Below, piece by piece: positions 1 through 64,000 of a stretch of 64,000 bases of DNA. How positions within the stretch are numbered: position 1 is the stretch's first letter; each line of letters opens with the position of its first letter. The stretch is taken from contig NZ_JAGFMD010000005.1 of the NCBI RefSeq assembly GCF_017592825.1, forward strand, positions 124,001 to 188,000, in the 5' to 3' direction. A model generated the notes under the pieces. That model was not told where the DNA came from. It did no database searches and was given only the letters and a program-made list of their open reading frames with translations. The DNA is from Roseivirga sp. E12. Its GTDB lineage: Bacteria; Bacteroidota; Bacteroidia; Cytophagales; Cyclobacteriaceae. Position numbers and translations under genes: made by a program.

Positions 1-92
1 TGGATTTATTCTTCCCAATCGGGACTGAAATCAATGTACAAAAAGGTCAAAAGACCAAGGGCGGAGAAACAGTTATTGCAACGCTAGAGTAG
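1..92 (+). CDS. psd: Phosphatidylserine decarboxylase, C-terminal end (partial)
   Basis: Only the last 29 codons are in the window, read in the frame starting at base 3 and ending with TAG at 90-92. The peptide contains DLFFPIGTEI followed by KGGETVIATLE. This resembles the conserved C-terminal tail of the small Psd family, where a 'D-L-F-L-P' strand precedes a glycine-rich KGGETVIA segment. Psd decarboxylates phosphatidylserine to phosphatidylethanolamine at the inner membrane. The pyruvoyl-forming serine lies upstream, outside the window, so activity cannot be judged. The stop codon overlaps the 3' end of the convergent msrC gene by 9 bp. Confidence 0.7.
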   Translation, partial: DLFFPIGTEINVQKGQKTKGGETVIATLE

Positions 93-566
93 GTTCTCAA
101 TAATTCGCATCAGGCCTTCAAGGCATTCTCTATCCACATCATCAAAATCATTCAATTGATCTGAGTCTACATCGAGAATTAGGGCTACTTCTGAATTCTT
201 AAAAGCTGGAAGTACAATCTCCGACTTAGAATCCGAGCTGCAGGCAATATGTCCTGGAAACTCATCAACATTTTGGACAACCAAAGTTTTGCCTTCAGCC
301 CAAGTGGTACCACAAACACCACGACCTTTTGCTATACGAGTGCATGCAATTGGCCCTTGAAATGGCCCTAAGACTAATTCATCATTCTTTACGATGTAAA
401 ACCCTACCCAAAAATATCCCATGCCGAATTTCAAGGCAGAAGCAATATTGGCCAGGTTGGCAACTAAATCAGTCTCTCCTGTAACCAATGCCTCAATTTG
501 AGGGATCAACGATTTATATCTTTCCGCCTTCGTAGCGCTGTCTTCAATGAATAATTCTTCAGCCAT
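84..566 (-). CDS. msrC: Free methionine-(R)-sulfoxide reductase (GAF domain)
   Basis: This 160-residue protein is a single GAF domain of the fRMsr/YebR family, which reduces free methionine-(R)-sulfoxide in the cytoplasm using thioredoxin. The three redox cysteines are C75 (in ACTRI), C85 (in GVCGT) and C109 (in HIACSS). Their spacing is the same as in the E. coli enzyme (84, 94, 118). The GFYIV and LGPFQGP segments are also family signatures. It lies 17 bp downstream of ribD on the same strand, so co-transcription is likely, and its 3' end overlaps the psd stop by 9 bp. A signalling GAF protein is unlikely because all three cysteines are kept. Confidence 0.9.
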   Translation of the reverse strand: MAEELFIEDSATKAERYKSLIPQIEALVTGETDLVANLANIASALKFGMGYFWVGFYIVKNDELVLGPFQGPIACTRIAKGRGVCGTTWAEGKTLVVQNVDEFPGHIACSSDSKSEIVLPAFKNSEVALILDVDSDQLNDFDDVDRECLEGLMRIIENLL

Positions 567-583
567 AAGTTCTACTAACTACT

Positions 584-1627
584 TTATAAAATAGATGGTT
601 CCGGATTTAAGTAAATGCTCAAATTGTCATTGCCTATCTGCAATGAATCCAGCATTTGACCTTCAACAATCGGAGCGGCAATTCCTTTCTCAAATTCCAT
701 ATTAGCCGTAAAGATTCTGGCTTCGTCCCAGAGTCCCTGTTCAATGAATGAACTCAAGAGTGCACTGCCTCCCTCTATGATAATAGACTGAATTTTACGA
801 TCGTATAGGTCTTTGAGAATAAAGGTCAGGTAATTCTCCTCCCCAACATTAATATACTCGAGATTGTGTGCGGACTGACTCTTTTGTGCATTATAAACCA
901 GTGTTCTTTGTTGACCATCGAATAGCTTTAGTTCGCTTGAGAGTGTCAGGTTCTTATCAATCACTACTCTCACGGGGTCATCACCATTCCAATTTCTGAC
1001 GTTGAGCTGGGGATCATCATATTGTGCTGTTCGAGTACCTACCATAATAGCATCTTCTTCTGCTCTCCATTGGTGCACCATATTTCTTGATGCCTCCCCG
1101 CTGATCCATTTAGAATCGTAATTTTCTCGAGCCACGAAACCGTCAGCAGTCTGTGCCCATTTCAAAATCACATAGGGTCTTTTCTTTTCAATAAAAGTGA
1201 AAAACCTGCGGTTCAAAGCTCTGGATTCTTCGGCCAAAAGACCATCACTGACATCTATACCGGCATCGATCATACGTGCTATTCCCTTTCCTCCAACCAG
1301 AGGATTGCTATCAACAGCACCAACGACCACACGTTTCACTCCTTTGCTTACCAATAGATCAGCACAAGGAGGAGTTTTGCCATGATGGGCGCATGGTTCT
1401 AAGGTAACATAGGCTGTAGCCTCTTTAAGCAACGATTGTTTCGATACATCATTTATTGCATTCACCTCCGCATGCCCCTCACCATATTTCCTGTGCCATC
1501 CTTCCCCTATAACCTGTTCCTCATGAACAATCACGCATCCGACCATGGGGTTTGGACTCACCTTGCCCCTGCCTAATTCGGCTAGTTCAAGTGCGCGTTG
1601 CATGAAGAAGGAATCCTGATCGCTCAT
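584..1627 (-). CDS. ribD: Bifunctional riboflavin biosynthesis deaminase/reductase RibD
   Basis: RibD catalyses the second and third steps of riboflavin synthesis: deamination of the diaminopyrimidine, then NADPH-dependent reduction of the ribosyl side chain. The N-terminal ~145 residues form the cytidine-deaminase-like domain, with the zinc site HAEVNA and PCAHHGKTPPCADLL. Residues ~150-347 are the reductase domain (RPYVILKWAQTADG, later IIIEGGSALLSSF). The length of 347 aa is slightly short of many RibDs but both domains look complete. The ATG at 1627 precedes the typical SFFMQRALELA start. It is divergent from prmC across about 50 bp, so the two probably share a promoter region. No FMN riboswitch is visible upstream. 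Confidence 0.95.
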   Translation of the reverse strand: MSDQDSFFMQRALELAELGRGKVSPNPMVGCVIVHEEQVIGEGWHRKYGEGHAEVNAINDVSKQSLLKEATAYVTLEPCAHHGKTPPCADLLVSKGVKRVVVGAVDSNPLVGGKGIARMIDAGIDVSDGLLAEESRALNRRFFTFIEKKRPYVILKWAQTADGFVARENYDSKWISGEASRNMVHQWRAEEDAIMVGTRTAQYDDPQLNVRNWNGDDPVRVVIDKNLTLSSELKLFDGQQRTLVYNAQKSQSAHNLEYINVGEENYLTFILKDLYDRKIQSIIIEGGSALLSSFIEQGLWDEARIFTANMEFEKGIAAPIVEGQMLDSLQIGNDNLSIYLNPEPSIL

Positions 1628-1677
1628 TGGAGTCGCAAGTTAGCCAAAGCCACTAATTATTTCACTTATTTTGTAGC

Positions 1678-2523
1678 ATGCCCTTAGTGAGACCAAAGGA
1701 AATATTTGTACGCATAAAAAGCACACTGACAGAGGTGTATGACGAACGTGAATCTACTGCTATTGCAAAAAACTATCTGGCCGATCGCTTCCACATAGAT
1801 AGCATCAAGTTAGCAATCAATAGTCCTTTTTCAATTGATGAGAGTCTTCTGACACATGATCTCAGGCGGTTAACCCATGGCACTCCTTATCAACACATTG
1901 TGGGCTTTACTGAGTTTTATGGGAGGAAATTTCTGACCAACCAGCATGCACTAATTCCGAGACCAGAGACTGAGGAGTTAGTCGATTGGATTGTTAGGGA
2001 GAATCAGATATCGTCACCTTCTATCTTGGACATAGGAACAGGTACAGGGTGTATACCTATTTCTCTAAAGGCTGAGATACCCAATGCCGAGTGCAGCGCA
2101 ATGGACATATCTGCAGGTGCTTTGGATTTGGCTGAAAAGAACGCTAAGAAAAATGAAGTTGATGTCTGCTTCTTGCAGGTGGATATTCTTAATGAAGCCT
2201 TAGAGTCCAATCGATACGACATTATCGTGAGCAACCCACCTTACATTCCCAATGCCGATCGTAATCAGATGCATATCAACGTTCTTGACCATGAACCTGA
2301 CATCGCTCTGTTTGTAGCGGATGAGACTCCATTGATTTTTTATCAGGTCATAGCTGAAAAATCCATTGATGCACTTAGAAAAGGTGGACATTTGTTTTTT
2401 GAAATTCATGAAAGCTTGGGGCAGCAAGTGATTGAATTGCTGGCTTCTTTCGGCTACTCAAAAATCGAACTAAGAAAGGACTTACAGGGGAAGGACAGAA
2501 TGATAAAAGCAATCCAATCATGA
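1678..2523 (+). CDS. prmC: Peptide chain release factor N5-glutamine methyltransferase PrmC (HemK)
   Basis: PrmC methylates the GGQ glutamine of release factors RF1/RF2 using S-adenosylmethionine. The 281-aa protein has the short helical N-terminal domain (~1-75), then a Rossmann methyltransferase domain with motif I DIGTGTGCIPI at ~118-128. The catalytic NPPY motif is at residues 186-189. The RPETEELV segment typical of PrmC is at ~95-102. The gene overlaps the next hydrolase gene by 4 bp (ATGA), indicating translational coupling. It is divergent from ribD. Confidence 0.95.
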   Translation: MPLVRPKEIFVRIKSTLTEVYDERESTAIAKNYLADRFHIDSIKLAINSPFSIDESLLTHDLRRLTHGTPYQHIVGFTEFYGRKFLTNQHALIPRPETEELVDWIVRENQISSPSILDIGTGTGCIPISLKAEIPNAECSAMDISAGALDLAEKNAKKNEVDVCFLQVDILNEALESNRYDIIVSNPPYIPNADRNQMHINVLDHEPDIALFVADETPLIFYQVIAEKSIDALRKGGHLFFEIHESLGQQVIELLASFGYSKIELRKDLQGKDRMIKAIQS

Positions 2524-3206
2524 AAAAACAACTAATTCTACTTCACGGTGCCTTGGGTTACAAAGGAGACTTCGATCCTATTGTACCGTTATTATCCGCA
2601 AACTTTGAAATCTTCAGCTTTAATTTTTCAGGCCATGGGCAACAGTCCTTTTCCGCTGATGGCTTCGGAATTGAAATATTTGCTCAGGAGTTGGAGGACT
2701 TCATTAAAAAAAACGGACTTGTCCGACCGTCAGTATTTGGATATAGCATGGGAGGTTATGTTGCCCTCTATCTGGCTACTATCAATAAGGAAGTCTTGGG
2801 TAAAATATTGACCCTTGGCACAAAGTTCGAATGGACACCGGAAAGTGCCCATCATGAAACCTCAAGAATGAACCCAGACGTAATGGCCGAAAAAATACCC
2901 GCGTATACGGTTGTGCTTCAGGCCGCTCATGGCAAGGGATGGAAAACATTAGTAGAACAAACCGCTGGTATGATGATAGAATTGGGCGAGTCGCCTCTAC
3001 TCACCAAGGATAGCCTTTCCTCAATCGAGATTCCTATCGGAATCAAGCGAGGAGAGAAAGACCATATGGTCAGCGAGGAAGAATCTCGTTTGGCAGCATC
3101 ACACATTCCTGGAGCAAAATTTTCAATTGTACCGGCAACTAAGCATCCAATCAATACTGTCAATCCATCCGTTCTTGCTAGGTTAATTAAGTCGGAACTG
3201 TCTTAA
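2520..3206 (+). CDS. Alpha/beta hydrolase
   Basis: A 228-aa cytoplasmic alpha/beta-hydrolase-fold protein. The oxyanion segment LLHGALGYKGD is near residues 7-17 and the nucleophile elbow GYSMGG contains S76. A late histidine in ATKHPIN (~206) is the likely catalytic base, and KRGEKDHMV supplies a candidate acid. There is no signal peptide. It overlaps prmC by 4 bp and probably shares its transcript. The family covers esterases, MenH-like lyases and dehalogenases. I cannot assign a substrate, and there are no menaquinone genes nearby to support MenH. Confidence 0.75.
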   Translation: MKKQLILLHGALGYKGDFDPIVPLLSANFEIFSFNFSGHGQQSFSADGFGIEIFAQELEDFIKKNGLVRPSVFGYSMGGYVALYLATINKEVLGKILTLGTKFEWTPESAHHETSRMNPDVMAEKIPAYTVVLQAAHGKGWKTLVEQTAGMMIELGESPLLTKDSLSSIEIPIGIKRGEKDHMVSEEESRLAASHIPGAKFSIVPATKHPINTVNPSVLARLIKSELS

Positions 3207-3229
3207 AACCAATAAAGAGAGGTAAGTTC

Positions 3230-3285
3230 TACTATTTTTTTAATAGAAATACTATTTATATAGTTTATCTACTATATTTATAGTA
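3230..3285. promoter_or_regulatory. Phased BlaI-type operator array
   Basis: The AT-rich 97-bp gap before the BlaI gene carries TACTAT three times, starting at 3230, 3250 and 3270, exactly 20 bp apart. The third copy is half of a perfect dyad, TACTATATTTATAGTA (3270-3285). The second is the same dyad with one mismatch, TACTATTTATATAGTT (3250-3265). The first has a poor right arm. Known BlaI/MecI repressors bind dyads containing TACA/TGTA-like half sites upstream of their own genes, so autoregulation of the downstream pair is the natural reading (inference). A 20-bp period would place dimers on one face of the helix. Confidence 0.65.
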
Positions 3286-3303
3286 ATACTTTATTGTACC
3301 CAT

Positions 3304-3669
3304 ATGAAAGAGCTTACAAAAGCAGAGGAAAAAATTATGCAATTGTTATGGAAGCTTGAAAAAGCTTTCACTCGTGAGATTGTCGACCAGTTTGAATCTG
3401 ATCCTCCAAGTTATACCACTGTAGCCACCGTTTTAACTGTTTTAGAACAAAAGGGATTTGTTGCGCATGAGATGCTTGGTAATAGCAAGCGTTTCTATCC
3501 ATTAGTCACCAAGGACAAGTACAGTGATTTTGCCATGTCTAGTGTAATGGGTAAATATTTTGAAGGCTCATTGAGCCGTATGGTCTCCTTTTTTGCTGAT
3601 CGTAAAAAGATGGACTTAAATGAACTCGATCAGATTATTAAGATTCTAGAAGACAAAAAGGATAAATAG
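3304..3669 (+). CDS. BlaI/MecI/CopY family transcriptional repressor
   Basis: A 121-aa winged-helix repressor of the BlaI/MecI family. The N-terminal domain has the family opening LTKAEEKIMQLLWKLEKAF and the recognition helix region PPSYTTVATVLTVLEQKGFV (~38-57). The C-terminal part (~80-121) is the dimerisation region. In this family, cleavage by the partner M56 membrane peptidase relieves repression. It is immediately followed by the M56 gene, with stop TAG and start ATG adjacent. Three phased TACTAT half sites precede it. No beta-lactamase is nearby, so the target regulon is probably other than lactamase. Confidence 0.92.
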   Translation: MKELTKAEEKIMQLLWKLEKAFTREIVDQFESDPPSYTTVATVLTVLEQKGFVAHEMLGNSKRFYPLVTKDKYSDFAMSSVMGKYFEGSLSRMVSFFADRKKMDLNELDQIIKILEDKKDK

Positions 3670-5382
3670 ATGATACAAGATCTACTGCTCTGGAGCCTTC
3701 AAGTGAGTTTACTTATTGTACTAATGTATGGTGCTTATTGGCTACTATTCAGAAAGAATACCTATTTCCAGCTTCGTAGGCTGACGGTACTTTTCTGCCT
3801 ATTGCTAGCCATACTCATTCCTTCCATGGAAATAGAAGTGCAACTGCCTTGGTCAAACCCAATAGAGAGGCAACTCGAATCCATTACATTCGAACCTGAT
3901 TTTCATTTGGAGACATCTGTTACAATATCTCCGCAAGCCGAAACCGAAGCGTTAGAGACTTCTCAGAAATTCAGTTGGCAGGAATTACTTCTTAACGCTT
4001 ATCTAATCGGTCTATGTATAGCAGCGGGCTTGTTCCTGCTTGAAATCATCAAACTGGCTAACTGGTACTACTTTGGTGCTCGGAGAACGGATATCCAAGA
4101 CAATGTCATTACTCACAAAGGCATAAAGTATCCTTTCTCTTTTTGGAAATGGATATTTATTCCACAAGAAACAGATTATGACCAAGACACTTGGGAAATT
4201 ATCGAAAAACACGAATCTGCCCACTTAAACCAGCACCACACATTGGACATGGTGCTTATCAATCTTATACAGTGCTTCTTTTGGTATAACCCAGTTATCT
4301 ATCTTATTCAAAGAGAACTAAAAGAGAATCATGAAGCCCTAGCCGATCGATCTGTATTGAACACTACTGACTTCAGGGTTTATGCCCAAGCTTTAGTCAG
4401 TGTAAGTATCAACTTCAGCGCTCTGAAGCTAGGACATTCATTCGCACTAATCTCCACTCTTTCAAAAAGAATTACAGCTATGCAAACTAAAAGAACCGCC
4501 ATGACAAAAACCCTTTCCAGTGTTATAATGATGACCTTAATAGTGGCTTGTTTGACTGTAGCAAATGTTTTAAAGAGTCAGGACCTAGCTCAAGTAACCT
4601 CACGGGAAGAGGCCTTAGAAATAGTCAAAAGAAGAAATAGCAGAAACATACCGTTCTTGATTTTTTCAGAATTAACGGATAAACATCAGAGAATTTTGGA
4701 TAGACTCAAAGCAGCATATCCTGAAAAAACCATCCTCTTTGCTTATAGCAAAAATCCACAGTCGTATGATTTTTTGGAAAGAAGACAACATAAACAAAAG
4801 GCTTTATACTTCGACAAACTTGATGACAACGAAAAAAGTGAGTTAATCGAGATTATAAAAAGTGACACCATGAAACTACTGTCGAATCGAATGCTCATAA
4901 ATGCTGAAACTAAGTACAAATTTTCCCCCATGGAGTTGATGCAAGAAATTGAGACTTCGATTAACTACAATGCAAATTACATAGCCTTTTATGAACCTTC
5001 TAAAGAAAAGTTAGAGGACAAAATCTATGATATATCGGAAGTTGATATAAAACCTGAGCCTATGGGAGGCATTGAAACATTCGTCAGAGCAATCGCTCTG
5101 GACATAGAGATTCCGAAGCAAATCAATAAAAGGGACATACCAGCATCCATTGACTTTGAAGTAGTTATTAATGGAGGGACATTATTGACGAATATTAAAC
5201 TATTGACTGAACTGAAAGGCTCTGACAAAAAGAATAAAGAAATGTATCTATTTTTCGGTCAAGTGCACGATATGATGCGAGCAAAAGTCAGAGAGTTCTA
5301 TGTCTGGAAGCGAGGTATAAAGGATGGCAAAGAAGTACGGGTTAGAACGACTATTGCCATTCCTACTAAGTATATGATGTGA
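3670..5382 (+). CDS. M56 family membrane metallopeptidase (BlaR1-like) with TonB-like C-terminal domain
   Basis: A 570-aa sensor-type protease, presumed partner of the adjacent BlaI repressor. Membrane segments are visible at ~5-25, ~36-52, ~110-128 and ~283-303. The cytoplasmic zinc-peptidase motif HESAH is at 181-185, with a further acidic helix ELKENHEALADR (~216-227). There is no penicillin-binding sensor domain. After the last membrane segment comes ~150 residues of unassigned periplasmic sequence. Then ~461-570 resembles a TonB C-terminal domain: PMGGIETFV, a strand DFEVVINGGTL, and a closing WKRGIKDGKEVRVRTT. Some Bacteroidota M56 proteins carry such a domain. The inducing signal is unknown. 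A terminator follows. Confidence 0.88.
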   Translation: MIQDLLLWSLQVSLLIVLMYGAYWLLFRKNTYFQLRRLTVLFCLLLAILIPSMEIEVQLPWSNPIERQLESITFEPDFHLETSVTISPQAETEALETSQKFSWQELLLNAYLIGLCIAAGLFLLEIIKLANWYYFGARRTDIQDNVITHKGIKYPFSFWKWIFIPQETDYDQDTWEIIEKHESAHLNQHHTLDMVLINLIQCFFWYNPVIYLIQRELKENHEALADRSVLNTTDFRVYAQALVSVSINFSALKLGHSFALISTLSKRITAMQTKRTAMTKTLSSVIMMTLIVACLTVANVLKSQDLAQVTSREEALEIVKRRNSRNIPFLIFSELTDKHQRILDRLKAAYPEKTILFAYSKNPQSYDFLERRQHKQKALYFDKLDDNEKSELIEIIKSDTMKLLSNRMLINAETKYKFSPMELMQEIETSINYNANYIAFYEPSKEKLEDKIYDISEVDIKPEPMGGIETFVRAIALDIEIPKQINKRDIPASIDFEVVINGGTLLTNIKLLTELKGSDKKNKEMYLFFGQVHDMMRAKVREFYVWKRGIKDGKEVRVRTTIAIPTKYMM

Positions 5383-5405
5383 TTATTTATCATAGACCTA
5401 GTACT

Positions 5406-5438
5406 GAGTCGGTTCATCTGAACTGACTCTTTTTATTT
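5406..5438 (+). terminator. Intrinsic terminator of the blaI-M56 operon
   Basis: GAGTCGGTTCA (5406-5416) pairs with TGAACTGACTC (5419-5429) around a 2-nt centre, with one wobble or mismatch. It is followed by TTTTTATTT. It starts 24 bp after the M56 stop and its tail runs into the last codons of the convergent gene ending at 5433. Confidence 0.75.
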
Positions 5439-6080
5439 GTAGATATCAGTTTCTACTGATTCTACTACCCAAAGTGGCTTTCGATTTGTCACTAGACTGA
5501 TCCTACCACTAATTTCCGCAGTTAATTCGATAGGTTCTAGGAGCATTTCATTCTGCCAATCGGTGTAGAAGCCTGTTGAGGAAAAGAAGGTATTTCTAGC
5601 AATTGGATGAATGCCAAATACCTGACCAGTAGATACCCACTTCTCAAACCTTCCTTCTTTGACAAAAATCCATTTTTGGTCATTGTAGAAAAGCACCGAA
5701 TCCATTTCGCGAGAAAACTCCTTGATTAAGTCAAGGACTTTGGAATTGAAGATATCAGCCAGCACATTTACTGCTTGGTGATTGTGATCCTTCAGGAAAA
5801 TATAGGCGGCATTGAGCAAATCGGTGGATTCAAAGCCTAATAATTGAACTGGTGATTGGACCTTAAGCTTTGGTTTTAGTGACTCAATCTCATCGAATCT
5901 GGCGACAACCACATCTATCTTTATACCCCATTGCAGTACTTCGTTTAGGGCTTTGGAAGTCACAACAACTGTGGGACTCCATTCTAATAGCAAGTCGACA
6001 AACTCAGCACTTAATGCAATAGGATCGTCTATTAATAAGGCTGGCTCTTGCTCGTCTCTGACAATATGATGTGATGACAT
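5433..6080 (-). CDS. Thiamin pyrophosphokinase-like protein, probably degenerate
   Basis: A 215-aa protein that opens like Bacteroidota thiamin pyrophosphokinases (MSSHHIVRDEQEPALLI) and keeps their overall layout, including LLEWSPTVVV and GIKIDVVVARFDE. The catalytic elements look eroded. The usual D-G-A/G region reads TSKALNEVL, the GDFD motif reads ARFDE, and the downstream D-K-T-D segment reads ESTDLLNA. Known TPK chemistry transfers pyrophosphate from ATP to thiamin and uses those acidic residues. This copy is therefore either inactive or altered (inference). It lies 3 bp downstream of the ROK kinase gene and close to the thiamin receptor locus. A functional paralogue could exist elsewhere. 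Confidence 0.6.
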   Translation of the reverse strand: MSSHHIVRDEQEPALLIDDPIALSAEFVDLLLEWSPTVVVTSKALNEVLQWGIKIDVVVARFDEIESLKPKLKVQSPVQLLGFESTDLLNAAYIFLKDHNHQAVNVLADIFNSKVLDLIKEFSREMDSVLFYNDQKWIFVKEGRFEKWVSTGQVFGIHPIARNTFFSSTGFYTDWQNEMLLEPIELTAEISGRISLVTNRKPLWVVESVETDIYK

Positions 6081-6083
6081 GAT

Positions 6084-7082
6084 CTAAACTGCTCGTGCTT
6101 GTTGTGGCACGCGGATAACTTCACTGTTTGCAATTTCGCTCCAAACGAGCGCACTTGCACCTAAAACAGCAGCATTTTTATCCATTAACTCAGACAGTCT
6201 AATACTTATCTTTCCCTTATATCCAGGGTAGAGGTATTCATTAAATGATTTCTTGGTGGCCTCAATCAAAATATCCCCAGCCTTGGCAAGGCCTCCAAAA
6301 AGAAATATAGACTCAGGGCTAGTTACGGCAGCGGCATCCGCCAATTTAAGACCCAACAAGTCAGAAGTGTATTCGTAAGCCTCTAATGCTACCGGATCTC
6401 CGGCAAGGGCCATCTCGGTAATTTTCTTAGCGGTCAATGACTCGTAGGTATATGCGCGTAAAGGTGTGTCTATATTATTTGTTGCCAACAATTTGAAGAC
6501 TGTCCTTATAATACCAGAAGCAGATGCGTAAGTTTCCAAACATCCTCTCTTACCGCAGTTGCATTCGCGCCCATCAGGATATACGTTGGTATGGCCTAGC
6601 TCACCTGCAAGACCATCATGTCCGTAAATTAATTTACCTCTTGTTACTAAGCCCGATCCAAGTCCCGTACCCAGAGTCACGACTATAAAGTCGTTCATGT
6701 CCTTTGCCCCTCCGAATACCTTTTCGCCAATAGCAGCTGCATTAGCATCATTGGTCAAAACCATTGGTAAATCGAAGTATTTGGTAAACATGTCGATGAA
6801 AGGCACAATACCTTTCCAATTCAGGTTTGGAGCGTGCTCGATGGTACCTTCGTAGTAATTTCCGTTAGGAGCACCAATACCTATTCCAATAATCTCGAAG
6901 GAATCATTGATACTGTCCAGCCCTTTGTTGATGGCTTGGCTTAAAGCCTCCAAGAAAGGCTCAATAGTCTCGTGTGTATAGGTCGGAATAGAACCCTCCA
7001 TAAGAACATTCCCATCTACATCCACCAATCCAAATTTGGTGAAGGTACCTCCAATATCTATCCCGATGGCGGTTTCTTTCAT
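6084..7082 (-). CDS. ROK family sugar kinase (glucokinase-like)
   Basis: ROK kinases phosphorylate glucose or related hexoses with ATP in the cytoplasm. The phosphate-binding motif GIDIGGTFTKFGLVD starts the protein. NDANAAAIGE carries the catalytic aspartate. The ROK zinc site CNCGKRGCLE follows the ELGH histidine. No DNA-binding N-terminal domain is present, so this is a kinase rather than a NagC-type regulator. I chose the ATG at 7082 because it directly precedes the conserved KETAIGIDIGG. An upstream ATG at 7091 and a GTG at 7106 are possible and would add 3 or 8 residues. It is 3 bp from the TPK-like gene and likely forms an operon with it. Confidence 0.88.
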   Translation of the reverse strand: MKETAIGIDIGGTFTKFGLVDVDGNVLMEGSIPTYTHETIEPFLEALSQAINKGLDSINDSFEIIGIGIGAPNGNYYEGTIEHAPNLNWKGIVPFIDMFTKYFDLPMVLTNDANAAAIGEKVFGGAKDMNDFIVVTLGTGLGSGLVTRGKLIYGHDGLAGELGHTNVYPDGRECNCGKRGCLETYASASGIIRTVFKLLATNNIDTPLRAYTYESLTAKKITEMALAGDPVALEAYEYTSDLLGLKLADAAAVTSPESIFLFGGLAKAGDILIEATKKSFNEYLYPGYKGKISIRLSELMDKNAAVLGASALVWSEIANSEVIRVPQQARAV

Positions 7083-7241
7083 TTTGCCCATTTTCGGTAG
7101 CAACACGAAATGTTGGTACCATTTGCTCTTTTATATTGCCAAATCAGCTCAGGAATGGCTAAAAGGCCATTAAATATGCATAATACCTCGACCTTTTTTA
7201 GTCCTTGTCTATGCTTTTCACTGTAAACGATTGCATAAAAA

Positions 7242-8135
7242 TTATGGGCGTTCGTTCTCGCTCAGCCATGCCATCACATTTCTAAGAAGAATTGCATTCC
7301 CTTCCGCACCATTTGTGTTCATTCCCACCTTCATTTTTTGAGCTCCAGCCAACTGGGTTGTGAACATGGCAGCTTCACCAAAAACGGCCACTCGACCTGA
7401 GCCATACTCTAGTAAAGCTCCTTGAAACCACCCACCAATCTTTCGCCTATTAGTATCTTCATTAAAGCGCCAAGCAGTGTCGGGCTCAAGAGAAAATGAT
7501 CCTTCAGGAAATCTCAAAAGCCCAGTGGCTTCCTCAGGAATTTCAAAGGCCTGACCAGTAAAACTCATTACATGATCGATTCCTTGTGTGATAGAATTAT
7601 TAAGTAGCGTCTGATCCGCTTTTGTCCATTCATCAAAGCCATTTTGACTTGGAAAACGAGCAAAACCATTGGTGAAATTGAAGCCAAAGGATTCAGCCAA
7701 CGTGGCTGCCGCACCACCGAAAGGCATATGATCGGCAATTAGAAACAGCCTTCCACCCCCTTTTACCCAATTATTTATGGATTGGATTTCGGCAAGTGAG
7801 TAGGCTGATGGGTTAGGTAGCACCCAGTTACCAATATTACTTTCGTGAATAGGGTTAGAAATGACTAAGACATTAATCTCTTTGAGCTTTTCATCGTTGA
7901 TTTCTCCACTCAATTCTGACATTTGAAAACCATCTTCAGACAGTAGCTTTCCAAATGAAGCATACCTCCCATCCAGGGTGTGAAAGTTATTATGTCCTGC
8001 ATCGATTGCCACTTTTAGGCCCTTTCCTTTAGCATAGAGTGGTTTTGATATTTCATGGTTAAAGTCTGGATCGCCCACCTGTTGGGCATAAGCCTGGATC
8101 GAAAGAAATAAGAGGAATAAGTAATAGTATTTCAT
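7242..8135 (-). CDS. Secreted DUF4350-like protein
   Basis: A 297-aa protein with a clear signal peptide (MKYYYLFLLFLSIQAYAQ). The body resembles DUF4350 / class-I-amidotransferase-like proteins: KVAIDAGHNNFHTLDG, VLVISNPIHESN, then WVKGGGRLFLIADHMPFGG and GRVAVFGEAAMFTTQ. The fold suggests a periplasmic ligand-binding or scaffolding role, but no reaction is known to me. It is separated from the TonB receptor gene by an intrinsic terminator, so it is probably an independent unit. A 135-bp gap separates it from the ROK gene. I see no specific link to thiamin beyond position. Confidence 0.65.
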   Translation of the reverse strand: MKYYYLFLLFLSIQAYAQQVGDPDFNHEISKPLYAKGKGLKVAIDAGHNNFHTLDGRYASFGKLLSEDGFQMSELSGEINDEKLKEINVLVISNPIHESNIGNWVLPNPSAYSLAEIQSINNWVKGGGRLFLIADHMPFGGAAATLAESFGFNFTNGFARFPSQNGFDEWTKADQTLLNNSITQGIDHVMSFTGQAFEIPEEATGLLRFPEGSFSLEPDTAWRFNEDTNRRKIGGWFQGALLEYGSGRVAVFGEAAMFTTQLAGAQKMKVGMNTNGAEGNAILLRNVMAWLSENERP

Positions 8136-8165
8136 TCAACTAATTTATTAGTTTATGGGAAAAAG

Positions 8166-8198
8166 AAAAAGGGATATCTACTTTCGACATCCCTTTTT
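8166..8198 (-). terminator. Intrinsic terminator of the thiamin TonB receptor gene
   Basis: AAAAAGGGAT (8166-8175) pairs with ATCCCTTTTT (8189-8198) around a 13-nt loop. On the minus strand it follows the receptor stop codon at 8218 by 20 bp and ends in a T-rich tail. Confidence 0.8.
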
Positions 8199-8217
8199 CC
8201 TAAACCTCTAAAATAGC

Positions 8218-10674
8218 CTAGAATGATAAGCCTAATGACAACAAGAAATTAGTCCCTGCTTGTGGATAGAAATAGTTCTCCCTTACCTCGAAGCTTTGAC
8301 CACCAAAGTATCCGAATGTATAGCCGTTAGACTCGTATTCTGTGTTCAATAGGTTATTGACAAGAAGGTTGATGGAAACCTCTTTTATCAAATTGGTTTC
8401 GAAGGCATAATTGATTCTGAGATCATTTACGAAGAAGGCGTCTATCTTTCTTGCTTCATTGGATGTATTATCCAAAAATTGATCACCCACATACTTTGAA
8501 AGTAAAGCAACCTCAAGGCCCGATGTCGGAATAAAAGCCAACTGGCTACCGGCCACCACACTAGGGGAAAAGCTGATATCCGTATCAGTGAAAGTCGTTC
8601 TCACTTCGTTGAATTCATCAAAGGCCGGTCCAAAATCAAAGATGATCTCGTCAAAGGTTTTAATTCGGTTTTGACTTAGGGCAACATTGGCAGACCAATA
8701 AAGACCTTTAGTCAACTTCATTATTCCTGATAACTCAATACCCATTCTGTAACTGTCTGGCACATTGGTTCTGACGCCCGCACCAACATCATTCACCTCA
8801 CCCGTCAAAACGAATTGGTTCCTATAATCCATTAAATAGAAGTTGGCTTCGAATGAATTGCTCTTGGATTGTCGTTTATACCCAATTTCTAAGTTGTTTA
8901 AAGTCTCATGCTTTGGATCGACTCCCGAGGTAGCATCAATAATATCAGACCTATTAGGCTCCTTATTACCAATAGCAAATGAAGCGTAGAGGCTCGCATT
9001 ATTATTGAGTTGATAAGTGGCTCCGACTTTCGGATTGAAGAAGTTGAAATTTTTATCAAAGTCAATTGGCCTTAAATCATTGTCCACACCTAGACCATTA
9101 TAATCCACAGTACGATACTGCAAATCCCCAAACAGATTCAACTTCTCATTGGCTTGATAATTGATCTTTAAGTAAGAGTTAAAGTCGACTTTTTCAGATG
9201 TACTCTCATAGTAGCGCTCTCGAATATTACTACTTCCAGCGAACCTGGCCCAAATGACCTCTCCAAAATGATCACCAATGTATTCATTAATTGCGCCACC
9301 GAAAGTAGCATCAACCTTACCACTTGAGTAATTCAAGTCATACACCAATCCGTAAAAGTCATTGTCTAACCACCGTCTTCTGATCAAGTCTGAACTCGAA
9401 ACCGTTGCCCCTCCAAGTACTACATCAGCAATACCATAGTCGGCCAGATCATCATCGTTTCTGAATTCTTCAAAGAAACCTCCACCTTTAGTATAGTGAC
9501 CAGCTAGGCTCATATTCCATTCGGCACTGAAGTTATGACTCATGTGTAACTGATAATGGTCTTGCCCATAATCATCCACTTGATTGTCATACTCATAGAA
9601 GTTATAGCTTCGACCTGAATTTCTGAGGTTGGCTGCCTGAGCGGCTGTAAAACCGTTATTAACAATCACGGCCTCAATTCCGGCCGCATCATTTCTCAAT
9701 CGTGCCTCAGGTGTGCCATACCAGCTTTGATAGGTAACCTCATCACCACCAAATGTGATGAACTTCACACTTGTCTTCTTCCCAAAGTATCCACCAGATA
9801 GATAGTAAGACTGCAAATCCGAAGAAGCTCTATCCACGAAACCATCCGATGTTATCTGGGATAACCTGCCTTCAAATGCCCACCTATCTTTCAAAAGACC
9901 TGTCGAAAAGATAGCATTATACTTCTGTGTGTTGAAAGAGCCTACACTTGTGTTCACCTCTGCCTTGGCCTCTTGACTCAAGCCATTGGTCAGAATGTTG
10001 ATTGAACCTCCGAAAGCTCCAGCGCCATTAGTAGATGTACCCACACCACGCTGCACCTGAATATCAGCAGCAGACGAGGCAAAGTCGGGTGTATTTACCC
10101 AAAAGACACCTTGCGATTCTGAATCATTGACCGGAATACCGTTGATGGTTACATTAATTCTGGTCGGATCACTACCTCGAATACGTATGCCTGTGTAACC
10201 AATGCCTGCTCCGGCATCAGAAGTTGTGACTACTGAGGGTATCCAGTTAAGCAAAAATGGAAGGTCTTGTCCAAGGTTCTGTTTTCTGATTTCCTCACTA
10301 CTTACATTGGTAAATGTAGTAGGTGTTTTCTCAGTAGCCCTCGTTCCAGTGACAATCACATCAGCCAGGCTAGTCGTGCTTCTGTCAAGGGAGATATTCA
10401 AATTTAAATTCCCAGTTATCTCAATTGATCTCTCATAACTAGTAAACCCAACCATCCTAAGAACAAGTGTGTAATTGCCGTCAGTGACATTTTGAAAAGA
10501 GAATTCTCCCTCCTCATTGGTTGCCATAGCCATTGTGCTGTTCCGTAAGATCACGCTGGCTCCTACCAGAGACTCACCACTTTCGGCATCCTTCACTTTT
10601 CCACTGATTGTGTGCTGTGCAAGCACTGTCAGTCCTGTCAGCAACATGGCTGACATCAAAATAATTTTTCTCAT
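8218..10674 (-). CDS. TonB-dependent outer-membrane receptor, thiamin-type
   Basis: An 818-aa outer-membrane transporter. It has a signal peptide (MRKIILMSAMLLTGLTVLAQ), a CarboxypepD_reg-like domain (~20-105: HTISGKVKDAESGESLVGASV), a plug domain (~110-235: VIVTGTRATEKTPTTF, later RIRGSDPTRINVTINGIPVND) and a 22-strand-type barrel ending in the aromatic-terminated strand NFLLSLGLSF. The gene lies directly behind a TPP riboswitch. TPP-controlled TonB receptors in Bacteroidetes are established thiamin importers, so thiamin or a precursor is the likely ligand (inference from regulation). It has its own terminator. The PnuC-type transporter just upstream could supply the inner-membrane step. Confidence 0.92.
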   Translation of the reverse strand: MRKIILMSAMLLTGLTVLAQHTISGKVKDAESGESLVGASVILRNSTMAMATNEEGEFSFQNVTDGNYTLVLRMVGFTSYERSIEITGNLNLNISLDRSTTSLADVIVTGTRATEKTPTTFTNVSSEEIRKQNLGQDLPFLLNWIPSVVTTSDAGAGIGYTGIRIRGSDPTRINVTINGIPVNDSESQGVFWVNTPDFASSAADIQVQRGVGTSTNGAGAFGGSINILTNGLSQEAKAEVNTSVGSFNTQKYNAIFSTGLLKDRWAFEGRLSQITSDGFVDRASSDLQSYYLSGGYFGKKTSVKFITFGGDEVTYQSWYGTPEARLRNDAAGIEAVIVNNGFTAAQAANLRNSGRSYNFYEYDNQVDDYGQDHYQLHMSHNFSAEWNMSLAGHYTKGGGFFEEFRNDDDLADYGIADVVLGGATVSSSDLIRRRWLDNDFYGLVYDLNYSSGKVDATFGGAINEYIGDHFGEVIWARFAGSSNIRERYYESTSEKVDFNSYLKINYQANEKLNLFGDLQYRTVDYNGLGVDNDLRPIDFDKNFNFFNPKVGATYQLNNNASLYASFAIGNKEPNRSDIIDATSGVDPKHETLNNLEIGYKRQSKSNSFEANFYLMDYRNQFVLTGEVNDVGAGVRTNVPDSYRMGIELSGIMKLTKGLYWSANVALSQNRIKTFDEIIFDFGPAFDEFNEVRTTFTDTDISFSPSVVAGSQLAFIPTSGLEVALLSKYVGDQFLDNTSNEARKIDAFFVNDLRINYAFETNLIKEVSINLLVNNLLNTEYESNGYTFGYFGGQSFEVRENYFYPQAGTNFLLSLGLSF

Positions 10675-10702
10675 TAATAAATTTTAAATGGTTCAACTTA
10701 GA

Positions 10703-10836
10703 AAAGCTAAGGGGTAGCTTTCCCGTCCTTTTGTTTTACCATACCTCCCTGCGGCAGCATTATCTGCATCAGGTTCAATGGGTATAATCTCAGCCTTTTT
10801 TTAATTCTGGACTTTCCAGAAATAGGCACCCCTTTA
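10703..10836 (-). promoter_or_regulatory. TPP riboswitch (THI element)
   Basis: Read on the minus strand, the conserved blocks occur in order: GGGGTGCC (10825-10832), CTGAGA (10788-10793) followed by TTATACCC, GAACCTGAT (10768-10776), GATAATGC (10757-10764) and AGGGA (10746-10750). This is the canonical thiamin pyrophosphate aptamer. Between aptamer and gene is a hairpin, AAAGCTA / TAGCTTT with a 5-nt loop (10703-10721), that may be the expression platform. It lies ~30 bp before the receptor ATG and could block transcription or initiation when TPP is bound. The aptamer sits after the NadR-like kinase stop, so it controls the receptor and not the kinase or transporter genes upstream. Confidence 0.95.
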
Positions 10837-10876
10837 TTGGCCGCAAGTTAATAAGAAAATGGATTAGCTAAGCGCT

Positions 10877-11386
10877 TTATAAAATAAGATTGATGTAGCC
10901 AATGGCTTCCTCGAGTCGCTCTGAATGATCTCCTTTGACAACATGGAAATTCGATCCGCTATCGATGAGTGTCTTTTTGTAGATTTCGAACAGCTCTCCT
11001 CTTTGATTGGGGCTCTCTCTCAGTGGATCATCTTCATAGGGAATATCAAAGTCCGTAAGCAAGTATAAATCCGCCCTATTCATTGCAAGCTGTTGCTCGA
11101 TCCACGGATCGCAACTTCCATACTTGAACTCACTCCAAATCTTGATCACCAGCAAATCTGTGTCAAGAAAGATCAATCGTTTTGCCTTCTTCTTGATACG
11201 ATTCTCCGAAGCCACTTGGCCTTTAGCTATCTCTACCAAATCTGATTGTGTATAAGACCTACCGAGTTCGGTCAAATATTCACGGGCATATTCTTTCACC
11301 CATTCGGTTTGAAAGTGGTTCGCCAAAGATTTGGCCAAAGTAGTTTTGCCTGTGCTTTCAGGGCCTACAATTCCTATTGTGATCAT
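10877..11386 (-). CDS. NadR-like AAA family nucleoside kinase
   Basis: A 169-aa P-loop kinase resembling the C-terminal ribosylnicotinamide-kinase domain of NadR. The Walker A motif is GPESTGKTT. It is followed by WVKEYAREYL, FLDTDLLVIKIWSEFKYG and YLLTDFDIPYEDDPLRE, all typical of NadR-type kinases. The frame stays open upstream to 11536, but that part overlaps pnuC and is not conserved. The ATG at 11386 overlaps the transporter stop by 4 bp (ATGA). PnuC-family carriers work by facilitated diffusion, so a partner kinase traps the substrate. The substrate may be nicotinamide riboside or thiamin. The nearby TPP-regulated receptor favours thiamin, but the sequence alone cannot decide. Confidence 0.82.
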   Translation of the reverse strand: MITIGIVGPESTGKTTLAKSLANHFQTEWVKEYAREYLTELGRSYTQSDLVEIAKGQVASENRIKKKAKRLIFLDTDLLVIKIWSEFKYGSCDPWIEQQLAMNRADLYLLTDFDIPYEDDPLRESPNQRGELFEIYKKTLIDSGSNFHVVKGDHSERLEEAIGYINLIL

Positions 11387-12021
11387 TTCGAAGGAACGGT
11401 CATTGTTTTTTTCCAAGCCAGATAACCCGCAACGGCCATACCAATGTAAACTAGATAAAGCGCTGAGTAGAAGTATAACTCTTTGTAAAAGTAGATTCCT
11501 GTGGCCAATACATCGACAACAAACCAGTAATACCAATTATCAATTTTTTTTCGTGCCGTGAGCCACATACCCGCAACACTCAATACTGATGTTGTGCTAT
11601 CCCAATACGGAAGTGCTGGTGGATCAACACCTTCGAAAATCGATGGAATGGCTATTAAAAGTTGGGCAAAAACTATCACTCCAATAATGGTTGCTAAAAA
11701 CGTTAACAGCATCGATCTGGAGGTAGAGTGAGTAATCTTAATCTTGCTTTCAGAATCACTCCCACCGCCTCGCCAGTACATCCAGCCATAGATATTAAGA
11801 ACTAAGAAAAAAACATGTAACAGAAAATCGCCATAGAGCCGAGCTTGCCAGAATACCACAAACGAAACAAGCACATATAGGATCCCGAAGGGCCAAGTCC
11901 AGATGCTCTGCCTTATCAGATAAATAACAGCCAGTAGTCCGGCAATTAAACCGGTTAACTCCCAAATACTGATCTGTGAAGAATAGTCAACTACTTGTTG
12001 CCATATCTCGTTGAACTGCAT
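11383..12021 (-). CDS. pnuC: PnuC/PnuT family vitamin transporter
   Basis: A 212-aa inner-membrane protein of the PnuC family with about seven hydrophobic segments. Family features include WPFGILYVLVSFVVFWQARLYGD, FLVLNIYGWMYW, and the C-terminal NWYYWFVVDVLATGIYFYKEL. PnuC imports nicotinamide riboside, while the PnuT branch in Bacteroidetes imports thiamin. Location next to a TPP-regulated TonB receptor argues for PnuT, and pairing with a NadR-like kinase argues for PnuC, so specificity is open. It overlaps the kinase gene by 4 bp. A promoter -7 motif (TATATTTG on the minus strand, 12027-12034) ends only 5 bp before the ATG, suggesting a very short or absent leader. Confidence 0.9.
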   Translation of the reverse strand: MQFNEIWQQVVDYSSQISIWELTGLIAGLLAVIYLIRQSIWTWPFGILYVLVSFVVFWQARLYGDFLLHVFFLVLNIYGWMYWRGGGSDSESKIKITHSTSRSMLLTFLATIIGVIVFAQLLIAIPSIFEGVDPPALPYWDSTTSVLSVAGMWLTARKKIDNWYYWFVVDVLATGIYFYKELYFYSALYLVYIGMAVAGYLAWKKTMTVPSK

Positions 12022-12073
12022 GCCGCCAAATATAGGATTAATCGGTATATTTCAATGATTCAAACCATGCCTT

Positions 12074-12601
12074 ATGGAAATGTATAAAGCCCTTATTGCT
12101 CTCATTATATTACTTATTGTCTTCCCACTTGCTACCTCGGCTCAAGAAAAGGAGTACAATGTCGAAACCGAAAGCGTCTCGGAATATGTAGACAAAATAT
12201 TAAACGGCCCTATCACTAAAGAGGGTCTGCAAAAGCTACCCTATAAAGTTTGGTTCAACACCAATTACAAAACCTATCTGGTAGATACGAACACGCTCAA
12301 AAACATAAGACGAAGACAACTAAAAGGATTAAAGATTTTAGTCTTTATGGGGACATGGTGTCATGATAGTAATCGCGAAATTCCTCGTCTCATTCGAGTA
12401 TGTGAAGAATTAGGCATTTACGACCAACTGGAGCTTTATGCCGTTGATGTGAACAAAAAAAGTCGATTGGGGAAAGAGAAAGACTTTAATATAAGAAAAA
12501 CACCGACCATCATTTTGATGCGTGATGGCACAGAAATAGCCCGCATCTTAGAAGAACCTGAAGTATCATTTGAGCAAGACTTTGAGAAAATATTGAAATA
12601 A
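12074..12601 (+). CDS. Secreted thioredoxin-like protein
   Basis: A 175-aa protein with a signal peptide (YKALIALIILLIVFPLATSAQ) and a thioredoxin fold. The active-site region is FMGTWCHDSNREIPRL, so the usual CxxC is reduced to one cysteine (WCHDS). This makes a standard disulfide oxidoreductase cycle unlikely. The strand KTPTIILMRDGTEIARI contains the cis-proline loop (TP). It is probably a periplasmic thioredoxin-like protein of the bacillithiol/TlpA-like group with a monothiol site. It is divergent from pnuC and begins a short operon with the aminotransferase gene, 1 bp downstream. Confidence 0.75.
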   Translation: MEMYKALIALIILLIVFPLATSAQEKEYNVETESVSEYVDKILNGPITKEGLQKLPYKVWFNTNYKTYLVDTNTLKNIRRRQLKGLKILVFMGTWCHDSNREIPRLIRVCEELGIYDQLELYAVDVNKKSRLGKEKDFNIRKTPTIILMRDGTEIARILEEPEVSFEQDFEKILK

Positions 12602-12602
12602 C

Positions 12603-13763
12603 ATGTTAACCGATCAAAGACACCTTTTCAATCTACCTGATGACATTACCTACCTAAATTGTAGCTACATGTCTCCAATGCTTAAATCCGTAGCTGAAAT
12701 AGGAGTTAGAGCCATCTATGATAAGGATGACCCAAGTTCTAACAGACCAGAGAGTTTTTTTGAAAACACGAGTGCTTTAAGGACCGAGTTTGCCAAGCTG
12801 ATTGGCGCGCCATCAGAAAGATCATGTGCTATTACGCCATCGGTTTCCTATGCTTTGGCCAATGTTGCCAAAAATTTGAAAGCTGGTAAAGGCGATAACA
12901 TGGTCATCGCTGACGAACAATTTCCTAGTAATTTCTATGCCTGGGATGCACTCTCAAAAGAAAGGGGCATTACACTCAAAGTGGTTTCAGCTCCTGACAT
13001 GATCGAAGGACGTGCTCAAAGGTGGAATGAGCTCATTTTGGAGGCCATTGACACTAATACTAAGATGATTGCCACAGGACATGTACACTGGGCCGATGGC
13101 ACCAAGTTTAACCTGGCGGCTATACGCAAGAGAGCAGATGAAGTAGGGGCTATTGTGGTGATTGATGGTACACAATCGATCGGTGCACTACCCTTTAGTG
13201 TATCCGAATTTAGACCAGATGCCGTAGTTGCAGCTGGTTATAAATGGATGATGGGACCTTACGCTTCTGGTGTTTCTTATTTTGGGGAATACTTCCAAGA
13301 CGGAAGTCCCATAGAGAATAACTGGATGAATCGACTCAACAGTGAAGATTTCGGCAACCTAGTCAACTATCAAGAGCAGTATCAGCCAGGTTCAATTCGC
13401 TATGAGGTGGGTGAAAGTGCTAATTTCATATTGACACCTATGTTAACAAGGGCCATTGCCCAAGTTAATGAATGGGGTCCCGAAAATATTCAGACCTACT
13501 GTGAAAATCTGACGACACCTTATATCTCAGAACTCAGAGAGCTTGGGGTTCAAATAGAATCAGAGGCCTATAGAGGTCGTCATCTATTCGGCCTTCGACT
13601 TCCTTCGCACATGAACATGGAAGAAATCAAGCAACAATTTGCCGAAAGAAGAATCTTCGTCTCTATCCGTGGAAATTCTATTCGCATTTCTCCTAACCTC
13701 TATAATCTGGAAAGCGACTTAGAAAGACTTGTTGATAGCTTCAAGGTGATGGACCATGCTTAA
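12603..13763 (+). CDS. Class V aminotransferase / cysteine desulfurase-like PLP enzyme
   Basis: A 386-aa cytoplasmic PLP enzyme of fold type I. The aspartate of the VVIDGTQSIGALP motif contacts the cofactor, and the lysine in VVAAGYKWMMGPYASG is the Schiff-base residue. It lacks the mobile cysteine loop of true IscS/SufS desulfurases. The N-terminus (FNLPDDITYLNCSYMSP) resembles kynureninase-related and isopenicillin-epimerase-like members. The substrate is unknown. It is 1 bp after the thioredoxin-like gene and overlaps doxX by 8 bp, so the three genes are likely one transcript. Confidence 0.82.
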   Translation: MLTDQRHLFNLPDDITYLNCSYMSPMLKSVAEIGVRAIYDKDDPSSNRPESFFENTSALRTEFAKLIGAPSERSCAITPSVSYALANVAKNLKAGKGDNMVIADEQFPSNFYAWDALSKERGITLKVVSAPDMIEGRAQRWNELILEAIDTNTKMIATGHVHWADGTKFNLAAIRKRADEVGAIVVIDGTQSIGALPFSVSEFRPDAVVAAGYKWMMGPYASGVSYFGEYFQDGSPIENNWMNRLNSEDFGNLVNYQEQYQPGSIRYEVGESANFILTPMLTRAIAQVNEWGPENIQTYCENLTTPYISELRELGVQIESEAYRGRHLFGLRLPSHMNMEEIKQQFAERRIFVSIRGNSIRISPNLYNLESDLERLVDSFKVMDHA

Positions 13764-14169
13764 TAAGACCATCGTTGCTTTCTTTGCGAGAGTACTACTC
13801 GGCATCATCTTCTTAATGCAGGGTTTTGGCAAAGTCTTTACTTGGGGATTTGATGGCGTTTACAATAGTTTTAAGCCTTATGAAGAAACCTTCCTCCCGA
13901 AGTTTCTAGTCGTTTTTAGTGCTTATTATACATCATATGTTGAGTTAATTGCTGGAGCTCTACTAGTGATTGGTCTATTCAAGAATTATGCTTTATATGC
14001 ACTAGCCTCCGTACTCTTAATCGTTTCTTTCGGTCACGGCCTGAGCTCTCCCATCTGGAACCTAAATGATGTTATGTGGCGATCGATATTGCTGATTTTC
14101 CTTTTGGTCATCCCTAAAGAGTGGGACAAGTGGCAAGTCGAAAATATTATGAGGCCAAAACGTCAATAA
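13756..14169 (+). CDS. DoxX family membrane protein
   Basis: A 137-aa integral membrane protein with four predicted helices, opening with VAFFARVLLGIIFLMQGFGKVF, typical of the DoxX/SURF4-like family. The central EL-containing helix (SYVELIAGALLVIGLF) is also family-typical. DoxX proteins are associated with redox and thiosulfate metabolism or membrane stress, but the function of this branch is not established. It overlaps the aminotransferase gene by 8 bp. No terminator is visible before the guaB promoter. Confidence 0.8.
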   Translation: MLNKTIVAFFARVLLGIIFLMQGFGKVFTWGFDGVYNSFKPYEETFLPKFLVVFSAYYTSYVELIAGALLVIGLFKNYALYALASVLLIVSFGHGLSSPIWNLNDVMWRSILLIFLLVIPKEWDKWQVENIMRPKRQ

Positions 14170-14203
14170 AGGACGATTGAAAATTATTTCTCCTTAGCCG
14201 TTT

Positions 14204-14231
14204 TTTGAATCGACCAATCTGCGTACTTTTG
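14204..14231 (+). promoter_or_regulatory. Promoter of guaB
   Basis: The Bacteroidota primary-sigma elements are both present: -33 TTTG (14204-14207) and -7 TACTTTTG (14224-14231, matching TAnnTTTG), separated by 16 bp. Transcription would start near 14238, giving a leader of about 25 nt before the ATG at 14263. Confidence 0.65.
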
Positions 14232-14262
14232 TCCGGCAAATAAAACCAAGTATTTATTTGCC

Positions 14263-15732
14263 ATGCCTATAGATTCCAGCAAATTCCTTTTCGAAGCACT
14301 TACATATGATGATGTGCTTCTTCTCCCAGCATATTCAGAAGTTTTACCAAGAGACACGAATACAAAGACGTGGCTAACTAAGAACATTCAGTTGAACATT
14401 CCATTGGTTTCTGCCGCGATGGATACTGTCACGGAACATCAATTAGCCATTGCCATGGCACTTGAGGGAGGTTTAGGGTTTATTCATAAAAACATGACTG
14501 TTGAACAACAGGCCCTTCAGGTAAGAAAGGTAAAGCGTTCTCAGAGTGGAATGATTCTCGATCCGGTAACCCTACATGTAGATAGTACTGCAAGAGATGC
14601 GGAACTCATCATGCGAGAAAATAAAATTGGAGGTATTCCAGTTGTAGATGGCGACAAAAACTTGATAGGCATTGTCACCAATCGCGATATGCGATTTATC
14701 AAGAACATGGCTACTCCGGTAAAGGACATTATGACCAAAGACAATGTCATTACTGGTAAAATGGGAATTAGCTTGGACGATGCAGAAGGCGTGCTGCAAG
14801 AGTACAAAATTGAAAAACTTCCGATTGTCGATGATAAGGGCCAGCTCACTGGCTTAATCACTTATAAAGACATTCTGAAAAATAGGGACAGACCCAACGC
14901 TTGTAAAGACGAATTCGGAAGATTGAGAGTCGGAGCAGCAGTTGGTGTGACCCCCGACATCGATGACAGAATTGATGCTTTGATGAATGCAGGTGTAGAT
15001 GTCGTTAGTATTGACACTGCTCATGGGCACTCAAAAGGAGTTATTGATACGGCAAAACGTATCAAGAAAGCATATCCAAACCTAGATGTAATTGTTGGTA
15101 ATGTAGCGACTGCGGAAGCTGCCAAAGCACTTGTTGAAGCTGGAGCTGATGCCATCAAAGTGGGTGTGGGCCCTGGTAGCATCTGTACTACAAGAGTAAT
15201 CGCTGGAGTGGGAATGCCGCAGCTTTCAGCAGTGTATGAAGCAGCCAAAGCCATCAAAGGCTCAGGTGTACCGATCATTGCTGATGGTGGTGTGAGGTAT
15301 TCAGGTGATGTTGTTAAAGCCATTGCTGGTGGTGCAAATACGGTTATGATCGGATCACTACTTGCTGGTACTGAGGAGGCTCCAGGTGAAGTAATTCTTT
15401 ACGAGGGCAGGAAATTCAAATCTTACCGAGGTATGGGTTCTGTTGAGGCCATGGAAGACGGTTCTAAAGATCGCTACTTCCAAGATGCTGAAGATGACAT
15501 TAAGAAACTGGTACCAGAAGGCATTGTTGGCCGAGTGCCATTCAAAGGCTCTGTTCAAGAAGTGCTTTATCAAATTACTGGTGGATTACAAGCAGGAATG
15601 GGATACTGCGGAGCAGGAACCATAGAGCAAATGCAAGAAGCCAAGTTTGTAAAAATCACTGGTGCTGGTGCTAAAGAAAGTCATCCGCATGATATTTTCA
15701 TTACACGAGAAGCTCCTAACTACAGTCGGTAA
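14263..15732 (+). CDS. guaB: IMP dehydrogenase
   Basis: GuaB oxidises IMP to XMP with NAD+, the committed step of guanine nucleotide synthesis. The 489-aa length is standard. The TIM-barrel catalytic domain is interrupted at ~95-205 by two CBS domains ([32 protein letters not shown]). The catalytic cysteine is C308 in GPGSICTTR. The flap region reads [11 protein letters not shown]. The start matches the family ([18 protein letters not shown]). It has a good promoter at 14204-14231. Two hairpins follow (15722-15755 and 15776-15794) without strong T-runs. Confidence 0.98.
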
Positions 15733-15794
15733 GATAAAATAGCCCTACCCGACTGATACCGTTTTCATGACTTAAATCAGGGTAACACCCTGAT
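15722..15794 (+). other. Two hairpins between guaB and the GCL-like gene
   Basis: CAGTCGG (15722-15728) pairs with CCGACTG across the guaB stop (to 15755). ATCAGGGT (15776-15783) pairs perfectly with ACCCTGAT (15787-15794) around AAC. Neither is followed by a T-run, so they are more likely mRNA processing or stability elements, or weak terminators, than classical terminators. They lie before the chosen start of the next gene (15859). Confidence 0.45.
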
Positions 15795-15858
15795 AATGTC
15801 ACTCTTATTCTATGTTACTCTGACTAACCTTGTTCCTGAGAACATAGCATTGGTTAGT

Positions 15859-17787
15859 ATGGGTGACTTGAATGTAAAGGTAATCAAGACGCAAAAGCAG
15901 CTCAACGACTTCACGAGGTGTCTGTTGAAGGATGTTCATTTGCTTGAACAAATGATCGAAAATGACTGGTTTGAAACTGGTCAAATGCATATAGGAGCAG
16001 AACAAGAATTCTGTTTAATCGGCAAGCATTATAAGCCAGCCACCAAAGCTTCCGAAGTACTCCAAAAACTCAATCACCCATCTTTTACCACCGAACTAGG
16101 TCAATTCAATATCGAAGCAAACCTTGCTCCCCAAGCCTTCAAAGAAGATTGCTTTGCAAAACTGGAAGGAGAACTAAATACTCTTCTAGACAAACTAGAA
16201 CCTGTATGCAATAAGCTCGGAATCGATTACCTCTTAACTGGAATTCTACCAACCCTCAGGAAATTTGACCTTGCTATTGAGAATATCACGCCCCTCGATC
16301 GGTACTATGCACTAGCCGAAGCCATAGGCAAGATGAGAGGCAAGGAGTTTGAATTACACCTCAAAGGTTTTGACGAACTCAATTTAAAATTCGACTCCGT
16401 GATGCTCGAAGCCTGCAACACGAGCTTTCAAGTTCACTTGCAGGTAAGGCCTGACGAGTTCGTTGATCAATACAACATCTCACAACTACTCGCAGCACCT
16501 ACAGTTGCGGTGGGCAGTAATAGCCCGATGCTATTTGGTAAGCGGCTTTGGCATGAAACCCGAATTGCCCTGTTCCAAAAATCCGTTGACACCCGCATTA
16601 CCAATGACCATATAAGAGACCGAAGCCCACGGGTAACCTTCGGTAATTCATGGCTCAAGAATTCTGTATTGGAGCTGTTCAAAGAAGATATCTCCAGATT
16701 TAGAGTAATGTTAATGACAGGTCAAGAGGACGCATCACAAAATGAATTCGAACAGGGAATCACACCTCAACTAAAGGCACTTTCTATTCACAATTCAACA
16801 GTTTATCGCTGGAACCGACCCTGTTATGGTATCAGTCCTAGTGGAAAGCCTCATCTGAGAATTGAAAATCGTGTGTTGCCATCTGGGCCAACCGTCTTGG
16901 ATGAAATGGCCAATACCGCCTTTTGGATTGGGGCTATGAGTGGCTTCAAGGATCAATACCAAAACGTTCCAAGCCTTATTGATTTCGATCAGGTTAAATC
17001 AAATTTCTATAGTGCAGCAACACAGGGTATGAATACCAAACTCCGATGGCTGAATGGACAAAGAATGAGTCTAAACGAACTTATTCTTAAAGAACTACTC
17101 CCCATTGCTAAAGAAGGTTTGGCCAAAAATAAGGTCAACAAAGGAGATATTGACAAGTATCTTGGCGTCATTGAAGAACGCGTCAAATCCAACCAAAATG
17201 GAACGAATTGGATTCTAAAATCTTACAGCCATCTGGCAAAAGATGCCACTAAGGAAGAAATACTGCTGTCCATTACTTCTTCGATGCATCAAAATCAGCA
17301 GTCCAACAAACCTGTTCACCAGTGGCCCCTAGCCGATTTAAGTCATCTAGTCGGTTTAGATCCAGCTACCATTCTGGTAGAAGAATTCATGACTACCGAT
17401 CTATTCACTGTTCAACAAGAAGATATTCTTGAACTAGTCGCAGATATGATGGATTGGCAGAACGTTCGGTTTACGCCTGTAGAAAACGATAAAGGAAAAC
17501 TCATAGGCTTGATCAGTGCCAGAATGATGCTCAGACACTTTCGTAAAAACCATGAAAACGTTTCGGAGCAGAAAATGGTCAAAGACATCATGATTAAGGA
17601 CCCTATCATCATTGACCCGGGCAAAACGGTCCATGATGCAATGGCCTTAATGAAGTCAAATGGTGTAGGATGTTTGCCCGTTGTGAAAAATCAAAAGCTA
17701 ATTGGCATTGTTACTGAAGGCGACTTCTTAAATTTGACCTCCACAATACTCAAAATCTTAAAAGGAGCTGGAGATCTGAATGAATAG
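15859..17787 (+). CDS. Glutamate-cysteine ligase-like (GCS2-type) protein with C-terminal CBS pair
   Basis: A 642-aa cytoplasmic protein. Residues ~1-490 form a carboxylate-amine ligase domain: IGAEQEFCLI (metal-binding glutamates), LLTGILPTLRKFDL, LEACNTSFQVHLQV, and RIENRVLPSGPT. Residues ~510-640 hold two CBS modules (EEFMTTDLFTVQQ, VKDIMIKDPIIID), which usually bind adenine nucleotides. The family ligates glutamate or another carboxylate to an amine with ATP, and the real substrate of this CBS-fused branch is not established. The frame is open back to an ATG at 15796, but homologues I recall start at the MGDLNVK position and a hairpin abuts 15796, so I prefer 15859. It overlaps the AstE-like gene by 8 bp. 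Confidence 0.85.
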   Translation: MGDLNVKVIKTQKQLNDFTRCLLKDVHLLEQMIENDWFETGQMHIGAEQEFCLIGKHYKPATKASEVLQKLNHPSFTTELGQFNIEANLAPQAFKEDCFAKLEGELNTLLDKLEPVCNKLGIDYLLTGILPTLRKFDLAIENITPLDRYYALAEAIGKMRGKEFELHLKGFDELNLKFDSVMLEACNTSFQVHLQVRPDEFVDQYNISQLLAAPTVAVGSNSPMLFGKRLWHETRIALFQKSVDTRITNDHIRDRSPRVTFGNSWLKNSVLELFKEDISRFRVMLMTGQEDASQNEFEQGITPQLKALSIHNSTVYRWNRPCYGISPSGKPHLRIENRVLPSGPTVLDEMANTAFWIGAMSGFKDQYQNVPSLIDFDQVKSNFYSAATQGMNTKLRWLNGQRMSLNELILKELLPIAKEGLAKNKVNKGDIDKYLGVIEERVKSNQNGTNWILKSYSHLAKDATKEEILLSITSSMHQNQQSNKPVHQWPLADLSHLVGLDPATILVEEFMTTDLFTVQQEDILELVADMMDWQNVRFTPVENDKGKLIGLISARMMLRHFRKNHENVSEQKMVKDIMIKDPIIIDPGKTVHDAMALMKSNGVGCLPVVKNQKLIGIVTEGDFLNLTSTILKILKGAGDLNE

Positions 17788-18685
17788 AATATTATACGAG
17801 AAGTCAGGGTCTGACAACAATGTGTTAATGATCGTGATTGGCGGTCTGCATGGCAACGAGTTATCCGGTGTCAAGGCAATTCAAAGTGTCTTTAATACGC
17901 TTGAAGAATCCAACATCAAAGTTCACGGAAAAATAGTCGGCATAGCCGGAAATCTACAGGCTATCAGCGAAAAGAAACGTTTTCTTAATTACGACCTCAA
18001 CCGCTGTTGGACACAAGACTTCATAGATGAGATCTTAGCTAAACCTGAGTCACTTTGTGAAAAAGAAGATATTGAGCTTAGAGAACTTTACCATTTAATC
18101 TCCGACCTTCTCTCCGAGAATTATCGTCAGACCTACATCGTTGACTTACATGCTACTTCGGCAGACAATGGCAATTTCATAGTGCATGCGGGAATGCCTG
18201 CATATGATTCAGTCATCAAATCGTTGAAGTTGCCAATAGTCATGAATTTAGACGACTATATTCAAGGAACACTATTAAGGTATTTCAAAGCACCTACTGT
18301 GACCGCCTTCGCTTTTGAGGGTGGCCAAATTGGTGCCGAAAAAACCAAAGAGGTACATACTTACGGAATTTGGCAGTTGATGTCTGAATCAGGCTTGATC
18401 GATGAACAGCATGATATGTCGATGATTCTCCACTATCAGGAATTGTTAGGCTCCATGAAAAAGAATCAACCTAATATTCTCAGAGTGCTGCATCGCCATG
18501 AGGTAAAGCCGCATGACTTCTTTCACATGAAGCCAGGCTTTGACAGTTTTCAATTTGTGGAAAAAGGCGAACTGTTAGCCGAAGACAAAAGTGGTGAGAT
18601 AAAAGCACCAATCGAAGGGCGCATTTTTATGCCACTATACCAAAATGCTGGTGATGATGGCTTTTTTATCGTAGAAGAAGTCTAA
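17780..18685 (+). CDS. Succinylglutamate desuccinylase/aspartoacylase family zinc hydrolase
   Basis: A 301-aa zinc-dependent hydrolase of the AstE/AspA family (M14-like fold), which removes acyl groups from N-acylated amino acids. Zinc ligands are the His and Glu of GGLHGNELSG (~18-27) and a later His in VDLHATSADNGNF. FAFEGGQ carries the likely catalytic glutamate. The C-terminal ~70 residues form a small beta domain (APIEGRIFMPLYQNAGDDGFF). No arginine-succinyltransferase genes are nearby, so a role in the AST pathway is unlikely. The 8-bp overlap with the GCL-like gene suggests the two proteins make and break related amide or gamma-glutamyl compounds (inference). A bidirectional terminator follows. 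Confidence 0.82.
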   Translation: MNRILYEKSGSDNNVLMIVIGGLHGNELSGVKAIQSVFNTLEESNIKVHGKIVGIAGNLQAISEKKRFLNYDLNRCWTQDFIDEILAKPESLCEKEDIELRELYHLISDLLSENYRQTYIVDLHATSADNGNFIVHAGMPAYDSVIKSLKLPIVMNLDDYIQGTLLRYFKAPTVTAFAFEGGQIGAEKTKEVHTYGIWQLMSESGLIDEQHDMSMILHYQELLGSMKKNQPNILRVLHRHEVKPHDFFHMKPGFDSFQFVEKGELLAEDKSGEIKAPIEGRIFMPLYQNAGDDGFFIVEEV

Positions 18686-18713
18686 GCTCTCTCCATTCAA
18701 AATAGGATCATAA

Positions 18714-18747
18714 AAAATGCCATCCCGAATAATCGGGATGGCATTTT
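18714..18747. terminator. Bidirectional intrinsic terminator between the AstE-like gene and secDF
   Basis: ATGCCATCCCGA and TCGGGATGGCAT form a perfect 12-bp stem around ATAA, flanked by A and T runs on both sides. It serves the convergent genes ending at 18685 (plus) and 18769 (minus). Confidence 0.9.
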
Positions 18748-18768
18748 AGTTTTATATCTAATCCTAGA

Positions 18769-21700
18769 TTAAGCTTGCTGTGCAGTAGCTTCTGCCTTAG
18801 CACTTGCTCTAGCTCTTGCCGATTCTTTTTCTCTATCAGCAGCGGCACCCAAAGTCTTCTTAGTTAAGTCAACAACAGTTGGCGTTGCTACAAAAACTGA
18901 AGAATAAGTACCTACTAGAATACCGATCAATAATGCGAAAGAGAATCCTCTCAACACTTCGCCACCAAAGATGAATAGTACGAGTACTACAATTAATGTC
19001 GTCATTGAAGTAATCAAGGTACGGCTGATCGTAGAGTTGATTGATTCGTTGAATGTTCCGATCAGATCTTTAGACCCTTTCAGTTGCAAGTTCTCACGAA
19101 TACGGTCAAACACTACCACTGTATCATTTATAGAGTAACCTATAATGGTCAACAGGGCGGCAATAAAGACCTGATCAATCTCGAAGCTAATACCAAACCA
19201 ACCTGCTATTGCAAATGCTGATAGTACAATGAATGCATCATGAACCAATGCCACAATCGCACCCAATGAGAATTGCCATCTTCTAAACCTGATTAGGATG
19301 TAAATAAAGATTGCAAGAATTGAGAATCCGAATGATTTGTAAGACGAGTTCTTGATATCATCAGCGATAGTTGCACCTACTTTTGAAGATCCAATGATTG
19401 TGAATTCACCAGCATCAGGATTAAGCTTTCCGTCCACAAAGGTTTTACCCGTTGCTGATGCAAGACCCGTTACCAAAGTGCCTCTTACTTCATTATCTAC
19501 TTCGGTTGACTCTTCGTCAACTTTGTAGGAAGTAGTCACCTTCAGAATATTACTGGCGTTGTACTCTTTTACCTCAACACCATCTTCCGTAAACACTCCA
19601 CTTGAAAGTGAAGCTTTAACATCAGATGCTACCATCGGCTGGTCAAACTTAACTACATAAGATCTACCACCTTTGAAGTCAACACCTAATCTCAAACCAT
19701 TAGTCGAAAGCGCAATTGCGCCAACAGCGATAACGATTACTGAAATCATATAGGCTAATCTACGTTTGCCTAGGAAGTCAATGTTGATGTTAGTCAACCA
19801 TCCTCTAGACAATGGCGTATCGAACGAAATATTGCTTTCATTTCCTCTCTTAGTCATCCAAGTCACAATAACTCTTGTGATGAATACTGCTGAGAAGAAA
19901 GAACAGATAATACCAATCATCAATGTGATAGCAAATCCTTTCACAGGACCCTGACCTAAGAAGTACAAGATAAGACCCGTTAGGAATGTCGTTACGTTTG
20001 CATCTATAATCGAGCTATATGCTTTCTTATAACCAGAGCTGATTGCTTGCAACAATGGAATACCATTGCGAAGCTCTTCTCTAATTCTTTCAAAAATCAG
20101 AACGTTCGCATCAATAGACATACCAATGGTAAGTACAATACCTGCAATACCTGGTAAGGTTAATGCCGCACTAAGGTTGGCCAAAATCCCCATAATAAAG
20201 AAGATGTTGAATAGTAAGGCCACGTTAGCGACAATACCACCCTTAGCATAATACGCGATCATGAAGATGACCACGATTAGAAGACCAGCCAAAATTGATG
20301 TAACACCCTGTCTTTGTGCTTCGATACCCAATGTTGGACCTACAACTGCTTCTTCAACAATTCTAGTTGGTGCTGGAAGCGATCCTGCCTTTAAGATATT
20401 AGCCAAATCCTGAGCCTCTTCTACAGTGAAGTTACCCATGATTTGAGAGCTACCATTTGGTATCTCACCATTTACATTTGGTGCAGTATATACATAGTTG
20501 TCAAGTACGATGGCAACACGTCTGTTGATGTTGGCACCTGTTAGGTTCTTCCATTTCTTGGCACCTATAGAGTTCATCTGCATGCTAACCGCAGGGCGTG
20601 CTCTTTCGTCAAGGCTTTGACGAGCATCAGTCACAACCTCACCTGTTAGTGGTGCCTCACCTCTTGCAGACTTAATTGCAAAAAGCTGTAGTAGCTCAGT
20701 TCCTTCCTCAGCCTTAACACCCCATTTGAAAGCGAGGTTGCTTGGGATTAGTCTTGCAATCGCATCATTATTAAAGATTCTGTTGATCTTTCCGGTATCG
20801 GCTAAGTCATAGAAGAATCCTTGATAAGGTCCCTGTCTCTGTAAAGCAAAGAAGCTTGATACTCCAGGAGTACTAGTCTCTGTTGAATCGGCAACCGTGG
20901 TATCTGCAGCTTGTGGTAATTCTGCCTCAAGTGAGTTCTCACTTTGTGTAGCCGCTGGCTGTATTTCTGAAGCCAGATCAGTGGCTACTGCAGACTTGGC
21001 TGCAGTCTCGATTTTATCTAATTCAGTGTTGATTGCGTTCAGAGTAGAAGCAATTTCGTTCGGCTCATAAACCTCCCAGAATTCTAGCTTTGCAACACCT
21101 TGAAGAAGTTTTCTTACCCTTGCTGGATTGTCAACACCTGGTAGTTCAATTTGAATTCTACCTGTTCCTTGGAGCCTTTGAATGTTTGGCTGAGAAGTAC
21201 CAAAACGGTCAACTCTTGTTCTCAGAATCTGGAATGCACGGTCAATTGCCAAATCAACTTCTTCGTTGATCACACCCATTACATCTGAATTGGTAGACTC
21301 AAAGCTCACCCTACCACTATTGGCTGCATTAGCAAAGATTCTGCTTAGTTTTCCGCCTGGAGCAGTTTCGTTGTAAGCTTGCTCAAATAGTTCCGTATAT
21401 GGAGCCTGGCTATTCCTTTGACGTTCTGCCGCCAAATCGATAGCGGTTAAAAAGTCTGCATCTTGACTATTTCCCGAAAGACCTTTGATAATCTCGATTG
21501 GAGAGACTTCTAAGGTGACATGCATACCACCTTGAAGGTCAAGCCCAAGGTTTAATTCAATCTCCTTAATGTCTTTGTATGTAAATTCTGCGCCTAAGAT
21601 GTTAAGCACTGGTTCCATCCAAATGGAATCTAAATAGGCTTGTTTTTTTGTCTGATCGACTACGCCTGATTCATTCTGAGCATATTCTACGGCATCTGCT

Positions 21701-21795
21701 TGTATCCCTCTTGAAAAGAAGGTAATCGATAGGTAATACAAACAAAGCGCTGTAATGACGACTGTCAGAAAAACGATTGTATTCTTATTTTTCAT
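18769..21795 (-). CDS. secDF: Fused protein translocase subunit SecDF
   Basis: A 1008-aa fusion of SecD and SecF, which uses the proton gradient to pull preproteins through SecYEG. SecD markers are the first helix, LGLDLQGGMHVTLEV, VDRFGTSQPNIQRLQGTGRIQIELPG and the large P1 periplasmic domain. A low-complexity insert rich in A/E/S/T lies at ~270-315. The SecD membrane part contains IVLTIGMSIDANVLIFERIREEL. SecF begins around residue 660 (RLGVDFKGGRSYVVKF) and ends with IGYSINDTVVVFDRIRENL and a final helix set. An alanine-rich tail (ARARASAKAEATAQQA) ends the protein. A TAnnTTTG motif upstream suggests its own promoter. A bidirectional terminator follows. Confidence 0.97.
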   Translation of the reverse strand: MKNKNTIVFLTVVITALCLYYLSITFFSRGIQADAVEYAQNESGVVDQTKKQAYLDSIWMEPVLNILGAEFTYKDIKEIELNLGLDLQGGMHVTLEVSPIEIIKGLSGNSQDADFLTAIDLAAERQRNSQAPYTELFEQAYNETAPGGKLSRIFANAANSGRVSFESTNSDVMGVINEEVDLAIDRAFQILRTRVDRFGTSQPNIQRLQGTGRIQIELPGVDNPARVRKLLQGVAKLEFWEVYEPNEIASTLNAINTELDKIETAAKSAVATDLASEIQPAATQSENSLEAELPQAADTTVADSTETSTPGVSSFFALQRQGPYQGFFYDLADTGKINRIFNNDAIARLIPSNLAFKWGVKAEEGTELLQLFAIKSARGEAPLTGEVVTDARQSLDERARPAVSMQMNSIGAKKWKNLTGANINRRVAIVLDNYVYTAPNVNGEIPNGSSQIMGNFTVEEAQDLANILKAGSLPAPTRIVEEAVVGPTLGIEAQRQGVTSILAGLLIVVIFMIAYYAKGGIVANVALLFNIFFIMGILANLSAALTLPGIAGIVLTIGMSIDANVLIFERIREELRNGIPLLQAISSGYKKAYSSIIDANVTTFLTGLILYFLGQGPVKGFAITLMIGIICSFFSAVFITRVIVTWMTKRGNESNISFDTPLSRGWLTNINIDFLGKRRLAYMISVIVIAVGAIALSTNGLRLGVDFKGGRSYVVKFDQPMVASDVKASLSSGVFTEDGVEVKEYNASNILKVTTSYKVDEESTEVDNEVRGTLVTGLASATGKTFVDGKLNPDAGEFTIIGSSKVGATIADDIKNSSYKSFGFSILAIFIYILIRFRRWQFSLGAIVALVHDAFIVLSAFAIAGWFGISFEIDQVFIAALLTIIGYSINDTVVVFDRIRENLQLKGSKDLIGTFNESINSTISRTLITSMTTLIVVLVLFIFGGEVLRGFSFALLIGILVGTYSSVFVATPTVVDLTKKTLGAAADREKESARARASAKAEATAQQA

Positions 21796-21833
21796 TGGTA
21801 TTAATGGTTATTCAAAAAGATTTAATGAGTTAT

Positions 21834-21895
21834 TTGAGCGAAGACGCTCAAGGAATACATCTTTGGATTAAGATGCATCTATTTGATCAAATGTA
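21834..21895 (-). promoter_or_regulatory. secDF leader: -7 promoter element and hairpin
   Basis: On the minus strand, TACATTTG (21888-21895) matches the TAnnTTTG -7 motif, but no clear -33 TTTG lies at the right distance. The resulting ~85-nt leader contains a perfect stem TTGAGCG / CGCTCAA around a 4-nt loop (21834-21851). It could be a stability or translational control element for secDF. No T-run follows, so it is not a strong terminator. Confidence 0.45.
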
Positions 21896-21898
21896 TCG

Positions 21899-22264
21899 TT
21901 AGGGTGCGTTTGGCGATTGAAACTGCCGAAACAAAGTCTTAAAATGCGGAGAATCGTATAGCGCGACTTCAGGTAAGAAAGGGACTTTCTCTTCTGTTTC
22001 GCGAATAACTTCTCCTATGAATATTGCTTGAAAAGGCTCTAGCTCTATACCACTAATCGGTAATATTACCTGTGAGGTGAGTGAATAGACTATATCTCTT
22101 TGTGGAACCTTTTCCGACTCTTCATCTGCCTCAATGATTTCCTCACATATCTGATTGCTCTGATGGCTAATCACCTCTTGACAGACCACAAAGACGGCCA
22201 CAAAAATTCCTAGAAGGAAAAATAGCGATCTTTTAAAACCTGATATGTTCTTTTGGATTTTCAT
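21899..22264 (-). CDS. Small membrane-anchored protein, unknown function
   Basis: A 121-aa protein I do not recognise. The N-terminus is a single hydrophobic segment after basic residues (SGFKRSLFFLLGIFVAVFVVC), consistent with a membrane anchor or uncleaved signal. The rest is acidic, with EEIIEADEESEKV and a later REFRQ-free C-terminus ending QFQSPNAP. A cysteine at the end of the hydrophobic stretch is not in a convincing lipobox. It lies between udk and secDF on the same strand, 38 bp after udk. The size and shape would fit a small periplasm-facing lineage-specific protein. Confidence 0.55.
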   Translation of the reverse strand: MKIQKNISGFKRSLFFLLGIFVAVFVVCQEVISHQSNQICEEIIEADEESEKVPQRDIVYSLTSQVILPISGIELEPFQAIFIGEVIRETEEKVPFLPEVALYDSPHFKTLFRQFQSPNAP

Positions 22265-22302
22265 TCAGCGGCACGAATTTAGTAAAACGATCGAAGAAAA
22301 TA

Positions 22303-22929
22303 TCAGCCAGCAGGCATTATTTTGCTCTGTATGGCCGCTTTTATCACATGAAGTGCCTTGTCAAAATCTCGATTGTTCGGGACAACTAGATCTGCCTCCT
22401 CTTTATATGGCTCAATATATTTCTGATAGGAAGGCATAATATGGTTCTCATATTTGTAAAGCACGTCATCCGCATCATAGCCACGTTCTTCTCTATCTCG
22501 TCTTAGTCTACGCTGAAGTTTGACATAATCTCTTGCGTCAATAAACACCTTAAGGTCAATTAACTCTGAGATTTTTTTATAGTGAAATATGAAAATTCCC
22601 TCAACCAAAATCACTGGGGCAGACTTTCTCACCAAGGTCTTAGCCTCTGCATTGGGATTGTTAAAGGTATATTCCTCCTTTTGAATACTTCTGCCCTCAC
22701 TTAGTGCTTTAAGATCAGAGGCAAAGTGTTCATAGTCGATGGACTCGGGTCTATCAAAGTTTAACTCACCATTCTTGTCAACCAATTGATACTCCCTTGG
22801 CCTATAATAATCATCCTGAGATATACAGGTTACATACCTACCATCGAACCCTTCAATCAATTGTTTGAGGAATCTGGTTTTACCAGAACCACTTCCACCT
22901 GTAATACCAATGATGTATGGCTTTTCCAT
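22303..22929 (-). CDS. udk: Uridine kinase
   Basis: Udk phosphorylates uridine and cytidine in pyrimidine salvage. The 208-aa protein has Walker A GGSGSGKT at the N-terminus, the ISQDDYYRP substrate loop, NFDRPESIDYEHF and VILVEGIFIFHYKKI, all diagnostic of uridine kinase rather than phosphoribulokinase. FIDARDYVKLQRRLRRDREERG is the lid region. A TATTTTTG motif on the minus strand (22934-22941) ends 4 bp before the ATG, so a leaderless message is possible. Otherwise it belongs to the downstream part of the nrnA-FKBP-rdgB-udk row. Confidence 0.95.
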   Translation of the reverse strand: MEKPYIIGITGGSGSGKTRFLKQLIEGFDGRYVTCISQDDYYRPREYQLVDKNGELNFDRPESIDYEHFASDLKALSEGRSIQKEEYTFNNPNAEAKTLVRKSAPVILVEGIFIFHYKKISELIDLKVFIDARDYVKLQRRLRRDREERGYDADDVLYKYENHIMPSYQKYIEPYKEEADLVVPNNRDFDKALHVIKAAIQSKIMPAG

Positions 22930-22953
22930 AATGCAAAAATAGAAAGCTTAGCG

Positions 22954-23532
22954 TTAATTCAGTTTATTTAGAAAAGCAGCCAGTTTTTCAACTGACCTTT
23001 TTCGATGACTCATTGTATTTTTTACTTCAGCTGACAGCTCTGCAAAAGTTTTGGTATAACCTTCGGGAATAAAGATTGGATCATAGCCAAAACCATCTTC
23101 GCCTATCTTTTCTGAAGCAACTGTGCCTTTAATAATACCTTCAAATTGGTATACTCCAGAATTATCAATATAAGTCACTACTGCCCGAAATTGAGCTTCT
23201 CTACTATCAGAAGGGCTTAACTCAGACAATACTTTGTCCATGTTTTTAACAGCATTTCGGTCGCCAGCATAGTGAGCCGTATGAACCCCTGGCCTACCGT
23301 TCAATGCAACTACTTCCAACCCCGAGTCATCAGAGAAAACTGGCATTTGAAACTTATCAAAAAGGTATTGTGCTTTTTCCAAAGAATTCTCTTCGAGCGT
23401 CTCATGAGTTTCTGGCAACTCACCTTTAAAGCCAATCTCATTTAGAGATTGAACTTCAAAACGATCACCAAGGATCGTTTTCACCTCTTCCAGCTTGTGC
23501 AGATTATTAGTTGCGAAGCAAATTTTTTTCAT
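22954..23532 (-). CDS. rdgB: XTP/dITP diphosphohydrolase (RdgB/HAM1)
   Basis: RdgB hydrolyses non-canonical purine triphosphates (XTP, dITP) and protects DNA. Family motifs are CFATNNLHKLEEVK at the start, FSDDSGLEVVALNGRPGVHTAHYAG, and the C-terminal GEDGFGYDPIFIPEGYTKTFAEL with SHRKRSVEKL. I chose the ATG at 23532, which directly precedes KKICFATNN. The frame extends to 23559, but the extra nine residues are not family-like. It follows the FKBP lipoprotein gene by 31 bp and precedes udk by 24 bp in the same orientation. Confidence 0.95.
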   Translation of the reverse strand: MKKICFATNNLHKLEEVKTILGDRFEVQSLNEIGFKGELPETHETLEENSLEKAQYLFDKFQMPVFSDDSGLEVVALNGRPGVHTAHYAGDRNAVKNMDKVLSELSPSDSREAQFRAVVTYIDNSGVYQFEGIIKGTVASEKIGEDGFGYDPIFIPEGYTKTFAELSAEVKNTMSHRKRSVEKLAAFLNKLN

Positions 23533-23563
23533 GCCTAAAGAAAAAGTGCCCATGGGCACTTTG

Positions 23564-24046
23564 CTATCTTACATCTAAGACTTGGATGTCGAAAACCAGA
23601 ACTGAGTTAGGAGGAATAAATAATCCCTGTCGATTGTTACCATAACCAAAACCCGATGGTATGAAGATAGTTGCCATGGTACCAGCGTTCATTTCCTGAA
23701 GGGCGATCTCCCAACCTTGAATTACATCACCTCGGCCAATCACTACATCAATAGGATCTAAACCAATTGAGGAATCAAACTCTGTTCCATCCAAAAGATA
23801 CCCTCTGTAATCGACAATAACAGTGCTTCCAAACTCAGGCTTAGGGCCTGTACCTTCTTGGTTAACAACGATTCTTATTTCACTAGGTCTAAGCGTATCG
23901 GCCACAAGATTATTCTCCGAGAGGTAGTTCTCAATTAGATCGACATCTACACGGAGTTGCTCCGCTTCATCAAAGATATTGTCCTGATCGCATGAGGCAA
24001 TCAGACAAAACAAAATAGGTAAAAGGTATACTAATCTCTTCATCAC
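23564..24046 (-). CDS. FKBP-type peptidyl-prolyl isomerase lipoprotein
   Basis: A 160-aa lipoprotein: signal peptide with lipobox LIASC followed by DQDN, so it is probably attached at the outer or inner membrane facing the periplasm. Residues ~55-160 are one FKBP domain: GSTVIVDYRGYLLDGTEFDSS, GRGDVIQGWEIALQEMNAGTMATIFIPSGFGYG and VLVFDIQVLDV. These active-site aromatic residues are well kept. It assists proline isomerisation in exported proteins. It overlaps the next FKBP gene upstream by 4 bp. Confidence 0.92.
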   Translation of the reverse strand: MMKRLVYLLPILFCLIASCDQDNIFDEAEQLRVDVDLIENYLSENNLVADTLRPSEIRIVVNQEGTGPKPEFGSTVIVDYRGYLLDGTEFDSSIGLDPIDVVIGRGDVIQGWEIALQEMNAGTMATIFIPSGFGYGNNRQGLFIPPNSVLVFDIQVLDVR

Positions 24047-24915
24047 TTAATGTCAACTAATTCCACATCAAAAACTATTACTGTGTTAGGTCCAATTTGC
24101 GATCCAAAACCTGAAGTACCGTAAGCCAAGTATGAAGGAATTAGGAGTCTTCCTTTCCCCCCTTTACTAAACTTGGGTATCCCAATATTCCATCCTTGAA
24201 GAATTTCTCTGTCCCCCAAAACAAAAGACCTTGGCCCATATACTCTGTTAGGGTTAAACATATCATTCTCTCTGGCAATCGCCTCACTGCTTGTATCAAT
24301 CAGTGTTCCATCAAGCAGAGACATTGAGTACTTTAAGAATACTTCATCTCCATTCTTCGGAAAAACACCGTTTCCTTCTTGCAAAGATACGTAATAGACA
24401 CCTTCTTCGGTTGTAGAGGCTTCTAAATTATTGTTAACGACAAAAGCTTCAATTAATTCTTTATCTCTCTTGGCTTGTGCTACTCTATTTCTTTCGAGAA
24501 CCGTGGATTCGTTCTCTATTTCGGTTACTCGGATATTCCATGTAACTAACTGCGTGGTATCCATTCTAGGGGAAATAGGAAGGCCGGTAAAGCTCGCATA
24601 CTCACCAAGAGACATTTGAATTTGAAGACTGTCTCCTTCACCAGTTAAGTTTAATACTTCGCGGATTGCTGGTGGTGCTCCAATATTTGGATTAATAAAG
24701 AATCCACCTTCATCTGTCTGAAAAATTAAGGAATCGCCCAAATAATGAGCCATATCCATGAAGATCACATCTCCCATTTTTGGCTTATCTGCTCCCTTAT
24801 CATCTAATAACCTATACTTCAAACCAGATTCCAAGACAACATATGGCGGAGTTTGATCACAAGCGACAACCAGCACCAAAAGACTTACCAACAATGTGAA
24901 AACACTTCTTTTCAT
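24043..24915 (-). CDS. Tandem FKBP-domain lipoprotein
   Basis: A 290-aa lipoprotein with signal LLVSLLVLVVAC and then DQTPPY. The N-terminal half (~30-130) looks like a degraded FKBP domain (GDVIFMDMAHYLGDSLIF). The C-terminal half (~165-290) is a canonical FKBP domain: GDEVFLKYSMSLLDGTLIDTS, LGDREILQGWNIGIPKFSKGGKGRLLIPSYLAYGT, and VIVFDVELVDI. The N-terminal unit may provide a chaperone or dimerisation surface (inference). It overlaps nrnA by 4 bp and the second FKBP gene by 4 bp, so all three are translationally coupled. Confidence 0.88.
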   Translation of the reverse strand: MKRSVFTLLVSLLVLVVACDQTPPYVVLESGLKYRLLDDKGADKPKMGDVIFMDMAHYLGDSLIFQTDEGGFFINPNIGAPPAIREVLNLTGEGDSLQIQMSLGEYASFTGLPISPRMDTTQLVTWNIRVTEIENESTVLERNRVAQAKRDKELIEAFVVNNNLEASTTEEGVYYVSLQEGNGVFPKNGDEVFLKYSMSLLDGTLIDTSSEAIARENDMFNPNRVYGPRSFVLGDREILQGWNIGIPKFSKGGKGRLLIPSYLAYGTSGFGSQIGPNTVIVFDVELVDIK

Positions 24916-25937
24916 AGTCTTCTGTATTCTTCCTCCAGTTGGTCTTTGTATTCCCCCAAAACTCCTTTAAAGCGATTCACAGCCTCTTCTAGAGAGATAT
25001 CAACCTTACCCCCGGCTGCATTGCGATGACCTCCACCATTAAAGTATTTGTTAGCAACTTCGTTAGCAGGAAACTTCCCAATTGATCTTAAAGAGATTTT
25101 CACCCCGTCAGACGACTCTTTAAACAATCCAGCAAGAGTGATACCCTCAATGGATAGTGCGTAATTGACCAAACCTTCAGTATCACCAGTTTTTGAATTA
25201 TACTTCTGTAACTCATCTTCTGATAACGCAAAAAAAGCAACACGGCTCTCAGGAAGAACCTGCAAATTCTGGCTAAGTGCATACCCAAGGAAGCGAAGTC
25301 TATTTATGGAGTTCTTGTCATATATCTCTTTAGAGACACGACTATTATCTGCTCCATGAGCAATCAAATTAGCGACTACTTCATGAACGTTTTGTGTAGT
25401 ATTAGGATGCCTGAACCCTCCAGTATCGGTCATTATACCGGCATAGAGGCATTCGGCAATATCTTTATCTATTAGGTCACGATCTCCCAATGCCACAATC
25501 AATTCGTAACAAAGTTCGCATGTCGCAGCTGCTCCAGTATTCCAAAGTCGGAAGTCAGCAAAATCTTCAGGGTCTAAATGATGATCTACATTTACTTTAA
25601 ATCCATTCGCTTCCTTGACCATTTCTCCCAACTGATTGATTCTGCTTAAAACAGAAAAGTCGAGTGTTATGATTACTTCGGCCTGATTCATTAAAGATTG
25701 TGAGGCCTCGTGAGTGTCTTCACTATAAACCAAAACATCATCATTGCCTTTCATCCAATGTAAAAAAGCGGGATACTCAGATGGAGTAATCACTTGGACA
25801 TCATGGCCTTTTTTTATCAAGTAATTGGCCATACCTAATGATGAGCCCAATGCATCAGCATCAGGTTTCACGTGCGTGGTAATGACTATTTTACTGGGGC
25901 TACTAAGCTTGGATTTTAATAACTCTAAGTTCTGCAT
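24912..25937 (-). CDS. nrnA: Bifunctional oligoribonuclease / PAP phosphatase NrnA (DHH family)
   Basis: NrnA degrades short oligoribonucleotides and dephosphorylates 3'-phosphoadenosine 5'-phosphate. The 341-aa protein has DHH motifs [22 protein letters not shown] and [12 protein letters not shown] in the N-terminal part, and a DHHA1 C-terminal domain ending [11 protein letters not shown] chose the ATG at 25937 ([11 protein letters not shown]). An upstream TTG at 25967 is less likely. It heads the coupled row nrnA-FKBP-FKBP-rdgB-udk and is divergent from ndk. Confidence 0.93.
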
Positions 25938-26084
25938 GCACTGCTTCCGACAAAGTCGGTCCGTCAAGAATCGGCAAAGTTGTCAAGAAATCGGCTACGA
26001 AACAATCAAAGAGACCTTGATTATCTGAATATTAAGTCGTCAAAAGATTCATTATCAGGGTCTCTCTTATTAAAAATTATCTTC

Positions 26085-26092
26085 TATTTTTG
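26085..26092 (+). promoter_or_regulatory. -7 promoter element upstream of ndk
   Basis: TATTTTTG matches the Bacteroidota TAnnTTTG element, 34 bp before the ndk ATG. The -33 region at the expected distance (TCTT) is weak. Upstream, AGAGACC (26010-26016) and GGTCTCT (26059-26065) form a distant inverted repeat around it that could be a regulatory structure, but this is speculative. Confidence 0.45.
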
Positions 26093-26126
26093 CGCTCGAA
26101 TTTTAAAAAGGAACTATAAAACGATT

Positions 26127-26546
26127 ATGGCAACTAACAGAACATTCACAATGATTAAGCCTGATGCAGTAGCGGATGGTAACATTGGTGGGATCATTAA
26201 AATGATCGAGGAAGCGGGTTTTAAAATCATTGCTATGAAATATACCAGATTGACTACTGAGTTAGCTGGTAAATTCTACGAAGTACATAAAGAAAGACCT
26301 TTTTACGGTGAGCTAGTAGACTACATGTCTTCTGGGCCTATCGTTGCAGCAATTCTTGAAAAAGATAATGCTGTTGAAGACTTCAGAACTTTAATTGGTG
26401 CTACTAACCCTGCAGATGCTGCGGAAGGTACTATCAGAAAGATCTATGCTAAGTCTATTGGAGAAAATGCTGTTCACGGTTCAGATTCTGACGAGAATGC
26501 GGCTATTGAAGGAAACTTCTACTTCTCAATGGGTGAAAGATTCTAG
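26127..26546 (+). CDS. ndk: Nucleoside diphosphate kinase
   Basis: Ndk balances NTP and dNTP pools by phosphotransfer through a histidine. The active-site histidine is H117 in NAVHGSDS. The N-terminus [16 protein letters not shown] and the [14 protein letters not shown] segment are canonical. The 139-aa length is standard when starting at ATG 26127. The open frame extends upstream to 25980, but that part is not conserved. A strong terminator follows at 26569. Confidence 0.97.
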
Positions 26547-26568
26547 GAATTAGAATAATTCTATCTTG

Positions 26569-26592
26569 AAGCGGCTTATTGCCGCTTTTTTT
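26569..26592. terminator. Intrinsic terminator after ndk
   Basis: AAGCGGC and GCCGCTT form a 7-bp stem around a TTATT loop, followed by TTTTTT. It lies 23 bp after the ndk stop. The A-rich 5' side could also help end scpA transcription from the other strand. Confidence 0.88.
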
Positions 26593-26646
26593 ATGCCTTA
26601 ACTTGCTAAGACACATGAATAACTGGGATGTAGAGGGTTCAGAAGT

Positions 26647-27399
26647 CTATTCTGTGACCAGTTGATCTTCGATTTTTTCGACCCAAAAATTATTGAAGCC
26701 CTCGCCTAAATGCATTGTAATCTTACGCATTTGGAGTAGATCAAGAATTGAAAGAAAATTAAAAATCACTGCAATCTTATTCGGTTCAAAGGCAATCAGC
26801 TCAGTAAATGAGAGCCTAGGAGAATCTGCAAGCTTATCAAGTACAAACTGGCGCTGAGTGCTAATGGAATATGGGTACTGAACTACCTGATGTGTTGGTT
26901 TTTTCTGTTCATACTCAAAACGAGAAACGACTCTTTGGTAAACTTTCAAGAGTTTATAGAGGTCGATATCTTGAAGTTCTGCTTCAACATTGCTGCTCTC
27001 TGCTAGTTTTCTCAGTTCCTTAGTAATATTACCTCGCTTCTCTTTCTGAAGGCGATCACCTTCTAGATTGCTCAATTCTTCTATTACCGATTTATACTTT
27101 TTGTACTCCAGCAGATGACGAACGAGCTCTTCACGAGGATCTACCTCATTCCCCTCTTCATCCAAAACTGGTCTAGGGAGTAACATTTTTGCTTTTATCC
27201 GCATCAATGTGGCAGCGACTAAGATGAATTCGCTAGCCACTTCTACATTCATTTGCTCCAAACGATGCAGGTAATCAAGAAAATCAGAAGTGATTTTGTT
27301 AATCGGAATGTCGTGAATATCGAGTTCGTCTCTTTGGATAAAGAATAAAAGCAGGTCAAAGGGACCTTCAAAGAGCGGAAGTTTTATTTCGAAACTCAA
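26647..27399 (-). CDS. scpA: Segregation and condensation protein A
   Basis: ScpA is the kleisin subunit of the bacterial SMC-ScpAB condensin. The 250-aa protein opens with the family signature FEGPFDLLLFFIQRDELDIHDIPI and has LVAATLMRIKAKMLLPRP at ~65-82. The C-terminal winged-helix part contains VAVIFNFLSILDLLQ-like sequence (IAVIFNFLSILDLLQMRKI). No scpB is in the window. A TATATTTG motif on the minus strand at 27421-27428 may be its -7 element, giving a leader of about 15 nt. It is divergent from dxs. Confidence 0.95.
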   Translation of the reverse strand: MSFEIKLPLFEGPFDLLLFFIQRDELDIHDIPINKITSDFLDYLHRLEQMNVEVASEFILVAATLMRIKAKMLLPRPVLDEEGNEVDPREELVRHLLEYKKYKSVIEELSNLEGDRLQKEKRGNITKELRKLAESSNVEAELQDIDLYKLLKVYQRVVSRFEYEQKKPTHQVVQYPYSISTQRQFVLDKLADSPRLSFTELIAFEPNKIAVIFNFLSILDLLQMRKITMHLGEGFNNFWVEKIEDQLVTE

Positions 27400-27450
27400 C
27401 GATTATAAAGCGTTTTCAATCAAATATATAGAGAATGACTAAATGTCTCA

Positions 27451-27478
27451 TTTGGAGCCAAAATAATTTTTAATTTTG
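27451..27478 (+). promoter_or_regulatory. Promoter of dxs
   Basis: TTTG (27451-27454) and TAATTTTG (27471-27478) match the -33 and -7 elements of the Bacteroidota primary sigma factor with a 16-bp spacer, the same spacing as at guaB. Transcription would start near 27485, giving a ~65-nt leader before the ATG at 27551. Confidence 0.6.
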
Positions 27479-27550
27479 GGGGTTGATTAAAAATCTAAGC
27501 CAAACATTTAACACGTAGTGTTGTTGATAAGGCATTAGTTTTAAAAATCT

Positions 27551-29485
27551 ATGTTGATAGAGCCAGGACCCCTACTTTCCAAAATTGATTCCCCTGCCGA
27601 TTTAAAGCAATTAGATCAGACCCAATTAGTGAAGGTCTGTGATGAGTTGCGTCAATTCATTGTAGACAATGTCTCCGTTTATGGTGGACACTTTGGAGCT
27701 TCTCTGGGTGTAGTTGAATTGACTGTGGCACTTCACTACATCTTCAATACCCCAAAAGATCAGTTGGTATGGGATGTTGGGCATCAGGCCTATGGCCACA
27801 AAATATTAACAGGAAGACGTGATGTCTTCCATAGCAACAGAATTTACAAAGGTCTTTCTGGCTTCCCTAAGCGGAAAGAAAGTGACTATGATACTTTTGG
27901 TGTCGGCCACTCTTCTACTTCTATTTCTGCAGCCTTGGGAATGGCAATAGCCAACCAATACAAGAAAGACGATCGACAACATATTGCCGTAATAGGTGAT
28001 GGTGCCATGACTGGGGGACTTGCCTTCGAGGGCATGAACCATGCGGGTGATACCAATGCCAACGTGCTGATCATTCTGAATGACAACTGCATGTCAATTG
28101 ATCCTAACGTTGGTGCGCTAAAAGATTATTTGACAGACGTCACAACATCGCACACCTATAACAAGGCTAAAGATGACGTTTGGAAACTATTGAGCAAGTT
28201 CTCAAAGTTTGGAAAGAGTGCGCAAGAGGTTATTTCAAAAGTTGAACACTCAATGAAGTCGTTGCTTCTGAAGCAGAGTAATCTTTTCGAAGCACTGAAC
28301 CTCAGGTATTTCGGGCCAGTAGATGGTCATGATGTGCATCATTTGACCAATGTGCTCAAGGACCTTAAAGATATTCCAGGACCTAAAATCCTTCACTGCG
28401 TTACGGTAAAGGGTAAAGGGTACAAACCTGCTGAAGAAGGAAATGCCACTAAATGGCATGCTCCTGGTAAGTTTGACAAAGTAACAGGCGAAGTATTTAA
28501 GAAAGTACCTGATGCACCTCAACCACCAAAGTATCAAGATGTTTTCGGCCACACGCTGGTAGAATTGGCTGAGCAGAACGACAAGGTTATGGGAATTACC
28601 CCAGCGATGCCTTCTGGCTCTTCCATGAACATCATGATGAAGGCTATGCCTGACCGTGCTTTTGATGTTGGAATTGCCGAACAGCATGCCGTCACATTCT
28701 CGGCAGGCTTAGCCACTCAAGGCTTGATTCCTTTCTGTAATATCTACAGTACATTTATGCAGCGTGCCTTTGATCAGGTCATTCATGATGTCTGTATTCA
28801 AAACCTTCCCGTGACGTTCTGCCTAGACAGAGCAGGTTTTGCTGGTGCTGACGGCCCAACACACCACGGTGCTTATGACATTGCTTACATGCGATGCATC
28901 CCCAATATGATTGTTGCTGCTCCTATGAATGAAGCAGAACTGCGTAATATGATGTACACTTCTCAATTACCACGCGAAGGGCAAGCTTTTACCATCAGAT
29001 ACCCAAGAGGAACTGGTGTTATGCCAGAGTGGAGAACTGAGATGAAGAAAATGACCATTGGTACCGGTAGAAAAATTGCAGATGGAGAAAATGTTGCGAT
29101 TCTAACTATCGGTCATATTGGAAATTATGCCGTCACGGCAAGAGAACAACTGGCAGAAGAAGGATTGAATCCTGCTCACTACGACATGCGATTTGTCAAG
29201 CCTCTTGACGAAGAGTTACTTCATGATATTTTCAGAAACTTCAAGAAAGTGATTACAGTCGAAGATGGCTGTGTTATGGGAGGTTTTGGTAGTGCAGTGC
29301 TAGAGTTTATGGCAGATAACGGTTATGCCGCCAAAGTAGTAAGACTGGGAATTCCTGATGCCATTGTAGAACACGGAACTCAGGAGCAACTACATGGAGA
29401 ATGCAATTTCGATGTAGCCGGTATTGCTAAAACTGTTCGTGGACTGTCAGGCGTTAAGGCACCGAGTAGTGCGTCTTCTAATTAG
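27551..29485 (+). CDS. dxs: 1-deoxy-D-xylulose-5-phosphate synthase
   Basis: Dxs condenses pyruvate and glyceraldehyde-3-phosphate, the first step of the MEP isoprenoid pathway, with thiamin pyrophosphate as cofactor. The 644-aa length is normal. TPP-binding features are DVGHQAYGHKILTGR, GDGAMTGGLAFEG and the NDNCMSI loop. The second domain has VGIAEQHAVTFSAGLA with the catalytic glutamate, and DRAGFAGADGPTHHG. The C-terminal domain follows from ~500. It depends on TPP, which the thiamin-uptake locus earlier in the window could supply. Its 3' end overlaps the convergent small membrane gene by 4 bp. Confidence 0.97.
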   Translation: MLIEPGPLLSKIDSPADLKQLDQTQLVKVCDELRQFIVDNVSVYGGHFGASLGVVELTVALHYIFNTPKDQLVWDVGHQAYGHKILTGRRDVFHSNRIYKGLSGFPKRKESDYDTFGVGHSSTSISAALGMAIANQYKKDDRQHIAVIGDGAMTGGLAFEGMNHAGDTNANVLIILNDNCMSIDPNVGALKDYLTDVTTSHTYNKAKDDVWKLLSKFSKFGKSAQEVISKVEHSMKSLLLKQSNLFEALNLRYFGPVDGHDVHHLTNVLKDLKDIPGPKILHCVTVKGKGYKPAEEGNATKWHAPGKFDKVTGEVFKKVPDAPQPPKYQDVFGHTLVELAEQNDKVMGITPAMPSGSSMNIMMKAMPDRAFDVGIAEQHAVTFSAGLATQGLIPFCNIYSTFMQRAFDQVIHDVCIQNLPVTFCLDRAGFAGADGPTHHGAYDIAYMRCIPNMIVAAPMNEAELRNMMYTSQLPREGQAFTIRYPRGTGVMPEWRTEMKKMTIGTGRKIADGENVAILTIGHIGNYAVTAREQLAEEGLNPAHYDMRFVKPLDEELLHDIFRNFKKVITVEDGCVMGGFGSAVLEFMADNGYAAKVVRLGIPDAIVEHGTQEQLHGECNFDVAGIAKTVRGLSGVKAPSSASSN

Positions 29486-29736
29486 GCCTTACGATCTAAA
29501 GTAAATTTTCGATTCCTTCTTGACTTAGACTCGAGTTTGAGATAAATCAATGATCCTACGATTGGAACAAACAAAAGCAGAAGAAAGCTGAAAAGCCTCT
29601 GTGTTCCAGGGCTAACGTCATTGTACAATCTATAGAAAGCAAAAAACATTAATGCAATATGCAAGAATGTCAAAATCTGAAATGCGAATAAGTTATTGTC
29701 GTACAAGTATATGTCCATAGTATCCGAAATGTACAA
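29482..29736 (-). CDS. Small two-helix membrane protein (PLDc_N-like)
   Basis: An 84-aa protein with two hydrophobic segments (FAFQILTFLHIALMFFAFY and RLFSFLLLLFVPIVGSLIY) and a basic C-terminus (LESKSRRNRKFTL). The spacing and the central P-x-x-G of the second helix resemble the phospholipase D-nuclease N-terminal (PLDc_N) domain found alone in small bacterial membrane proteins. The function is unknown. It lies 9 bp downstream of trxA and overlaps the end of dxs on the other strand by 4 bp. Confidence 0.6.
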   Translation of the reverse strand: MYISDTMDIYLYDNNLFAFQILTFLHIALMFFAFYRLYNDVSPGTQRLFSFLLLLFVPIVGSLIYLKLESKSRRNRKFTLDRKA

Positions 29737-29745
29737 ATTTCAAGA

Positions 29746-30048
29746 TTATGATGCCCTTTCGATCATCTGGGCTAAATCACGCTTAGTCATAACACCCGCC
29801 TTATTCTCTACAACCTTTCCATTTTTAAATAGAATCAATGTAGGAATGCTCCTTACCCCAAAGCGTTGAGCAATGGGCTGGTTCTTATCTACATCTATTT
29901 TGATCACCTTCACCTTGTCTCCCATTTCTTGAGCTACCTCCTTCAGGACAGGCGCCATCATTTGGCAGGGACCACACCAGTCCGCATAGAAATCCACTAA
30001 AACGGGAGTATCCTGATCAATCAATGTCTCAAACTTTCCTTTCATCAC
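29746..30048 (-). CDS. trxA: Thioredoxin
   Basis: A 100-aa cytoplasmic thioredoxin with the active site WCGPC in DFYADWCGPCQMMAPVL. The cis-proline loop is in RSIPTLILFKNGK. It reduces disulfides in ribonucleotide reductase, peroxiredoxins and methionine sulfoxide reductases such as the MsrC in this window. There is no signal peptide. It is likely co-transcribed with the downstream small membrane protein gene, which is 9 bp away. Confidence 0.96.
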   Translation of the reverse strand: MMKGKFETLIDQDTPVLVDFYADWCGPCQMMAPVLKEVAQEMGDKVKVIKIDVDKNQPIAQRFGVRSIPTLILFKNGKVVENKAGVMTKRDLAQMIERAS

Positions 30049-30134
30049 TATCTAATTAAGCAATTCTAAAACCTAAGAATTGATTCATTTGTTCCCTAAT
30101 TTCACAAAAGCTAATTATTGCATCAACTGATTCA

Positions 30135-30920
30135 ATGCATCAATACGACTTTACAGATCCATTGACATTTCTCACCCTTACTGCCCTCATGTTTTTGATG
30201 GTTGTATTCAGGTATACCTTAGTAGCTGGTATCTTCTATATTGTCTTCTATATCATAGATCCGAAGGACTTCCGAGGTAGAAAGGTTCTTCCTCCTACCA
30301 AAGACAAAAAGCAATACAGACGTGAGGTGATGTGGTCTACACTTACTTCTCTATTCTTCGCCCTAGCAGGGGCTGGCATGGTGGTGCTATGGCAGAAGGG
30401 CTATACTGCTATTTATGAAGATATAGACCAATATGGTTGGTGGTGGATGCCTGTAAGCTTTCTTATTGCAGCATTGATTCACGAGACCTATTATTACTGG
30501 CTTCATCGCTGGATGCATAAACCCAAAGTCTATCGCTTGATACACAAAGTCCATCATGACAGTCATATCACTTCTCCATGGACCTCATTTTCATTTCATC
30601 CGGGTGAGGGAATCTTACAGTCAGTGATTATACCCCTCGTAATTCTCTTCTTGCCTATGCACTACTGGACGATTGTTACGCTATTGACCTTTATGACCTT
30701 GACAAGTGCGATCAATCATTCGAATGTAGAAATCTACCCAAAGGGATTTCATAAGCACTGGCTGGGAAAATGGATGATTGGTGCCACACACCACAGCCTT
30801 CATCATACCCAATACCGCTTCAACTTTGGACTGTATTTTACCTTTTGGGACAAATGGATGAATACTGAAAGTGAGAAGTACTCTGAGGATTTTGAGAAAC
30901 ACACTAGTCCAACCAAATAG
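30135..30920 (+). CDS. Sterol desaturase / fatty acid hydroxylase family protein
   Basis: A 261-aa integral membrane di-iron enzyme with about four helices. The histidine boxes are HETYYYWLHRWMH (~116-128), HKVHHDSH (~136-143) and the C-terminal HHSLHH (~218-223). This His-cluster arrangement is that of the fatty acid hydroxylase superfamily, which includes sterol desaturases and carotenoid hydroxylases. The substrate in this organism is unknown; membrane lipids or hopanoids are possible. It is divergent from trxA and ends 122 bp before the next gene. Confidence 0.88.
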   Translation: MHQYDFTDPLTFLTLTALMFLMVVFRYTLVAGIFYIVFYIIDPKDFRGRKVLPPTKDKKQYRREVMWSTLTSLFFALAGAGMVVLWQKGYTAIYEDIDQYGWWWMPVSFLIAALIHETYYYWLHRWMHKPKVYRLIHKVHHDSHITSPWTSFSFHPGEGILQSVIIPLVILFLPMHYWTIVTLLTFMTLTSAINHSNVEIYPKGFHKHWLGKWMIGATHHSLHHTQYRFNFGLYFTFWDKWMNTESEKYSEDFEKHTSPTK

Positions 30921-30976
30921 GCTCTTTTGCTAAAATAATATTTGTTTCTAAAAAGAGAATATATTTAATTTGTTGA

Positions 30977-31010
30977 AATCCAACACATACGATCTAGTCG
31001 TATTTGGATT
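30977..31010. other. Bulged inverted repeat upstream of the gene at 31042
   Basis: AATCCAA (30977-30983) pairs with TTGGATT (31004-31010), and ATACGA (30987-30992) with TCGTAT (30998-31003), around a TCTAG loop with a 3-nt CAC bulge. It sits 31 bp before the ATG and has no T-run, so it is more likely an operator or leader structure than a terminator. Confidence 0.5.
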
Positions 31011-31041
31011 AAACAGGTCATAAAACTCAAAAGAAACAGAA

Positions 31042-31581
31042 ATGAAAATTATCAAATTATTTTCTCTGGCGGTCCTCGGATTTGGGCTGCTAATGAACAA
31101 GCCAAACCATGAAGTAATCATTCGTACAGCTGATGGTGGAGCAATAAGTCTCAATACCACAAAGTACTATCAAAAGCGTGCCACAGATATTTTACTCACT
31201 AAAACCAATGCCGAGGGTAATGAAGAATGGTTTAAAATTTATGGTGGTAGCAGCTACGATAAGGCAAGCGATTTGATCGCAACCGATGATGGAGGTTATG
31301 CTATATTAGGTTCTACCAGCTCCTATGGTAATGGCAATTATGATATCTACTTGATCAAGGTTGACAAAAAAGGTAAAAAGGAATGGAGTGAAACCTATGG
31401 AGGTTTCTATAACGAATATGGTTACTCAATAAAGCAGCGTAGCAATGGTGATTATACCATTCAGGCCACTGGACAAGGGTGTTTCAATGAAAATGGATCG
31501 CCCAACTGCGATAAGGACAAATGGGCCTTCAATATTGATAGCAAAGGCCGACTAAAGGGTAAGCAAGAAATAGCCAAGTAA
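31042..31581 (+). CDS. Secreted protein with beta-propeller-like repeats
   Basis: A 179-aa protein with a signal peptide-like start (MKIIKLFSLAVLGFGLLMN). The body contains two repeat units of the type 'E-W-...-Y-G-G...D-G-G-Y-...-G-S-T' (EWFKIYGGSSYDKASDLIATDD and EWSETYGGFYNEYGYSIKQ). Such repeats occur in large Bacteroidota secreted proteins with propeller-like folds. Two blades cannot close a propeller, so this is either a fragment-like small domain or it multimerises. No type IX sorting tail is seen. It is preceded by an inverted repeat and followed by a strong terminator. Confidence 0.6.
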   Translation: MKIIKLFSLAVLGFGLLMNKPNHEVIIRTADGGAISLNTTKYYQKRATDILLTKTNAEGNEEWFKIYGGSSYDKASDLIATDDGGYAILGSTSSYGNGNYDIYLIKVDKKGKKEWSETYGGFYNEYGYSIKQRSNGDYTIQATGQGCFNENGSPNCDKDKWAFNIDSKGRLKGKQEIAK

Positions 31582-31583
31582 AT

Positions 31584-31620
31584 AAAAGCCACCTTGAGAC
31601 TTATTTCAAGGTGGCTTTTT
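31584..31620. terminator. Bidirectional intrinsic terminator
   Basis: AAAAGCCACCTTGA and TCAAGGTGGCTTTT form a perfect 14-bp stem around an 8-nt loop, flanked by A and T runs. It lies between the convergent genes ending at 31581 and 31638. Confidence 0.92.
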
Positions 31621-31637
31621 CACTTTTCAGTCAATTA

Positions 31638-34046
31638 TTATTCGTACCGTAGACTATCCACCGGATTTGCTTTGGCTGCTCTTGAAGTTTGAAAACTCAC
31701 TGTTGCAATCGCGATCAAAAGAACGAGCATTGCTGGGAAAGCAAAAATATACCAATAAAGGTCAATCCTAAAAGCAAAGCTATTTAACCATTGCTCCATA
31801 CCGTAGTAGGCGATCGGAATTGCCAAGATCACGGATACTACAATCAACTTCAAGAAATCTGTAGAAAGGAGTTTCAGGATACTTGGTACCGAAGCCCCTA
31901 ATACTTTTCTAACTCCTATTTCCTTGATTCTCTTAGAAGTCATAAACGCTGCTAAACCGAATAGACCAAGGCAGGCAACAAAAATTGTCAAGCCAGAGAA
32001 GATGGTAAATACAGAGCCGAATTGTTTGTCAGCTTCATATTGATCTTCAAATCGATCTTCAAGGAAGAAGTACTCGAATGGATTACCAGGGAAAAATTGT
32101 GCCCACTTTTCCTGAGCCATTTGAACCACCTGCTGTGTATTTGCAGCATTGTATTTTACTGAATAGAAGCCGTCAGCATTTGGAATAAGTCTAAAAAGCA
32201 ACTTGTCATAATTCTCCTTTAAAGAAGTATGATGATAGTCTTCCATCACACCAATAATAGTATAGACATTACCCCAAAAGTAAATGCGTTCACCCAATGC
32301 CTCCTCAGGATCAGCAAAACCAAAGTCCTTTGCAGCTGCTCTTGAGAACAAAATCTTCGACTCCTCATCACCAAATTCTCTTGAGAAACTTCGACCTGCA
32401 ATCACTTGCATGTCATATGACTCTACAAACTCATAGCCTAGCCCAAGAACTCTATATTGCTTTCCTTCACTGTCAGGTGCTCCTTCTTTTCTAATACCTC
32501 CAGCATTCCAACCAACTCCTCTACCGGGCACGCCAGTACTCACCACTACGTTCTCAACATTTGCATCTGTTTTCATTACCTCAGTAAAAGCAGTAAGCTT
32601 TTCGGTATAGGTAGAGTCCGTTACACTAGGCCCATTAATTACCATTGTTCTGTCAATATCAATACCCAGCTCTTGATTTCTCATAAATGAGATCTGTTCA
32701 TAAACGGTATAAGTCCCTATAATCAGACCCACAGAAGCCATAAACTGGAATATCACCAATCCCTTTCTTAACAATCCGCCTCCACCTGAGGTAAGTTTTG
32801 CGCCTTTAAGGGTATCAATAGGTTTGAAAGATGAAAGCACAAATGCTGGATAAAGTCCTGAAAGGAAGGTACCCACAAAAAAGAGCACACCTAAGCCTAA
32901 CCAGAAGCCCTGTTGAGCAAACAGTGCCATTGTCATCGGTTGATCTGTCAGGTTAGCAAATGCCGGTAGTACCAAAGCCACAATTAAGAAGGCCAATATC
33001 ACCGCGAATAAGTTCACTAAGAAAGACTCAGTTAAAAATTGTCTAATCAATTGGCCTTTTTGCGACCCTAAAACCTTTCTTAACCCAACCTCTCTTGCTC
33101 GTTCCATTGACTTGGCGGTAGCCAGATTGATGTAATTAACCCAAGCGATCAGCACGATAAAGAATGAAATAACCAGCAAGGCATAAACTGAATCACCATC
33201 ACCGTTCACTTCGGCCTCACCTATAAAGTTTGAATTTAGGTGGATATCGGCCATTGGCTGCAGTTCAAAGTCCATCCAGGTATCCACATTTCGCATTTCC
33301 TCGCCCCATTGACTCTCGACAAACTCATCAATCTTTACTTGAAAAGCTTCAGCAGTAACTCCCTCAGCCAGTTCTATATAATTGAAATAACCATCCCAGT
33401 ACCAAACTCGATTGGCATCAGCAGCGAAGTCTCCCTGTGCCGCGGTTGACCATGAGGCAAGAATATCAAACTTAAAATGAGAGTTATCAGGAATATCCTT
33501 AAATACTGCGGTGACTGTAACAGAGCGGTCGCGGTTATACATCAGTGTCTCTCCTACAGGATCTGTTTCTCCAAAATACTTTTTTGCAACGCTCTCAGAA
33601 ATGGCAATTGTATTCATTTCGGTCAGAGCGTTTTCAGTATCACCCTTTACTATTTCCGTTCCGAAGATCCTAAAGGCATCCTGATTTGCGAAGTAGATGT
33701 CCCTCTCCATAAACTCTATATCGCCTTTGGAGATAACACCTCCAGTGGATGTTAGACGTGCATACCTTTCAACTTCAGGATATGCCTCATTGAGTAAATG
33801 GCCTATGGAAACGACTCCAGAAGCCCACTCTGTGCTTAATTCGCCTTGATTGTAGCGGTTAGTTTTAATACGGTAAATCTTAGAAGCATTCTCATTGAAA
33901 TTCTCATAGCTCAACTCATAGTTGACATATTGCATAATGAGTAAGCTGGCTGAAATCCCTAGGGCCAGTCCGGTGATATTGATAAAAGAGAAAATCCGAT
34001 TCTTTAGAAGTGACCGGAATGCGATCTTGATATAATTTTTGAACAT
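31638..34046 (-). CDS. ABC transporter permease, FtsX/MacB type
   Basis: An 802-aa inner-membrane protein with two MacB-like periplasmic core domains and two FtsX membrane blocks. The order is TM1 (~20-40, FINITGLALGISASLLIMQYV), periplasmic domain, three-helix FtsX block (~285-400, containing ARAKEVGLRKVLG-like MERAREVGLRKVLGSQKGQL), a fourth helix (~430), a second periplasmic domain, and a final FtsX block (MTSKRIKEIGVRKVLGASVPSIL). Bacteroidota carry many such permeases, which couple to separately encoded MacB-type ATPases and move lipids, peptides or lipoproteins mechanically. No ATPase gene is adjacent, so the partner and substrate are unknown. Confidence 0.9.
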   Translation of the reverse strand: MFKNYIKIAFRSLLKNRIFSFINITGLALGISASLLIMQYVNYELSYENFNENASKIYRIKTNRYNQGELSTEWASGVVSIGHLLNEAYPEVERYARLTSTGGVISKGDIEFMERDIYFANQDAFRIFGTEIVKGDTENALTEMNTIAISESVAKKYFGETDPVGETLMYNRDRSVTVTAVFKDIPDNSHFKFDILASWSTAAQGDFAADANRVWYWDGYFNYIELAEGVTAEAFQVKIDEFVESQWGEEMRNVDTWMDFELQPMADIHLNSNFIGEAEVNGDGDSVYALLVISFFIVLIAWVNYINLATAKSMERAREVGLRKVLGSQKGQLIRQFLTESFLVNLFAVILAFLIVALVLPAFANLTDQPMTMALFAQQGFWLGLGVLFFVGTFLSGLYPAFVLSSFKPIDTLKGAKLTSGGGGLLRKGLVIFQFMASVGLIIGTYTVYEQISFMRNQELGIDIDRTMVINGPSVTDSTYTEKLTAFTEVMKTDANVENVVVSTGVPGRGVGWNAGGIRKEGAPDSEGKQYRVLGLGYEFVESYDMQVIAGRSFSREFGDEESKILFSRAAAKDFGFADPEEALGERIYFWGNVYTIIGVMEDYHHTSLKENYDKLLFRLIPNADGFYSVKYNAANTQQVVQMAQEKWAQFFPGNPFEYFFLEDRFEDQYEADKQFGSVFTIFSGLTIFVACLGLFGLAAFMTSKRIKEIGVRKVLGASVPSILKLLSTDFLKLIVVSVILAIPIAYYGMEQWLNSFAFRIDLYWYIFAFPAMLVLLIAIATVSFQTSRAAKANPVDSLRYE

Positions 34047-34226
34047 GGTGGTTTGAGTTTATAGTAGGACCTTGATTTTTTAAAGTGGTTACACTTTAAG
34101 ACGACTTTCATATCAGATTATTACAACTTCTTGAAAGACATCAAGGTATGTACAAAGTTGCACTCAGACCCAAGAGGTATCAAAGCGAATTCAGACCGAA
34201 CAGGATATGAGACCGATGGATCGGGA

Positions 34227-34637
34227 CTACCTCAGCCGTTTTTTCATTAAAAAATTCACTTCCTGACCAACGGCCGTCTGTTCTGCAACGTTATCTCTGC
34301 CGTCTCCTAAAGGCAAAGTATAGGCAAAAACAAACTCCCAACCCTGAGCACTCATGTAGTTGAGCGCATCCACAGCCGAATTGAACTTCTTCACTTTTCC
34401 ACTATTCTCATTTCTGATGCGCGTATCGCCACCCCAGAAGTTTCGCTCTTGCCCATAATCGAGTCGAATTGAAACTTTATTAGATAGGAATCGAGGCCTT
34501 ATTCTTATTTGAGCATATACCTCTCTTTGCACTATAGTGGTATCTGCAACTTCAGATTCATAAACACGCTGGCCAAAACTCACATTTGAAATGACCAGGA
34601 AACCCAGCATAAGGGTGAAAAACAATAGCTTTTTCAT
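34227..34637 (-). CDS. Secreted protein of unknown function
   Basis: A 136-aa protein with a signal peptide (MKKLLFFTLMLGFLVISNVSFGQ). The mature part has VYAQIRIRPRFLSNKVSIRLDYGQE, then NSAVDALNYMSAQGWEFVFAYTLPLGDG, and a basic C-terminus. The 'ALNYMSAQGWEF' segment resembles a common motif of small Bacteroidota secreted proteins, but I cannot name a family with confidence. Its start lies 58 bp downstream of a minus-strand hairpin terminator that ends a candidate structured RNA, so it may be controlled by read-through. Confidence 0.6.
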   Translation of the reverse strand: MKKLLFFTLMLGFLVISNVSFGQRVYESEVADTTIVQREVYAQIRIRPRFLSNKVSIRLDYGQERNFWGGDTRIRNENSGKVKKFNSAVDALNYMSAQGWEFVFAYTLPLGDGRDNVAEQTAVGQEVNFLMKKRLR

Positions 34638-34694
34638 CTTCGATATTTTAGGATAAATAAGATAGTAAAATGGAGGGAAAACTTTGGTGGGTAT

Positions 34695-34727
34695 AAAATA
34701 AAAGAGTCACTCCCGTTGGAGCGACTC
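34695..34727 (-). terminator. Intrinsic terminator (hairpin H4 of the candidate RNA)
   Basis: On the minus strand GAGTCGCTCC pairs with GGAGTGACTC (one G-U pair) around AACG, followed by TTTTATTTT. The plus strand would have an A-C mismatch, so the minus direction is favoured. Confidence 0.8.
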
Positions 34728-34861
34728 CCTTTCACCTAAACACCTGGGTAACTAACTACTCATAGTGAATCTTTCGATTCCTACACCCAGACTTATCTTT
34801 AATTTACCGGGCGGTAAATGTTATTTCAAATTCCAGTTCGGGTCTACTATCCCCCGTACTG
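34695..34861 (-). ncRNA. Candidate structured RNA (sRNA or riboswitch-like leader)
   Basis: Four hairpins follow each other on the minus strand. H1: CAGTACGGG / CCCGAACTG with one mismatch (34834-34861). H2: ATTTACC-GCCC-GGTAAAT (34802-34819). H3: outer stem CTGGGT/ACCCAG (34744-34790) enclosing TAG-GAATC-GAAA-GATTC, a GNRA tetraloop. H4: a terminator (34695-34727). A -7-like TAACTTTG (34868-34875) would start transcription near 34861, exactly at H1. H4 pairs perfectly only on the minus strand, through a G-U pair. I do not recognise a known family. It could be a free ~165-nt sRNA or a leader controlling the gene at 34227-34637. No coding frame of note is inside. Confidence 0.55.
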
Positions 34862-34991
34862 TAAAATCAAAGTTAGTAGGATTTTTAATTAAATAAAATT
34901 TAACAAATCAATAATTTCAAAAAAAACGAACAAAATGCTCTAGAAGCTGTTGTGGTCATTTAAATACACTTTTTTGTTGTACGTCCCAACC

Positions 34992-36434
34992 TTACAGTTT
35001 TATACACACATTCTTCTTCTCTGTAAAAAAGTTAAGAACATCCCATCCTCCCTCTCTACCAACACCACTTTTCTTAACACCACCGAAGGGGGTTCTCAGG
35101 TCTCTAAATAGCCAACAATTGACCCAAACGATTCCTGCTTTTAATTCAGAACTCACACGGTTGGCTTTATGCAAATTGCTTGTCCAAACGGTGGCAGAAA
35201 GCCCATATTCCGTACTGTTTGCCATAGCCAAGACATCTTCTTCACTGTCAAATGGTGTAATGGTAACGACTGGGCCGAAAATTTCTTGCTGATTTGTTTG
35301 ACAATCATGCGATAAGCCTTCAATAACTGTCGGTGCTACGTAATAACCCTTGGCCAAATCTCCATCTAGATGAACCTGGTTACCTCCGGTGAGAATCGTT
35401 CCACCTTCTTTTTTGGCAAGATCAATAAAGCCCAATACCTTTTCCATGTGTGGCTTAGAGACCACAGCTCCCAAATTAGAGCCTTCACTAGCAGGATCGC
35501 CTACAACCAGCTTATCTACCCTAGCAACAAAGGCGTCTTTAAACTTGTCATAAATAGACCTTTCCACAAAGATCCTTGACCCACAGAGGCAAATTTGGCC
35601 TTGATTGGCAAAACTAGAGTGAACTGATGTCTTCAAAGCCTCCTCGAAATCGCAGTCTGCGAATATGATGTTCGGATTTTTTCCTCCCAGTTCTAAAGAG
35701 AGTTTCTTAAACATTGGTGCAGCAGTTGCCGCAATTCGTTTACCCGTCTCTGTTCCCCCTGTGAAAGAGATTGCCTTAATTTCTGGATGCTCTGATATGG
35801 CTTGACCTGCATTCGGACCAGTACCATGGACTATGTTCAACACGCCTGCTGGAAGCCCCGCTTCAATACATAATTCCGACAATAAAAAAGCAGTCATCGG
35901 GGTAATCTCAGAAGGCTTGGCCACTACGGTATTACCAGTAGCTATGGCAGGTGCTATCTTCCAGGTGAACAAGTACAAGGGAAGATTCCATGGAGAAATA
36001 CAGCCCACCACACCTATTGGAGATCTCAATGTCATATTAATCGCATCCTGATCACTTTGATGTGCTTCAGTCGACTCATGAAGGATTGCCGTTGCGAAGA
36101 ACCTAAAGTTGGCCGAAGCTCTGGGAATATCTACCCGACTCGCTAGCTTGATAGGCTTTCCATTATCTTTTGATTCAGCCGCGGCCAGACGGTCGTGGTT
36201 CGCATCTATCAGGTCGGCTACCTTAAGCATCAAATCAGAGCGCTCCTTTCTGCTGGTTTTAGACCAAGCTGGAAAAGCATCAGAAGCCGCATCAACAGCT
36301 TGCTGAATGTCCTTGGATGTGGAATCGGGAATTTGACTGTAGACTTCACCATTGGCAGGGTTGTAGTTGTCAAATGATTGGCCATTTGCAGCCTCTACCA
36401 ACTCTCCATTAATGTAATTCTTAATGATCTCCAT
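34992..36434 (-). CDS. nbaE: 2-aminomuconic 6-semialdehyde dehydrogenase
   Basis: A 480-aa NAD-dependent aldehyde dehydrogenase. Catalytic residues are C282 in GQICLCGS, E248 in LELGGK and N150 in SPWN. In the 3-hydroxyanthranilate pathway AMSDH oxidises 2-aminomuconate semialdehyde, the product of ACMSD, to 2-aminomuconate. Sequence features fit the AMSDH/HMSDH subgroup (FTGGTETGKRI, FGGVKKSGVGREGG). The assignment rests mainly on the neighbouring dioxygenase, decarboxylase, kynureninase and monooxygenase genes. It ends the minus-strand operon SDR - dipeptidase - AMSDH, starting 2 bp after the dipeptidase stop. Confidence 0.88.
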   Translation of the reverse strand: MEIIKNYINGELVEAANGQSFDNYNPANGEVYSQIPDSTSKDIQQAVDAASDAFPAWSKTSRKERSDLMLKVADLIDANHDRLAAAESKDNGKPIKLASRVDIPRASANFRFFATAILHESTEAHQSDQDAINMTLRSPIGVVGCISPWNLPLYLFTWKIAPAIATGNTVVAKPSEITPMTAFLLSELCIEAGLPAGVLNIVHGTGPNAGQAISEHPEIKAISFTGGTETGKRIAATAAPMFKKLSLELGGKNPNIIFADCDFEEALKTSVHSSFANQGQICLCGSRIFVERSIYDKFKDAFVARVDKLVVGDPASEGSNLGAVVSKPHMEKVLGFIDLAKKEGGTILTGGNQVHLDGDLAKGYYVAPTVIEGLSHDCQTNQQEIFGPVVTITPFDSEEDVLAMANSTEYGLSATVWTSNLHKANRVSSELKAGIVWVNCWLFRDLRTPFGGVKKSGVGREGGWDVLNFFTEKKNVCIKL

Positions 36435-36436
36435 TG

Positions 36437-37417
36437 TTAATTCCAGTTAGAAACGATAAATCTTTCCACATTTTTATGTGCCAGTCTTGATAACTGATCA
36501 CTTGTTAAATCTTGTTCAAGTTGATTCAGAATTCCGTGATACTTTGAGGCATCCTCATGCTCAGGAAAGTAATAAGGATCTCTCGCAGGGTCGGGAAAGT
36601 CACCAGTATAAAAGAAGTCCGCACCAAACGCCATTGCCTGCTCACCACCTTTTAAATCAAAACCATATTTCACATGATCGAGCAGCGCATTAGCATCATC
36701 ATTATTCAAAAATGCACGTAGAAAGTTGATACCAATAAGCCCTCCTCTATCGACAATCTCCTGTGCGTTCGCCTTGGTTAAATTCCTTGGGTGATCCCAT
36801 ACTTCGCGAAAGTTAGAATGACTTGCTATTACAGGAACCTTAAGCCCCTTTTTATAGGTGTAGTCGAGAATGTCATGGGCCAAGGCATCGGAAGTATGCG
36901 AAAGATCAACCGCAATTTCTCTTCCATCCATATAATCTAGCAAGGCTTCACCGTCAGGCTTTAGTCCAGCTGTCGCGTAGTTTCCACCCCCAAAACGATT
37001 TTCAGTATGATGTGTAAAGCTGATATAAAACAACCTCTCTACATTGGATATAATGGTCTCCAAGTTTTTGAAGGCATTGTCTAGTGGCTCCTCCTCATTG
37101 CAAATACCAGACGCACTTTCTAGAGAAGCAACTATTCCTATTCGGTCGTTAGACGAATCAAATTGGGCATCCGCCTGATAGATATCGGCAGAATAGTCGG
37201 TCAATAATCGCTTATAAATTTCAGATTGTGCTACACCATTTCTTGAACTGGCTTCCTCCACAGCAGTGTAGATGGCCATCACCTGCATTTTGACATTGCC
37301 CTCTTTTAGAAACGGAAACCCTGCACCAAATGCTTTGGTCTCAGGACTCGCATTCTTATTCATGAGCAAATACACCAAAAGGTCGCAATGGAGATCTATG
37401 ACGGGCGCATTCGACAT
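36437..37417 (-). CDS. M19 membrane dipeptidase family protein
   Basis: A 326-aa zinc hydrolase of the renal dipeptidase (M19) family. The first metal motif is HCDLL (HxD), and later metal or substrate histidines are in SFTHHTENRFGGG and VIASHSNFREV, with DHPRNLT. No signal peptide is present when starting at ATG 37417 (MSNAPVIDLHCDLL), so it is cytoplasmic, unlike its name. The frame extends upstream to 37465, but that part overlaps the SDR gene. It lies in the kynurenine operon, 1 bp after the SDR stop and 2 bp before AMSDH. Its substrate is unknown. It could cleave tryptophan- or kynurenine-containing dipeptides or another amide (inference). Confidence 0.82.
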   Translation of the reverse strand: MSNAPVIDLHCDLLVYLLMNKNASPETKAFGAGFPFLKEGNVKMQVMAIYTAVEEASSRNGVAQSEIYKRLLTDYSADIYQADAQFDSSNDRIGIVASLESASGICNEEEPLDNAFKNLETIISNVERLFYISFTHHTENRFGGGNYATAGLKPDGEALLDYMDGREIAVDLSHTSDALAHDILDYTYKKGLKVPVIASHSNFREVWDHPRNLTKANAQEIVDRGGLIGINFLRAFLNNDDANALLDHVKYGFDLKGGEQAMAFGADFFYTGDFPDPARDPYYFPEHEDASKYHGILNQLEQDLTSDQLSRLAHKNVERFIVSNWN

Positions 37418-37418
37418 G

Positions 37419-38207
37419 TTAAAGGCTCCCCGTCCTTCCTCCGTCAACCGGAAGGTTAACACCATTGATGTAACCGGCTGATGGAGTTGCTAAGAACACC
37501 GCTGCCGCTGCCACCTCCTTGGCATCCGCAAAACGCTTGGCAGGCACGCTGGCTTTCATTGCAGCATCGACTTCTTCGATACTCTTTCCAGTTTTCTTAG
37601 CCTTGTTTTCAATGATCGAGCTTAGGCGTTGTGTAGAAGTTGCTCCCGGTAGAACGTTGTTAACTGTTATTCCAAACTGGCCCAATTCGTTTGCCAAAGT
37701 CTTAGACCAGTTGGCAACTGCGCCTCTAATCGTATTCGAAACACCTAAGCCTTGCAATGGCACTTTGACCGAGGTACTGATGATATTGACAATCCGACCA
37801 TAAGCCGAATCTTTCATACCAGGAACCATCGCTTGGGCGAGAATTTGATTGCAAATCAAGTGCTGATTAAAGGCAATTCTGAACTCATCTATACCAGCAT
37901 CAATTGCCTGACCACCAGGAGGACCTCCTGTATTGTTAATCAGAATGTGATATACACTTCCTTGACCCAGATGCTCGTCAATCGCAGATTTTAATTGATC
38001 TGGTTTCGAAAAGTCGGCCACTAATGTTTGATGATTTTGACCAGAAGTGTGAAAAAGTTCAGACTTCACCTGACTCAGCACTTCCTCGTTACGAGCGCAT
38101 AAAGTAACGCTGGCTCCAAGGTTGGCCAATTCTTCGGCTATTGCTTTGCCTATTCCTTGCGTACTACCACATACGAAGGCATTTTTTCCATTTAAGTTAA
38201 GATCCAT
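37419..38207 (-). CDS. Short-chain dehydrogenase/reductase-like protein with atypical active site
   Basis: A 262-aa SDR-fold protein. The nucleotide motif GSTQGIGKAIAEEL and the NNTGGPPGG segment are clear. The catalytic S-Y-K triad is altered: the STSVKVP serine region is present, but the YxxxK helix reads VSNTIRGAVANW, so Tyr and Lys are replaced. A subgroup of bacterial SDRs annotated as 3-oxoacyl-ACP-reductase-like shares the 'SN..R' pattern, so it is a family trait and not decay. The ATG at 38207 is preferred to an upstream TTG at 38228. It is the first gene of the minus-strand kynurenine operon, divergent from the 3-hydroxyanthranilate dioxygenase. Confidence 0.8.
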   Translation of the reverse strand: MDLNLNGKNAFVCGSTQGIGKAIAEELANLGASVTLCARNEEVLSQVKSELFHTSGQNHQTLVADFSKPDQLKSAIDEHLGQGSVYHILINNTGGPPGGQAIDAGIDEFRIAFNQHLICNQILAQAMVPGMKDSAYGRIVNIISTSVKVPLQGLGVSNTIRGAVANWSKTLANELGQFGITVNNVLPGATSTQRLSSIIENKAKKTGKSIEEVDAAMKASVPAKRFADAKEVAAAAVFLATPSAGYINGVNLPVDGGRTGSL

Positions 38208-38297
38208 AAGTTTTGGGCTATCAACCAAAGTTATGAAAATCGGGTTTAGTCCTACCGTGATTTTCTGTATTTTAGAGGCAAGCTAAATAGAAAGGAA

Positions 38298-38828
38298 ATG
38301 GGCATTAAAAGACCTTTCAATCTGAATCAATGGATTGAAGATAATCGCGATTTACTGAAGCCTCCCGTAGGTAACAAAAACCTGTATCCTGAAGGGACCG
38401 ATTACATTGTCATGATAGTTGCTGGACCGAACGCCAGAAAAGATTATCACTACAATGAGACGGAAGAACTTTTCTATCAGCTGGAAGGAAACATTACGGT
38501 CCGAATTCAAGAAGATGGAAAAGCAGTCGATATCCCACTTGGCCCAGGCGATATGTATTTGCACCCACCAAAGGTGCCCCACTCTCCCATGCGATCAGAA
38601 GGCTCTATCGGTTTAGTGATCGAACGTGTCCGAAAACCTGAGCATACTGATGGCCTCATGTGGTTTTGTGACAACTGCAACAACAAGCTGCATGATACTT
38701 ATTTCCCACTAACCAATATTGAGAAAGACTTTCTGCCAAGGTTCAAAGAATTCTATGGTTCAGAAGACCTAAGAACCTGTAAGAGTTGCGGTCACACTAT
38801 GGAAGCTGATCCAAGGTTTGTGGAATAG
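38298..38828 (+). CDS. nbaC: 3-hydroxyanthranilate 3,4-dioxygenase
   Basis: This 176-aa cupin enzyme opens the ring of 3-hydroxyanthranilate to 2-amino-3-carboxymuconate semialdehyde. The iron ligands H51, E57 and H95 fall at exactly the positions known for the Cupriavidus enzyme. The C-terminal rubredoxin-like second metal site is present: CDNC (124-127) and CKSC (161-164), typical of the bacterial form. It is the first gene of the plus-strand operon. A four-helix-bundle gene with flanking inverted repeats is inserted between it and ACMSD. Confidence 0.96.
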   Translation: MGIKRPFNLNQWIEDNRDLLKPPVGNKNLYPEGTDYIVMIVAGPNARKDYHYNETEELFYQLEGNITVRIQEDGKAVDIPLGPGDMYLHPPKVPHSPMRSEGSIGLVIERVRKPEHTDGLMWFCDNCNNKLHDTYFPLTNIEKDFLPRFKEFYGSEDLRTCKSCGHTMEADPRFVE

Positions 38829-39246
38829 ATATTAAGTATTTGGTTTTTAGTTTATGGGTTCACTCAAAGATTTTACTGAATTAGAAGTATGGATAGCTTC
38901 CAAAAAACTCACTAATACGGTTTATAAAGTCACAGAGCAATTCCCTCAAAAAGAGAATTATAGATTGACTGACCAAATGTGTAGAGCTGCCGTCTCTATC
39001 CCATCAAATATTGCCGAAGGAATAGGTAGAAATACCAACCCTGACAAGAAGCGTTTCCTCTATATTGCAAGAGGGTCGGCATTTGAACTTGAGACGCAAG
39101 CCCATATTGCTTATGACTTGAACTACCTGAACGATGAGAGTTTTAAGAAAATCAAGTCTGAAATTCTCTCAGTTAAAAAACTCATTAACGGATTTATCAG
39201 CTACCTAAAATGAGACCAAATACTAGTAACCAAATACCAAAATCTA
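38826..39246. repeat. Imperfect terminal inverted repeat around the four-helix-bundle gene
   Basis: The left arm (38826-38850) contains TAGAT...GTATTTGGTTTTTAG. The right arm (39223-39246) is CTAGTAACCAAATAC followed by CAAAATCTA. The 15-bp cores match at 13 positions, and the outer TAGAT/ATCTA ends also match with one gap. The arms lie in the intergenic spacers on both sides of the gene 38854-39213, so the whole ~420-bp segment looks like a small cassette. No clear target duplication is seen. Confidence 0.6.
38854..39213 (+). CDS. Four-helix-bundle protein (S23 / 23S intervening-sequence family)
   Basis: A 119-aa all-helical protein of the TIGR02436 four-helix-bundle family. Diagnostic segments are LEVWIASKKLTNTVYKVTEQFP, YRLTDQMCRAAVSIPSNIAEGIGR, RFLYIARGSAFELETQ and LNYLNDESF. 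The family occurs within 23S rRNA intervening sequences and as scattered chromosomal copies, and is related to the Avd accessory protein of diversity-generating retroelements. No reverse transcriptase or template repeat is nearby. It interrupts the kynurenine operon, flanked by an inverted repeat. Its function is unknown and it is probably unrelated to tryptophan catabolism. Confidence 0.9.
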   Translation: MGSLKDFTELEVWIASKKLTNTVYKVTEQFPQKENYRLTDQMCRAAVSIPSNIAEGIGRNTNPDKKRFLYIARGSAFELETQAHIAYDLNYLNDESFKKIKSEILSVKKLINGFISYLK

Positions 39247-39250
39247 GCAA

Positions 39251-40261
39251 ATGCTAAAAATCGATATGCATACCCACATCATTCCAAAGCATCTGCCCAA
39301 GTGGACAGAGAAGTTTGGATATGGTGACTTCATTAACCTCCACCACCATAAGGAAGGGGCCGCGATGATGATGAAAGGCACAAAGTTCTTTCGTGAGATT
39401 CAGTCTAACTGTTGGGATGGTGAGGAGCGTATTGAAGAGTATGCTACACACGGCACTCAAGTGCAGGTAGTGAGTACCATACCAGTGATGTTCTCTTACG
39501 ATGCAAAACCCGAGGATGCATTGGAAGTTTCTCGCTTCCTGAATGATGACATCGCTGATCTTTGCCGAAAGTATCCAAAGAACTACATCGGCCTGGCTAC
39601 TATCCCTATGCAGGATGAGGAATTGGCCATTCAAGAATTAGAGCGTTGCAAAAATGAGCTTAACCTTCCGGGCATTCAGATTGGCTCAAACATTAACGAT
39701 AAGAACCTGAGCAGCCCTCGCTTCTTCCCTATTTTCGAAGCTTGTGAGCGCTTAGATATGGCCATTATGGTTCACCCCTGGAATATGATGGGCTTTCATA
39801 GCATGGAGCGCTACTGGCTACCATGGCTTGTAGGAATGCCTGCGGAAACTTCAAGGGCGGCTTGTTCCATGATTTTTGGGGGAGTACTTGAAAGATTACC
39901 GAACCTAAGAGTAAACTTCTCCCATGCTGGCGGATCATTTCTCCCCACCTTAGGAAGAGTTGAACATGGCTTCAACTGTAGACCAGATCTTGTGGCCATC
40001 GACAATCCCGTCAACCCAAGGGAGTACTTGGGTAAATTTTGGATCGATAGCATCACACATGATCCATTGCTATTGAAGTACGTACTGGAAGTACAGGGGT
40101 CAAAAAGAATCACCTTAGGCTCCGACTACCCTTTCCCATTAGGAGACCTTGAAATTGGTGCTTATATAGAGGAGATGGGACTCTCTGATGAGATAGTAGA
40201 AGATATTTTTTGCAATGCCACACTGGAATGGCTAGACCTTCCAAAAAGTCAGTTTGAATAA
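39251..40261 (+). CDS. nbaD: 2-amino-3-carboxymuconate-6-semialdehyde decarboxylase (ACMSD)
   Basis: A 336-aa amidohydrolase-superfamily decarboxylase that converts ACMS to 2-aminomuconate semialdehyde and so diverts the pathway from quinolinate. Metal ligands are H7 and H9 (MHTH), H175 (MVHPWNM) and D292 (LGSDYP), each two positions before the Pseudomonas enzyme's H9, H11, H177 and D294. H225 in NFSHAGG is the catalytic histidine. It overlaps the alkylguanine transferase gene by 1 bp (TAATG). Confidence 0.96.
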   Translation: MLKIDMHTHIIPKHLPKWTEKFGYGDFINLHHHKEGAAMMMKGTKFFREIQSNCWDGEERIEEYATHGTQVQVVSTIPVMFSYDAKPEDALEVSRFLNDDIADLCRKYPKNYIGLATIPMQDEELAIQELERCKNELNLPGIQIGSNINDKNLSSPRFFPIFEACERLDMAIMVHPWNMMGFHSMERYWLPWLVGMPAETSRAACSMIFGGVLERLPNLRVNFSHAGGSFLPTLGRVEHGFNCRPDLVAIDNPVNPREYLGKFWIDSITHDPLLLKYVLEVQGSKRITLGSDYPFPLGDLEIGAYIEEMGLSDEIVEDIFCNATLEWLDLPKSQFE

Positions 40262-40755
40262 TGAAAGATACTGCCATATCATATATGGATAGCCCTCTGG
40301 GCAAAATCAAAATCGTTGGTGAAAACGACCACATTAAGCGAGTCAGCTTTGTGGAGGGAGAAGAGAGAGAGACCGATGGACCCGTTCCTTTAGTAGTAAG
40401 AAACTGCAAAAAGCAGCTAAAGGAGTACTTTGCTGGAAAGCGTAAAGAGTTTAATGTACCACTAGATCCTGATGGCACAGATTTTCAAAAGCAAGTTTGG
40501 GAGGCTCTTTTAGATATTCCCTTCGGAAAAACTTCGACCTACGCCAAGCAGTCTATTTCCCTTGGAGATATTAAAAAGATTCGAGCTGTTGGAACTGCCA
40601 ATGGTAAAAATCCAATTGCCGTCATCATCCCATGCCATCGTGTAATTGGAACTGACGGCAGTCTCACCGGCTATGCCGGTGGGCTCGACAAAAAAGAATG
40701 GCTATTAAGGTTAGAAGAAAGTATGCCTGGCCAGAATCAAACAAGCTTGTTTTAA
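40261..40755 (+). CDS. Methylated-DNA-[protein]-cysteine S-methyltransferase
   Basis: A 164-aa Ogt-type repair protein that removes O6-alkyl groups from guanine by transfer to C125 in IPCHRVIG. The helix-turn-helix region reads FGKTSTYAKQSISLGDIKKIRAVGTANGKNP, and the N-terminal ribonuclease-like domain covers ~1-75. The start and stop overlap both neighbours by one base (TAATG), so it is fully embedded in the kynurenine operon. There is no obvious biochemical link to tryptophan breakdown; a link to reactive semialdehyde intermediates is speculation. Confidence 0.92.
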   Translation: MKDTAISYMDSPLGKIKIVGENDHIKRVSFVEGEERETDGPVPLVVRNCKKQLKEYFAGKRKEFNVPLDPDGTDFQKQVWEALLDIPFGKTSTYAKQSISLGDIKKIRAVGTANGKNPIAVIIPCHRVIGTDGSLTGYAGGLDKKEWLLRLEESMPGQNQTSLF

Positions 40756-42032
40756 TGAACTTTGAAAATAGTCTTTCATTCGCTAGAGCGCTGGATGCAG
40801 CCGACCCACTAAGGTCTTATAGAGATCGCTTTCATATTCCGCAAGTCAATGGAAAAGACAGCTATTACTTCACTGGCAATTCATTGGGACTGCAACCGAA
40901 ATCTGTTCGTGGATTCATCGAAGAGGAATTAAAAGGTTGGGAAACCCTGGGTGTTGAAGGTCATTTCGAAGGACACACTAAGCCTTGGGCACATTACCAC
41001 AAGTTCAGTAAGGAAGCGCTAGCAAAAATAGTTGGTGCCAAACCATTGGAAGTAGTTTCAATGAACAACCTAACGGTGAATCTTCACCTGTTGATGGCCT
41101 CATTTTATCAGCCAACAGCTTCTCGATACAAAATTATTTGTGAGGCTGGAGCCTTTCCATCAGATCAATACATGTTTGAAACCCAATTGAAGTTTCATGG
41201 ATTAAATCCTGATGAAGCTTTAATTGAATTGACTCCTAGAGGGGGTGAGCACATCCTTAGAACGGAGGACATTCTTGCGGAGATCAAATCAACGGGTGAC
41301 GAACTCGCTTTGGTTCTGATCGGAGGAGTTCAATACTATACTGGCCAGTTCTTTGATCTTGAAAGCATTACAACTGTGGGTCATGAAGTTGGGGCATTGG
41401 TTGGCTTTGATTTGGCCCATGCTTTCGGAAACCTGCCACTCTCCTTACATGATTGGGGTGTAGACTTTGCCACTTGGTGTTCTTATAAATACCTCAATTC
41501 AGGTCCAGGAAATGTATCTGGAATCTTTGTGAACGAACGCTTCGCTCATGACGATTCTTTAAATCGTTTTGCAGGCTGGTGGGGCCACAACGAATCGGAG
41601 CGCTTTCAAATGAAGAAGGGCTTTAAACCAATGCCCGGTGCCGATGGATGGCAGTTGAGTAATGTCAATGTATTGTCCACGGCAGCACACTTAGCTTCTC
41701 TTGAAATATTTAACGAAGTGGGCATGGAAGCGCTCCGCAGCAAGAGTTTAAAACTGACCGGATTCATGGAATTCCTAGTCAATCAGCTAAGCGGTGAGGA
41801 TCAAATCTTTGAAATCATTACTCCCAGTAATCCAGAAGAAAGAGGCTGTCAACTCTCAATTTTCTGTCATAAAAATGGCAAGCAGCTCTTCGATGCTTTG
41901 ACCAAGGATGGAGTCATTGCTGACTGGCGAGAACCAAATGTAATACGGGTGGCGCCTGTCCCATTATATAACACTTTTGAAGATGTGTTTCACTTTGCTC
42001 GACTACTCAGAGAGCACTTAGAAAAGATGTAG
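40755..42032 (+). CDS. kynU: Kynureninase
   Basis: KynU cleaves 3-hydroxykynurenine to 3-hydroxyanthranilate and alanine with PLP. With the ATG at 40755 (MNFENSLSFARALDAADPL) the protein is 425 aa, normal for the family. K245 in WCSYKYLNSGPG is the Schiff-base lysine. YFTGNSLGLQPKSV at the N-terminus and GVQYYTGQFFDL in the middle are diagnostic. It starts within the previous stop (TAATG) and ends 2 bp before kmo, so translation is coupled. Confidence 0.96.
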   Translation: MNFENSLSFARALDAADPLRSYRDRFHIPQVNGKDSYYFTGNSLGLQPKSVRGFIEEELKGWETLGVEGHFEGHTKPWAHYHKFSKEALAKIVGAKPLEVVSMNNLTVNLHLLMASFYQPTASRYKIICEAGAFPSDQYMFETQLKFHGLNPDEALIELTPRGGEHILRTEDILAEIKSTGDELALVLIGGVQYYTGQFFDLESITTVGHEVGALVGFDLAHAFGNLPLSLHDWGVDFATWCSYKYLNSGPGNVSGIFVNERFAHDDSLNRFAGWWGHNESERFQMKKGFKPMPGADGWQLSNVNVLSTAAHLASLEIFNEVGMEALRSKSLKLTGFMEFLVNQLSGEDQIFEIITPSNPEERGCQLSIFCHKNGKQLFDALTKDGVIADWREPNVIRVAPVPLYNTFEDVFHFARLLREHLEKM

Positions 42033-42034
42033 CT

Positions 42035-43363
42035 ATGGAAGGCAAAAAGGAGAAAATCAGCATTCTAGGAGCCGGACTGGTGGGTTCTTTACTTTCCATC
42101 ATGCTCGCCAAAAGAGGTTATCAGGTAACGATTTTTGAAAGAAGACCTGATATGCGGAAGGCTGGGGCAATTGGTGGACGATCCATTAATCTGGCACTAA
42201 GCCACCGAGGACTGAAGGCACTCGATAGAGTTGGCCTCAAAGATAAAATTCAAGAGAGCTGCATCCCAATGCCTGGCAGGATGATTCACGATTTACAAGG
42301 CAATCTAGATTTTCAGCCTTATGGGAAAGAAGGTCAATACATCAATTCGGTTTCCAGAGGTGGCCTTAACTGGCTCTTGATGGATGAAGCCGAAGCACAT
42401 GGCGTAGAAATTCGCTTTGATCATAAATGCCTGGATGTGGACTTTGATTCGGCAACCGCAACCTTTGAAAATGGACAGTCGGTAAGCTCAGATTTTCTCT
42501 TTGGGGGAGACGGAGCCTTTTCAGCCTTGAGGGGCGCAATGCAAAAGACAGATCGCTTTAATTTTTCTCAGGAATACATCTCAGCAGGTTACAAAGAGCT
42601 GACAATGCCAGCAACAAAAGATGGTGACTTTGCCATTGACCCTGATGCCTTGCACATTTGGCCAAGAGGTGAGTACATGCTTATTGCGCTGCCTAATCTG
42701 GATAAGAGCTTTACCTGCACCCTATTCTTTCCATTTGAAGGAGAAATAAGCTTTGATGCACTCAAAACAGAAGCCGATGTAGAAGCTTTCTTCAATGACA
42801 AATTCAAGGATGCCGTTCCTCTTCTACCGAACTTGAAAAAGGAGTTCTTCGAGAACCCAACTTCAAGCTTGATTACCGTCAGGTGCTCCCCGTGGGTCAA
42901 AGGAAACACAGCCTTGATTGGTGATGCCGCTCATGCTATAGTTCCATTTTATGGGCAGGGCATGAACTCAGGTTTTGAAGACTGTTATGTCTTTGATCAG
43001 CTCTTAGAAAAGCACGGTGATATCAATGATGCCCTGCTTAAAGAATATCAAGACCTTAGAATTCCTGATGGCAATGCCATTGCCGACCTCGCGCTCTACA
43101 ACTTTATCGAAATGCGAGATAAGGTAGCTGACGAAAAGTTCGTGCTACAGAAGAAGATTGAGAAAAAGCTGAATGCACTCTACCCAGACAAATGGGTGCC
43201 ACTCTACTCAATGGTTACCTTCAGTGATTATCGTTACTCCGAAGCCATTGCCCGAGGTGACAAACAACAAGCCATTATGGATGAAGCACTCTCCAGACCA
43301 GGGATTGAGGATAATTCGGAAAGTTTGGATTTCGAAGCAATTGTCAATCAACTATTGGGCTAG
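42035..43363 (+). CDS. kmo: Kynurenine 3-monooxygenase
   Basis: A 442-aa FAD-dependent aromatic hydroxylase that converts kynurenine to 3-hydroxykynurenine. The Rossmann motif ILGAGLVGSLLSIMLAKRG is at the N-terminus. GGRSINLALSHRGLKAL matches the KMO substrate region, and GDAAHAIVPFYGQGMNSGFEDC is the second FAD motif. A hydrophobic C-terminal membrane anchor, found in eukaryotic KMO, is absent. It is the last gene of the plus-strand operon. The upstream tryptophan dioxygenase and formamidase are not in the window. Confidence 0.95.
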   Translation: MEGKKEKISILGAGLVGSLLSIMLAKRGYQVTIFERRPDMRKAGAIGGRSINLALSHRGLKALDRVGLKDKIQESCIPMPGRMIHDLQGNLDFQPYGKEGQYINSVSRGGLNWLLMDEAEAHGVEIRFDHKCLDVDFDSATATFENGQSVSSDFLFGGDGAFSALRGAMQKTDRFNFSQEYISAGYKELTMPATKDGDFAIDPDALHIWPRGEYMLIALPNLDKSFTCTLFFPFEGEISFDALKTEADVEAFFNDKFKDAVPLLPNLKKEFFENPTSSLITVRCSPWVKGNTALIGDAAHAIVPFYGQGMNSGFEDCYVFDQLLEKHGDINDALLKEYQDLRIPDGNAIADLALYNFIEMRDKVADEKFVLQKKIEKKLNALYPDKWVPLYSMVTFSDYRYSEAIARGDKQQAIMDEALSRPGIEDNSESLDFEAIVNQLLG

Positions 43364-43395
43364 CTTTTAAGTGATTTCATTCGATTGAGTTATTT

Positions 43396-43411
43396 CTTAG
43401 CTTTAGCTAAG
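43396..43411. promoter_or_regulatory. Short palindrome before the nuclease-like gene
   Basis: CTTAGCT-TT-AGCTAAG is a perfect 7-bp dyad ending 8 bp before the ATG at 43420. It could be an operator or a hairpin masking the start. No T-run follows, so termination of the kmo operon here is unlikely. Confidence 0.4.
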
Positions 43412-43419
43412 CATACACA

Positions 43420-44964
43420 ATGGAAAGAGACCTAGGAAATCTTGGTGAGGCACAGTTTGAGGCTTATTGCCATGGAATAGGAATTACGCCCAATAAAGTT
43501 CAGATTGACAAAACAGGTTGGGACTTTTTAGTTGAGTTCCCTGACAAGGCAGAAGCGAACGGTCCTTTAGATTTGGCTCCCATTCCAATAAGGGCTTATG
43601 TTCAAGTTAAATCCAGTGAATCAGATAGAAGAGGTTCTCAAGTAAAAGTATCAAACTTAAAACGCTTTTTAGGGACTAATGAACCTTGCTTTTTCATCTT
43701 TATGATATTCTCTAAAAGCAATGAACCTAAGGGAATTTACCTAGTACACTTTGATGAAGCATTAATTTCGCGGACATTAAAAAAGCTCCGTGAGTTGTCA
43801 TTGAAAGGAGAAAGTCAACTGAATAAAAAAAGCCTGCTTGTAACATACAATGAATCCAATAAGGTCAAGGGCTCAACTTCCGAAAGCCTCTATACTAGTT
43901 TAACCAAGCATCTCCCTCAAGGTCTTCACAGTTACAGAGAATGGAAAAAAGGAATAATTGAAAATATAGGTTACGAGAATAATGGTAGACGTTTCGAAGT
44001 TACCTTTCCAAAATCAGATCTTAAAAAAATTGTGGACTCCACTCTCTACAAAGAGTCTAAGGTGCCATTTGATACCCTAAAAATTTACGATGAAAGATTT
44101 GGCATCCCTATTGAACTTAAGGATCTATCCACCAAAAACGGTAATCTCTTTTTTACGAAAATTGATGAAAAAAAGCTTCGGTCCTGCTTTATTTTCGAGG
44201 GTAAAAAATTCTGGTTCGAGGTGACCATATCCTCATCACCATTTGAACAAGGAAAGAATATAACCAAGACTAGGATTGATGGAAAAATTTTTGATCTCAT
44301 TATTTCGTTCGACACTCATAAAGCCAGTTTTACACCGCTTCTTCAAAGCAAAGAAGCTGTTGAAATAATCACACACAGCTCCTTCGCTCAAGTCCTTAAA
44401 AATGTTTACCGTTCCAAAACTGGAGAGTTTAGAATCCAAGGTCCAACAAACTTGAGACTTGGAATTGATTTTAATGATCATGAAGCAAAAGAAGACCTGA
44501 GGCAATTTATTGATGCATCAATGGTCTTAGATAAGCTCTGCACTCACCTAGAATTACCAAAAAGTCAAAAAGTATCACCGAGTGATATTTACGAAGCCCG
44601 TCTTAGAATCATGATTCTTTATGAGACTCTATTATCTGAGAAAAGAATGATGATGACAGAATTCACTGCAGATGCTGTGATAAGTGATGGACGAAAAATG
44701 ACAACAACCATTGCACTTTTTTGTCCATTGGGGCAAATAGGCATTGGAATTTTCATGTCAGTCTATGGTAAAGTAGAGCCCGTTAGAGGTAACGTTCATA
44801 GGTTAACACCAGAAACCTCTACCATTCATGATGCTGATTTTTTTGAACGGACCGATAAAACTAATATCCAAATCCACGAATCACTTACTAACCTAGAAAA
44901 GGAACTGAGTACCTCTAATAAGAACTACCTTTTTATGGATAAGAGAGCCATAGTTCTCGATTAG
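43420..44964 (+). CDS. PD-(D/E)XK nuclease-like protein (DUF4365-like N-terminus)
   Basis: A 514-aa protein I cannot name. The N-terminal ~110 residues resemble DUF4365/Mrr-type restriction-like domains: GNLGEAQFEAYC (E10/E14), KTGWDFLVEF (D35) and YVQVKSSE (Q62, K64), matching an E...D...QxK active site. The following ~400 residues are unrecognised, with a lysine-rich middle and no membrane segments or helicase motifs. It is a single gene between the kynurenine and hydroxyproline loci, with AT-richer sequence than its neighbours, and its 3' end overlaps araC by 4 bp. A nucleic-acid-degrading defence role is plausible but not shown. Confidence 0.6.
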   Translation: MERDLGNLGEAQFEAYCHGIGITPNKVQIDKTGWDFLVEFPDKAEANGPLDLAPIPIRAYVQVKSSESDRRGSQVKVSNLKRFLGTNEPCFFIFMIFSKSNEPKGIYLVHFDEALISRTLKKLRELSLKGESQLNKKSLLVTYNESNKVKGSTSESLYTSLTKHLPQGLHSYREWKKGIIENIGYENNGRRFEVTFPKSDLKKIVDSTLYKESKVPFDTLKIYDERFGIPIELKDLSTKNGNLFFTKIDEKKLRSCFIFEGKKFWFEVTISSSPFEQGKNITKTRIDGKIFDLIISFDTHKASFTPLLQSKEAVEIITHSSFAQVLKNVYRSKTGEFRIQGPTNLRLGIDFNDHEAKEDLRQFIDASMVLDKLCTHLELPKSQKVSPSDIYEARLRIMILYETLLSEKRMMMTEFTADAVISDGRKMTTTIALFCPLGQIGIGIFMSVYGKVEPVRGNVHRLTPETSTIHDADFFERTDKTNIQIHESLTNLEKELSTSNKNYLFMDKRAIVLD

Positions 44965-45827
44965 TCAAATAGATTTGACCAGATTGTAGGTGGGACACCC
45001 TTTACCACCTTAAACCTCCTGTTAAAATTACTCAGGTTATTAAACCCACATTCAAAAGCGATCTGAGCAATCGGCTTATCTCGTTCCGTTAGCATTTTGC
45101 AGGCCTGACCGACTCTATATTCATTTAAAAAATCCAGATAAGTCTTGCGGGTATGTTGTTTAAAATATCTACAGAAGGCTGTTTTGGTCATATTGGCTAC
45201 TTCAGCAACCTCAACCAACTGAATTGGTCTCGAATATTCCAGCATGGTAAAGTTGAAAATATCGTTAAGTCTTTTACCCTCTATTTCGTTAACCTTTTTT
45301 GTAAATAACTGACCAGATAAATAGTCGAAGTCATCATTGATTGACAAATCCTTAAGCACCTCTATTAAGGCTATGATCCGATCAAGCTCTTTAAGCTTGA
45401 ACAAGCTTCGAGTCTTCTCCCTCAGTAACTCAATATTCTTACCTGAGAACTTCATTCCTCTACCCGCTTCTTCAATTAACCCAGCTAGTCCCTTCGCTTC
45501 TGGCAAATCTAAAAATGAAGCTCCCAAAGTGTTTCTATCAAAGAAAAACGTGAGGGCTTTGGCCCTTTTTTCACTACCGGAGGTATAGTAGCTAGCATCA
45601 TTTCTAAAGACATGCGGAGCATTCGGTCCAATTACAAACACATCGCCAGGTTCAAAACTACCCAAGTAATCTCCATAGATCAGCGTCCCATGACTTTCCT
45701 CAATTAAAGTCACCTGAATTTCAGGATGCTGATGAAGGGTATCATAGAAGTACTTTTCCTCATCTATCTGGGTGTGAAAGGATACTTGCTCGGTTTTAGG
45801 AATTTTGAATGGAAGCGGCTTCATCAA
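44961..45827 (-). CDS. AraC family transcriptional regulator
   Basis: A 288-aa regulator with an N-terminal cupin-like sensing domain (~10-110, GDYLGSFEPGDVFVIGPNAPHVF) and a C-terminal double helix-turn-helix (~190-288: VAEVANMTKTAFCRYFKQHTRKTYLDF, then IAQIAFECGFNNLSNFNRRFK). It is transcribed divergently from the hydroxyproline operon across 128 bp. The natural inference is that it activates that operon in response to hydroxyproline or an intermediate. A TATATTTG motif on the minus strand (45891-45898) may be its -7 element. Confidence 0.9.
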   Translation of the reverse strand: MMKPLPFKIPKTEQVSFHTQIDEEKYFYDTLHQHPEIQVTLIEESHGTLIYGDYLGSFEPGDVFVIGPNAPHVFRNDASYYTSGSEKRAKALTFFFDRNTLGASFLDLPEAKGLAGLIEEAGRGMKFSGKNIELLREKTRSLFKLKELDRIIALIEVLKDLSINDDFDYLSGQLFTKKVNEIEGKRLNDIFNFTMLEYSRPIQLVEVAEVANMTKTAFCRYFKQHTRKTYLDFLNEYRVGQACKMLTERDKPIAQIAFECGFNNLSNFNRRFKVVKGVPPTIWSNLFD

Positions 45828-45890
45828 TACGATTTAATCCCTATTTATCACTTCTAAATATTAAGAATGATAATATCATATCAGTTTTTG

Positions 45891-45933
45891 CAAATATACG
45901 AATGTAAACCAGACTGTTTTCCACCTACATTTG
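45891..45933. promoter_or_regulatory. Divergent promoter region of araC and the hydroxyproline operon
   Basis: On the plus strand TACATTTG (45926-45933) matches the TAnnTTTG -7 motif and would start transcription ~16 nt before the ATG at 45956. On the minus strand TATATTTG (45891-45898) serves araC. Neither has a clear -33 TTTG at normal spacing, as expected if an activator such as the AraC protein is needed. GCGT (45936) and ACGC flank an A/T core just upstream of the ATG. Confidence 0.5.
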
Positions 45934-45955
45934 AAGCGTATTTAAAAAACGCATT

Positions 45956-46870
45956 ATGAAAGTAGCATGGGAAGGTGTTTACCCAGCAGTCACCACAAAA
46001 TTCACTTCTGACGATCAGTTGGATCTTCAAATGTTCGAAACCAATATTCAGGCACAGCTCTCTGCTGGTGTTGATGGTATAATTCTGGGTGGAACGCTCG
46101 GGGAAGCTAGCTCCTTAATGGAAGACGAAAAGGACGTACTAGTCAGGACCGCAGCCGACATCTGCAATGGCAAAGTACCTGTGATTATGAACATTGCCGA
46201 GCAAACCACGAAAGGTGCCATCAAGGCAGTCGAAAAAGCTCAAACTAATGGAGCCAGCGGATTGATGATGCTTCCTCCTATGCGATACAAAGCTGATGAC
46301 AGGGAAACCGTAACCTATTATAAGGCCGTAGCCAACTCGACAGACCTACCTATAATGGTTTACAATAACCCTGTCGACTATAAAATTGAAGTGACGCTCG
46401 ACATGTTCGAAGAGCTGATCGAATGTGAGAATATCCAGGCCGTTAAAGAATCTACTAGAGACATCTCTAACATCACACGGATGATCAATCGCTTTGGAGA
46501 TAGGATTAAAATCCTTTCAGGTGTCGATACCTTAGCCCTAGAAAGTTTATTCATGGGTGCAGGCGGATGGGTAGCTGGTTTGGTTTGTGCCTTCCCGCAT
46601 GAGACTGTTGCTATCTATCGACTTAAAAAGGCTGGAAGAATCGAAGAAGCTCTAGAGATATACCGATGGTTCCTCCCGCTCCTAGAACTAGACATTAATG
46701 CCAAGTTGGTTCAAAATATTAAGCTGGCTGAAGTAGCCACAGGCATTGGAACAGAGAATGTTCGTGCGCCAAGATTACCACTTGTTGGTGCTGAAAGAGA
46801 CCATGTATTGCGTATAATTGAAGAAGGTTTAGCGAATAGGCCCAAACTACCTGATTACTTAAATCTCTGA
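45956..46870 (+). CDS. Delta1-pyrroline-4-hydroxy-2-carboxylate deaminase (DHDPS family)
   Basis: A 304-aa TIM-barrel lyase of the dihydrodipicolinate synthase family. The Schiff-base lysine is K164 (AVKEST) and the partner tyrosine Y136 (MVYNNP); GGTLGEASSL is the carboxylate-binding loop. In hydroxyproline catabolism this family converts pyrroline-4-hydroxy-2-carboxylate to 2-oxoglutarate semialdehyde. That role is inferred from the neighbours: an epimerase, an FAD oxidase and a semialdehyde dehydrogenase. A DapA role is less likely because no lysine genes are nearby. First gene of the operon. Confidence 0.85.
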   Translation: MKVAWEGVYPAVTTKFTSDDQLDLQMFETNIQAQLSAGVDGIILGGTLGEASSLMEDEKDVLVRTAADICNGKVPVIMNIAEQTTKGAIKAVEKAQTNGASGLMMLPPMRYKADDRETVTYYKAVANSTDLPIMVYNNPVDYKIEVTLDMFEELIECENIQAVKESTRDISNITRMINRFGDRIKILSGVDTLALESLFMGAGGWVAGLVCAFPHETVAIYRLKKAGRIEEALEIYRWFLPLLELDINAKLVQNIKLAEVATGIGTENVRAPRLPLVGAERDHVLRIIEEGLANRPKLPDYLNL

Positions 46871-46872
46871 AA

Positions 46873-48453
46873 ATGATTACAGGAAAAAACTATATAGGAA
46901 AAGATGCTTCAGCCATGGGCAACGAGGTTTTAAAAGCCTACAACCCAACTGACAGCTCTATTTTTCCCGAAGAATTTGTTGCTGCCACGGCTGAAGAAGT
47001 TGACGCAGCTGTAAACAAGGCCAACTCGGCTTTTCAGTCATTCAAAGGGATTTCATACGAGAAGAGAGCCCAATTTCTAGAGACTATTGCTGAAGAGATT
47101 ATGGCTTTAGGCGATGCACTCTTGGAAAGAGCTAGTGGGGAGTCAGGCCTGCCCGTTGGAAGATTTCAAGGAGAAAGAGGTCGTACCTGCAATCAGTTGA
47201 AAATGTTTGCAGCTGTGCTTCGCGATGGTTCTTGGCTAGATGTCAACATTGACACGGCAATCCCGGACAGACAGCCAATTCCGAAGGTAGATTTAAGAAA
47301 GATGCAAATTCCAATTGGCCCAGTTGCCGTTTTTGGAGCAAGCAATTTCCCTTTGGCATTTTCTACTGCCGGTGGCGATACCGCATCTGCACTTGCTGCT
47401 GGGAACCCAGTTATCGTAAAGGGGCATGAAGCACACTTGGGCACAAACGACATGGTGACTCAGGCAGTACTTCGCGCTGTCGAAAAATGCAATATGCCTG
47501 ATGGCACTTTCTCTATGGTAAATGGTGGAATCGAAACAGGGCAGCAGTTAGTAAAACACCCAAAGGTTAAAGCTGTTGGCTTCACTGGTTCTCTTAGAGG
47601 TGGTCGCGCGATCTTCGACCTAGCGAATCAGAGACCAGAACCTATACCGGTATATGCCGAAATGGGCAGCACAAATCCGAGCTTCCTAATGCCTGATAAA
47701 ATGGCTTCAGATCCGGAAGGCCTAGCAAATATATTTGCCAATTCAGTGGCTTTAGGCGTTGGTCAATTCTGTACCAGCCCAGGGCTTTTGATAGGGATAA
47801 AATCGGCACCGCTTAATCAGTTTATACAAACGTTAAGTCAAGCTTTAGCGGCCAAGGATTCCGTAACCATGCTCAATGCAAAAATTGCTAAGAGCTATTA
47901 TTCACACAGAGGACTGGCCATTGAACAAACAGGAGTTGAGGCCTTAGGAGATGTCAATGACCCTGGGGAAAATAAAGGCAAACCTTTGACCGCAAAAGTT
48001 GACGGCAGTACGTTTTTAGCCAACCCTCAACTTCACGAAGAAATTTTTGGTCCATTTACTTTAGTGGTTGCCTGTGAAGATATCACTGAAATGTTGGCAG
48101 TTGCTTATGCACTCAGTGGTCAATTGACAGGCACATTGGTGGCTGCAACATCCGATTTGGAAGCTCATCCTGAGATTGTTGATGCACTCAGCACAAAAGT
48201 CGGTCGCTTGCTTTTCAATGGAGTGCCAACTGGAGTTGAAGTATGCCACGCTATGCAGCATGGTGGTCCTTACCCAGCTTCAACAGACCAAAGAACAACC
48301 TCTGTAGGAACAGCCGCAATTTCAAGATTCGTTAGACCTATTTCCTATCAAAGCTGGCCAGATAGCCTGCTCCCCGATGCCTTAAAGAATAGTAATCCCC
48401 TAGGTCTTTGGAGGATTGTAGACGGAGAACTCACAAAAGCAGCTATCCAATGA
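46873..48453 (+). CDS. 2-oxoglutarate semialdehyde (2,5-dioxovalerate) dehydrogenase
   Basis: A 526-aa NADP-type aldehyde dehydrogenase of the KGSADH group. The catalytic cysteine is in GQFCTSPGLLIG, with the glutamate in YAEMGSTNPSF; FGASNFPLAFSTAGGDTASALAAG and GFTGSLRGGRAIFD are typical of the family. It oxidises 2-oxoglutarate semialdehyde to 2-oxoglutarate, completing the 4-hydroxyproline route. It starts 2 bp after the deaminase stop and overlaps the DUF885 gene by 4 bp (ATGA). Confidence 0.92.
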   Translation: MITGKNYIGKDASAMGNEVLKAYNPTDSSIFPEEFVAATAEEVDAAVNKANSAFQSFKGISYEKRAQFLETIAEEIMALGDALLERASGESGLPVGRFQGERGRTCNQLKMFAAVLRDGSWLDVNIDTAIPDRQPIPKVDLRKMQIPIGPVAVFGASNFPLAFSTAGGDTASALAAGNPVIVKGHEAHLGTNDMVTQAVLRAVEKCNMPDGTFSMVNGGIETGQQLVKHPKVKAVGFTGSLRGGRAIFDLANQRPEPIPVYAEMGSTNPSFLMPDKMASDPEGLANIFANSVALGVGQFCTSPGLLIGIKSAPLNQFIQTLSQALAAKDSVTMLNAKIAKSYYSHRGLAIEQTGVEALGDVNDPGENKGKPLTAKVDGSTFLANPQLHEEIFGPFTLVVACEDITEMLAVAYALSGQLTGTLVAATSDLEAHPEIVDALSTKVGRLLFNGVPTGVEVCHAMQHGGPYPASTDQRTTSVGTAAISRFVRPISYQSWPDSLLPDALKNSNPLGLWRIVDGELTKAAIQ

Positions 48454-50162
48454 GGTTAATCATTGCTCTTTGCTGCTTAGTGTTACTGTTTTCTTGTGAA
48501 AAGAAGCAGAGTTTGGAAGCTATACTCGAAGAAGTATCGTCACATGAATTCTTGACAGAAGAAGAAAGAGAGCAATATCCTTTGGGTAGGTATACTGAAG
48601 ATGATTTTAAGAGTCGCGCTGAGTTTGCTGAACAAACTATTGAAAAACTTCGGCAGTTGGACACTTCCACAATGGAATTCACCGATCAAATCAGTGTAGA
48701 ACTGATGATCTATCGCATGCAAGAGGATATTGATCGTTATGATTTTCAAGCCTACCTTAATCCAATTTTAGTGGATGCGGGTTTTCACATTGGCTTTGCA
48801 AGCCGGCCCAATCGATATCGCTTTCAGACTAGAGAGGATTATGAAAAATACATTGGTGATTTAAAGGCATTTCCAAAATATGCCGAACAGCATATAGAAC
48901 TCATGAGAAAAGGTTTGGCAATAGGTATTGCCCAACCAAAAGCGATATTAGAAGGGTATGATGTCACTTACAACACCCATTTAGTAGCCGATTATACCGA
49001 GAGTGCCTTTTACGCTCCATTCTTAAAGATACCGGCTTCATTTTCAGAAAATGACAAAACTGAATTATTACGGAGGGGCAAAGATGCGGTTGAAAATGGT
49101 GCATTGGCTGGCTATCAGATGGTCAAATCATTCTTTGATGAAGAGTACATACCGAATGCACCAGATAAAATAGGGGCTTCCCATTGGCCGAATGGTAAGG
49201 AATACTATCTGAACAGAGCCAACTATTACACAACTACTGATTTATCGGTAAAAGAGATTCATGATACTGGACTAAGAGAAGTAGAAAGAATCAAAGAAGA
49301 AATGGAGACGGTCATGAAAAAGGCTAGTTTCAAGGGTACTCGAAAGGAGTTTATCCAATTTCTACGTACCGACCCTCAATTCTACCCTAAGACTCCTCAA
49401 GAGTTGCTTTCTTACGCAGCATATTTATCCAAAAAAGCTGACGGAAGGCTTCCCGCACTTTTTAGTAAACTACCACGACAACCTTATACAGTTGAGCCTG
49501 TTGCGCCACATCTGGCTCCTAAGTACACAGGTGGCAGATATTCTGGTGCTCCCATTAACAGTACAAGAGCAGGAGAATACTGGGTTAACACCTACGACTT
49601 ACCAAGTAGGCCTTTATATGTTATGCCTTCACTAACCCTTCATGAAGCAGTACCTGGTCATCACTTGCAATCCGCCCTGACTAAAGAGTTAGAGGATTTA
49701 CCTCAGTTTAGGAATAACATGTATATCTCTGCCTTTGGTGAAGGCTGGGGATTGTACTCCGAATTTTTAGGCATTGAAATGGGAATGTATGAAACCCCTT
49801 ATGACGACTTTGGTAGGCTGACCTACGAAATGTGGAGAGCATGTCGATTGGTTGTCGATACTGGCATTCATGCCTATGGATGGCAGAGGCAGCAGGTCAT
49901 TGATTACTTAGCCGAGCACACAGCACTTTCAATCCATGAATGTACGACCGAAACAGATCGCTATATCTCTTGGCCAGGCCAAGCCCTTTCTTACAAAATC
50001 GGAGATCTTAAAATCAAAGAATTAAGAAAGAGGGCTTCTGAAAGGTTGGGAGATAATTTTGACATCAGAGAATTCCATGCAGCATTGCTTTCAGAGGGAA
50101 CTTTGACACTCCCTCTACTTGAAAAGGTAATAGAAGCCTACATAAAGAATAAGGAAAATTGA
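48450..50162 (+). CDS. DUF885 family lipoprotein, putative metallopeptidase
   Basis: A 570-aa protein with a lipoprotein signal (MRLIIALCCLVLLFSC), so it acts outside the inner membrane. The DUF885 signature TLHEAVPGHHLQ (HE..xxGHH) is at ~400 and is followed by FGEGWGLYSEFLG, giving a thermolysin-like His/Glu metal site. Characterised members are peptidases or amidases. The ATG at 48450 is used; an in-frame TTG at 48408 lies inside the previous gene. Its presence inside the hydroxyproline operon suggests it releases hydroxyproline from short collagen-type peptides (inference). Confidence 0.85.
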   Translation: MRLIIALCCLVLLFSCEKKQSLEAILEEVSSHEFLTEEEREQYPLGRYTEDDFKSRAEFAEQTIEKLRQLDTSTMEFTDQISVELMIYRMQEDIDRYDFQAYLNPILVDAGFHIGFASRPNRYRFQTREDYEKYIGDLKAFPKYAEQHIELMRKGLAIGIAQPKAILEGYDVTYNTHLVADYTESAFYAPFLKIPASFSENDKTELLRRGKDAVENGALAGYQMVKSFFDEEYIPNAPDKIGASHWPNGKEYYLNRANYYTTTDLSVKEIHDTGLREVERIKEEMETVMKKASFKGTRKEFIQFLRTDPQFYPKTPQELLSYAAYLSKKADGRLPALFSKLPRQPYTVEPVAPHLAPKYTGGRYSGAPINSTRAGEYWVNTYDLPSRPLYVMPSLTLHEAVPGHHLQSALTKELEDLPQFRNNMYISAFGEGWGLYSEFLGIEMGMYETPYDDFGRLTYEMWRACRLVVDTGIHAYGWQRQQVIDYLAEHTALSIHECTTETDRYISWPGQALSYKIGDLKIKELRKRASERLGDNFDIREFHAALLSEGTLTLPLLEKVIEAYIKNKEN

Positions 50163-50165
50163 TTT

Positions 50166-51104
50166 ATGAGGTTTGTCTCGGGAACAGAAATAGCGTCAAT
50201 TTTTAGTTACGAAGAATTCATTCCGATACTACGCAAGGCCTTCTGTGAAAACTACACAATTCCTCCACGACATCACCACGAGTTTGACAATGGAGTAGGT
50301 GAAAATACTTCTACATTATTATTAATGCCTGCCTGGAGCAAGGGTGAGTATTTAGGCGTGAAGATGGTTACCGTCTCCCCTTATAACGGTGAAGTAAATC
50401 TACCCGCAATACAAGGTGTTTATACCCTGATGGATGCTCGGAATGGGCTGATCAAAACACAGATGGATGCCAAAATACTTACGGTTAAAAGGACGGCTGC
50501 AGCCTCTGCCTTAGCCTCATCATTTCTTTCCAGGAAAGATTCGAGCACATTGCTCATGGTAGGTACCGGTGCATTAGCACCTGAATTAGTTAAAGCACAT
50601 TCTACGGTTCGATCAATTGATAAAGTTTTGATTTGGGGTAGAAGTATTGATAAAGCTCATCTACTAAAAAATCAACTTCAACATTTAAACTTGGAAGTTG
50701 AGGTAATTGAATCGCTAAAAGAAGGAGTTAAACAGGCCGATATCATATCAGTGGCCACTTTAAGTCAAGAACCACTAATACTAGGAGAGTGGCTCGGTAA
50801 AGGTCAACACTTAGACCTAGTAGGTGCTTATAAAGCGGACATGAGAGAAGCCGATGACAAGGTAATGGAAAGAGCTTCGATTTTCATTGACCATGAAGGC
50901 GCTCTAAGTGAATCTGGGGATTTGGCCATACCACTAACATTGAATGTTATTTCAAAAGAAGATATTAAAAGTGACCTTTTCGAACTTTGCAATGGTTCAA
51001 AACAAGGTCGAGTAAGTGATAAAGAAATCACACTGTTTAAGTCTGTCGGCCATGCGTTGGAAGATTTAGCAGCTGGATTATTTGTGTTTGGTAAACTTAA
51101 CTAA
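50166..51104 (+). CDS. Ornithine cyclodeaminase/mu-crystallin family, probable delta1-pyrroline-2-carboxylate reductase
   Basis: A 312-aa NAD(P)-dependent enzyme. KMVTVSPYNG and TVKRTAAASALAS are substrate and active-site segments (KR). MVGTGALAPELVKAHSTV is the dinucleotide-binding motif, and DLVGAYKADMREAD is a family motif. In operons with trans-3-hydroxyproline dehydratase this family reduces delta1-pyrroline-2-carboxylate to L-proline, which fits here because the dehydratase is three genes downstream. Ornithine cyclodeaminase activity is less likely. It starts 3 bp after the DUF885 stop. Confidence 0.85.
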   Translation: MRFVSGTEIASIFSYEEFIPILRKAFCENYTIPPRHHHEFDNGVGENTSTLLLMPAWSKGEYLGVKMVTVSPYNGEVNLPAIQGVYTLMDARNGLIKTQMDAKILTVKRTAAASALASSFLSRKDSSTLLMVGTGALAPELVKAHSTVRSIDKVLIWGRSIDKAHLLKNQLQHLNLEVEVIESLKEGVKQADIISVATLSQEPLILGEWLGKGQHLDLVGAYKADMREADDKVMERASIFIDHEGALSESGDLAIPLTLNVISKEDIKSDLFELCNGSKQGRVSDKEITLFKSVGHALEDLAAGLFVFGKLN

Positions 51105-51111
51105 TGATAAA

Positions 51112-52113
51112 TTGAGCAAGCGATTCTTTTGTATTGATGCCCATACATGCGGTAATCCAGTAAGGCTTGTTGCCGGTGGTGCGCCATTGTTGGAAGGGGC
51201 CAACATGAGCGAAAAGAGACAACACTTCTTATCAGAATTTGATTGGATAAGAAAAGGACTCATGTTTGAACCTCGCGGTCATGATATGATGTCTGGAAGT
51301 ATTCTCTATCCACCTGTTGATGAAGCAAATGACATTGGTGTCCTATTCATTGAGACCAGCGGATGTCTACCAATGTGTGGACATGGTACTATAGGAACGG
51401 TTACCATTATGCTTGAAGAAGGTTTGGTTACCCCAAAAACTCCTGGAAAACTACGCTTGGAGACTCCAGCAGGGTTAGTATTGATTGACTACACTCAGAA
51501 TGGTAAAAAGATCAGTGCGGTCAAACTTACAAATGTACCCGCATATCTTGCTGCGGAAGGTATTGAGGTAGTATGCCCAGATTTGGGTAAACTCACTGTG
51601 GATGTGGCATATGGTGGAAATTACTATGCCATAATTGATCCACAGGAGAACTACCAGGACATGGCCAATTATACGGCTAGTCAACTTATCGGGTGGAGTA
51701 AAACCTTAAGAGACAACCTAAATGCAGCGCACACTTTTAAACATCCCGAAAACGACACTATTGGTGGATTAAGTCACATTCTCTGGACAGGTGCGCCAAC
51801 TCAAGATGGTTCTACTGCTCGAAACGCTGTTTTTTATGGTGATAAGGCGATCGACCGCTCTCCTTGTGGTACGGGAACTTCGGCACGTATGGCACAATGG
51901 GCAGCTAAAGGAAAATTGAAAAAAGGAGATAGATTTATTCATGAAAGTATCATCGGCAGTCAGTTCATAGGCCGAGTTGAGGATACGGTGAAGCTAGGTG
52001 ACTTTGACGCCATAATCCCAAGTATTGAAGGATGGGCCAAAATCACCGGATACAACACGATTCTAATTGATGAAGAAGATGACCCATATGCGCATGGGTT
52101 TCAAGTAATTTAG
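51112..52113 (+). CDS. 4-hydroxyproline 2-epimerase (proline racemase family)
   Basis: A 333-aa two-cysteine racemase that interconverts trans-4-hydroxy-L-proline and cis-4-hydroxy-D-proline. The catalytic pair is C89 (PMCGHGTIG) and C252 (DRSPCGTGTSARM), close to Cys88/Cys236 of the Pseudomonas enzyme. Keeping both cysteines marks an epimerase rather than a dehydratase. No suitable ATG exists; I chose TTG 51112 (MSKRFFCIDAHTCGNP), which gives a family-like start and a 7-bp gap after the previous gene. A TTG at 51082 would overlap that gene by 23 bp. Confidence 0.92.
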   Translation: MSKRFFCIDAHTCGNPVRLVAGGAPLLEGANMSEKRQHFLSEFDWIRKGLMFEPRGHDMMSGSILYPPVDEANDIGVLFIETSGCLPMCGHGTIGTVTIMLEEGLVTPKTPGKLRLETPAGLVLIDYTQNGKKISAVKLTNVPAYLAAEGIEVVCPDLGKLTVDVAYGGNYYAIIDPQENYQDMANYTASQLIGWSKTLRDNLNAAHTFKHPENDTIGGLSHILWTGAPTQDGSTARNAVFYGDKAIDRSPCGTGTSARMAQWAAKGKLKKGDRFIHESIIGSQFIGRVEDTVKLGDFDAIIPSIEGWAKITGYNTILIDEEDDPYAHGFQVI

Positions 52114-52119
52114 ACAAAG

Positions 52120-53370
52120 ATGGATAAAAAGGTGGTCATAGTAGGCGCAGGCATAGTGGGACTGTCCACGGCTTATTACCTGAACAAAGCAGGAGTTGAT
52201 GTGACCATTATTGACAGTACAGATGGCAAGGACAATTGCTCTTACGGAAATGCTGGATACATCTCTCCCAGTCATATTATTCCACTAGCCTCTCCTGGCA
52301 TTATCAGTCAAGGACTCAAATGGATGCTAAACAAGAGCAGTCCTTTCTATATCAAGCCCAAACTCAGTCAGGATTTATTGAAATGGGGTTGGCTATTTAA
52401 AAAGGCTGCCACAGACAAGCGAGTAAAAGCTGCCATTCCATTGCTTTACGATTTGACTACTCAGAGTCAAAAACTCTATGAGGAGATTCTCCGTGAGGAG
52501 ACGATTGAAGCAGGTTATCACAAACCTGGGTTACTAATGGTCTGCCAGACTAAGGAAGCACTCAAGCACGAAGTTGAGTTGGTAGAAATCGCCAATCAGT
52601 ATGGTTTAGAAGCAAGTCAACTTTCAAAAGAAGAAACCGAAAGAATGGACCCTAATGTACATTACAATATGGCAGGCTCAGTTTATTTCGGTTGTGATGG
52701 TTGGATGACCCCAAACGCTTTTATGGAGCAATTCAAATCTCTTCTGGTTAATAATGGAGTTAAAATTGATTTCAAAACGGAATTGCAGGCCATTGAAACA
52801 AAGGGAAATAAAATCAGTGGGTTTGTAACAGATAAAAAAAACTATCAAGCTGATGAATTTGTAATTGCAGCTGGTTCGTGGTCTCCCTTGTTAATGAAGC
52901 ATCTAAAAATAGACCTTCCACTACAGGCGGGAAAAGGATATAGTTTTACGATAGAAAATCCTCCAACCATGCCGAAACTGCCATCCATTCTGGTTGAGGC
53001 TAGAGTTGCAACAACTCCAATGCTACATGGCTTTAGGGTTGCCGGAACCATGGAAATTTCAGGCATCAATCACGAAGTAAATCCAGCAAGGGTCCAAGGA
53101 ATTATCGATTCGGTAAAAGAAGCAATGCCTGAATTTCAGAATTATGGCTTCGATACCATTAAACCTTGGGCGGGTCTACGTCCATGTACGCCAGATGGCC
53201 TACCTTATATTGGTAGGCCGAGGTCTATCGACAATTTACTTGTTGGCACTGGTCATGCCATGCTTGGATGGACTTTGGGGCCCATAACAGGTATGCTTTT
53301 AACCCAATATATCACTGGTCAATCACTTGATATTGAATCCAATTTGTTAAACGTTGAGCGATACAATTGA
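52120..53370 (+). CDS. D-hydroxyproline dehydrogenase (FAD-dependent DadA-like oxidase)
   Basis: A 416-aa FAD enzyme of the D-amino-acid dehydrogenase (DAO) family. The Rossmann motif VVIVGAGIVGLSTAYYLNKAG is at the N-terminus. FVIAAGSWSPLL and the C-terminal GLRPCTPDGLPYIGR and GTGHAMLGWTLGPITG motifs are typical. In this context it oxidises cis-4-hydroxy-D-proline to delta1-pyrroline-4-hydroxy-2-carboxylate. Role by context plus family; D-alanine or D-proline are alternative substrates. It begins 6 bp after the epimerase stop and its last codons overlap the next TTG start. Confidence 0.9.
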   Translation: MDKKVVIVGAGIVGLSTAYYLNKAGVDVTIIDSTDGKDNCSYGNAGYISPSHIIPLASPGIISQGLKWMLNKSSPFYIKPKLSQDLLKWGWLFKKAATDKRVKAAIPLLYDLTTQSQKLYEEILREETIEAGYHKPGLLMVCQTKEALKHEVELVEIANQYGLEASQLSKEETERMDPNVHYNMAGSVYFGCDGWMTPNAFMEQFKSLLVNNGVKIDFKTELQAIETKGNKISGFVTDKKNYQADEFVIAAGSWSPLLMKHLKIDLPLQAGKGYSFTIENPPTMPKLPSILVEARVATTPMLHGFRVAGTMEISGINHEVNPARVQGIIDSVKEAMPEFQNYGFDTIKPWAGLRPCTPDGLPYIGRPRSIDNLLVGTGHAMLGWTLGPITGMLLTQYITGQSLDIESNLLNVERYN

Positions 53371-54425
53371 AAGACACCTATCAGAATATTTGTACCAAAC
53401 ACGATCTAATAACTCCTGAAGGCTGGTTGAAAATTAAAACTATCGACATGCATACTGGCGGTGAGCCTTTACGTGTAATTGTCAGCGGCATACCAGAACT
53501 CGAGGGTAATTCTGTTTTGGAATACCGGAGGTATATGAAGGAGAATCTCGATCACATTAGAACATCTCTAATGTTTGAACCTCGTGGACATGCTGATATG
53601 TACGGGTGTGTACTACTTCCACCTAACGAACCCGATGCAGACTTTGGGATTCTTTTCCTTCATAACGAAGGCTATAGTACTATGTGCGGTCATGCAATAA
53701 TTGCCATTACCAAGTTAGCCGTGGAAATCGGCTGGGTAAAGAAAAAAACACCCGAAACAAAACTTGAGATTGATGCCCCATGTGGACGAATTACTTCTTT
53801 CGCCAAAATGTCCAATGGAAAAGTAGAAAGTGTTTACTTCTATTGTGTCCCCTCATTCGTAATTGCTTTGGATCAGCAAATTCAAGTTCCTGAGCTTGGA
53901 ATGGTTACCTATGATTTAGCATATGGGGGAGCGTTCTATGCCTATGTAGATGCTGATAAACTCGGCCTTCCGCTCTTAGAAGACAATTATAGCAATATCA
54001 TTAAAAAAGGCATGGACATTAAACATGCCATACTGATGGAATCTAACCAAGTAAAACATCCATTTGAAGAAGACCTTAGTTTTCTTTACGGAACCATATT
54101 CATAAGCAAAACGGCTCATAATGGTGCTGACAACCGCAATGTCTGCATCTTTGCCGAAGGTGAGGTAGACCGGTCGCCAACTGGTTCAGGGGTGGCCGGC
54201 CGAATGGCAATACATCATAAAAGGAAAGAACTGGCCGAAGGTGAAGAGATGACAATTGAGAGCATCCTTGGTACTAAATTTAAGGGATCGGTACATCAGG
54301 TTCTTGAGTATGGACCGTACAATGCAGTAATACCAAGAGTTGAAGGTAATGCCTTTATTGTAGGTCAAAACGAATGGCTTATTGATCCGAATGATCCATT
54401 AAAAAATGGTTTTATTTTAAGATAA
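53367..54425 (+). CDS. trans-3-hydroxy-L-proline dehydratase (proline racemase family)
   Basis: A 352-aa paralogue of the epimerase. The first catalytic cysteine is kept (C107 in TMCGHAIIA), but the second is threonine (T272 in DRSPTGSGVAGRM). This Cys/Thr signature marks the trans-3-hydroxy-L-proline dehydratases, as in human L3HYPDH. The product is delta1-pyrroline-2-carboxylate, the substrate of the reductase in the same operon. The start is a TTG at 53367 that overlaps the previous TGA stop (TTGA). The next ATG in frame is inside the conserved core, so the TTG start is favoured. Confidence 0.9.
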   Translation: MKDTYQNICTKHDLITPEGWLKIKTIDMHTGGEPLRVIVSGIPELEGNSVLEYRRYMKENLDHIRTSLMFEPRGHADMYGCVLLPPNEPDADFGILFLHNEGYSTMCGHAIIAITKLAVEIGWVKKKTPETKLEIDAPCGRITSFAKMSNGKVESVYFYCVPSFVIALDQQIQVPELGMVTYDLAYGGAFYAYVDADKLGLPLLEDNYSNIIKKGMDIKHAILMESNQVKHPFEEDLSFLYGTIFISKTAHNGADNRNVCIFAEGEVDRSPTGSGVAGRMAIHHKRKELAEGEEMTIESILGTKFKGSVHQVLEYGPYNAVIPRVEGNAFIVGQNEWLIDPNDPLKNGFILR

Positions 54426-54570
54426 TAATTGCCATTGACAAAAAAATGTATGTGAAATCGACTTTTTCCTGACAAAATACAGGACTAGGCTTGCATAAGT
54501 AAAATTCATCTCCCATTTTCATATTACATAGACTCACTACGACCGACTGAACTTAGACTGACGACTACTG

Positions 54571-56034
54571 ATGAGCAAATCAGCAATAGTGATTGGCTCA
54601 GGAATAGCTGGTATGGCAGCTGCTATACGCTTGGCTCAAAAAGGATTCATAGTATCCGTTTTTGAAGCTAACAACTATCCTGGAGGCAAGCTGACCGAAA
54701 TAAAGCTTGGGAAGTATCGCTTTGATGCGGGCCCCTCCCTCTTTACTCTTCCAGAAGAAGTGGAAGGGCTATTCGAGTTATGCAATCAGGATATCTCAGA
54801 GCACTTTCAGTACGAAAAACTCGAAACCACATGTCAGTATTTCTATCCAGATGGCACGGAATTTACAGCGTGGTCAGATCGAGAAAAACTTCTCCATGAG
54901 TTCAAAAAGAAATTTGAAGAGCCAAACGAGAATGTAATTTCTGCATTAGACAAGAGTGAGTTTCTATACAACAATCTGTCTCCAGTATTCATGCATAAGT
55001 CTTTGCACCGAGCCTCAACTTGGCTGGGTGGTAAAGCATTGATGACCTATTTGAAACTCCCTAAATTCGATTTAAGTCGAACAATGAATCAGGTGAATGA
55101 GAAGCGATTCGAAAACCCCAAAACGGTACAACTTTTCAACCGGTACGCTACTTATAACGGGTCTGACCCATATCAAACCCCCGGGACACTGAATATCATT
55201 CCCCATTTAGAATTTGGTAGCGGGGCATATTTTCCTGTCAACGGAATGCAAGGCATCACCAATAGTATCTATAAGCTTGCAAAGCGCGTTGGGGTGAAAT
55301 TCTACTTCGATACACCTGTTAAAAATATAGTGATCCATGATGGTGCAGCTAAGGGTGTGAATACCGCAATGGGTTTCCACAAGTCTGATCGCGTGGTTAG
55401 TAATATGGATATGGTCGGTACTTACAAAAAGCTTTTGAAAGATCAGTACCAACCCAAAAAGCTGTTGTCACAACCGAAGTCCAGTTCTGCATTAATTTTC
55501 TACTGGGGTATAAAAAAGAAATTCGATCACCTTGACTTGCACAACATCTTTTTTTCGGCCAATTATAAGAAAGAGTTTGAGCACATCTTCAAATCAGAAG
55601 ACATCTATGCTGATCCTACAGTTTATGTAAATATCACCAGCACACATAAGGAGGACGATGCTCCGGAGGGATGTCAAAACTGGTTTACGATGATCAATGT
55701 GCCTAATAATAAAGGACAGGACTGGGATACGATGATTGCCGAGGCACGCAAAAACATTCTCTCCAAACTATCAAAAATGCTCAATGAGGACATTGGATCA
55801 TTAATTGAAGTAGAAGACGTGCTAGACCCTCGGACTATTGAGTCCAGAACAAGTTCAGTTGGCGGTGCCTTATATGGAAATAGTTCTAATAATAAGTACG
55901 CTGCATTCCTTCGACACCCAAACTTCTCAAGTAAAATCAAGCATTTGTACTTTTGTGGGGGCAGTGTTCACCCTGGCGGTGGTATTCCTCTAAGCCTTCT
56001 CTCTGCCAAGATTATGGCTGATCATTTCAGTTAG
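54571..56034 (+). CDS. CrtI/CrtD-type carotenoid desaturase
   Basis: A 487-aa FAD-dependent desaturase of the phytoene-desaturase family. The N-terminal dinucleotide motif is IGSGIAGMAAAIRLAQKG, followed by FEANNYPGGKLTEIKLGKYRFDAGPS. The C-terminal FAD motif is FCGGSVHPGGGIPLSLLSAKIM. Family members act on phytoene (CrtI) or on 1-hydroxycarotenoids (CrtD). The features seen do not separate them, but in Bacteroidota a lone copy is often CrtD-like. No other carotenoid gene is in the window, so the pathway is elsewhere. It has a 145-bp upstream region and overlaps the convergent mltF-like gene by 8 bp. Confidence 0.85.
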   Translation: MSKSAIVIGSGIAGMAAAIRLAQKGFIVSVFEANNYPGGKLTEIKLGKYRFDAGPSLFTLPEEVEGLFELCNQDISEHFQYEKLETTCQYFYPDGTEFTAWSDREKLLHEFKKKFEEPNENVISALDKSEFLYNNLSPVFMHKSLHRASTWLGGKALMTYLKLPKFDLSRTMNQVNEKRFENPKTVQLFNRYATYNGSDPYQTPGTLNIIPHLEFGSGAYFPVNGMQGITNSIYKLAKRVGVKFYFDTPVKNIVIHDGAAKGVNTAMGFHKSDRVVSNMDMVGTYKKLLKDQYQPKKLLSQPKSSSALIFYWGIKKKFDHLDLHNIFFSANYKKEFEHIFKSEDIYADPTVYVNITSTHKEDDAPEGCQNWFTMINVPNNKGQDWDTMIAEARKNILSKLSKMLNEDIGSLIEVEDVLDPRTIESRTSSVGGALYGNSSNNKYAAFLRHPNFSSKIKHLYFCGGSVHPGGGIPLSLLSAKIMADHFS

Positions 56035-57547
56035 TTGGTATTCGCTCGGTGACAATCAAAGTATCGCTCACGAGATTGGGGTTTTCATAGAACTGCAGGT
56101 ACTGATCGTAACGCGTCAGAATTTCTCGAACATATTTAACGGGTTCAGAACCCCTGCAATATCCATAGACCACTATTGGGTCTTGATAATACTCTGGTGT
56201 AGATTTTAATTCGAGATATTTCGCAACACTGTTTTCCCATATCAGTGGATCAGCGTCATACTTTTTCGCCAATTTCATCGCATCTCGTACATGCCCTTGT
56301 CCAACATTATAAGAGCCCAAAACAAACTTGATCAACTCATTCTCATCGGCAATATCAGCTGACCAATACTCCATTAGCCACTTTAGATGATCGGCTCCCG
56401 CCATAATGTTCTCTTCAGGGTCAAAGACATCATCGACCTCATATTCTTCAATCACATTGTTTGTCAGCTGCATTAAGCCCTGTGCTCCTACCCACGATTC
56501 GGACTCCGGATCAAACTTTGATTCTTGAAAGACAATAGAAGTTAAAAGCAACCAATCCATATCCAGTTTCTGAGCGGCTTCTTTGATTAGATCATCATAG
56601 GGGGAAATACGATCTTTGGAGAAGGAGGAATATGCACTTTGGACCTTATAGTTTTGCGATTTCCTATTTTTAAAATAGCGATTATAGATCACGAAAAAAT
56701 CAGGAGATTTCTTCATATCAACCAGCCAATCATCCACTATACTCTTAAGGTCAGTAGCATTCTTCCTTACAGCCCAAGCTATTTTCTGAGGAAAACTGAT
56801 CGGTGTTTCAACATCCAAGTCAGGATAGTATGTCGCATTGATCATGGCTACATCCTGATCTGCAATGGTATATTCAATATCGCCATCTAGGACCATCTTT
56901 ATAAGCATCTCTGTGTCCACAGCGCCCTCTACTTCATCTATTACAATGTCTTCACCTATCTCATCGGAGAGGTTCAGGAGCCTATCGGAAAAAGCAGAGC
57001 CCTTTCTTGTATAAACAGTCTTTCCTCCCAGATCTATTGTACTTCTGATTAATGATGCTTCAATTTCATGGAGCTTCATTTGACGCCAGTTTTTAGGCTT
57101 TCTCTGTACTAATACTTGAGGCACATTATTATGTGGTTCTGTAAAAGCAACTTTCCGATTCCTCTCTTTGGTCACTGTCAGGTGATAGGCCATTATATCT
57201 GCCTCTCCGCTATCTAACATATCAAAGGCACCTTGAATATCTGCCGTTATCCGAACTTCAAGCTCAACTTTTAGGTATTTGGCGAGGCGAGTAAGGAGTT
57301 CATACTCATATCCAATAGGTCTACCTCGATAAATGAAATATCCAGTTGTACTGTTATCTACAACAGCAATTAAGCTTCCACGCGTCTTGATTTGATCCAG
57401 ATCGAAGTAGATAGGAGCGGCTTGAATTGTCGCTTGTTCCTCGGTGGATTCTGATGCGCCTTTATTCGCGCATTCAAAGAGTATTATGCAAGGTAAAAGT
57501 ACGACTAGACAAACTCGTAATTTTGAAACGATCTTTGGCCAAGACAT
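56027..57547 (-). CDS. MltF-like membrane-bound lytic murein transglycosylase
   Basis: A 506-aa secreted enzyme. The N-terminal signal resembles a lipoprotein signal (IILFEC). Residues ~55-290 form a periplasmic solute-binding-protein-3 domain (GYFIYRGRPIGYEYELLTRLAKYL). Residues ~325-470 form an SLT domain with the catalytic glutamate in SIVFQESKFDPESESWVGAQGLMQL, then LGSYNVGQGHVRDA. This two-domain order is that of MltF, which cleaves peptidoglycan glycosidic bonds to form anhydromuropeptides. It overlaps the desaturase gene by 8 bp in convergent orientation and follows the alpha/beta hydrolase gene by 47 bp. Confidence 0.92.
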   Translation of the reverse strand: MSWPKIVSKLRVCLVVLLPCIILFECANKGASESTEEQATIQAAPIYFDLDQIKTRGSLIAVVDNSTTGYFIYRGRPIGYEYELLTRLAKYLKVELEVRITADIQGAFDMLDSGEADIMAYHLTVTKERNRKVAFTEPHNNVPQVLVQRKPKNWRQMKLHEIEASLIRSTIDLGGKTVYTRKGSAFSDRLLNLSDEIGEDIVIDEVEGAVDTEMLIKMVLDGDIEYTIADQDVAMINATYYPDLDVETPISFPQKIAWAVRKNATDLKSIVDDWLVDMKKSPDFFVIYNRYFKNRKSQNYKVQSAYSSFSKDRISPYDDLIKEAAQKLDMDWLLLTSIVFQESKFDPESESWVGAQGLMQLTNNVIEEYEVDDVFDPEENIMAGADHLKWLMEYWSADIADENELIKFVLGSYNVGQGHVRDAMKLAKKYDADPLIWENSVAKYLELKSTPEYYQDPIVVYGYCRGSEPVKYVREILTRYDQYLQFYENPNLVSDTLIVTERIPTN

Positions 57548-57594
57548 GATAAAAGATAGTGATCATGACTGACTAATTCAAAAAGGACACTAAA

Positions 57595-58377
57595 CTAGCT
57601 GTTATGGCTGATAAAATTGATTGCCGTGCTATTAAAGAAATCGGGCTGCTCTACATTACAAACATGTCCGCAGTTAGGAACAACCTGAAGTGAAGAGGTG
57701 CTATGATCTTTGACTAACTGGGTAACTTGAGGTAGAAACATATAATCTTCATCTCCCATTACATATAGCGTTGGAAGCTTTGTGTCATTCTCATTAAAAT
57801 AACGCAATAGAGGGTTCAATTTGTAAGTAAGACCAAACCAGCGAACGAATTCTTTTTGGCACAGCTTCTTAGCTTGATTGGCAAAAAGAATTCTTGATTC
57901 TTGATTTCTTTTTCTGGGCATGATGATCCAAGCGAAGAAACGATAGAGCCACATATAGGGTATGAACTTCTTTGTAGCGTTTCCAAGACCTACTAATAGC
58001 TTAGAACGCACATTTAGCCTTGTTACTGCCCCGCCCATTACTAATGATTTCACTCTATCTGGAGCGAGTTCACAGATGGTTCTCATGAGTATGGTTCCCA
58101 GCGAGATACCGACAAAATGAGATTGCTGAATTTTCAGGTGATCCATTACCTCCAAGACATCGGCAGAAATATTCTCAAAGTTGTACTCGTTTGAAAAATA
58201 TCGCTCAAAAATCTCCTGAGACTTTCCATGACCCCTTAGATCGATCAAAAGTACATTGAAATGCTCTTTGAACTCTTTCACCTGCTTGTACCAGATAGAA
58301 GAGCTCCCTCCAGCACCGTGGATAAAAGTAACCCACTCGGTAGAGTCCGGGTGATCGTATGATTTATAATACAGCAT
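57595..58377 (-). CDS. Alpha/beta hydrolase
   Basis: A 260-aa alpha/beta-hydrolase-fold protein. The oxyanion segment FIHGAGGSSSIWYKQVKEF is at ~17-36. RGHGKSQ follows, and the nucleophile elbow is FVGISLGTILM (Ser). The likely acid is in YVMGDEDYMF and the base histidine in VVPNCGHVCNVEQPDFF (~233-250). No signal peptide is visible. The family includes esterases, epoxide hydrolases and haloperoxidases; I cannot assign a substrate. It is followed by the mltF-like gene in the same orientation. Confidence 0.8.
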   Translation of the reverse strand: MLYYKSYDHPDSTEWVTFIHGAGGSSSIWYKQVKEFKEHFNVLLIDLRGHGKSQEIFERYFSNEYNFENISADVLEVMDHLKIQQSHFVGISLGTILMRTICELAPDRVKSLVMGGAVTRLNVRSKLLVGLGNATKKFIPYMWLYRFFAWIIMPRKRNQESRILFANQAKKLCQKEFVRWFGLTYKLNPLLRYFNENDTKLPTLYVMGDEDYMFLPQVTQLVKDHSTSSLQVVPNCGHVCNVEQPDFFNSTAINFISHNS

Positions 58378-58450
58378 TGCCTAAATCGCTAATCTAACAA
58401 TATTATCAGGAATAGGTTTCAAAAAATCATGATTAGACGCTGATACACAA

Positions 58451-58484
58451 AAAAGGCTTCTCTAAATATTTAGAGAAGCCTTTT
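58451..58484. terminator. Perfect palindromic terminator after the Oar-like receptor gene
   Basis: The 34-bp sequence is a perfect palindrome with 17-bp arms beginning AAAAGGCTTCTCTAAAT. A and T runs flank both sides, so it can terminate in either direction. It follows the receptor stop codon (58504) by 19 bp and lies upstream of the hydrolase gene. Confidence 0.93.
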
Positions 58485-58503
58485 AATGATTGTATGATAA
58501 ATC

Positions 58504-61500
58504 TTAGTTACCGAAAGTATATCTCAGACCAAGTTGCATCTGCCATCTTGAGCTAGTCAAGCCAGAATCATCAATTCTGTTAGCAGAAGGATCGTTGTCA
58601 GTTACACCATCAAAAGTATAAGTAGGTGTAGTGCCATCAGGCAAGAAGCCTTCGAAGTTCAACAGCTCAAAGTCTGAAGGTACAAAGTATCTTCTACCCC
58701 AATCAGCATTCAGTAAGTTACCGAAGTTGTAGATATCAGCAGTGAACTGTAAAGTGTGTTTCTTACCGCCTGCATTGATAGAGAAATCTTGGATCAATCT
58801 TAAGTCAAATACATGAGTGAATGGAGATCGGTTTTGGTTAACCTCAGCATATTGACCTCTTCTTTCGCTCAAGTAATCGTCAGAGTTGATGAATGTACTA
58901 AGAGCTGTCCACTGCTCAGCAGCAGTACCCGCTCTTGCATCGTCAACAAGGATAATATCACTTGAGTTTTCAGGAACATAGATCAATGATCTTTCTCTTG
59001 AAGCTTCGTTAGTCAATCTATCACCATCATTGTAGATGTAAGAGAATGGACGCCCAGAACGACCTTCATAAACAAGGCCGATTTGAGTAGCTAAGTTTGC
59101 ATTCCACTCTTTTCTGTAAGAAGCCTGAGCAATGATTCTGTGCCCTGGAGAGAAGAATGACTTAACTAGAGGTTGGTCAAAGTTTCTACCACCTATAGAG
59201 TGCAACCCTCTCCACTGAGATGAGTTTTGAGAAGACGTACCATCAAATACATTGAAAGACTCACCGTAAGAATAAGAAACGCTTCCTTGAAGGCCATTAT
59301 TCAAAGGCATTGTCAATGTTGTACTCAAGTTATAAGCATAACCTCTACCAGTATTCGAAGCCAAAATAACTCTACTGTAAGTATCGTCAACTTCATCTCT
59401 TCTGTTATAGATAGGTCTGTTATCACCAGTACCAGTCAAGTTTGAAGTTGAAGGTCTGATGTTAATGTTCTCATATCTAACAGCGTGGATAGTCTTAGTG
59501 TAAAGCGCATCTACAGACCAAATCCATCCATTGTTCAAACGCTTATCAACAGCAGCGTTGATTTTCGCCACTTGAGGAATTTTGAAATCCTCAGCAAACA
59601 AATCAATGTTACCTGATTGTCTTGTTGGATCAAATGTACCTGGTTGGTTGTTGATATCTGGTCTGAATATACCGTCAAAACCATCAGTACCAATAAATGC
59701 AGCTCCAGTATTGAAACCGTTGTTATTGTATGCACCACCTGGCCACACCAAAGGAATTCTAGAAGTAAACACACCAGCACCACCTCTTACTTGAAGTGTT
59801 CTGTCACCATTTACATCCCAGTTAAAACCAAACCTTGGAGACAACAAAGGCTGAGTCTTGATAAACTGACCAATTCTAGCACCTTTTAGGTCATAACCTG
59901 CAGCTTCGTACAAAGGAATACTGTTGTTGTTGAAATCAGCATTTTCAGGAGTATCATCAAATGCCTGCATATCAACTCTCAGACCGAAAGTTATTTTTAG
60001 GTCGTTGTTAACCTGCATTTCATCCTGAGCATAGAGACCGAATAAGCTAGAGTTAAAAATTGCCGCAGCAATTGAACCGTCACCTGTTAAGTTATCTCTG
60101 TTAGAATAAAGTCTGAAGTAATCACTCGCTGGTTGATCAGTCAAGAACTGGTTCAAATCATCATACTCATACTCACCATAGTTAAAGGCGATAAACAAGT
60201 TTTCCACAGAGTAGAATTCAGCATTAACACCGAAAGTATAAGTATGTCTACCCTTATATAACTCGAAGTTATCATTGATAGTGAATACAGTTTGATCTAA
60301 AAGGTTGGCAGTTGAGAATGGCTCAGCTCCAAAGTTGATTCTACCTACACCGTCATTGATGATTACAGTTGGGAAGTCAGTCCCAGTTGGGTCTCTGTCA
60401 TCATTAACACTTACATAACCGAAAGTCAGTTTGTTAGAGGCATTAGAACCTATAGTAGAAGACCATTCAGCAGAAAGCGAGTTTGTCTTAGATAAGAAAG
60501 CTTCAGATCTGTTGTAGAAGTTTAGCGTTCTATTAGTAGATCTTACAGCTTCAATGTTATCAGCTTTTACGTAAGAGTATCTTGCTGAAATTTTGTTGTT
60601 CTGATTCAAGTTGAAATCGAGCTTAGCAGTGATTTTATCAGAATCAAGGATTACTGGGTTTGGAGTCAATGTACCTGGCTCATAACCAAAGCCTTGAAGT
60701 TTAGTTCTTAAGGCATTAATATCCGCAGCAGTCGCATCTCCTTCATAGTCATTGAAGTCGAATGGCTGAGGTGTTTCATCACTTTGGTTTTCAACGTTAA
60801 CGAATAAGAAAAGCTTGTCCTTGATGATTGGACCACCTACTCTGAAACCAATTGTCTCAGCGGAGAAATCAGCCAAACGCTCTCTTGCGCCATCTGTATC
60901 TCTTGGTGTTTTACCAGCAAGGTTTTCGTTTCTCCAAAACCTGTAAACAGATCCTTCAATTTCATTAGAACCAGATCTAGTTACTGCGTTAATTGCACCA
61001 CCAGCAAAACCTGAAACTCTCACATCAAATGGAGCTACTTGAATTTGGAATTGCTCAATCGCATCAATTGAGATTGGAGATACTCCAGTTTGTCCACCGT
61101 TTGTACCTGAACCAGCCAGTCCGAAAACGTCATTATTTACAGCACCATCAATGTAGATAGAGTTGTAACGGTTGTTCTGACCACCAATGGAAATAGAAAA
61201 ACCATCGTTTCCTTCATCAATAGTTGCTTGAGGGGTGAACCTTGCAAAATCACCAATCGCTCTTGCCACGGTTGGAGTAGCATTAATCTGCTCAAGACCG
61301 ACTACTGTCTCAGCACCAGTTCTGTTACCATCAAAAATGTCACTTTTCTCTCCTACCACTTCTACAGCTTCTAGTGCTACTGAAGTTTCAGATAGTTGAG
61401 CGTCAATTTTGAATGCCTGACCTAATGTCAAATAAACATTCTCTTTTTTGAACTCTCTATAACCAACAAAAGTCACGGTCACTGTGTAAGGACCACCAAC

Positions 61501-61725
61501 TCTCATGTTTGGAATTCTATAATAACCATCACTGTTGGTGATGTTTCCATAGCGAGAACCACTAGGCGTATGCACTGCAACGATAGTGGCACCTGGGAGT
61601 GTCTCTCCGCTTGCATCTGTTACCCTTCCGTTAATAGAAGAGGTTGTTGTACCCTGACCGAATGCTGCGTTTACTGTAACAAGCATCAATCCAGCCAAGA
61701 GTAACTGAAGTAATTGTCTTTTCAT
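58504..61725 (-). CDS. Oar-like TonB-dependent outer-membrane protein
   Basis: A 1073-aa outer-membrane protein. The signal peptide is MKRQLLQLLLAGLMLVTVNAAFGQ; the ATG at 61725 is chosen because the 13 preceding residues are not signal-like. A carboxypeptidase-regulatory-like beta domain (~26-110: SSINGRVTDASGETLPGATIVAV) is followed by a plug-like segment (~135-240, RAIGDFARFTPQATID and FSISIGGQNNRYNSIYIDGAV) and a long barrel ending in LRYTFGN. It resembles Oar/OmpA-type TonB-dependent receptors, which can export as well as import in some bacteria. The ligand is unknown. A TACTTTTG motif on the minus strand (61797-61804) may be its -7 element. Confidence 0.88.
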   Translation of the reverse strand: MKRQLLQLLLAGLMLVTVNAAFGQGTTTSSINGRVTDASGETLPGATIVAVHTPSGSRYGNITNSDGYYRIPNMRVGGPYTVTVTFVGYREFKKENVYLTLGQAFKIDAQLSETSVALEAVEVVGEKSDIFDGNRTGAETVVGLEQINATPTVARAIGDFARFTPQATIDEGNDGFSISIGGQNNRYNSIYIDGAVNNDVFGLAGSGTNGGQTGVSPISIDAIEQFQIQVAPFDVRVSGFAGGAINAVTRSGSNEIEGSVYRFWRNENLAGKTPRDTDGARERLADFSAETIGFRVGGPIIKDKLFLFVNVENQSDETPQPFDFNDYEGDATAADINALRTKLQGFGYEPGTLTPNPVILDSDKITAKLDFNLNQNNKISARYSYVKADNIEAVRSTNRTLNFYNRSEAFLSKTNSLSAEWSSTIGSNASNKLTFGYVSVNDDRDPTGTDFPTVIINDGVGRINFGAEPFSTANLLDQTVFTINDNFELYKGRHTYTFGVNAEFYSVENLFIAFNYGEYEYDDLNQFLTDQPASDYFRLYSNRDNLTGDGSIAAAIFNSSLFGLYAQDEMQVNNDLKITFGLRVDMQAFDDTPENADFNNNSIPLYEAAGYDLKGARIGQFIKTQPLLSPRFGFNWDVNGDRTLQVRGGAGVFTSRIPLVWPGGAYNNNGFNTGAAFIGTDGFDGIFRPDINNQPGTFDPTRQSGNIDLFAEDFKIPQVAKINAAVDKRLNNGWIWSVDALYTKTIHAVRYENINIRPSTSNLTGTGDNRPIYNRRDEVDDTYSRVILASNTGRGYAYNLSTTLTMPLNNGLQGSVSYSYGESFNVFDGTSSQNSSQWRGLHSIGGRNFDQPLVKSFFSPGHRIIAQASYRKEWNANLATQIGLVYEGRSGRPFSYIYNDGDRLTNEASRERSLIYVPENSSDIILVDDARAGTAAEQWTALSTFINSDDYLSERRGQYAEVNQNRSPFTHVFDLRLIQDFSINAGGKKHTLQFTADIYNFGNLLNADWGRRYFVPSDFELLNFEGFLPDGTTPTYTFDGVTDNDPSANRIDDSGLTSSRWQMQLGLRYTFGN

Positions 61726-62155
61726 ACAAGAAAATTTAAAGTAGATTAGATTGTTTCGATTCAATTCTTTGAGTGCGCTAAGCGCTTTTCACAAGGCAAA
61801 AGTAGTAGTTATAAAGGTGGAGGTAAATGGACAAATGTTATGATATCGCTACGATTGCGTAACTCCTTTAACCTATTCTTAACATTGATAACCTGATCAT
61901 TTACAAGTTTCTTAAAAAATAAGTCAAGTGCATCCTTAAGATGATACTTCAAAAAAGCCAACAGCGTATTGTACAGTAATTTGTCTAAATATCAGTCTGC
62001 TAGTTCAGGGGATAGCTTATCTGATGCTCGGTACAAAAGTAAATTCTCCTTGACTAAGAAAAAAGTGTTTGCCAAGTAATTTCTGCTATCGTTTTTTCTC
62101 CTTTTAATAAGTACGTGGAATCTGTATATTGCTTTCTTTGCAATAGCCGTATTAG
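61726..62155. other. 430-bp intergenic region between divergent receptor and M14 peptidase genes
   Basis: No coding frame of note is visible. Two minus-strand TACTTTTG motifs (61797-61804 and 62034-62041) match the -7 consensus, but neither has a -33 TTTG at normal distance. A short GCGC-TAA-GCGC dyad lies near 61775. I see no repeat, RNA or operator that I can support with confidence. The plus-strand M14 promoter is not identified. Confidence 0.45.
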
Positions 62156-64000
62156 ATGATGAACAAACGTTTTTTTAAGCTCCTTTTAGTAATTCTCCTT
62201 TCCACCGGATCGATGGCTTTTGCCCAAGTAGACTTGGCCTACTATCTACCCGACAATGTTCAATATGATCCTGCCATTCCCACCCCCGAGTCAGTCATAG
62301 GACACCAGGTTGGTGAGTGGCACATTACGCATGACAAGCTGGTTTCTTATATGAAAGCCGTTGCGGCAGCTTCTGACAGGATTACTATAGAAGAAACTGG
62401 CCGAACTCATGAAGGAAGGCCTCAACTCCTTTTGACAATTACTCACCCAAGCAATCACGTAGGAATTGATAAGATCAGAAGTGACCATGTTTGGCTTACC
62501 TACCCCAATGAGGCTGACAAGTTTGACGTGAAAAAAATGCCCAGTGTTGTTTATATGGGCTTTAGTATACATGGCAACGAGCCGAGTGGATCTAATGCCT
62601 CTTTGCTGGTTGCATACTATCTGGCTGCGGCACAAGGAGCCGAAATAGACAACTCACTCAGAAATACGGTAGTCTTACTAGACCCTTCATATAATCCTGA
62701 CGGCCTGACGCGGTTTTCGACATGGGCAAACATGCACAAAGGCAAAAACGTAAATCCAGATCCTAATGATAGAGAATATCGCGAGGTCTGGCCTGGAGGA
62801 CGTACCAACCATTACTGGTTCGACTTGAATAGAGACTGGCTACCCCTTCAACAACCTGAATCAAGAAACAGAATTGCAAAGTATCATGAATGGAAGCCAA
62901 ACATCTTGACCGATCATCACGAGATGGGTACCAACTCAACATTCTTCTTTCAACCTGGCGTGCCCTCTAGAACACACCCACTTACGCCAAAACTTAATCA
63001 AGAGCTAACAGGCAAAGTAGGTGAATACCATGCTCAAGCCTTGGATAGCATAGGTTCACTCTACTATACAAAAGAAGGATATGACGATTTCTACTATGGA
63101 AAGGGCTCGACTTTCCCGGATATAAATGGTGGCATAGGTATTCTTTTTGAACAAGCTAGCTCCCGAGGCCATGCGCAAGAAAGTGCAAATGGTGTTCTGA
63201 AGTTTCCATTTACCGTACGCAACCAATTCACGACAGCACTATCAACTTGGCAAGCGGCTGTTTCTATGAGAGTCGAGCTATTAGAGTATCAAAAGAGTTT
63301 TTACAAAAGAGCACTAAGAGAGGCTGACTCTGACGCTCACAAGGCCTACATATTTAAGGCAGAAAAGGACCCTGTGCGCGCTTATCACTTGGCAGAAATC
63401 CTAGATCAGCAGGAAATAGACTTCTACAGACCTTCGAGAAGAATACGATTAGAAGACGAAGAGTACTTACCAGGAAATAGCTACATAGTACCTCTAAAAC
63501 AGCGAAATTATAAAATCATTAAGGCCATGTTTGAGCAACGCACCACATTTGAGGATAGCCTTTTCTATGATATTTCAGGCTGGACATACCCATTGGCTTT
63601 CAATCTTGAATATCATGAAATGTCAAGTAGGGACTATGGAAGAAACCAACTAGGAGATAAAATTGAAAACTTGTCATTTCCAGAAGGTCAAGTAGTTGGT
63701 GGTCAAAGTAATTATGCGTATGCCTTCGAATGGCATGGATATTATGCCCCAAGGGCAGCTAATCGACTCTTATCCAAAGGCGTAAGATTAAAAGTTGCTA
63801 CGAGCAAATTTGAAGGTGCGGATGAAAAGGAATTTGACAGAGGAACTATCCTTATACCTGTTGCCAATCAGAAACTATCGGCATACGACCTCTTCGAAGA
63901 ACTGCAGGCCATAGCCAGAGAAGATGGGCTCGATATACACGCCCTCAATACGGGGCTGACTGGAGGAGTATCCTTGGGAAGTAACTCATTTATTACTCTT
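62156..64000 (+). CDS. Secreted M14 family zinc carboxypeptidase (partial, runs off the window)
   Basis: An open frame from ATG 62156 (ATG-ATG, so 62159 is an alternative) runs to the window end without a stop. The signal peptide is MNKRFFKLLLVILLSTGSMAFAQ. The M14 zinc motif reads SIHGNEPSG (HxxE), and a later histidine in DHHEMG likely completes the site. FDLNRDWLPLQQPES matches the substrate-binding region of large Bacteroidota M14 peptidases, which usually exceed 800 aa and have a further C-terminal domain. At least 615 residues are present here. It is probably a periplasmic or secreted peptidase involved in protein breakdown. Confidence 0.9.
   Translation, partial: MMNKRFFKLLLVILLSTGSMAFAQVDLAYYLPDNVQYDPAIPTPESVIGHQVGEWHITHDKLVSYMKAVAAASDRITIEETGRTHEGRPQLLLTITHPSNHVGIDKIRSDHVWLTYPNEADKFDVKKMPSVVYMGFSIHGNEPSGSNASLLVAYYLAAAQGAEIDNSLRNTVVLLDPSYNPDGLTRFSTWANMHKGKNVNPDPNDREYREVWPGGRTNHYWFDLNRDWLPLQQPESRNRIAKYHEWKPNILTDHHEMGTNSTFFFQPGVPSRTHPLTPKLNQELTGKVGEYHAQALDSIGSLYYTKEGYDDFYYGKGSTFPDINGGIGILFEQASSRGHAQESANGVLKFPFTVRNQFTTALSTWQAAVSMRVELLEYQKSFYKRALREADSDAHKAYIFKAEKDPVRAYHLAEILDQQEIDFYRPSRRIRLEDEEYLPGNSYIVPLKQRNYKIIKAMFEQRTTFEDSLFYDISGWTYPLAFNLEYHEMSSRDYGRNQLGDKIENLSFPEGQVVGGQSNYAYAFEWHGYYAPRAANRLLSKGVRLKVATSKFEGADEKEFDRGTILIPVANQKLSAYDLFEELQAIAREDGLDIHALNTGLTGGVSLGSNSFITL

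Follow-up and report, generated by a model that had tools for sequence, protein, structure and literature searches.

A stretch of the genome of Roseivirga sp. E12 very probably encodes a small regulatory RNA. It is found on the minus strand at positions 34695-34875 of the window, by which is meant the whole stretch of DNA that was analysed (64,000 nucleotides), and the minus-strand reading covers 34904-34700. Judging from the sequences of the RNA and of its matches, it is likely to be a free-standing, trans-acting antisense sRNA whose seed, GUGUUUAGGUGAAA, would pair with the mRNAs of ftsZ, of a gene called gene A here and of some giant secreted proteins. It would be a new family that works in the way of known trans-acting sRNAs. 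Transcription would start at a promoter of its own and stop at the terminator that closes the RNA, and the seed, often extended to either side, would pair with complementary sites in mRNAs. In the leader of gene A the duplex would form some 8-29 nt upstream of the ATG and should thereby keep ribosomes from loading, and a second gene A site just past the stop codon would also be paired. In ftsZ mRNA most species would have the pairing site in linker codons, a few others shortly after the stop codon, and at the starts of some giant secreted-protein genes it should again block ribosome loading. At the sites within coding sequences or after stop codons, the outcome could be decay, stabilisation (protection) or sponging. 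The features of the locus and its neighbours, all on the minus strand, are as follows.

34992 to 36434, minus strand: aldehyde dehydrogenase gene, the 5' neighbour in 18 of 19 genomes (relatives recognised by eye)
34876 to 34904, minus strand: conserved A/T-rich block GTTAAATTTTATTTAATTAAAAATCCTAC, 5' of the -7 box in the 19-sequence alignment
34868 to 34875, minus strand: -7 promoter box TAACTTTG (TAnnTTTG), identical pattern in 19/19 aligned genomes
34834 to 34861, minus strand: hairpin 1, at the predicted 5' end, 8 pairs and one mismatch; sequence and length differ among species
34802 to 34819, minus strand: hairpin 2 (ATTTACC/GGTAAAT), 7 bp, with both-sided changes in 6 of 7 pairs
34738 to 34798 (core 34791-34743), minus strand: hairpin 3, a long stem of 21 pairs with a GAAA loop, from alignment and fold
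34775 to 34772, minus strand: loop of hairpin 3, GNRA-type in most genomes
34761 to 34750, minus strand: 3' bulge of hairpin 3, GAGUAGUUAGUU, 12 nt, nearly invariant
34730 to 34743, minus strand: putative seed GUGUUUAGGUGAAA, between hairpin 3 and the terminator; its complement occurs in the mRNAs of ftsZ, gene A and some giant secreted proteins
34700 to 34731, minus strand: hairpin 4, an intrinsic terminator with 14 pairs, the loop AACG and a U-rich tail
34227 to 34637, minus strand: small secreted-protein gene, the 3' neighbour about 60 nt from the RNA; not conserved as a neighbour

The original prediction had described a -7 motif followed by four minus-strand hairpins, namely an 8-of-9 paired stem, a 7-bp dyad, a long stem capped by GAAA and a terminator, and all of these were recovered at the positions above. 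The fold has an energy of -55.5 kcal/mol compared to -40.7 +/- 4.0 for shuffled sequences (z -3.67), and 1 of 200 shuffles folds equally well. The -7 box follows TAnnTTTG, the Bacteroidota -7 consensus; upstream of it, a -33 box of the TTTG type is absent at the usual spacing. The terminator is the sole terminator-like site called within 34000-36500, but such a call proves nothing by itself, since shuffled sequences yield 2.3 calls on average. Each of the three reading frames through the RNA, as it stands in the window, is interrupted by stop codons. From these elements the transcript is inferred to be about 165-170 nt long here and longer in some relatives. Across the 19 genomes aligned, the stretch 5' of the conserved core ranges from 49 to 153 nt, the strongly conserved part runs from about 34806 to 34695, and the 3' ~110 nt are nearly invariant. 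The loop of hairpin 3 is GNRA-type (GAAA, GUAA or GUGA) in 17 of the 19 and U-rich in the remaining L010 and L016.

Looking for compensatory base changes had been proposed together with the original prediction, and these were found: cells changed on both sides of a pair number 25 in the alignment, against 10.4 in shuffles, and none of 500 shuffles reaches 25. Nine of the 42 pairs change on both sides, giving a score of 0.131 compared to 0.090 for shuffled alignments and at most 0.045 when the structure is slid along the sequences. Overall, 95.0% of cells are paired in the 19-sequence alignment (92.5% shuffled, under 50% slid). Hairpin 2 supplies 6 of the 9 both-sided pairs, yet only 73.4% of its cells pair and several genomes do not fit it well. 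In hairpins 3 and 4, where 99% of cells are paired, both-sided changes occur in 2 of 21 pairs and in 1 of 14 pairs, respectively, the latter in a terminator stem whose sequence is otherwise nearly invariant. The structure of the RNA is thus conserved, with compensatory changes in hairpins 2, 3 and 4.

Neither Rfam nor the open-licence literature searched gives the RNA a name, in keeping with the earlier remark that it could not be matched to a named family. No family of Rfam 15 matches over its gathering score at the RNA, and the five matches from a permissive search of 34600-35000 (best E 1.5) all fall well short of the gathering score of their family. The only Rfam match over the gathering score in the window is a TPP riboswitch at 10728-10843 on the minus strand. 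In an open-licence PMC search no description of the RNA was found, nor any paper joining 'Roseivirga' and 'sRNA'. A strongly conserved RNA without a family could be the divergent 6S RNA of Roseivirga or another housekeeping structural RNA, all the more as 6S seems to be missing elsewhere: eight Roseivirga genomes have no RF00013 match, and RF01685 matched once, below threshold (E 0.57, in G009), although for RF01685 this absence is weak evidence since no control genome came over the cut-off either. The fold of 6S RNA is a long end-to-end hairpin with a central bubble. The RNA described here is predicted to fold without an end-closing stem or a central bubble, its 5' part is variable, and its 3' end is a terminator. 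Furthermore, SRP RNA is found elsewhere in 8/8 genomes, and a housekeeping role would leave the conserved complementarity to ftsZ and gene A unexplained. We regard this reading as very improbable; 6S RNA itself was rejected on the differing fold and on the lack of RF00013 and RF01685 matches over cut-off.

The gene neighbourhood bears on whether the RNA stands on its own. The original prediction had left it as either an sRNA or a regulatory leader, and the first part of this is favoured by the promoter, the terminator, the compensatory changes and the complementarity to mRNAs. The position, about 60 nt upstream of the secreted-protein gene at 34227-34637 and on the same strand, would suit a cis-acting leader of that gene. 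However, the terminator stands between the two, and the RNA is unchanged where the downstream gene differs. In the 19 genomes this gene may be a MacB-type permease with or without a small secreted protein, a membrane protein, a convergent hydrolase-like gene or others (classified by eye). With an upstream neighbour that is constant in 18 of 19 genomes and a downstream one that is not, the RNA is read as a free-standing sRNA rather than a cis-acting leader or riboswitch, and synteny makes the leader part of the prediction hardly tenable. On the upstream side, genes for an aldehyde dehydrogenase, an M19-peptidase-like protein, a short-chain dehydrogenase and a 3-hydroxyanthranilate dioxygenase adjoin one another at 34992-38828, which is presumably a cluster for tryptophan/kynurenine breakdown.

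The RNA is found in all 19 Roseivirga genomes of a DNA search over 59 genomes (E 1e-95 to 3e-27), with one strong copy per genome. Matches in other genera in the same search are limited to seven pieces of 19-26 nt with E 0.0095 or weaker. Among named genomes, scanning for an exact pattern gave 16 contigs: those of Roseivirga pacifica, R. thermotolerans, R. ehrenbergii, R. echinicomitans, R. seohaensis and R. spongicola, seven Roseivirga-labelled contigs from metagenome-assembled genomes (MAGs) or uncultured organisms, and three MAGs whose labels go no further than Cyclobacteriaceae, Cytophagales or Cytophagia. A covariance model built from the RNA was run on 245 genomes of the family with strict filters, under which weak matches are lost. 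It matched 22 of them, including all nine Roseivirga genomes in the sample at E 8.6e-32 or better, and gave no convincing homologue in the 236 non-Roseivirga genomes with those filters. The 13 weak matches outside Roseivirga (E 5e-5 to 0.44) were not counted as homologues because what they have in common with the RNA is mainly an AGGTGA-plus-terminator end (9 loci re-searched, 8 alignments). Some loci in these searches have features of their own. In one Roseivirga genome (L030, G012:C64, about 125210) part of the 3' half of the RNA is present a second time, with the bulge and the seed but without the terminator. In another genus of the family, L050 and L051 consist of head-to-tail AGATACGGGATAATACAGGTGGATTAAA-like units, each with its own terminator, which is possibly a tandem array of small RNAs. 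AGGTGAT repeats, similar to the TTAGGTGATTAGGTGA-type repeats of Roseivirga, are found 5' of a terminator in L046 and L052-L054, again in a non-Roseivirga genus.

The part of the RNA that looks like the seed was recognised from its recurrence elsewhere in the genome. In the window's own genome 21 nt of the RNA recur at C34, antisense to ftsZ (DNA search), and complementarity at such sites often reaches to 34724 or extends 5' towards 34749. For the 14-mer GTGTTTAGGTGAAA, allowing at most one mismatch, 131 sites were counted across the 19 genomes. Without the 19 copies in the RNA itself, 112 are left, compared to 46 for the reversed pattern. The 20-mer GTGTTTAGGTGAAAGGGAGT with at most three mismatches gives 28 non-self sites against 8 for its reversed control. 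When the 20-mer is moved 9 nt upstream, 5 non-self sites remain against 6 in the control in the same genomes, so the upstream extension is not part of the seed in general; some of it is nevertheless matched in the leaders of gene A. In the predicted fold the seed is only partly open, a point against the proposed pairing: the mean unpaired probability is 0.36 over the 19 sequences, with 0.20-0.23 in four of them. Since the seed is almost invariant, compensatory change between seed and target is not demonstrable. After merging identical contexts, the 112 sites become 106 contexts, which fall into the following classes; genes were called by a simple open-frame heuristic, and one gene family may contribute more than one context to a class.

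Antisense near a start codon (-45 to +15): 15 of 106, with fewer independent cases, since gene A accounts for 4, a single giant-protein family for another 4 and a single regulator gene for 2
Sense near a start codon: 1 of 106
Both strands near a start codon: 1 of 106
Antisense 0-45 nt past a stop codon: 16 of 106 (12 gene A, 2 ftsZ; L256 is better read as sense-plus-terminator)
Antisense within coding sequence: 19 of 106 (10 are ftsZ)
Sense within coding sequence: 13 of 106
Sense, then a terminator: 15 of 106
Sense past a stop codon, no terminator called: 8 of 106
Tandem TTAGGTGA repeats: 8 of 106
Other: 10 of 106

A motif that occurs at many loci may also be a binding site on DNA. If GTGTTTAGGT/ACCTAAACAC were recognised by a DNA-binding regulator and the RNA merely held a copy of it, the double-stranded site would explain the complementary copies without any pairing, and it is true that gene A has the motif on both sides. 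Copies within ftsZ codons, past stop codons and 3' of the probable gene A promoter (in the 7 of 15 cases with a visible -7-like box) are hard to reconcile with this, as are the strand bias near start codons (15 antisense against 1 sense) and the 21-nt match to the RNA in ftsZ of G000 and G001. We therefore consider a regulator site unlikely. At the level of whole genomes, ACCTAAACAC occurs 4-26 nt before any ATG 91 times, barely above the 75 of the control; this lack of a clear enrichment at start codons in general is a point against the sRNA reading.

One candidate target of the antisense sRNA, gene A, has conserved sites on both sides of its coding region, which is unusual. Gene A encodes a protein of 211-215 aa, found in 15 of the 19 Roseivirga genomes and not found in 4. 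The orthologues share 38-91% identity with the query, and have no match in Pfam, NCBIfam or PDB. Where the neighbourhood was looked at, the next gene is in several cases one for a zinc-ribbon (DUF3667) protein. In the leaders, CCTAAAC is present in 15/15, starting 16-24 nt before the ATG (for G007 the start codon was taken later than the first Met), and the match to the 14-mer is 9-13 of 14. In the trailers, a match of 11-14 of 14 is present in 15/15, starting 5-13 nt after the stop codon and before a terminator. Calculated duplex energies with the RNA average -22.9 kcal/mol for leaders and -29.4 kcal/mol for trailers, compared to about -13.8 kcal/mol for shuffled sequences. A simple pattern places a -7-like box 5' of the leader site in 7 of 15 genomes, so in these 7 the site lies within the transcribed leader. 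A second copy of gene A, in G010, lacks both sites. Relatives of gene A in six genomes of three other genera have no CCTAAAC and nothing above 10/14 in leader or trailer (0/6), and in the same six genomes the RNA was not found by the covariance model with strict filters. Between the probable promoter and the seed-complementary site of many gene A leaders (L173-L187) there seems, by eye, to be a small hairpin of varying sequence.

The arrangement at gene A raises the question of which partner is being regulated. The gene A and ftsZ mRNAs might act as sponges that titrate the sRNA while its important targets lie elsewhere; two sites per gene A mRNA would suit such a role, and the strongest matches are indeed those after the stop codon (up to 14/14 plus flanks). 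The leader site argues against it, being situated where pairing should block initiation as for GibS and FopS, and its core is kept in 15/15 leaders. A sponge is thus a rather unlikely explanation. GibS and FopS of Bacteroides thetaiotaomicron are described as pairing through a single-stranded seed at translation initiation regions, and FopS as having an intrinsic terminator, belonging to a family with one common seed and counting outer-membrane SusC mRNAs among its targets (PMC11697453, PMC7366714). By analogy with these sRNAs, pairing of the Roseivirga seed at start-codon sites should block initiation. The RNA resembles them in being a Bacteroidota sRNA for which seed pairing is predicted at initiation regions. 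Compared by description, FopS and GibS have their seeds (R1) in the 5' part and are characterised by a consensus deposited in Rfam, whereas the Roseivirga seed adjoins the terminator. Unlike them, the Roseivirga RNA is structured, is present as one strong copy per genome and has no Rfam match, and the FopS and GibS targets described in those papers include neither ftsZ nor a gene with sites at both ends. Another case is Rfp18 of Flavobacterium psychrophilum, a structured, genus-conserved sRNA in which one region is predicted to pair with several secreted-protein mRNAs, one predicted site being between two operon genes (PMC9723704). As described there, Rfp18 pairs via its third stem-loop and targets metalloproteases and an adhesin, which sets it apart from the Roseivirga RNA (PMC9723704). 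According to a B. thetaiotaomicron paper, that species has no obvious Hfq or ProQ. In the limited literature drawn on here, which is not a full survey, targets of Bacteroidota sRNAs are described for Bacteroides and Flavobacterium only. The RNA described here offers a precise seed and well-defined candidate targets that can be tested, among them the division gene ftsZ. If the pairing is confirmed, Roseivirga would be well suited to studying how sRNAs act within coding sequences and immediately 3' of stop codons.

The sites in ftsZ are unusual in another way, as they lie in linker codons or, in three genomes, past the stop. ftsZ is present in 19/19 genomes, and the copy of the window's genome passes TIGR00065. 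In 10 of the 19 (G000-G003, G005, G012 and G015-G018) the C-terminal-linker codons for (S)LSPKH are complementary to the 14-mer at 13-14 of 14 positions, and in G000 and G001 the match spans 21 nt of the RNA. In three others (G004, G006 and G007) the linker shows no site and a 13/14 match is found 8 nt downstream of the stop instead, though the sequence read for G007 covers just the C-terminal part of the gene, with the linker outside it. The linker place matches at 11/14 in G011 and 10/14 in G009, while the site is absent in G008, G010, G013 and G014, so that 6 of 19 genomes have no good site overall. In the eight linker-site genomes that remain when near-duplicates are left out, the same codon is used in 100 of 112 same-residue pairs at LSPKH, a window picked because of its seed match; this is 0.89 compared to a mean of 0.48 along ftsZ, the 98.9 percentile of 435 windows. 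In 16 genomes with or without the site the value is 0.74 (97.4 percentile of 500). The sameness of codons under the site means that selection seems to act on the nucleotides, and the linker site is apparently kept at nucleotide level in codons that otherwise change fast. When all 157 14-nt windows of the RNA were compared with the 19 ftsZ mRNAs, windows over the seed reached 13/14 in up to 13 genomes and none away from the seed reached it in any; in gene A, seed windows reached at least 11/14 in up to 13/15 leaders and 15/15 trailers, against at most 3/15 for windows clear of the seed and at most 3 on the sense strand. Because it was the seed search that led to gene A and to the ftsZ site, pooled match counts are not independent of that search. 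As a precedent, DicF of Escherichia coli, a 53-nt RNA of prophage origin, pairs with ftsZ mRNA at the ribosome binding site (PMC5069750). The Roseivirga RNA is likewise complementary to ftsZ mRNA, but within linker codons or downstream of the stop codon, and its gene is conserved across the genus. Just 3' of ftsZ (L152-L171), a terminator hairpin of the CAGCCTACTGCCATGGGCTG type is nearly invariant in most Roseivirga genomes, the terminator stem of the RNA being nearly invariant too.

Among the start-codon sites outside gene A, the following four belong to giant secreted-protein genes.

G003, 2345 aa: seed complement 18 nt before the ATG; protein with T9SS sorting tail TIGR04183
G005, 2330 aa: seed complement 25 nt before the ATG; no NCBIfam match
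G007, 2311 aa: seed complement 7 nt inside the first ATG
G018, 1857 aa: seed complement 13 nt inside the first ATG

The four proteins look alike by eye, and three of their genes head arrays of such genes. Start-codon sites are also found at a response-regulator-like gene (G008, G010) and at some single genes. The opposite strand appears at the other end of certain genes: in G004, G015 and G016, genes for T9SS-tailed proteins (TIGR04183) end with a sense-strand copy of the seed, and a terminator or hairpin comes directly 3' of this copy. The simplest reading of these sequences is that some gene 3' ends bear a sibling seed. Small RNAs from mRNA 3' ends, and autoregulation by them, have been described (PMC9438474, PMC7398697); a seed plus terminator at the 3' ends of some Roseivirga T9SS-protein genes is similar to these, while the main Roseivirga RNA differs in having its own promoter. 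It is conceivable, though doubtful, that one seed runs a genus-wide network linking cell division to surface adhesion, in which the sRNA would pair with ftsZ, with the gene A mRNA at its two ends and with giant secreted-protein starts, and the 3' UTRs of other T9SS-secreted giants would act as sibling sRNAs. If so, the shift of the ftsZ site between linker codons and the region past the stop would be a relocation under selection, and making one set of surface proteins would silence another. Dispersed tandem repeats of the TTAGGTGATTAGGTGA type are also present in several Roseivirga genomes (L085, L233, L236, L251, L254, L257, L263 and L265).
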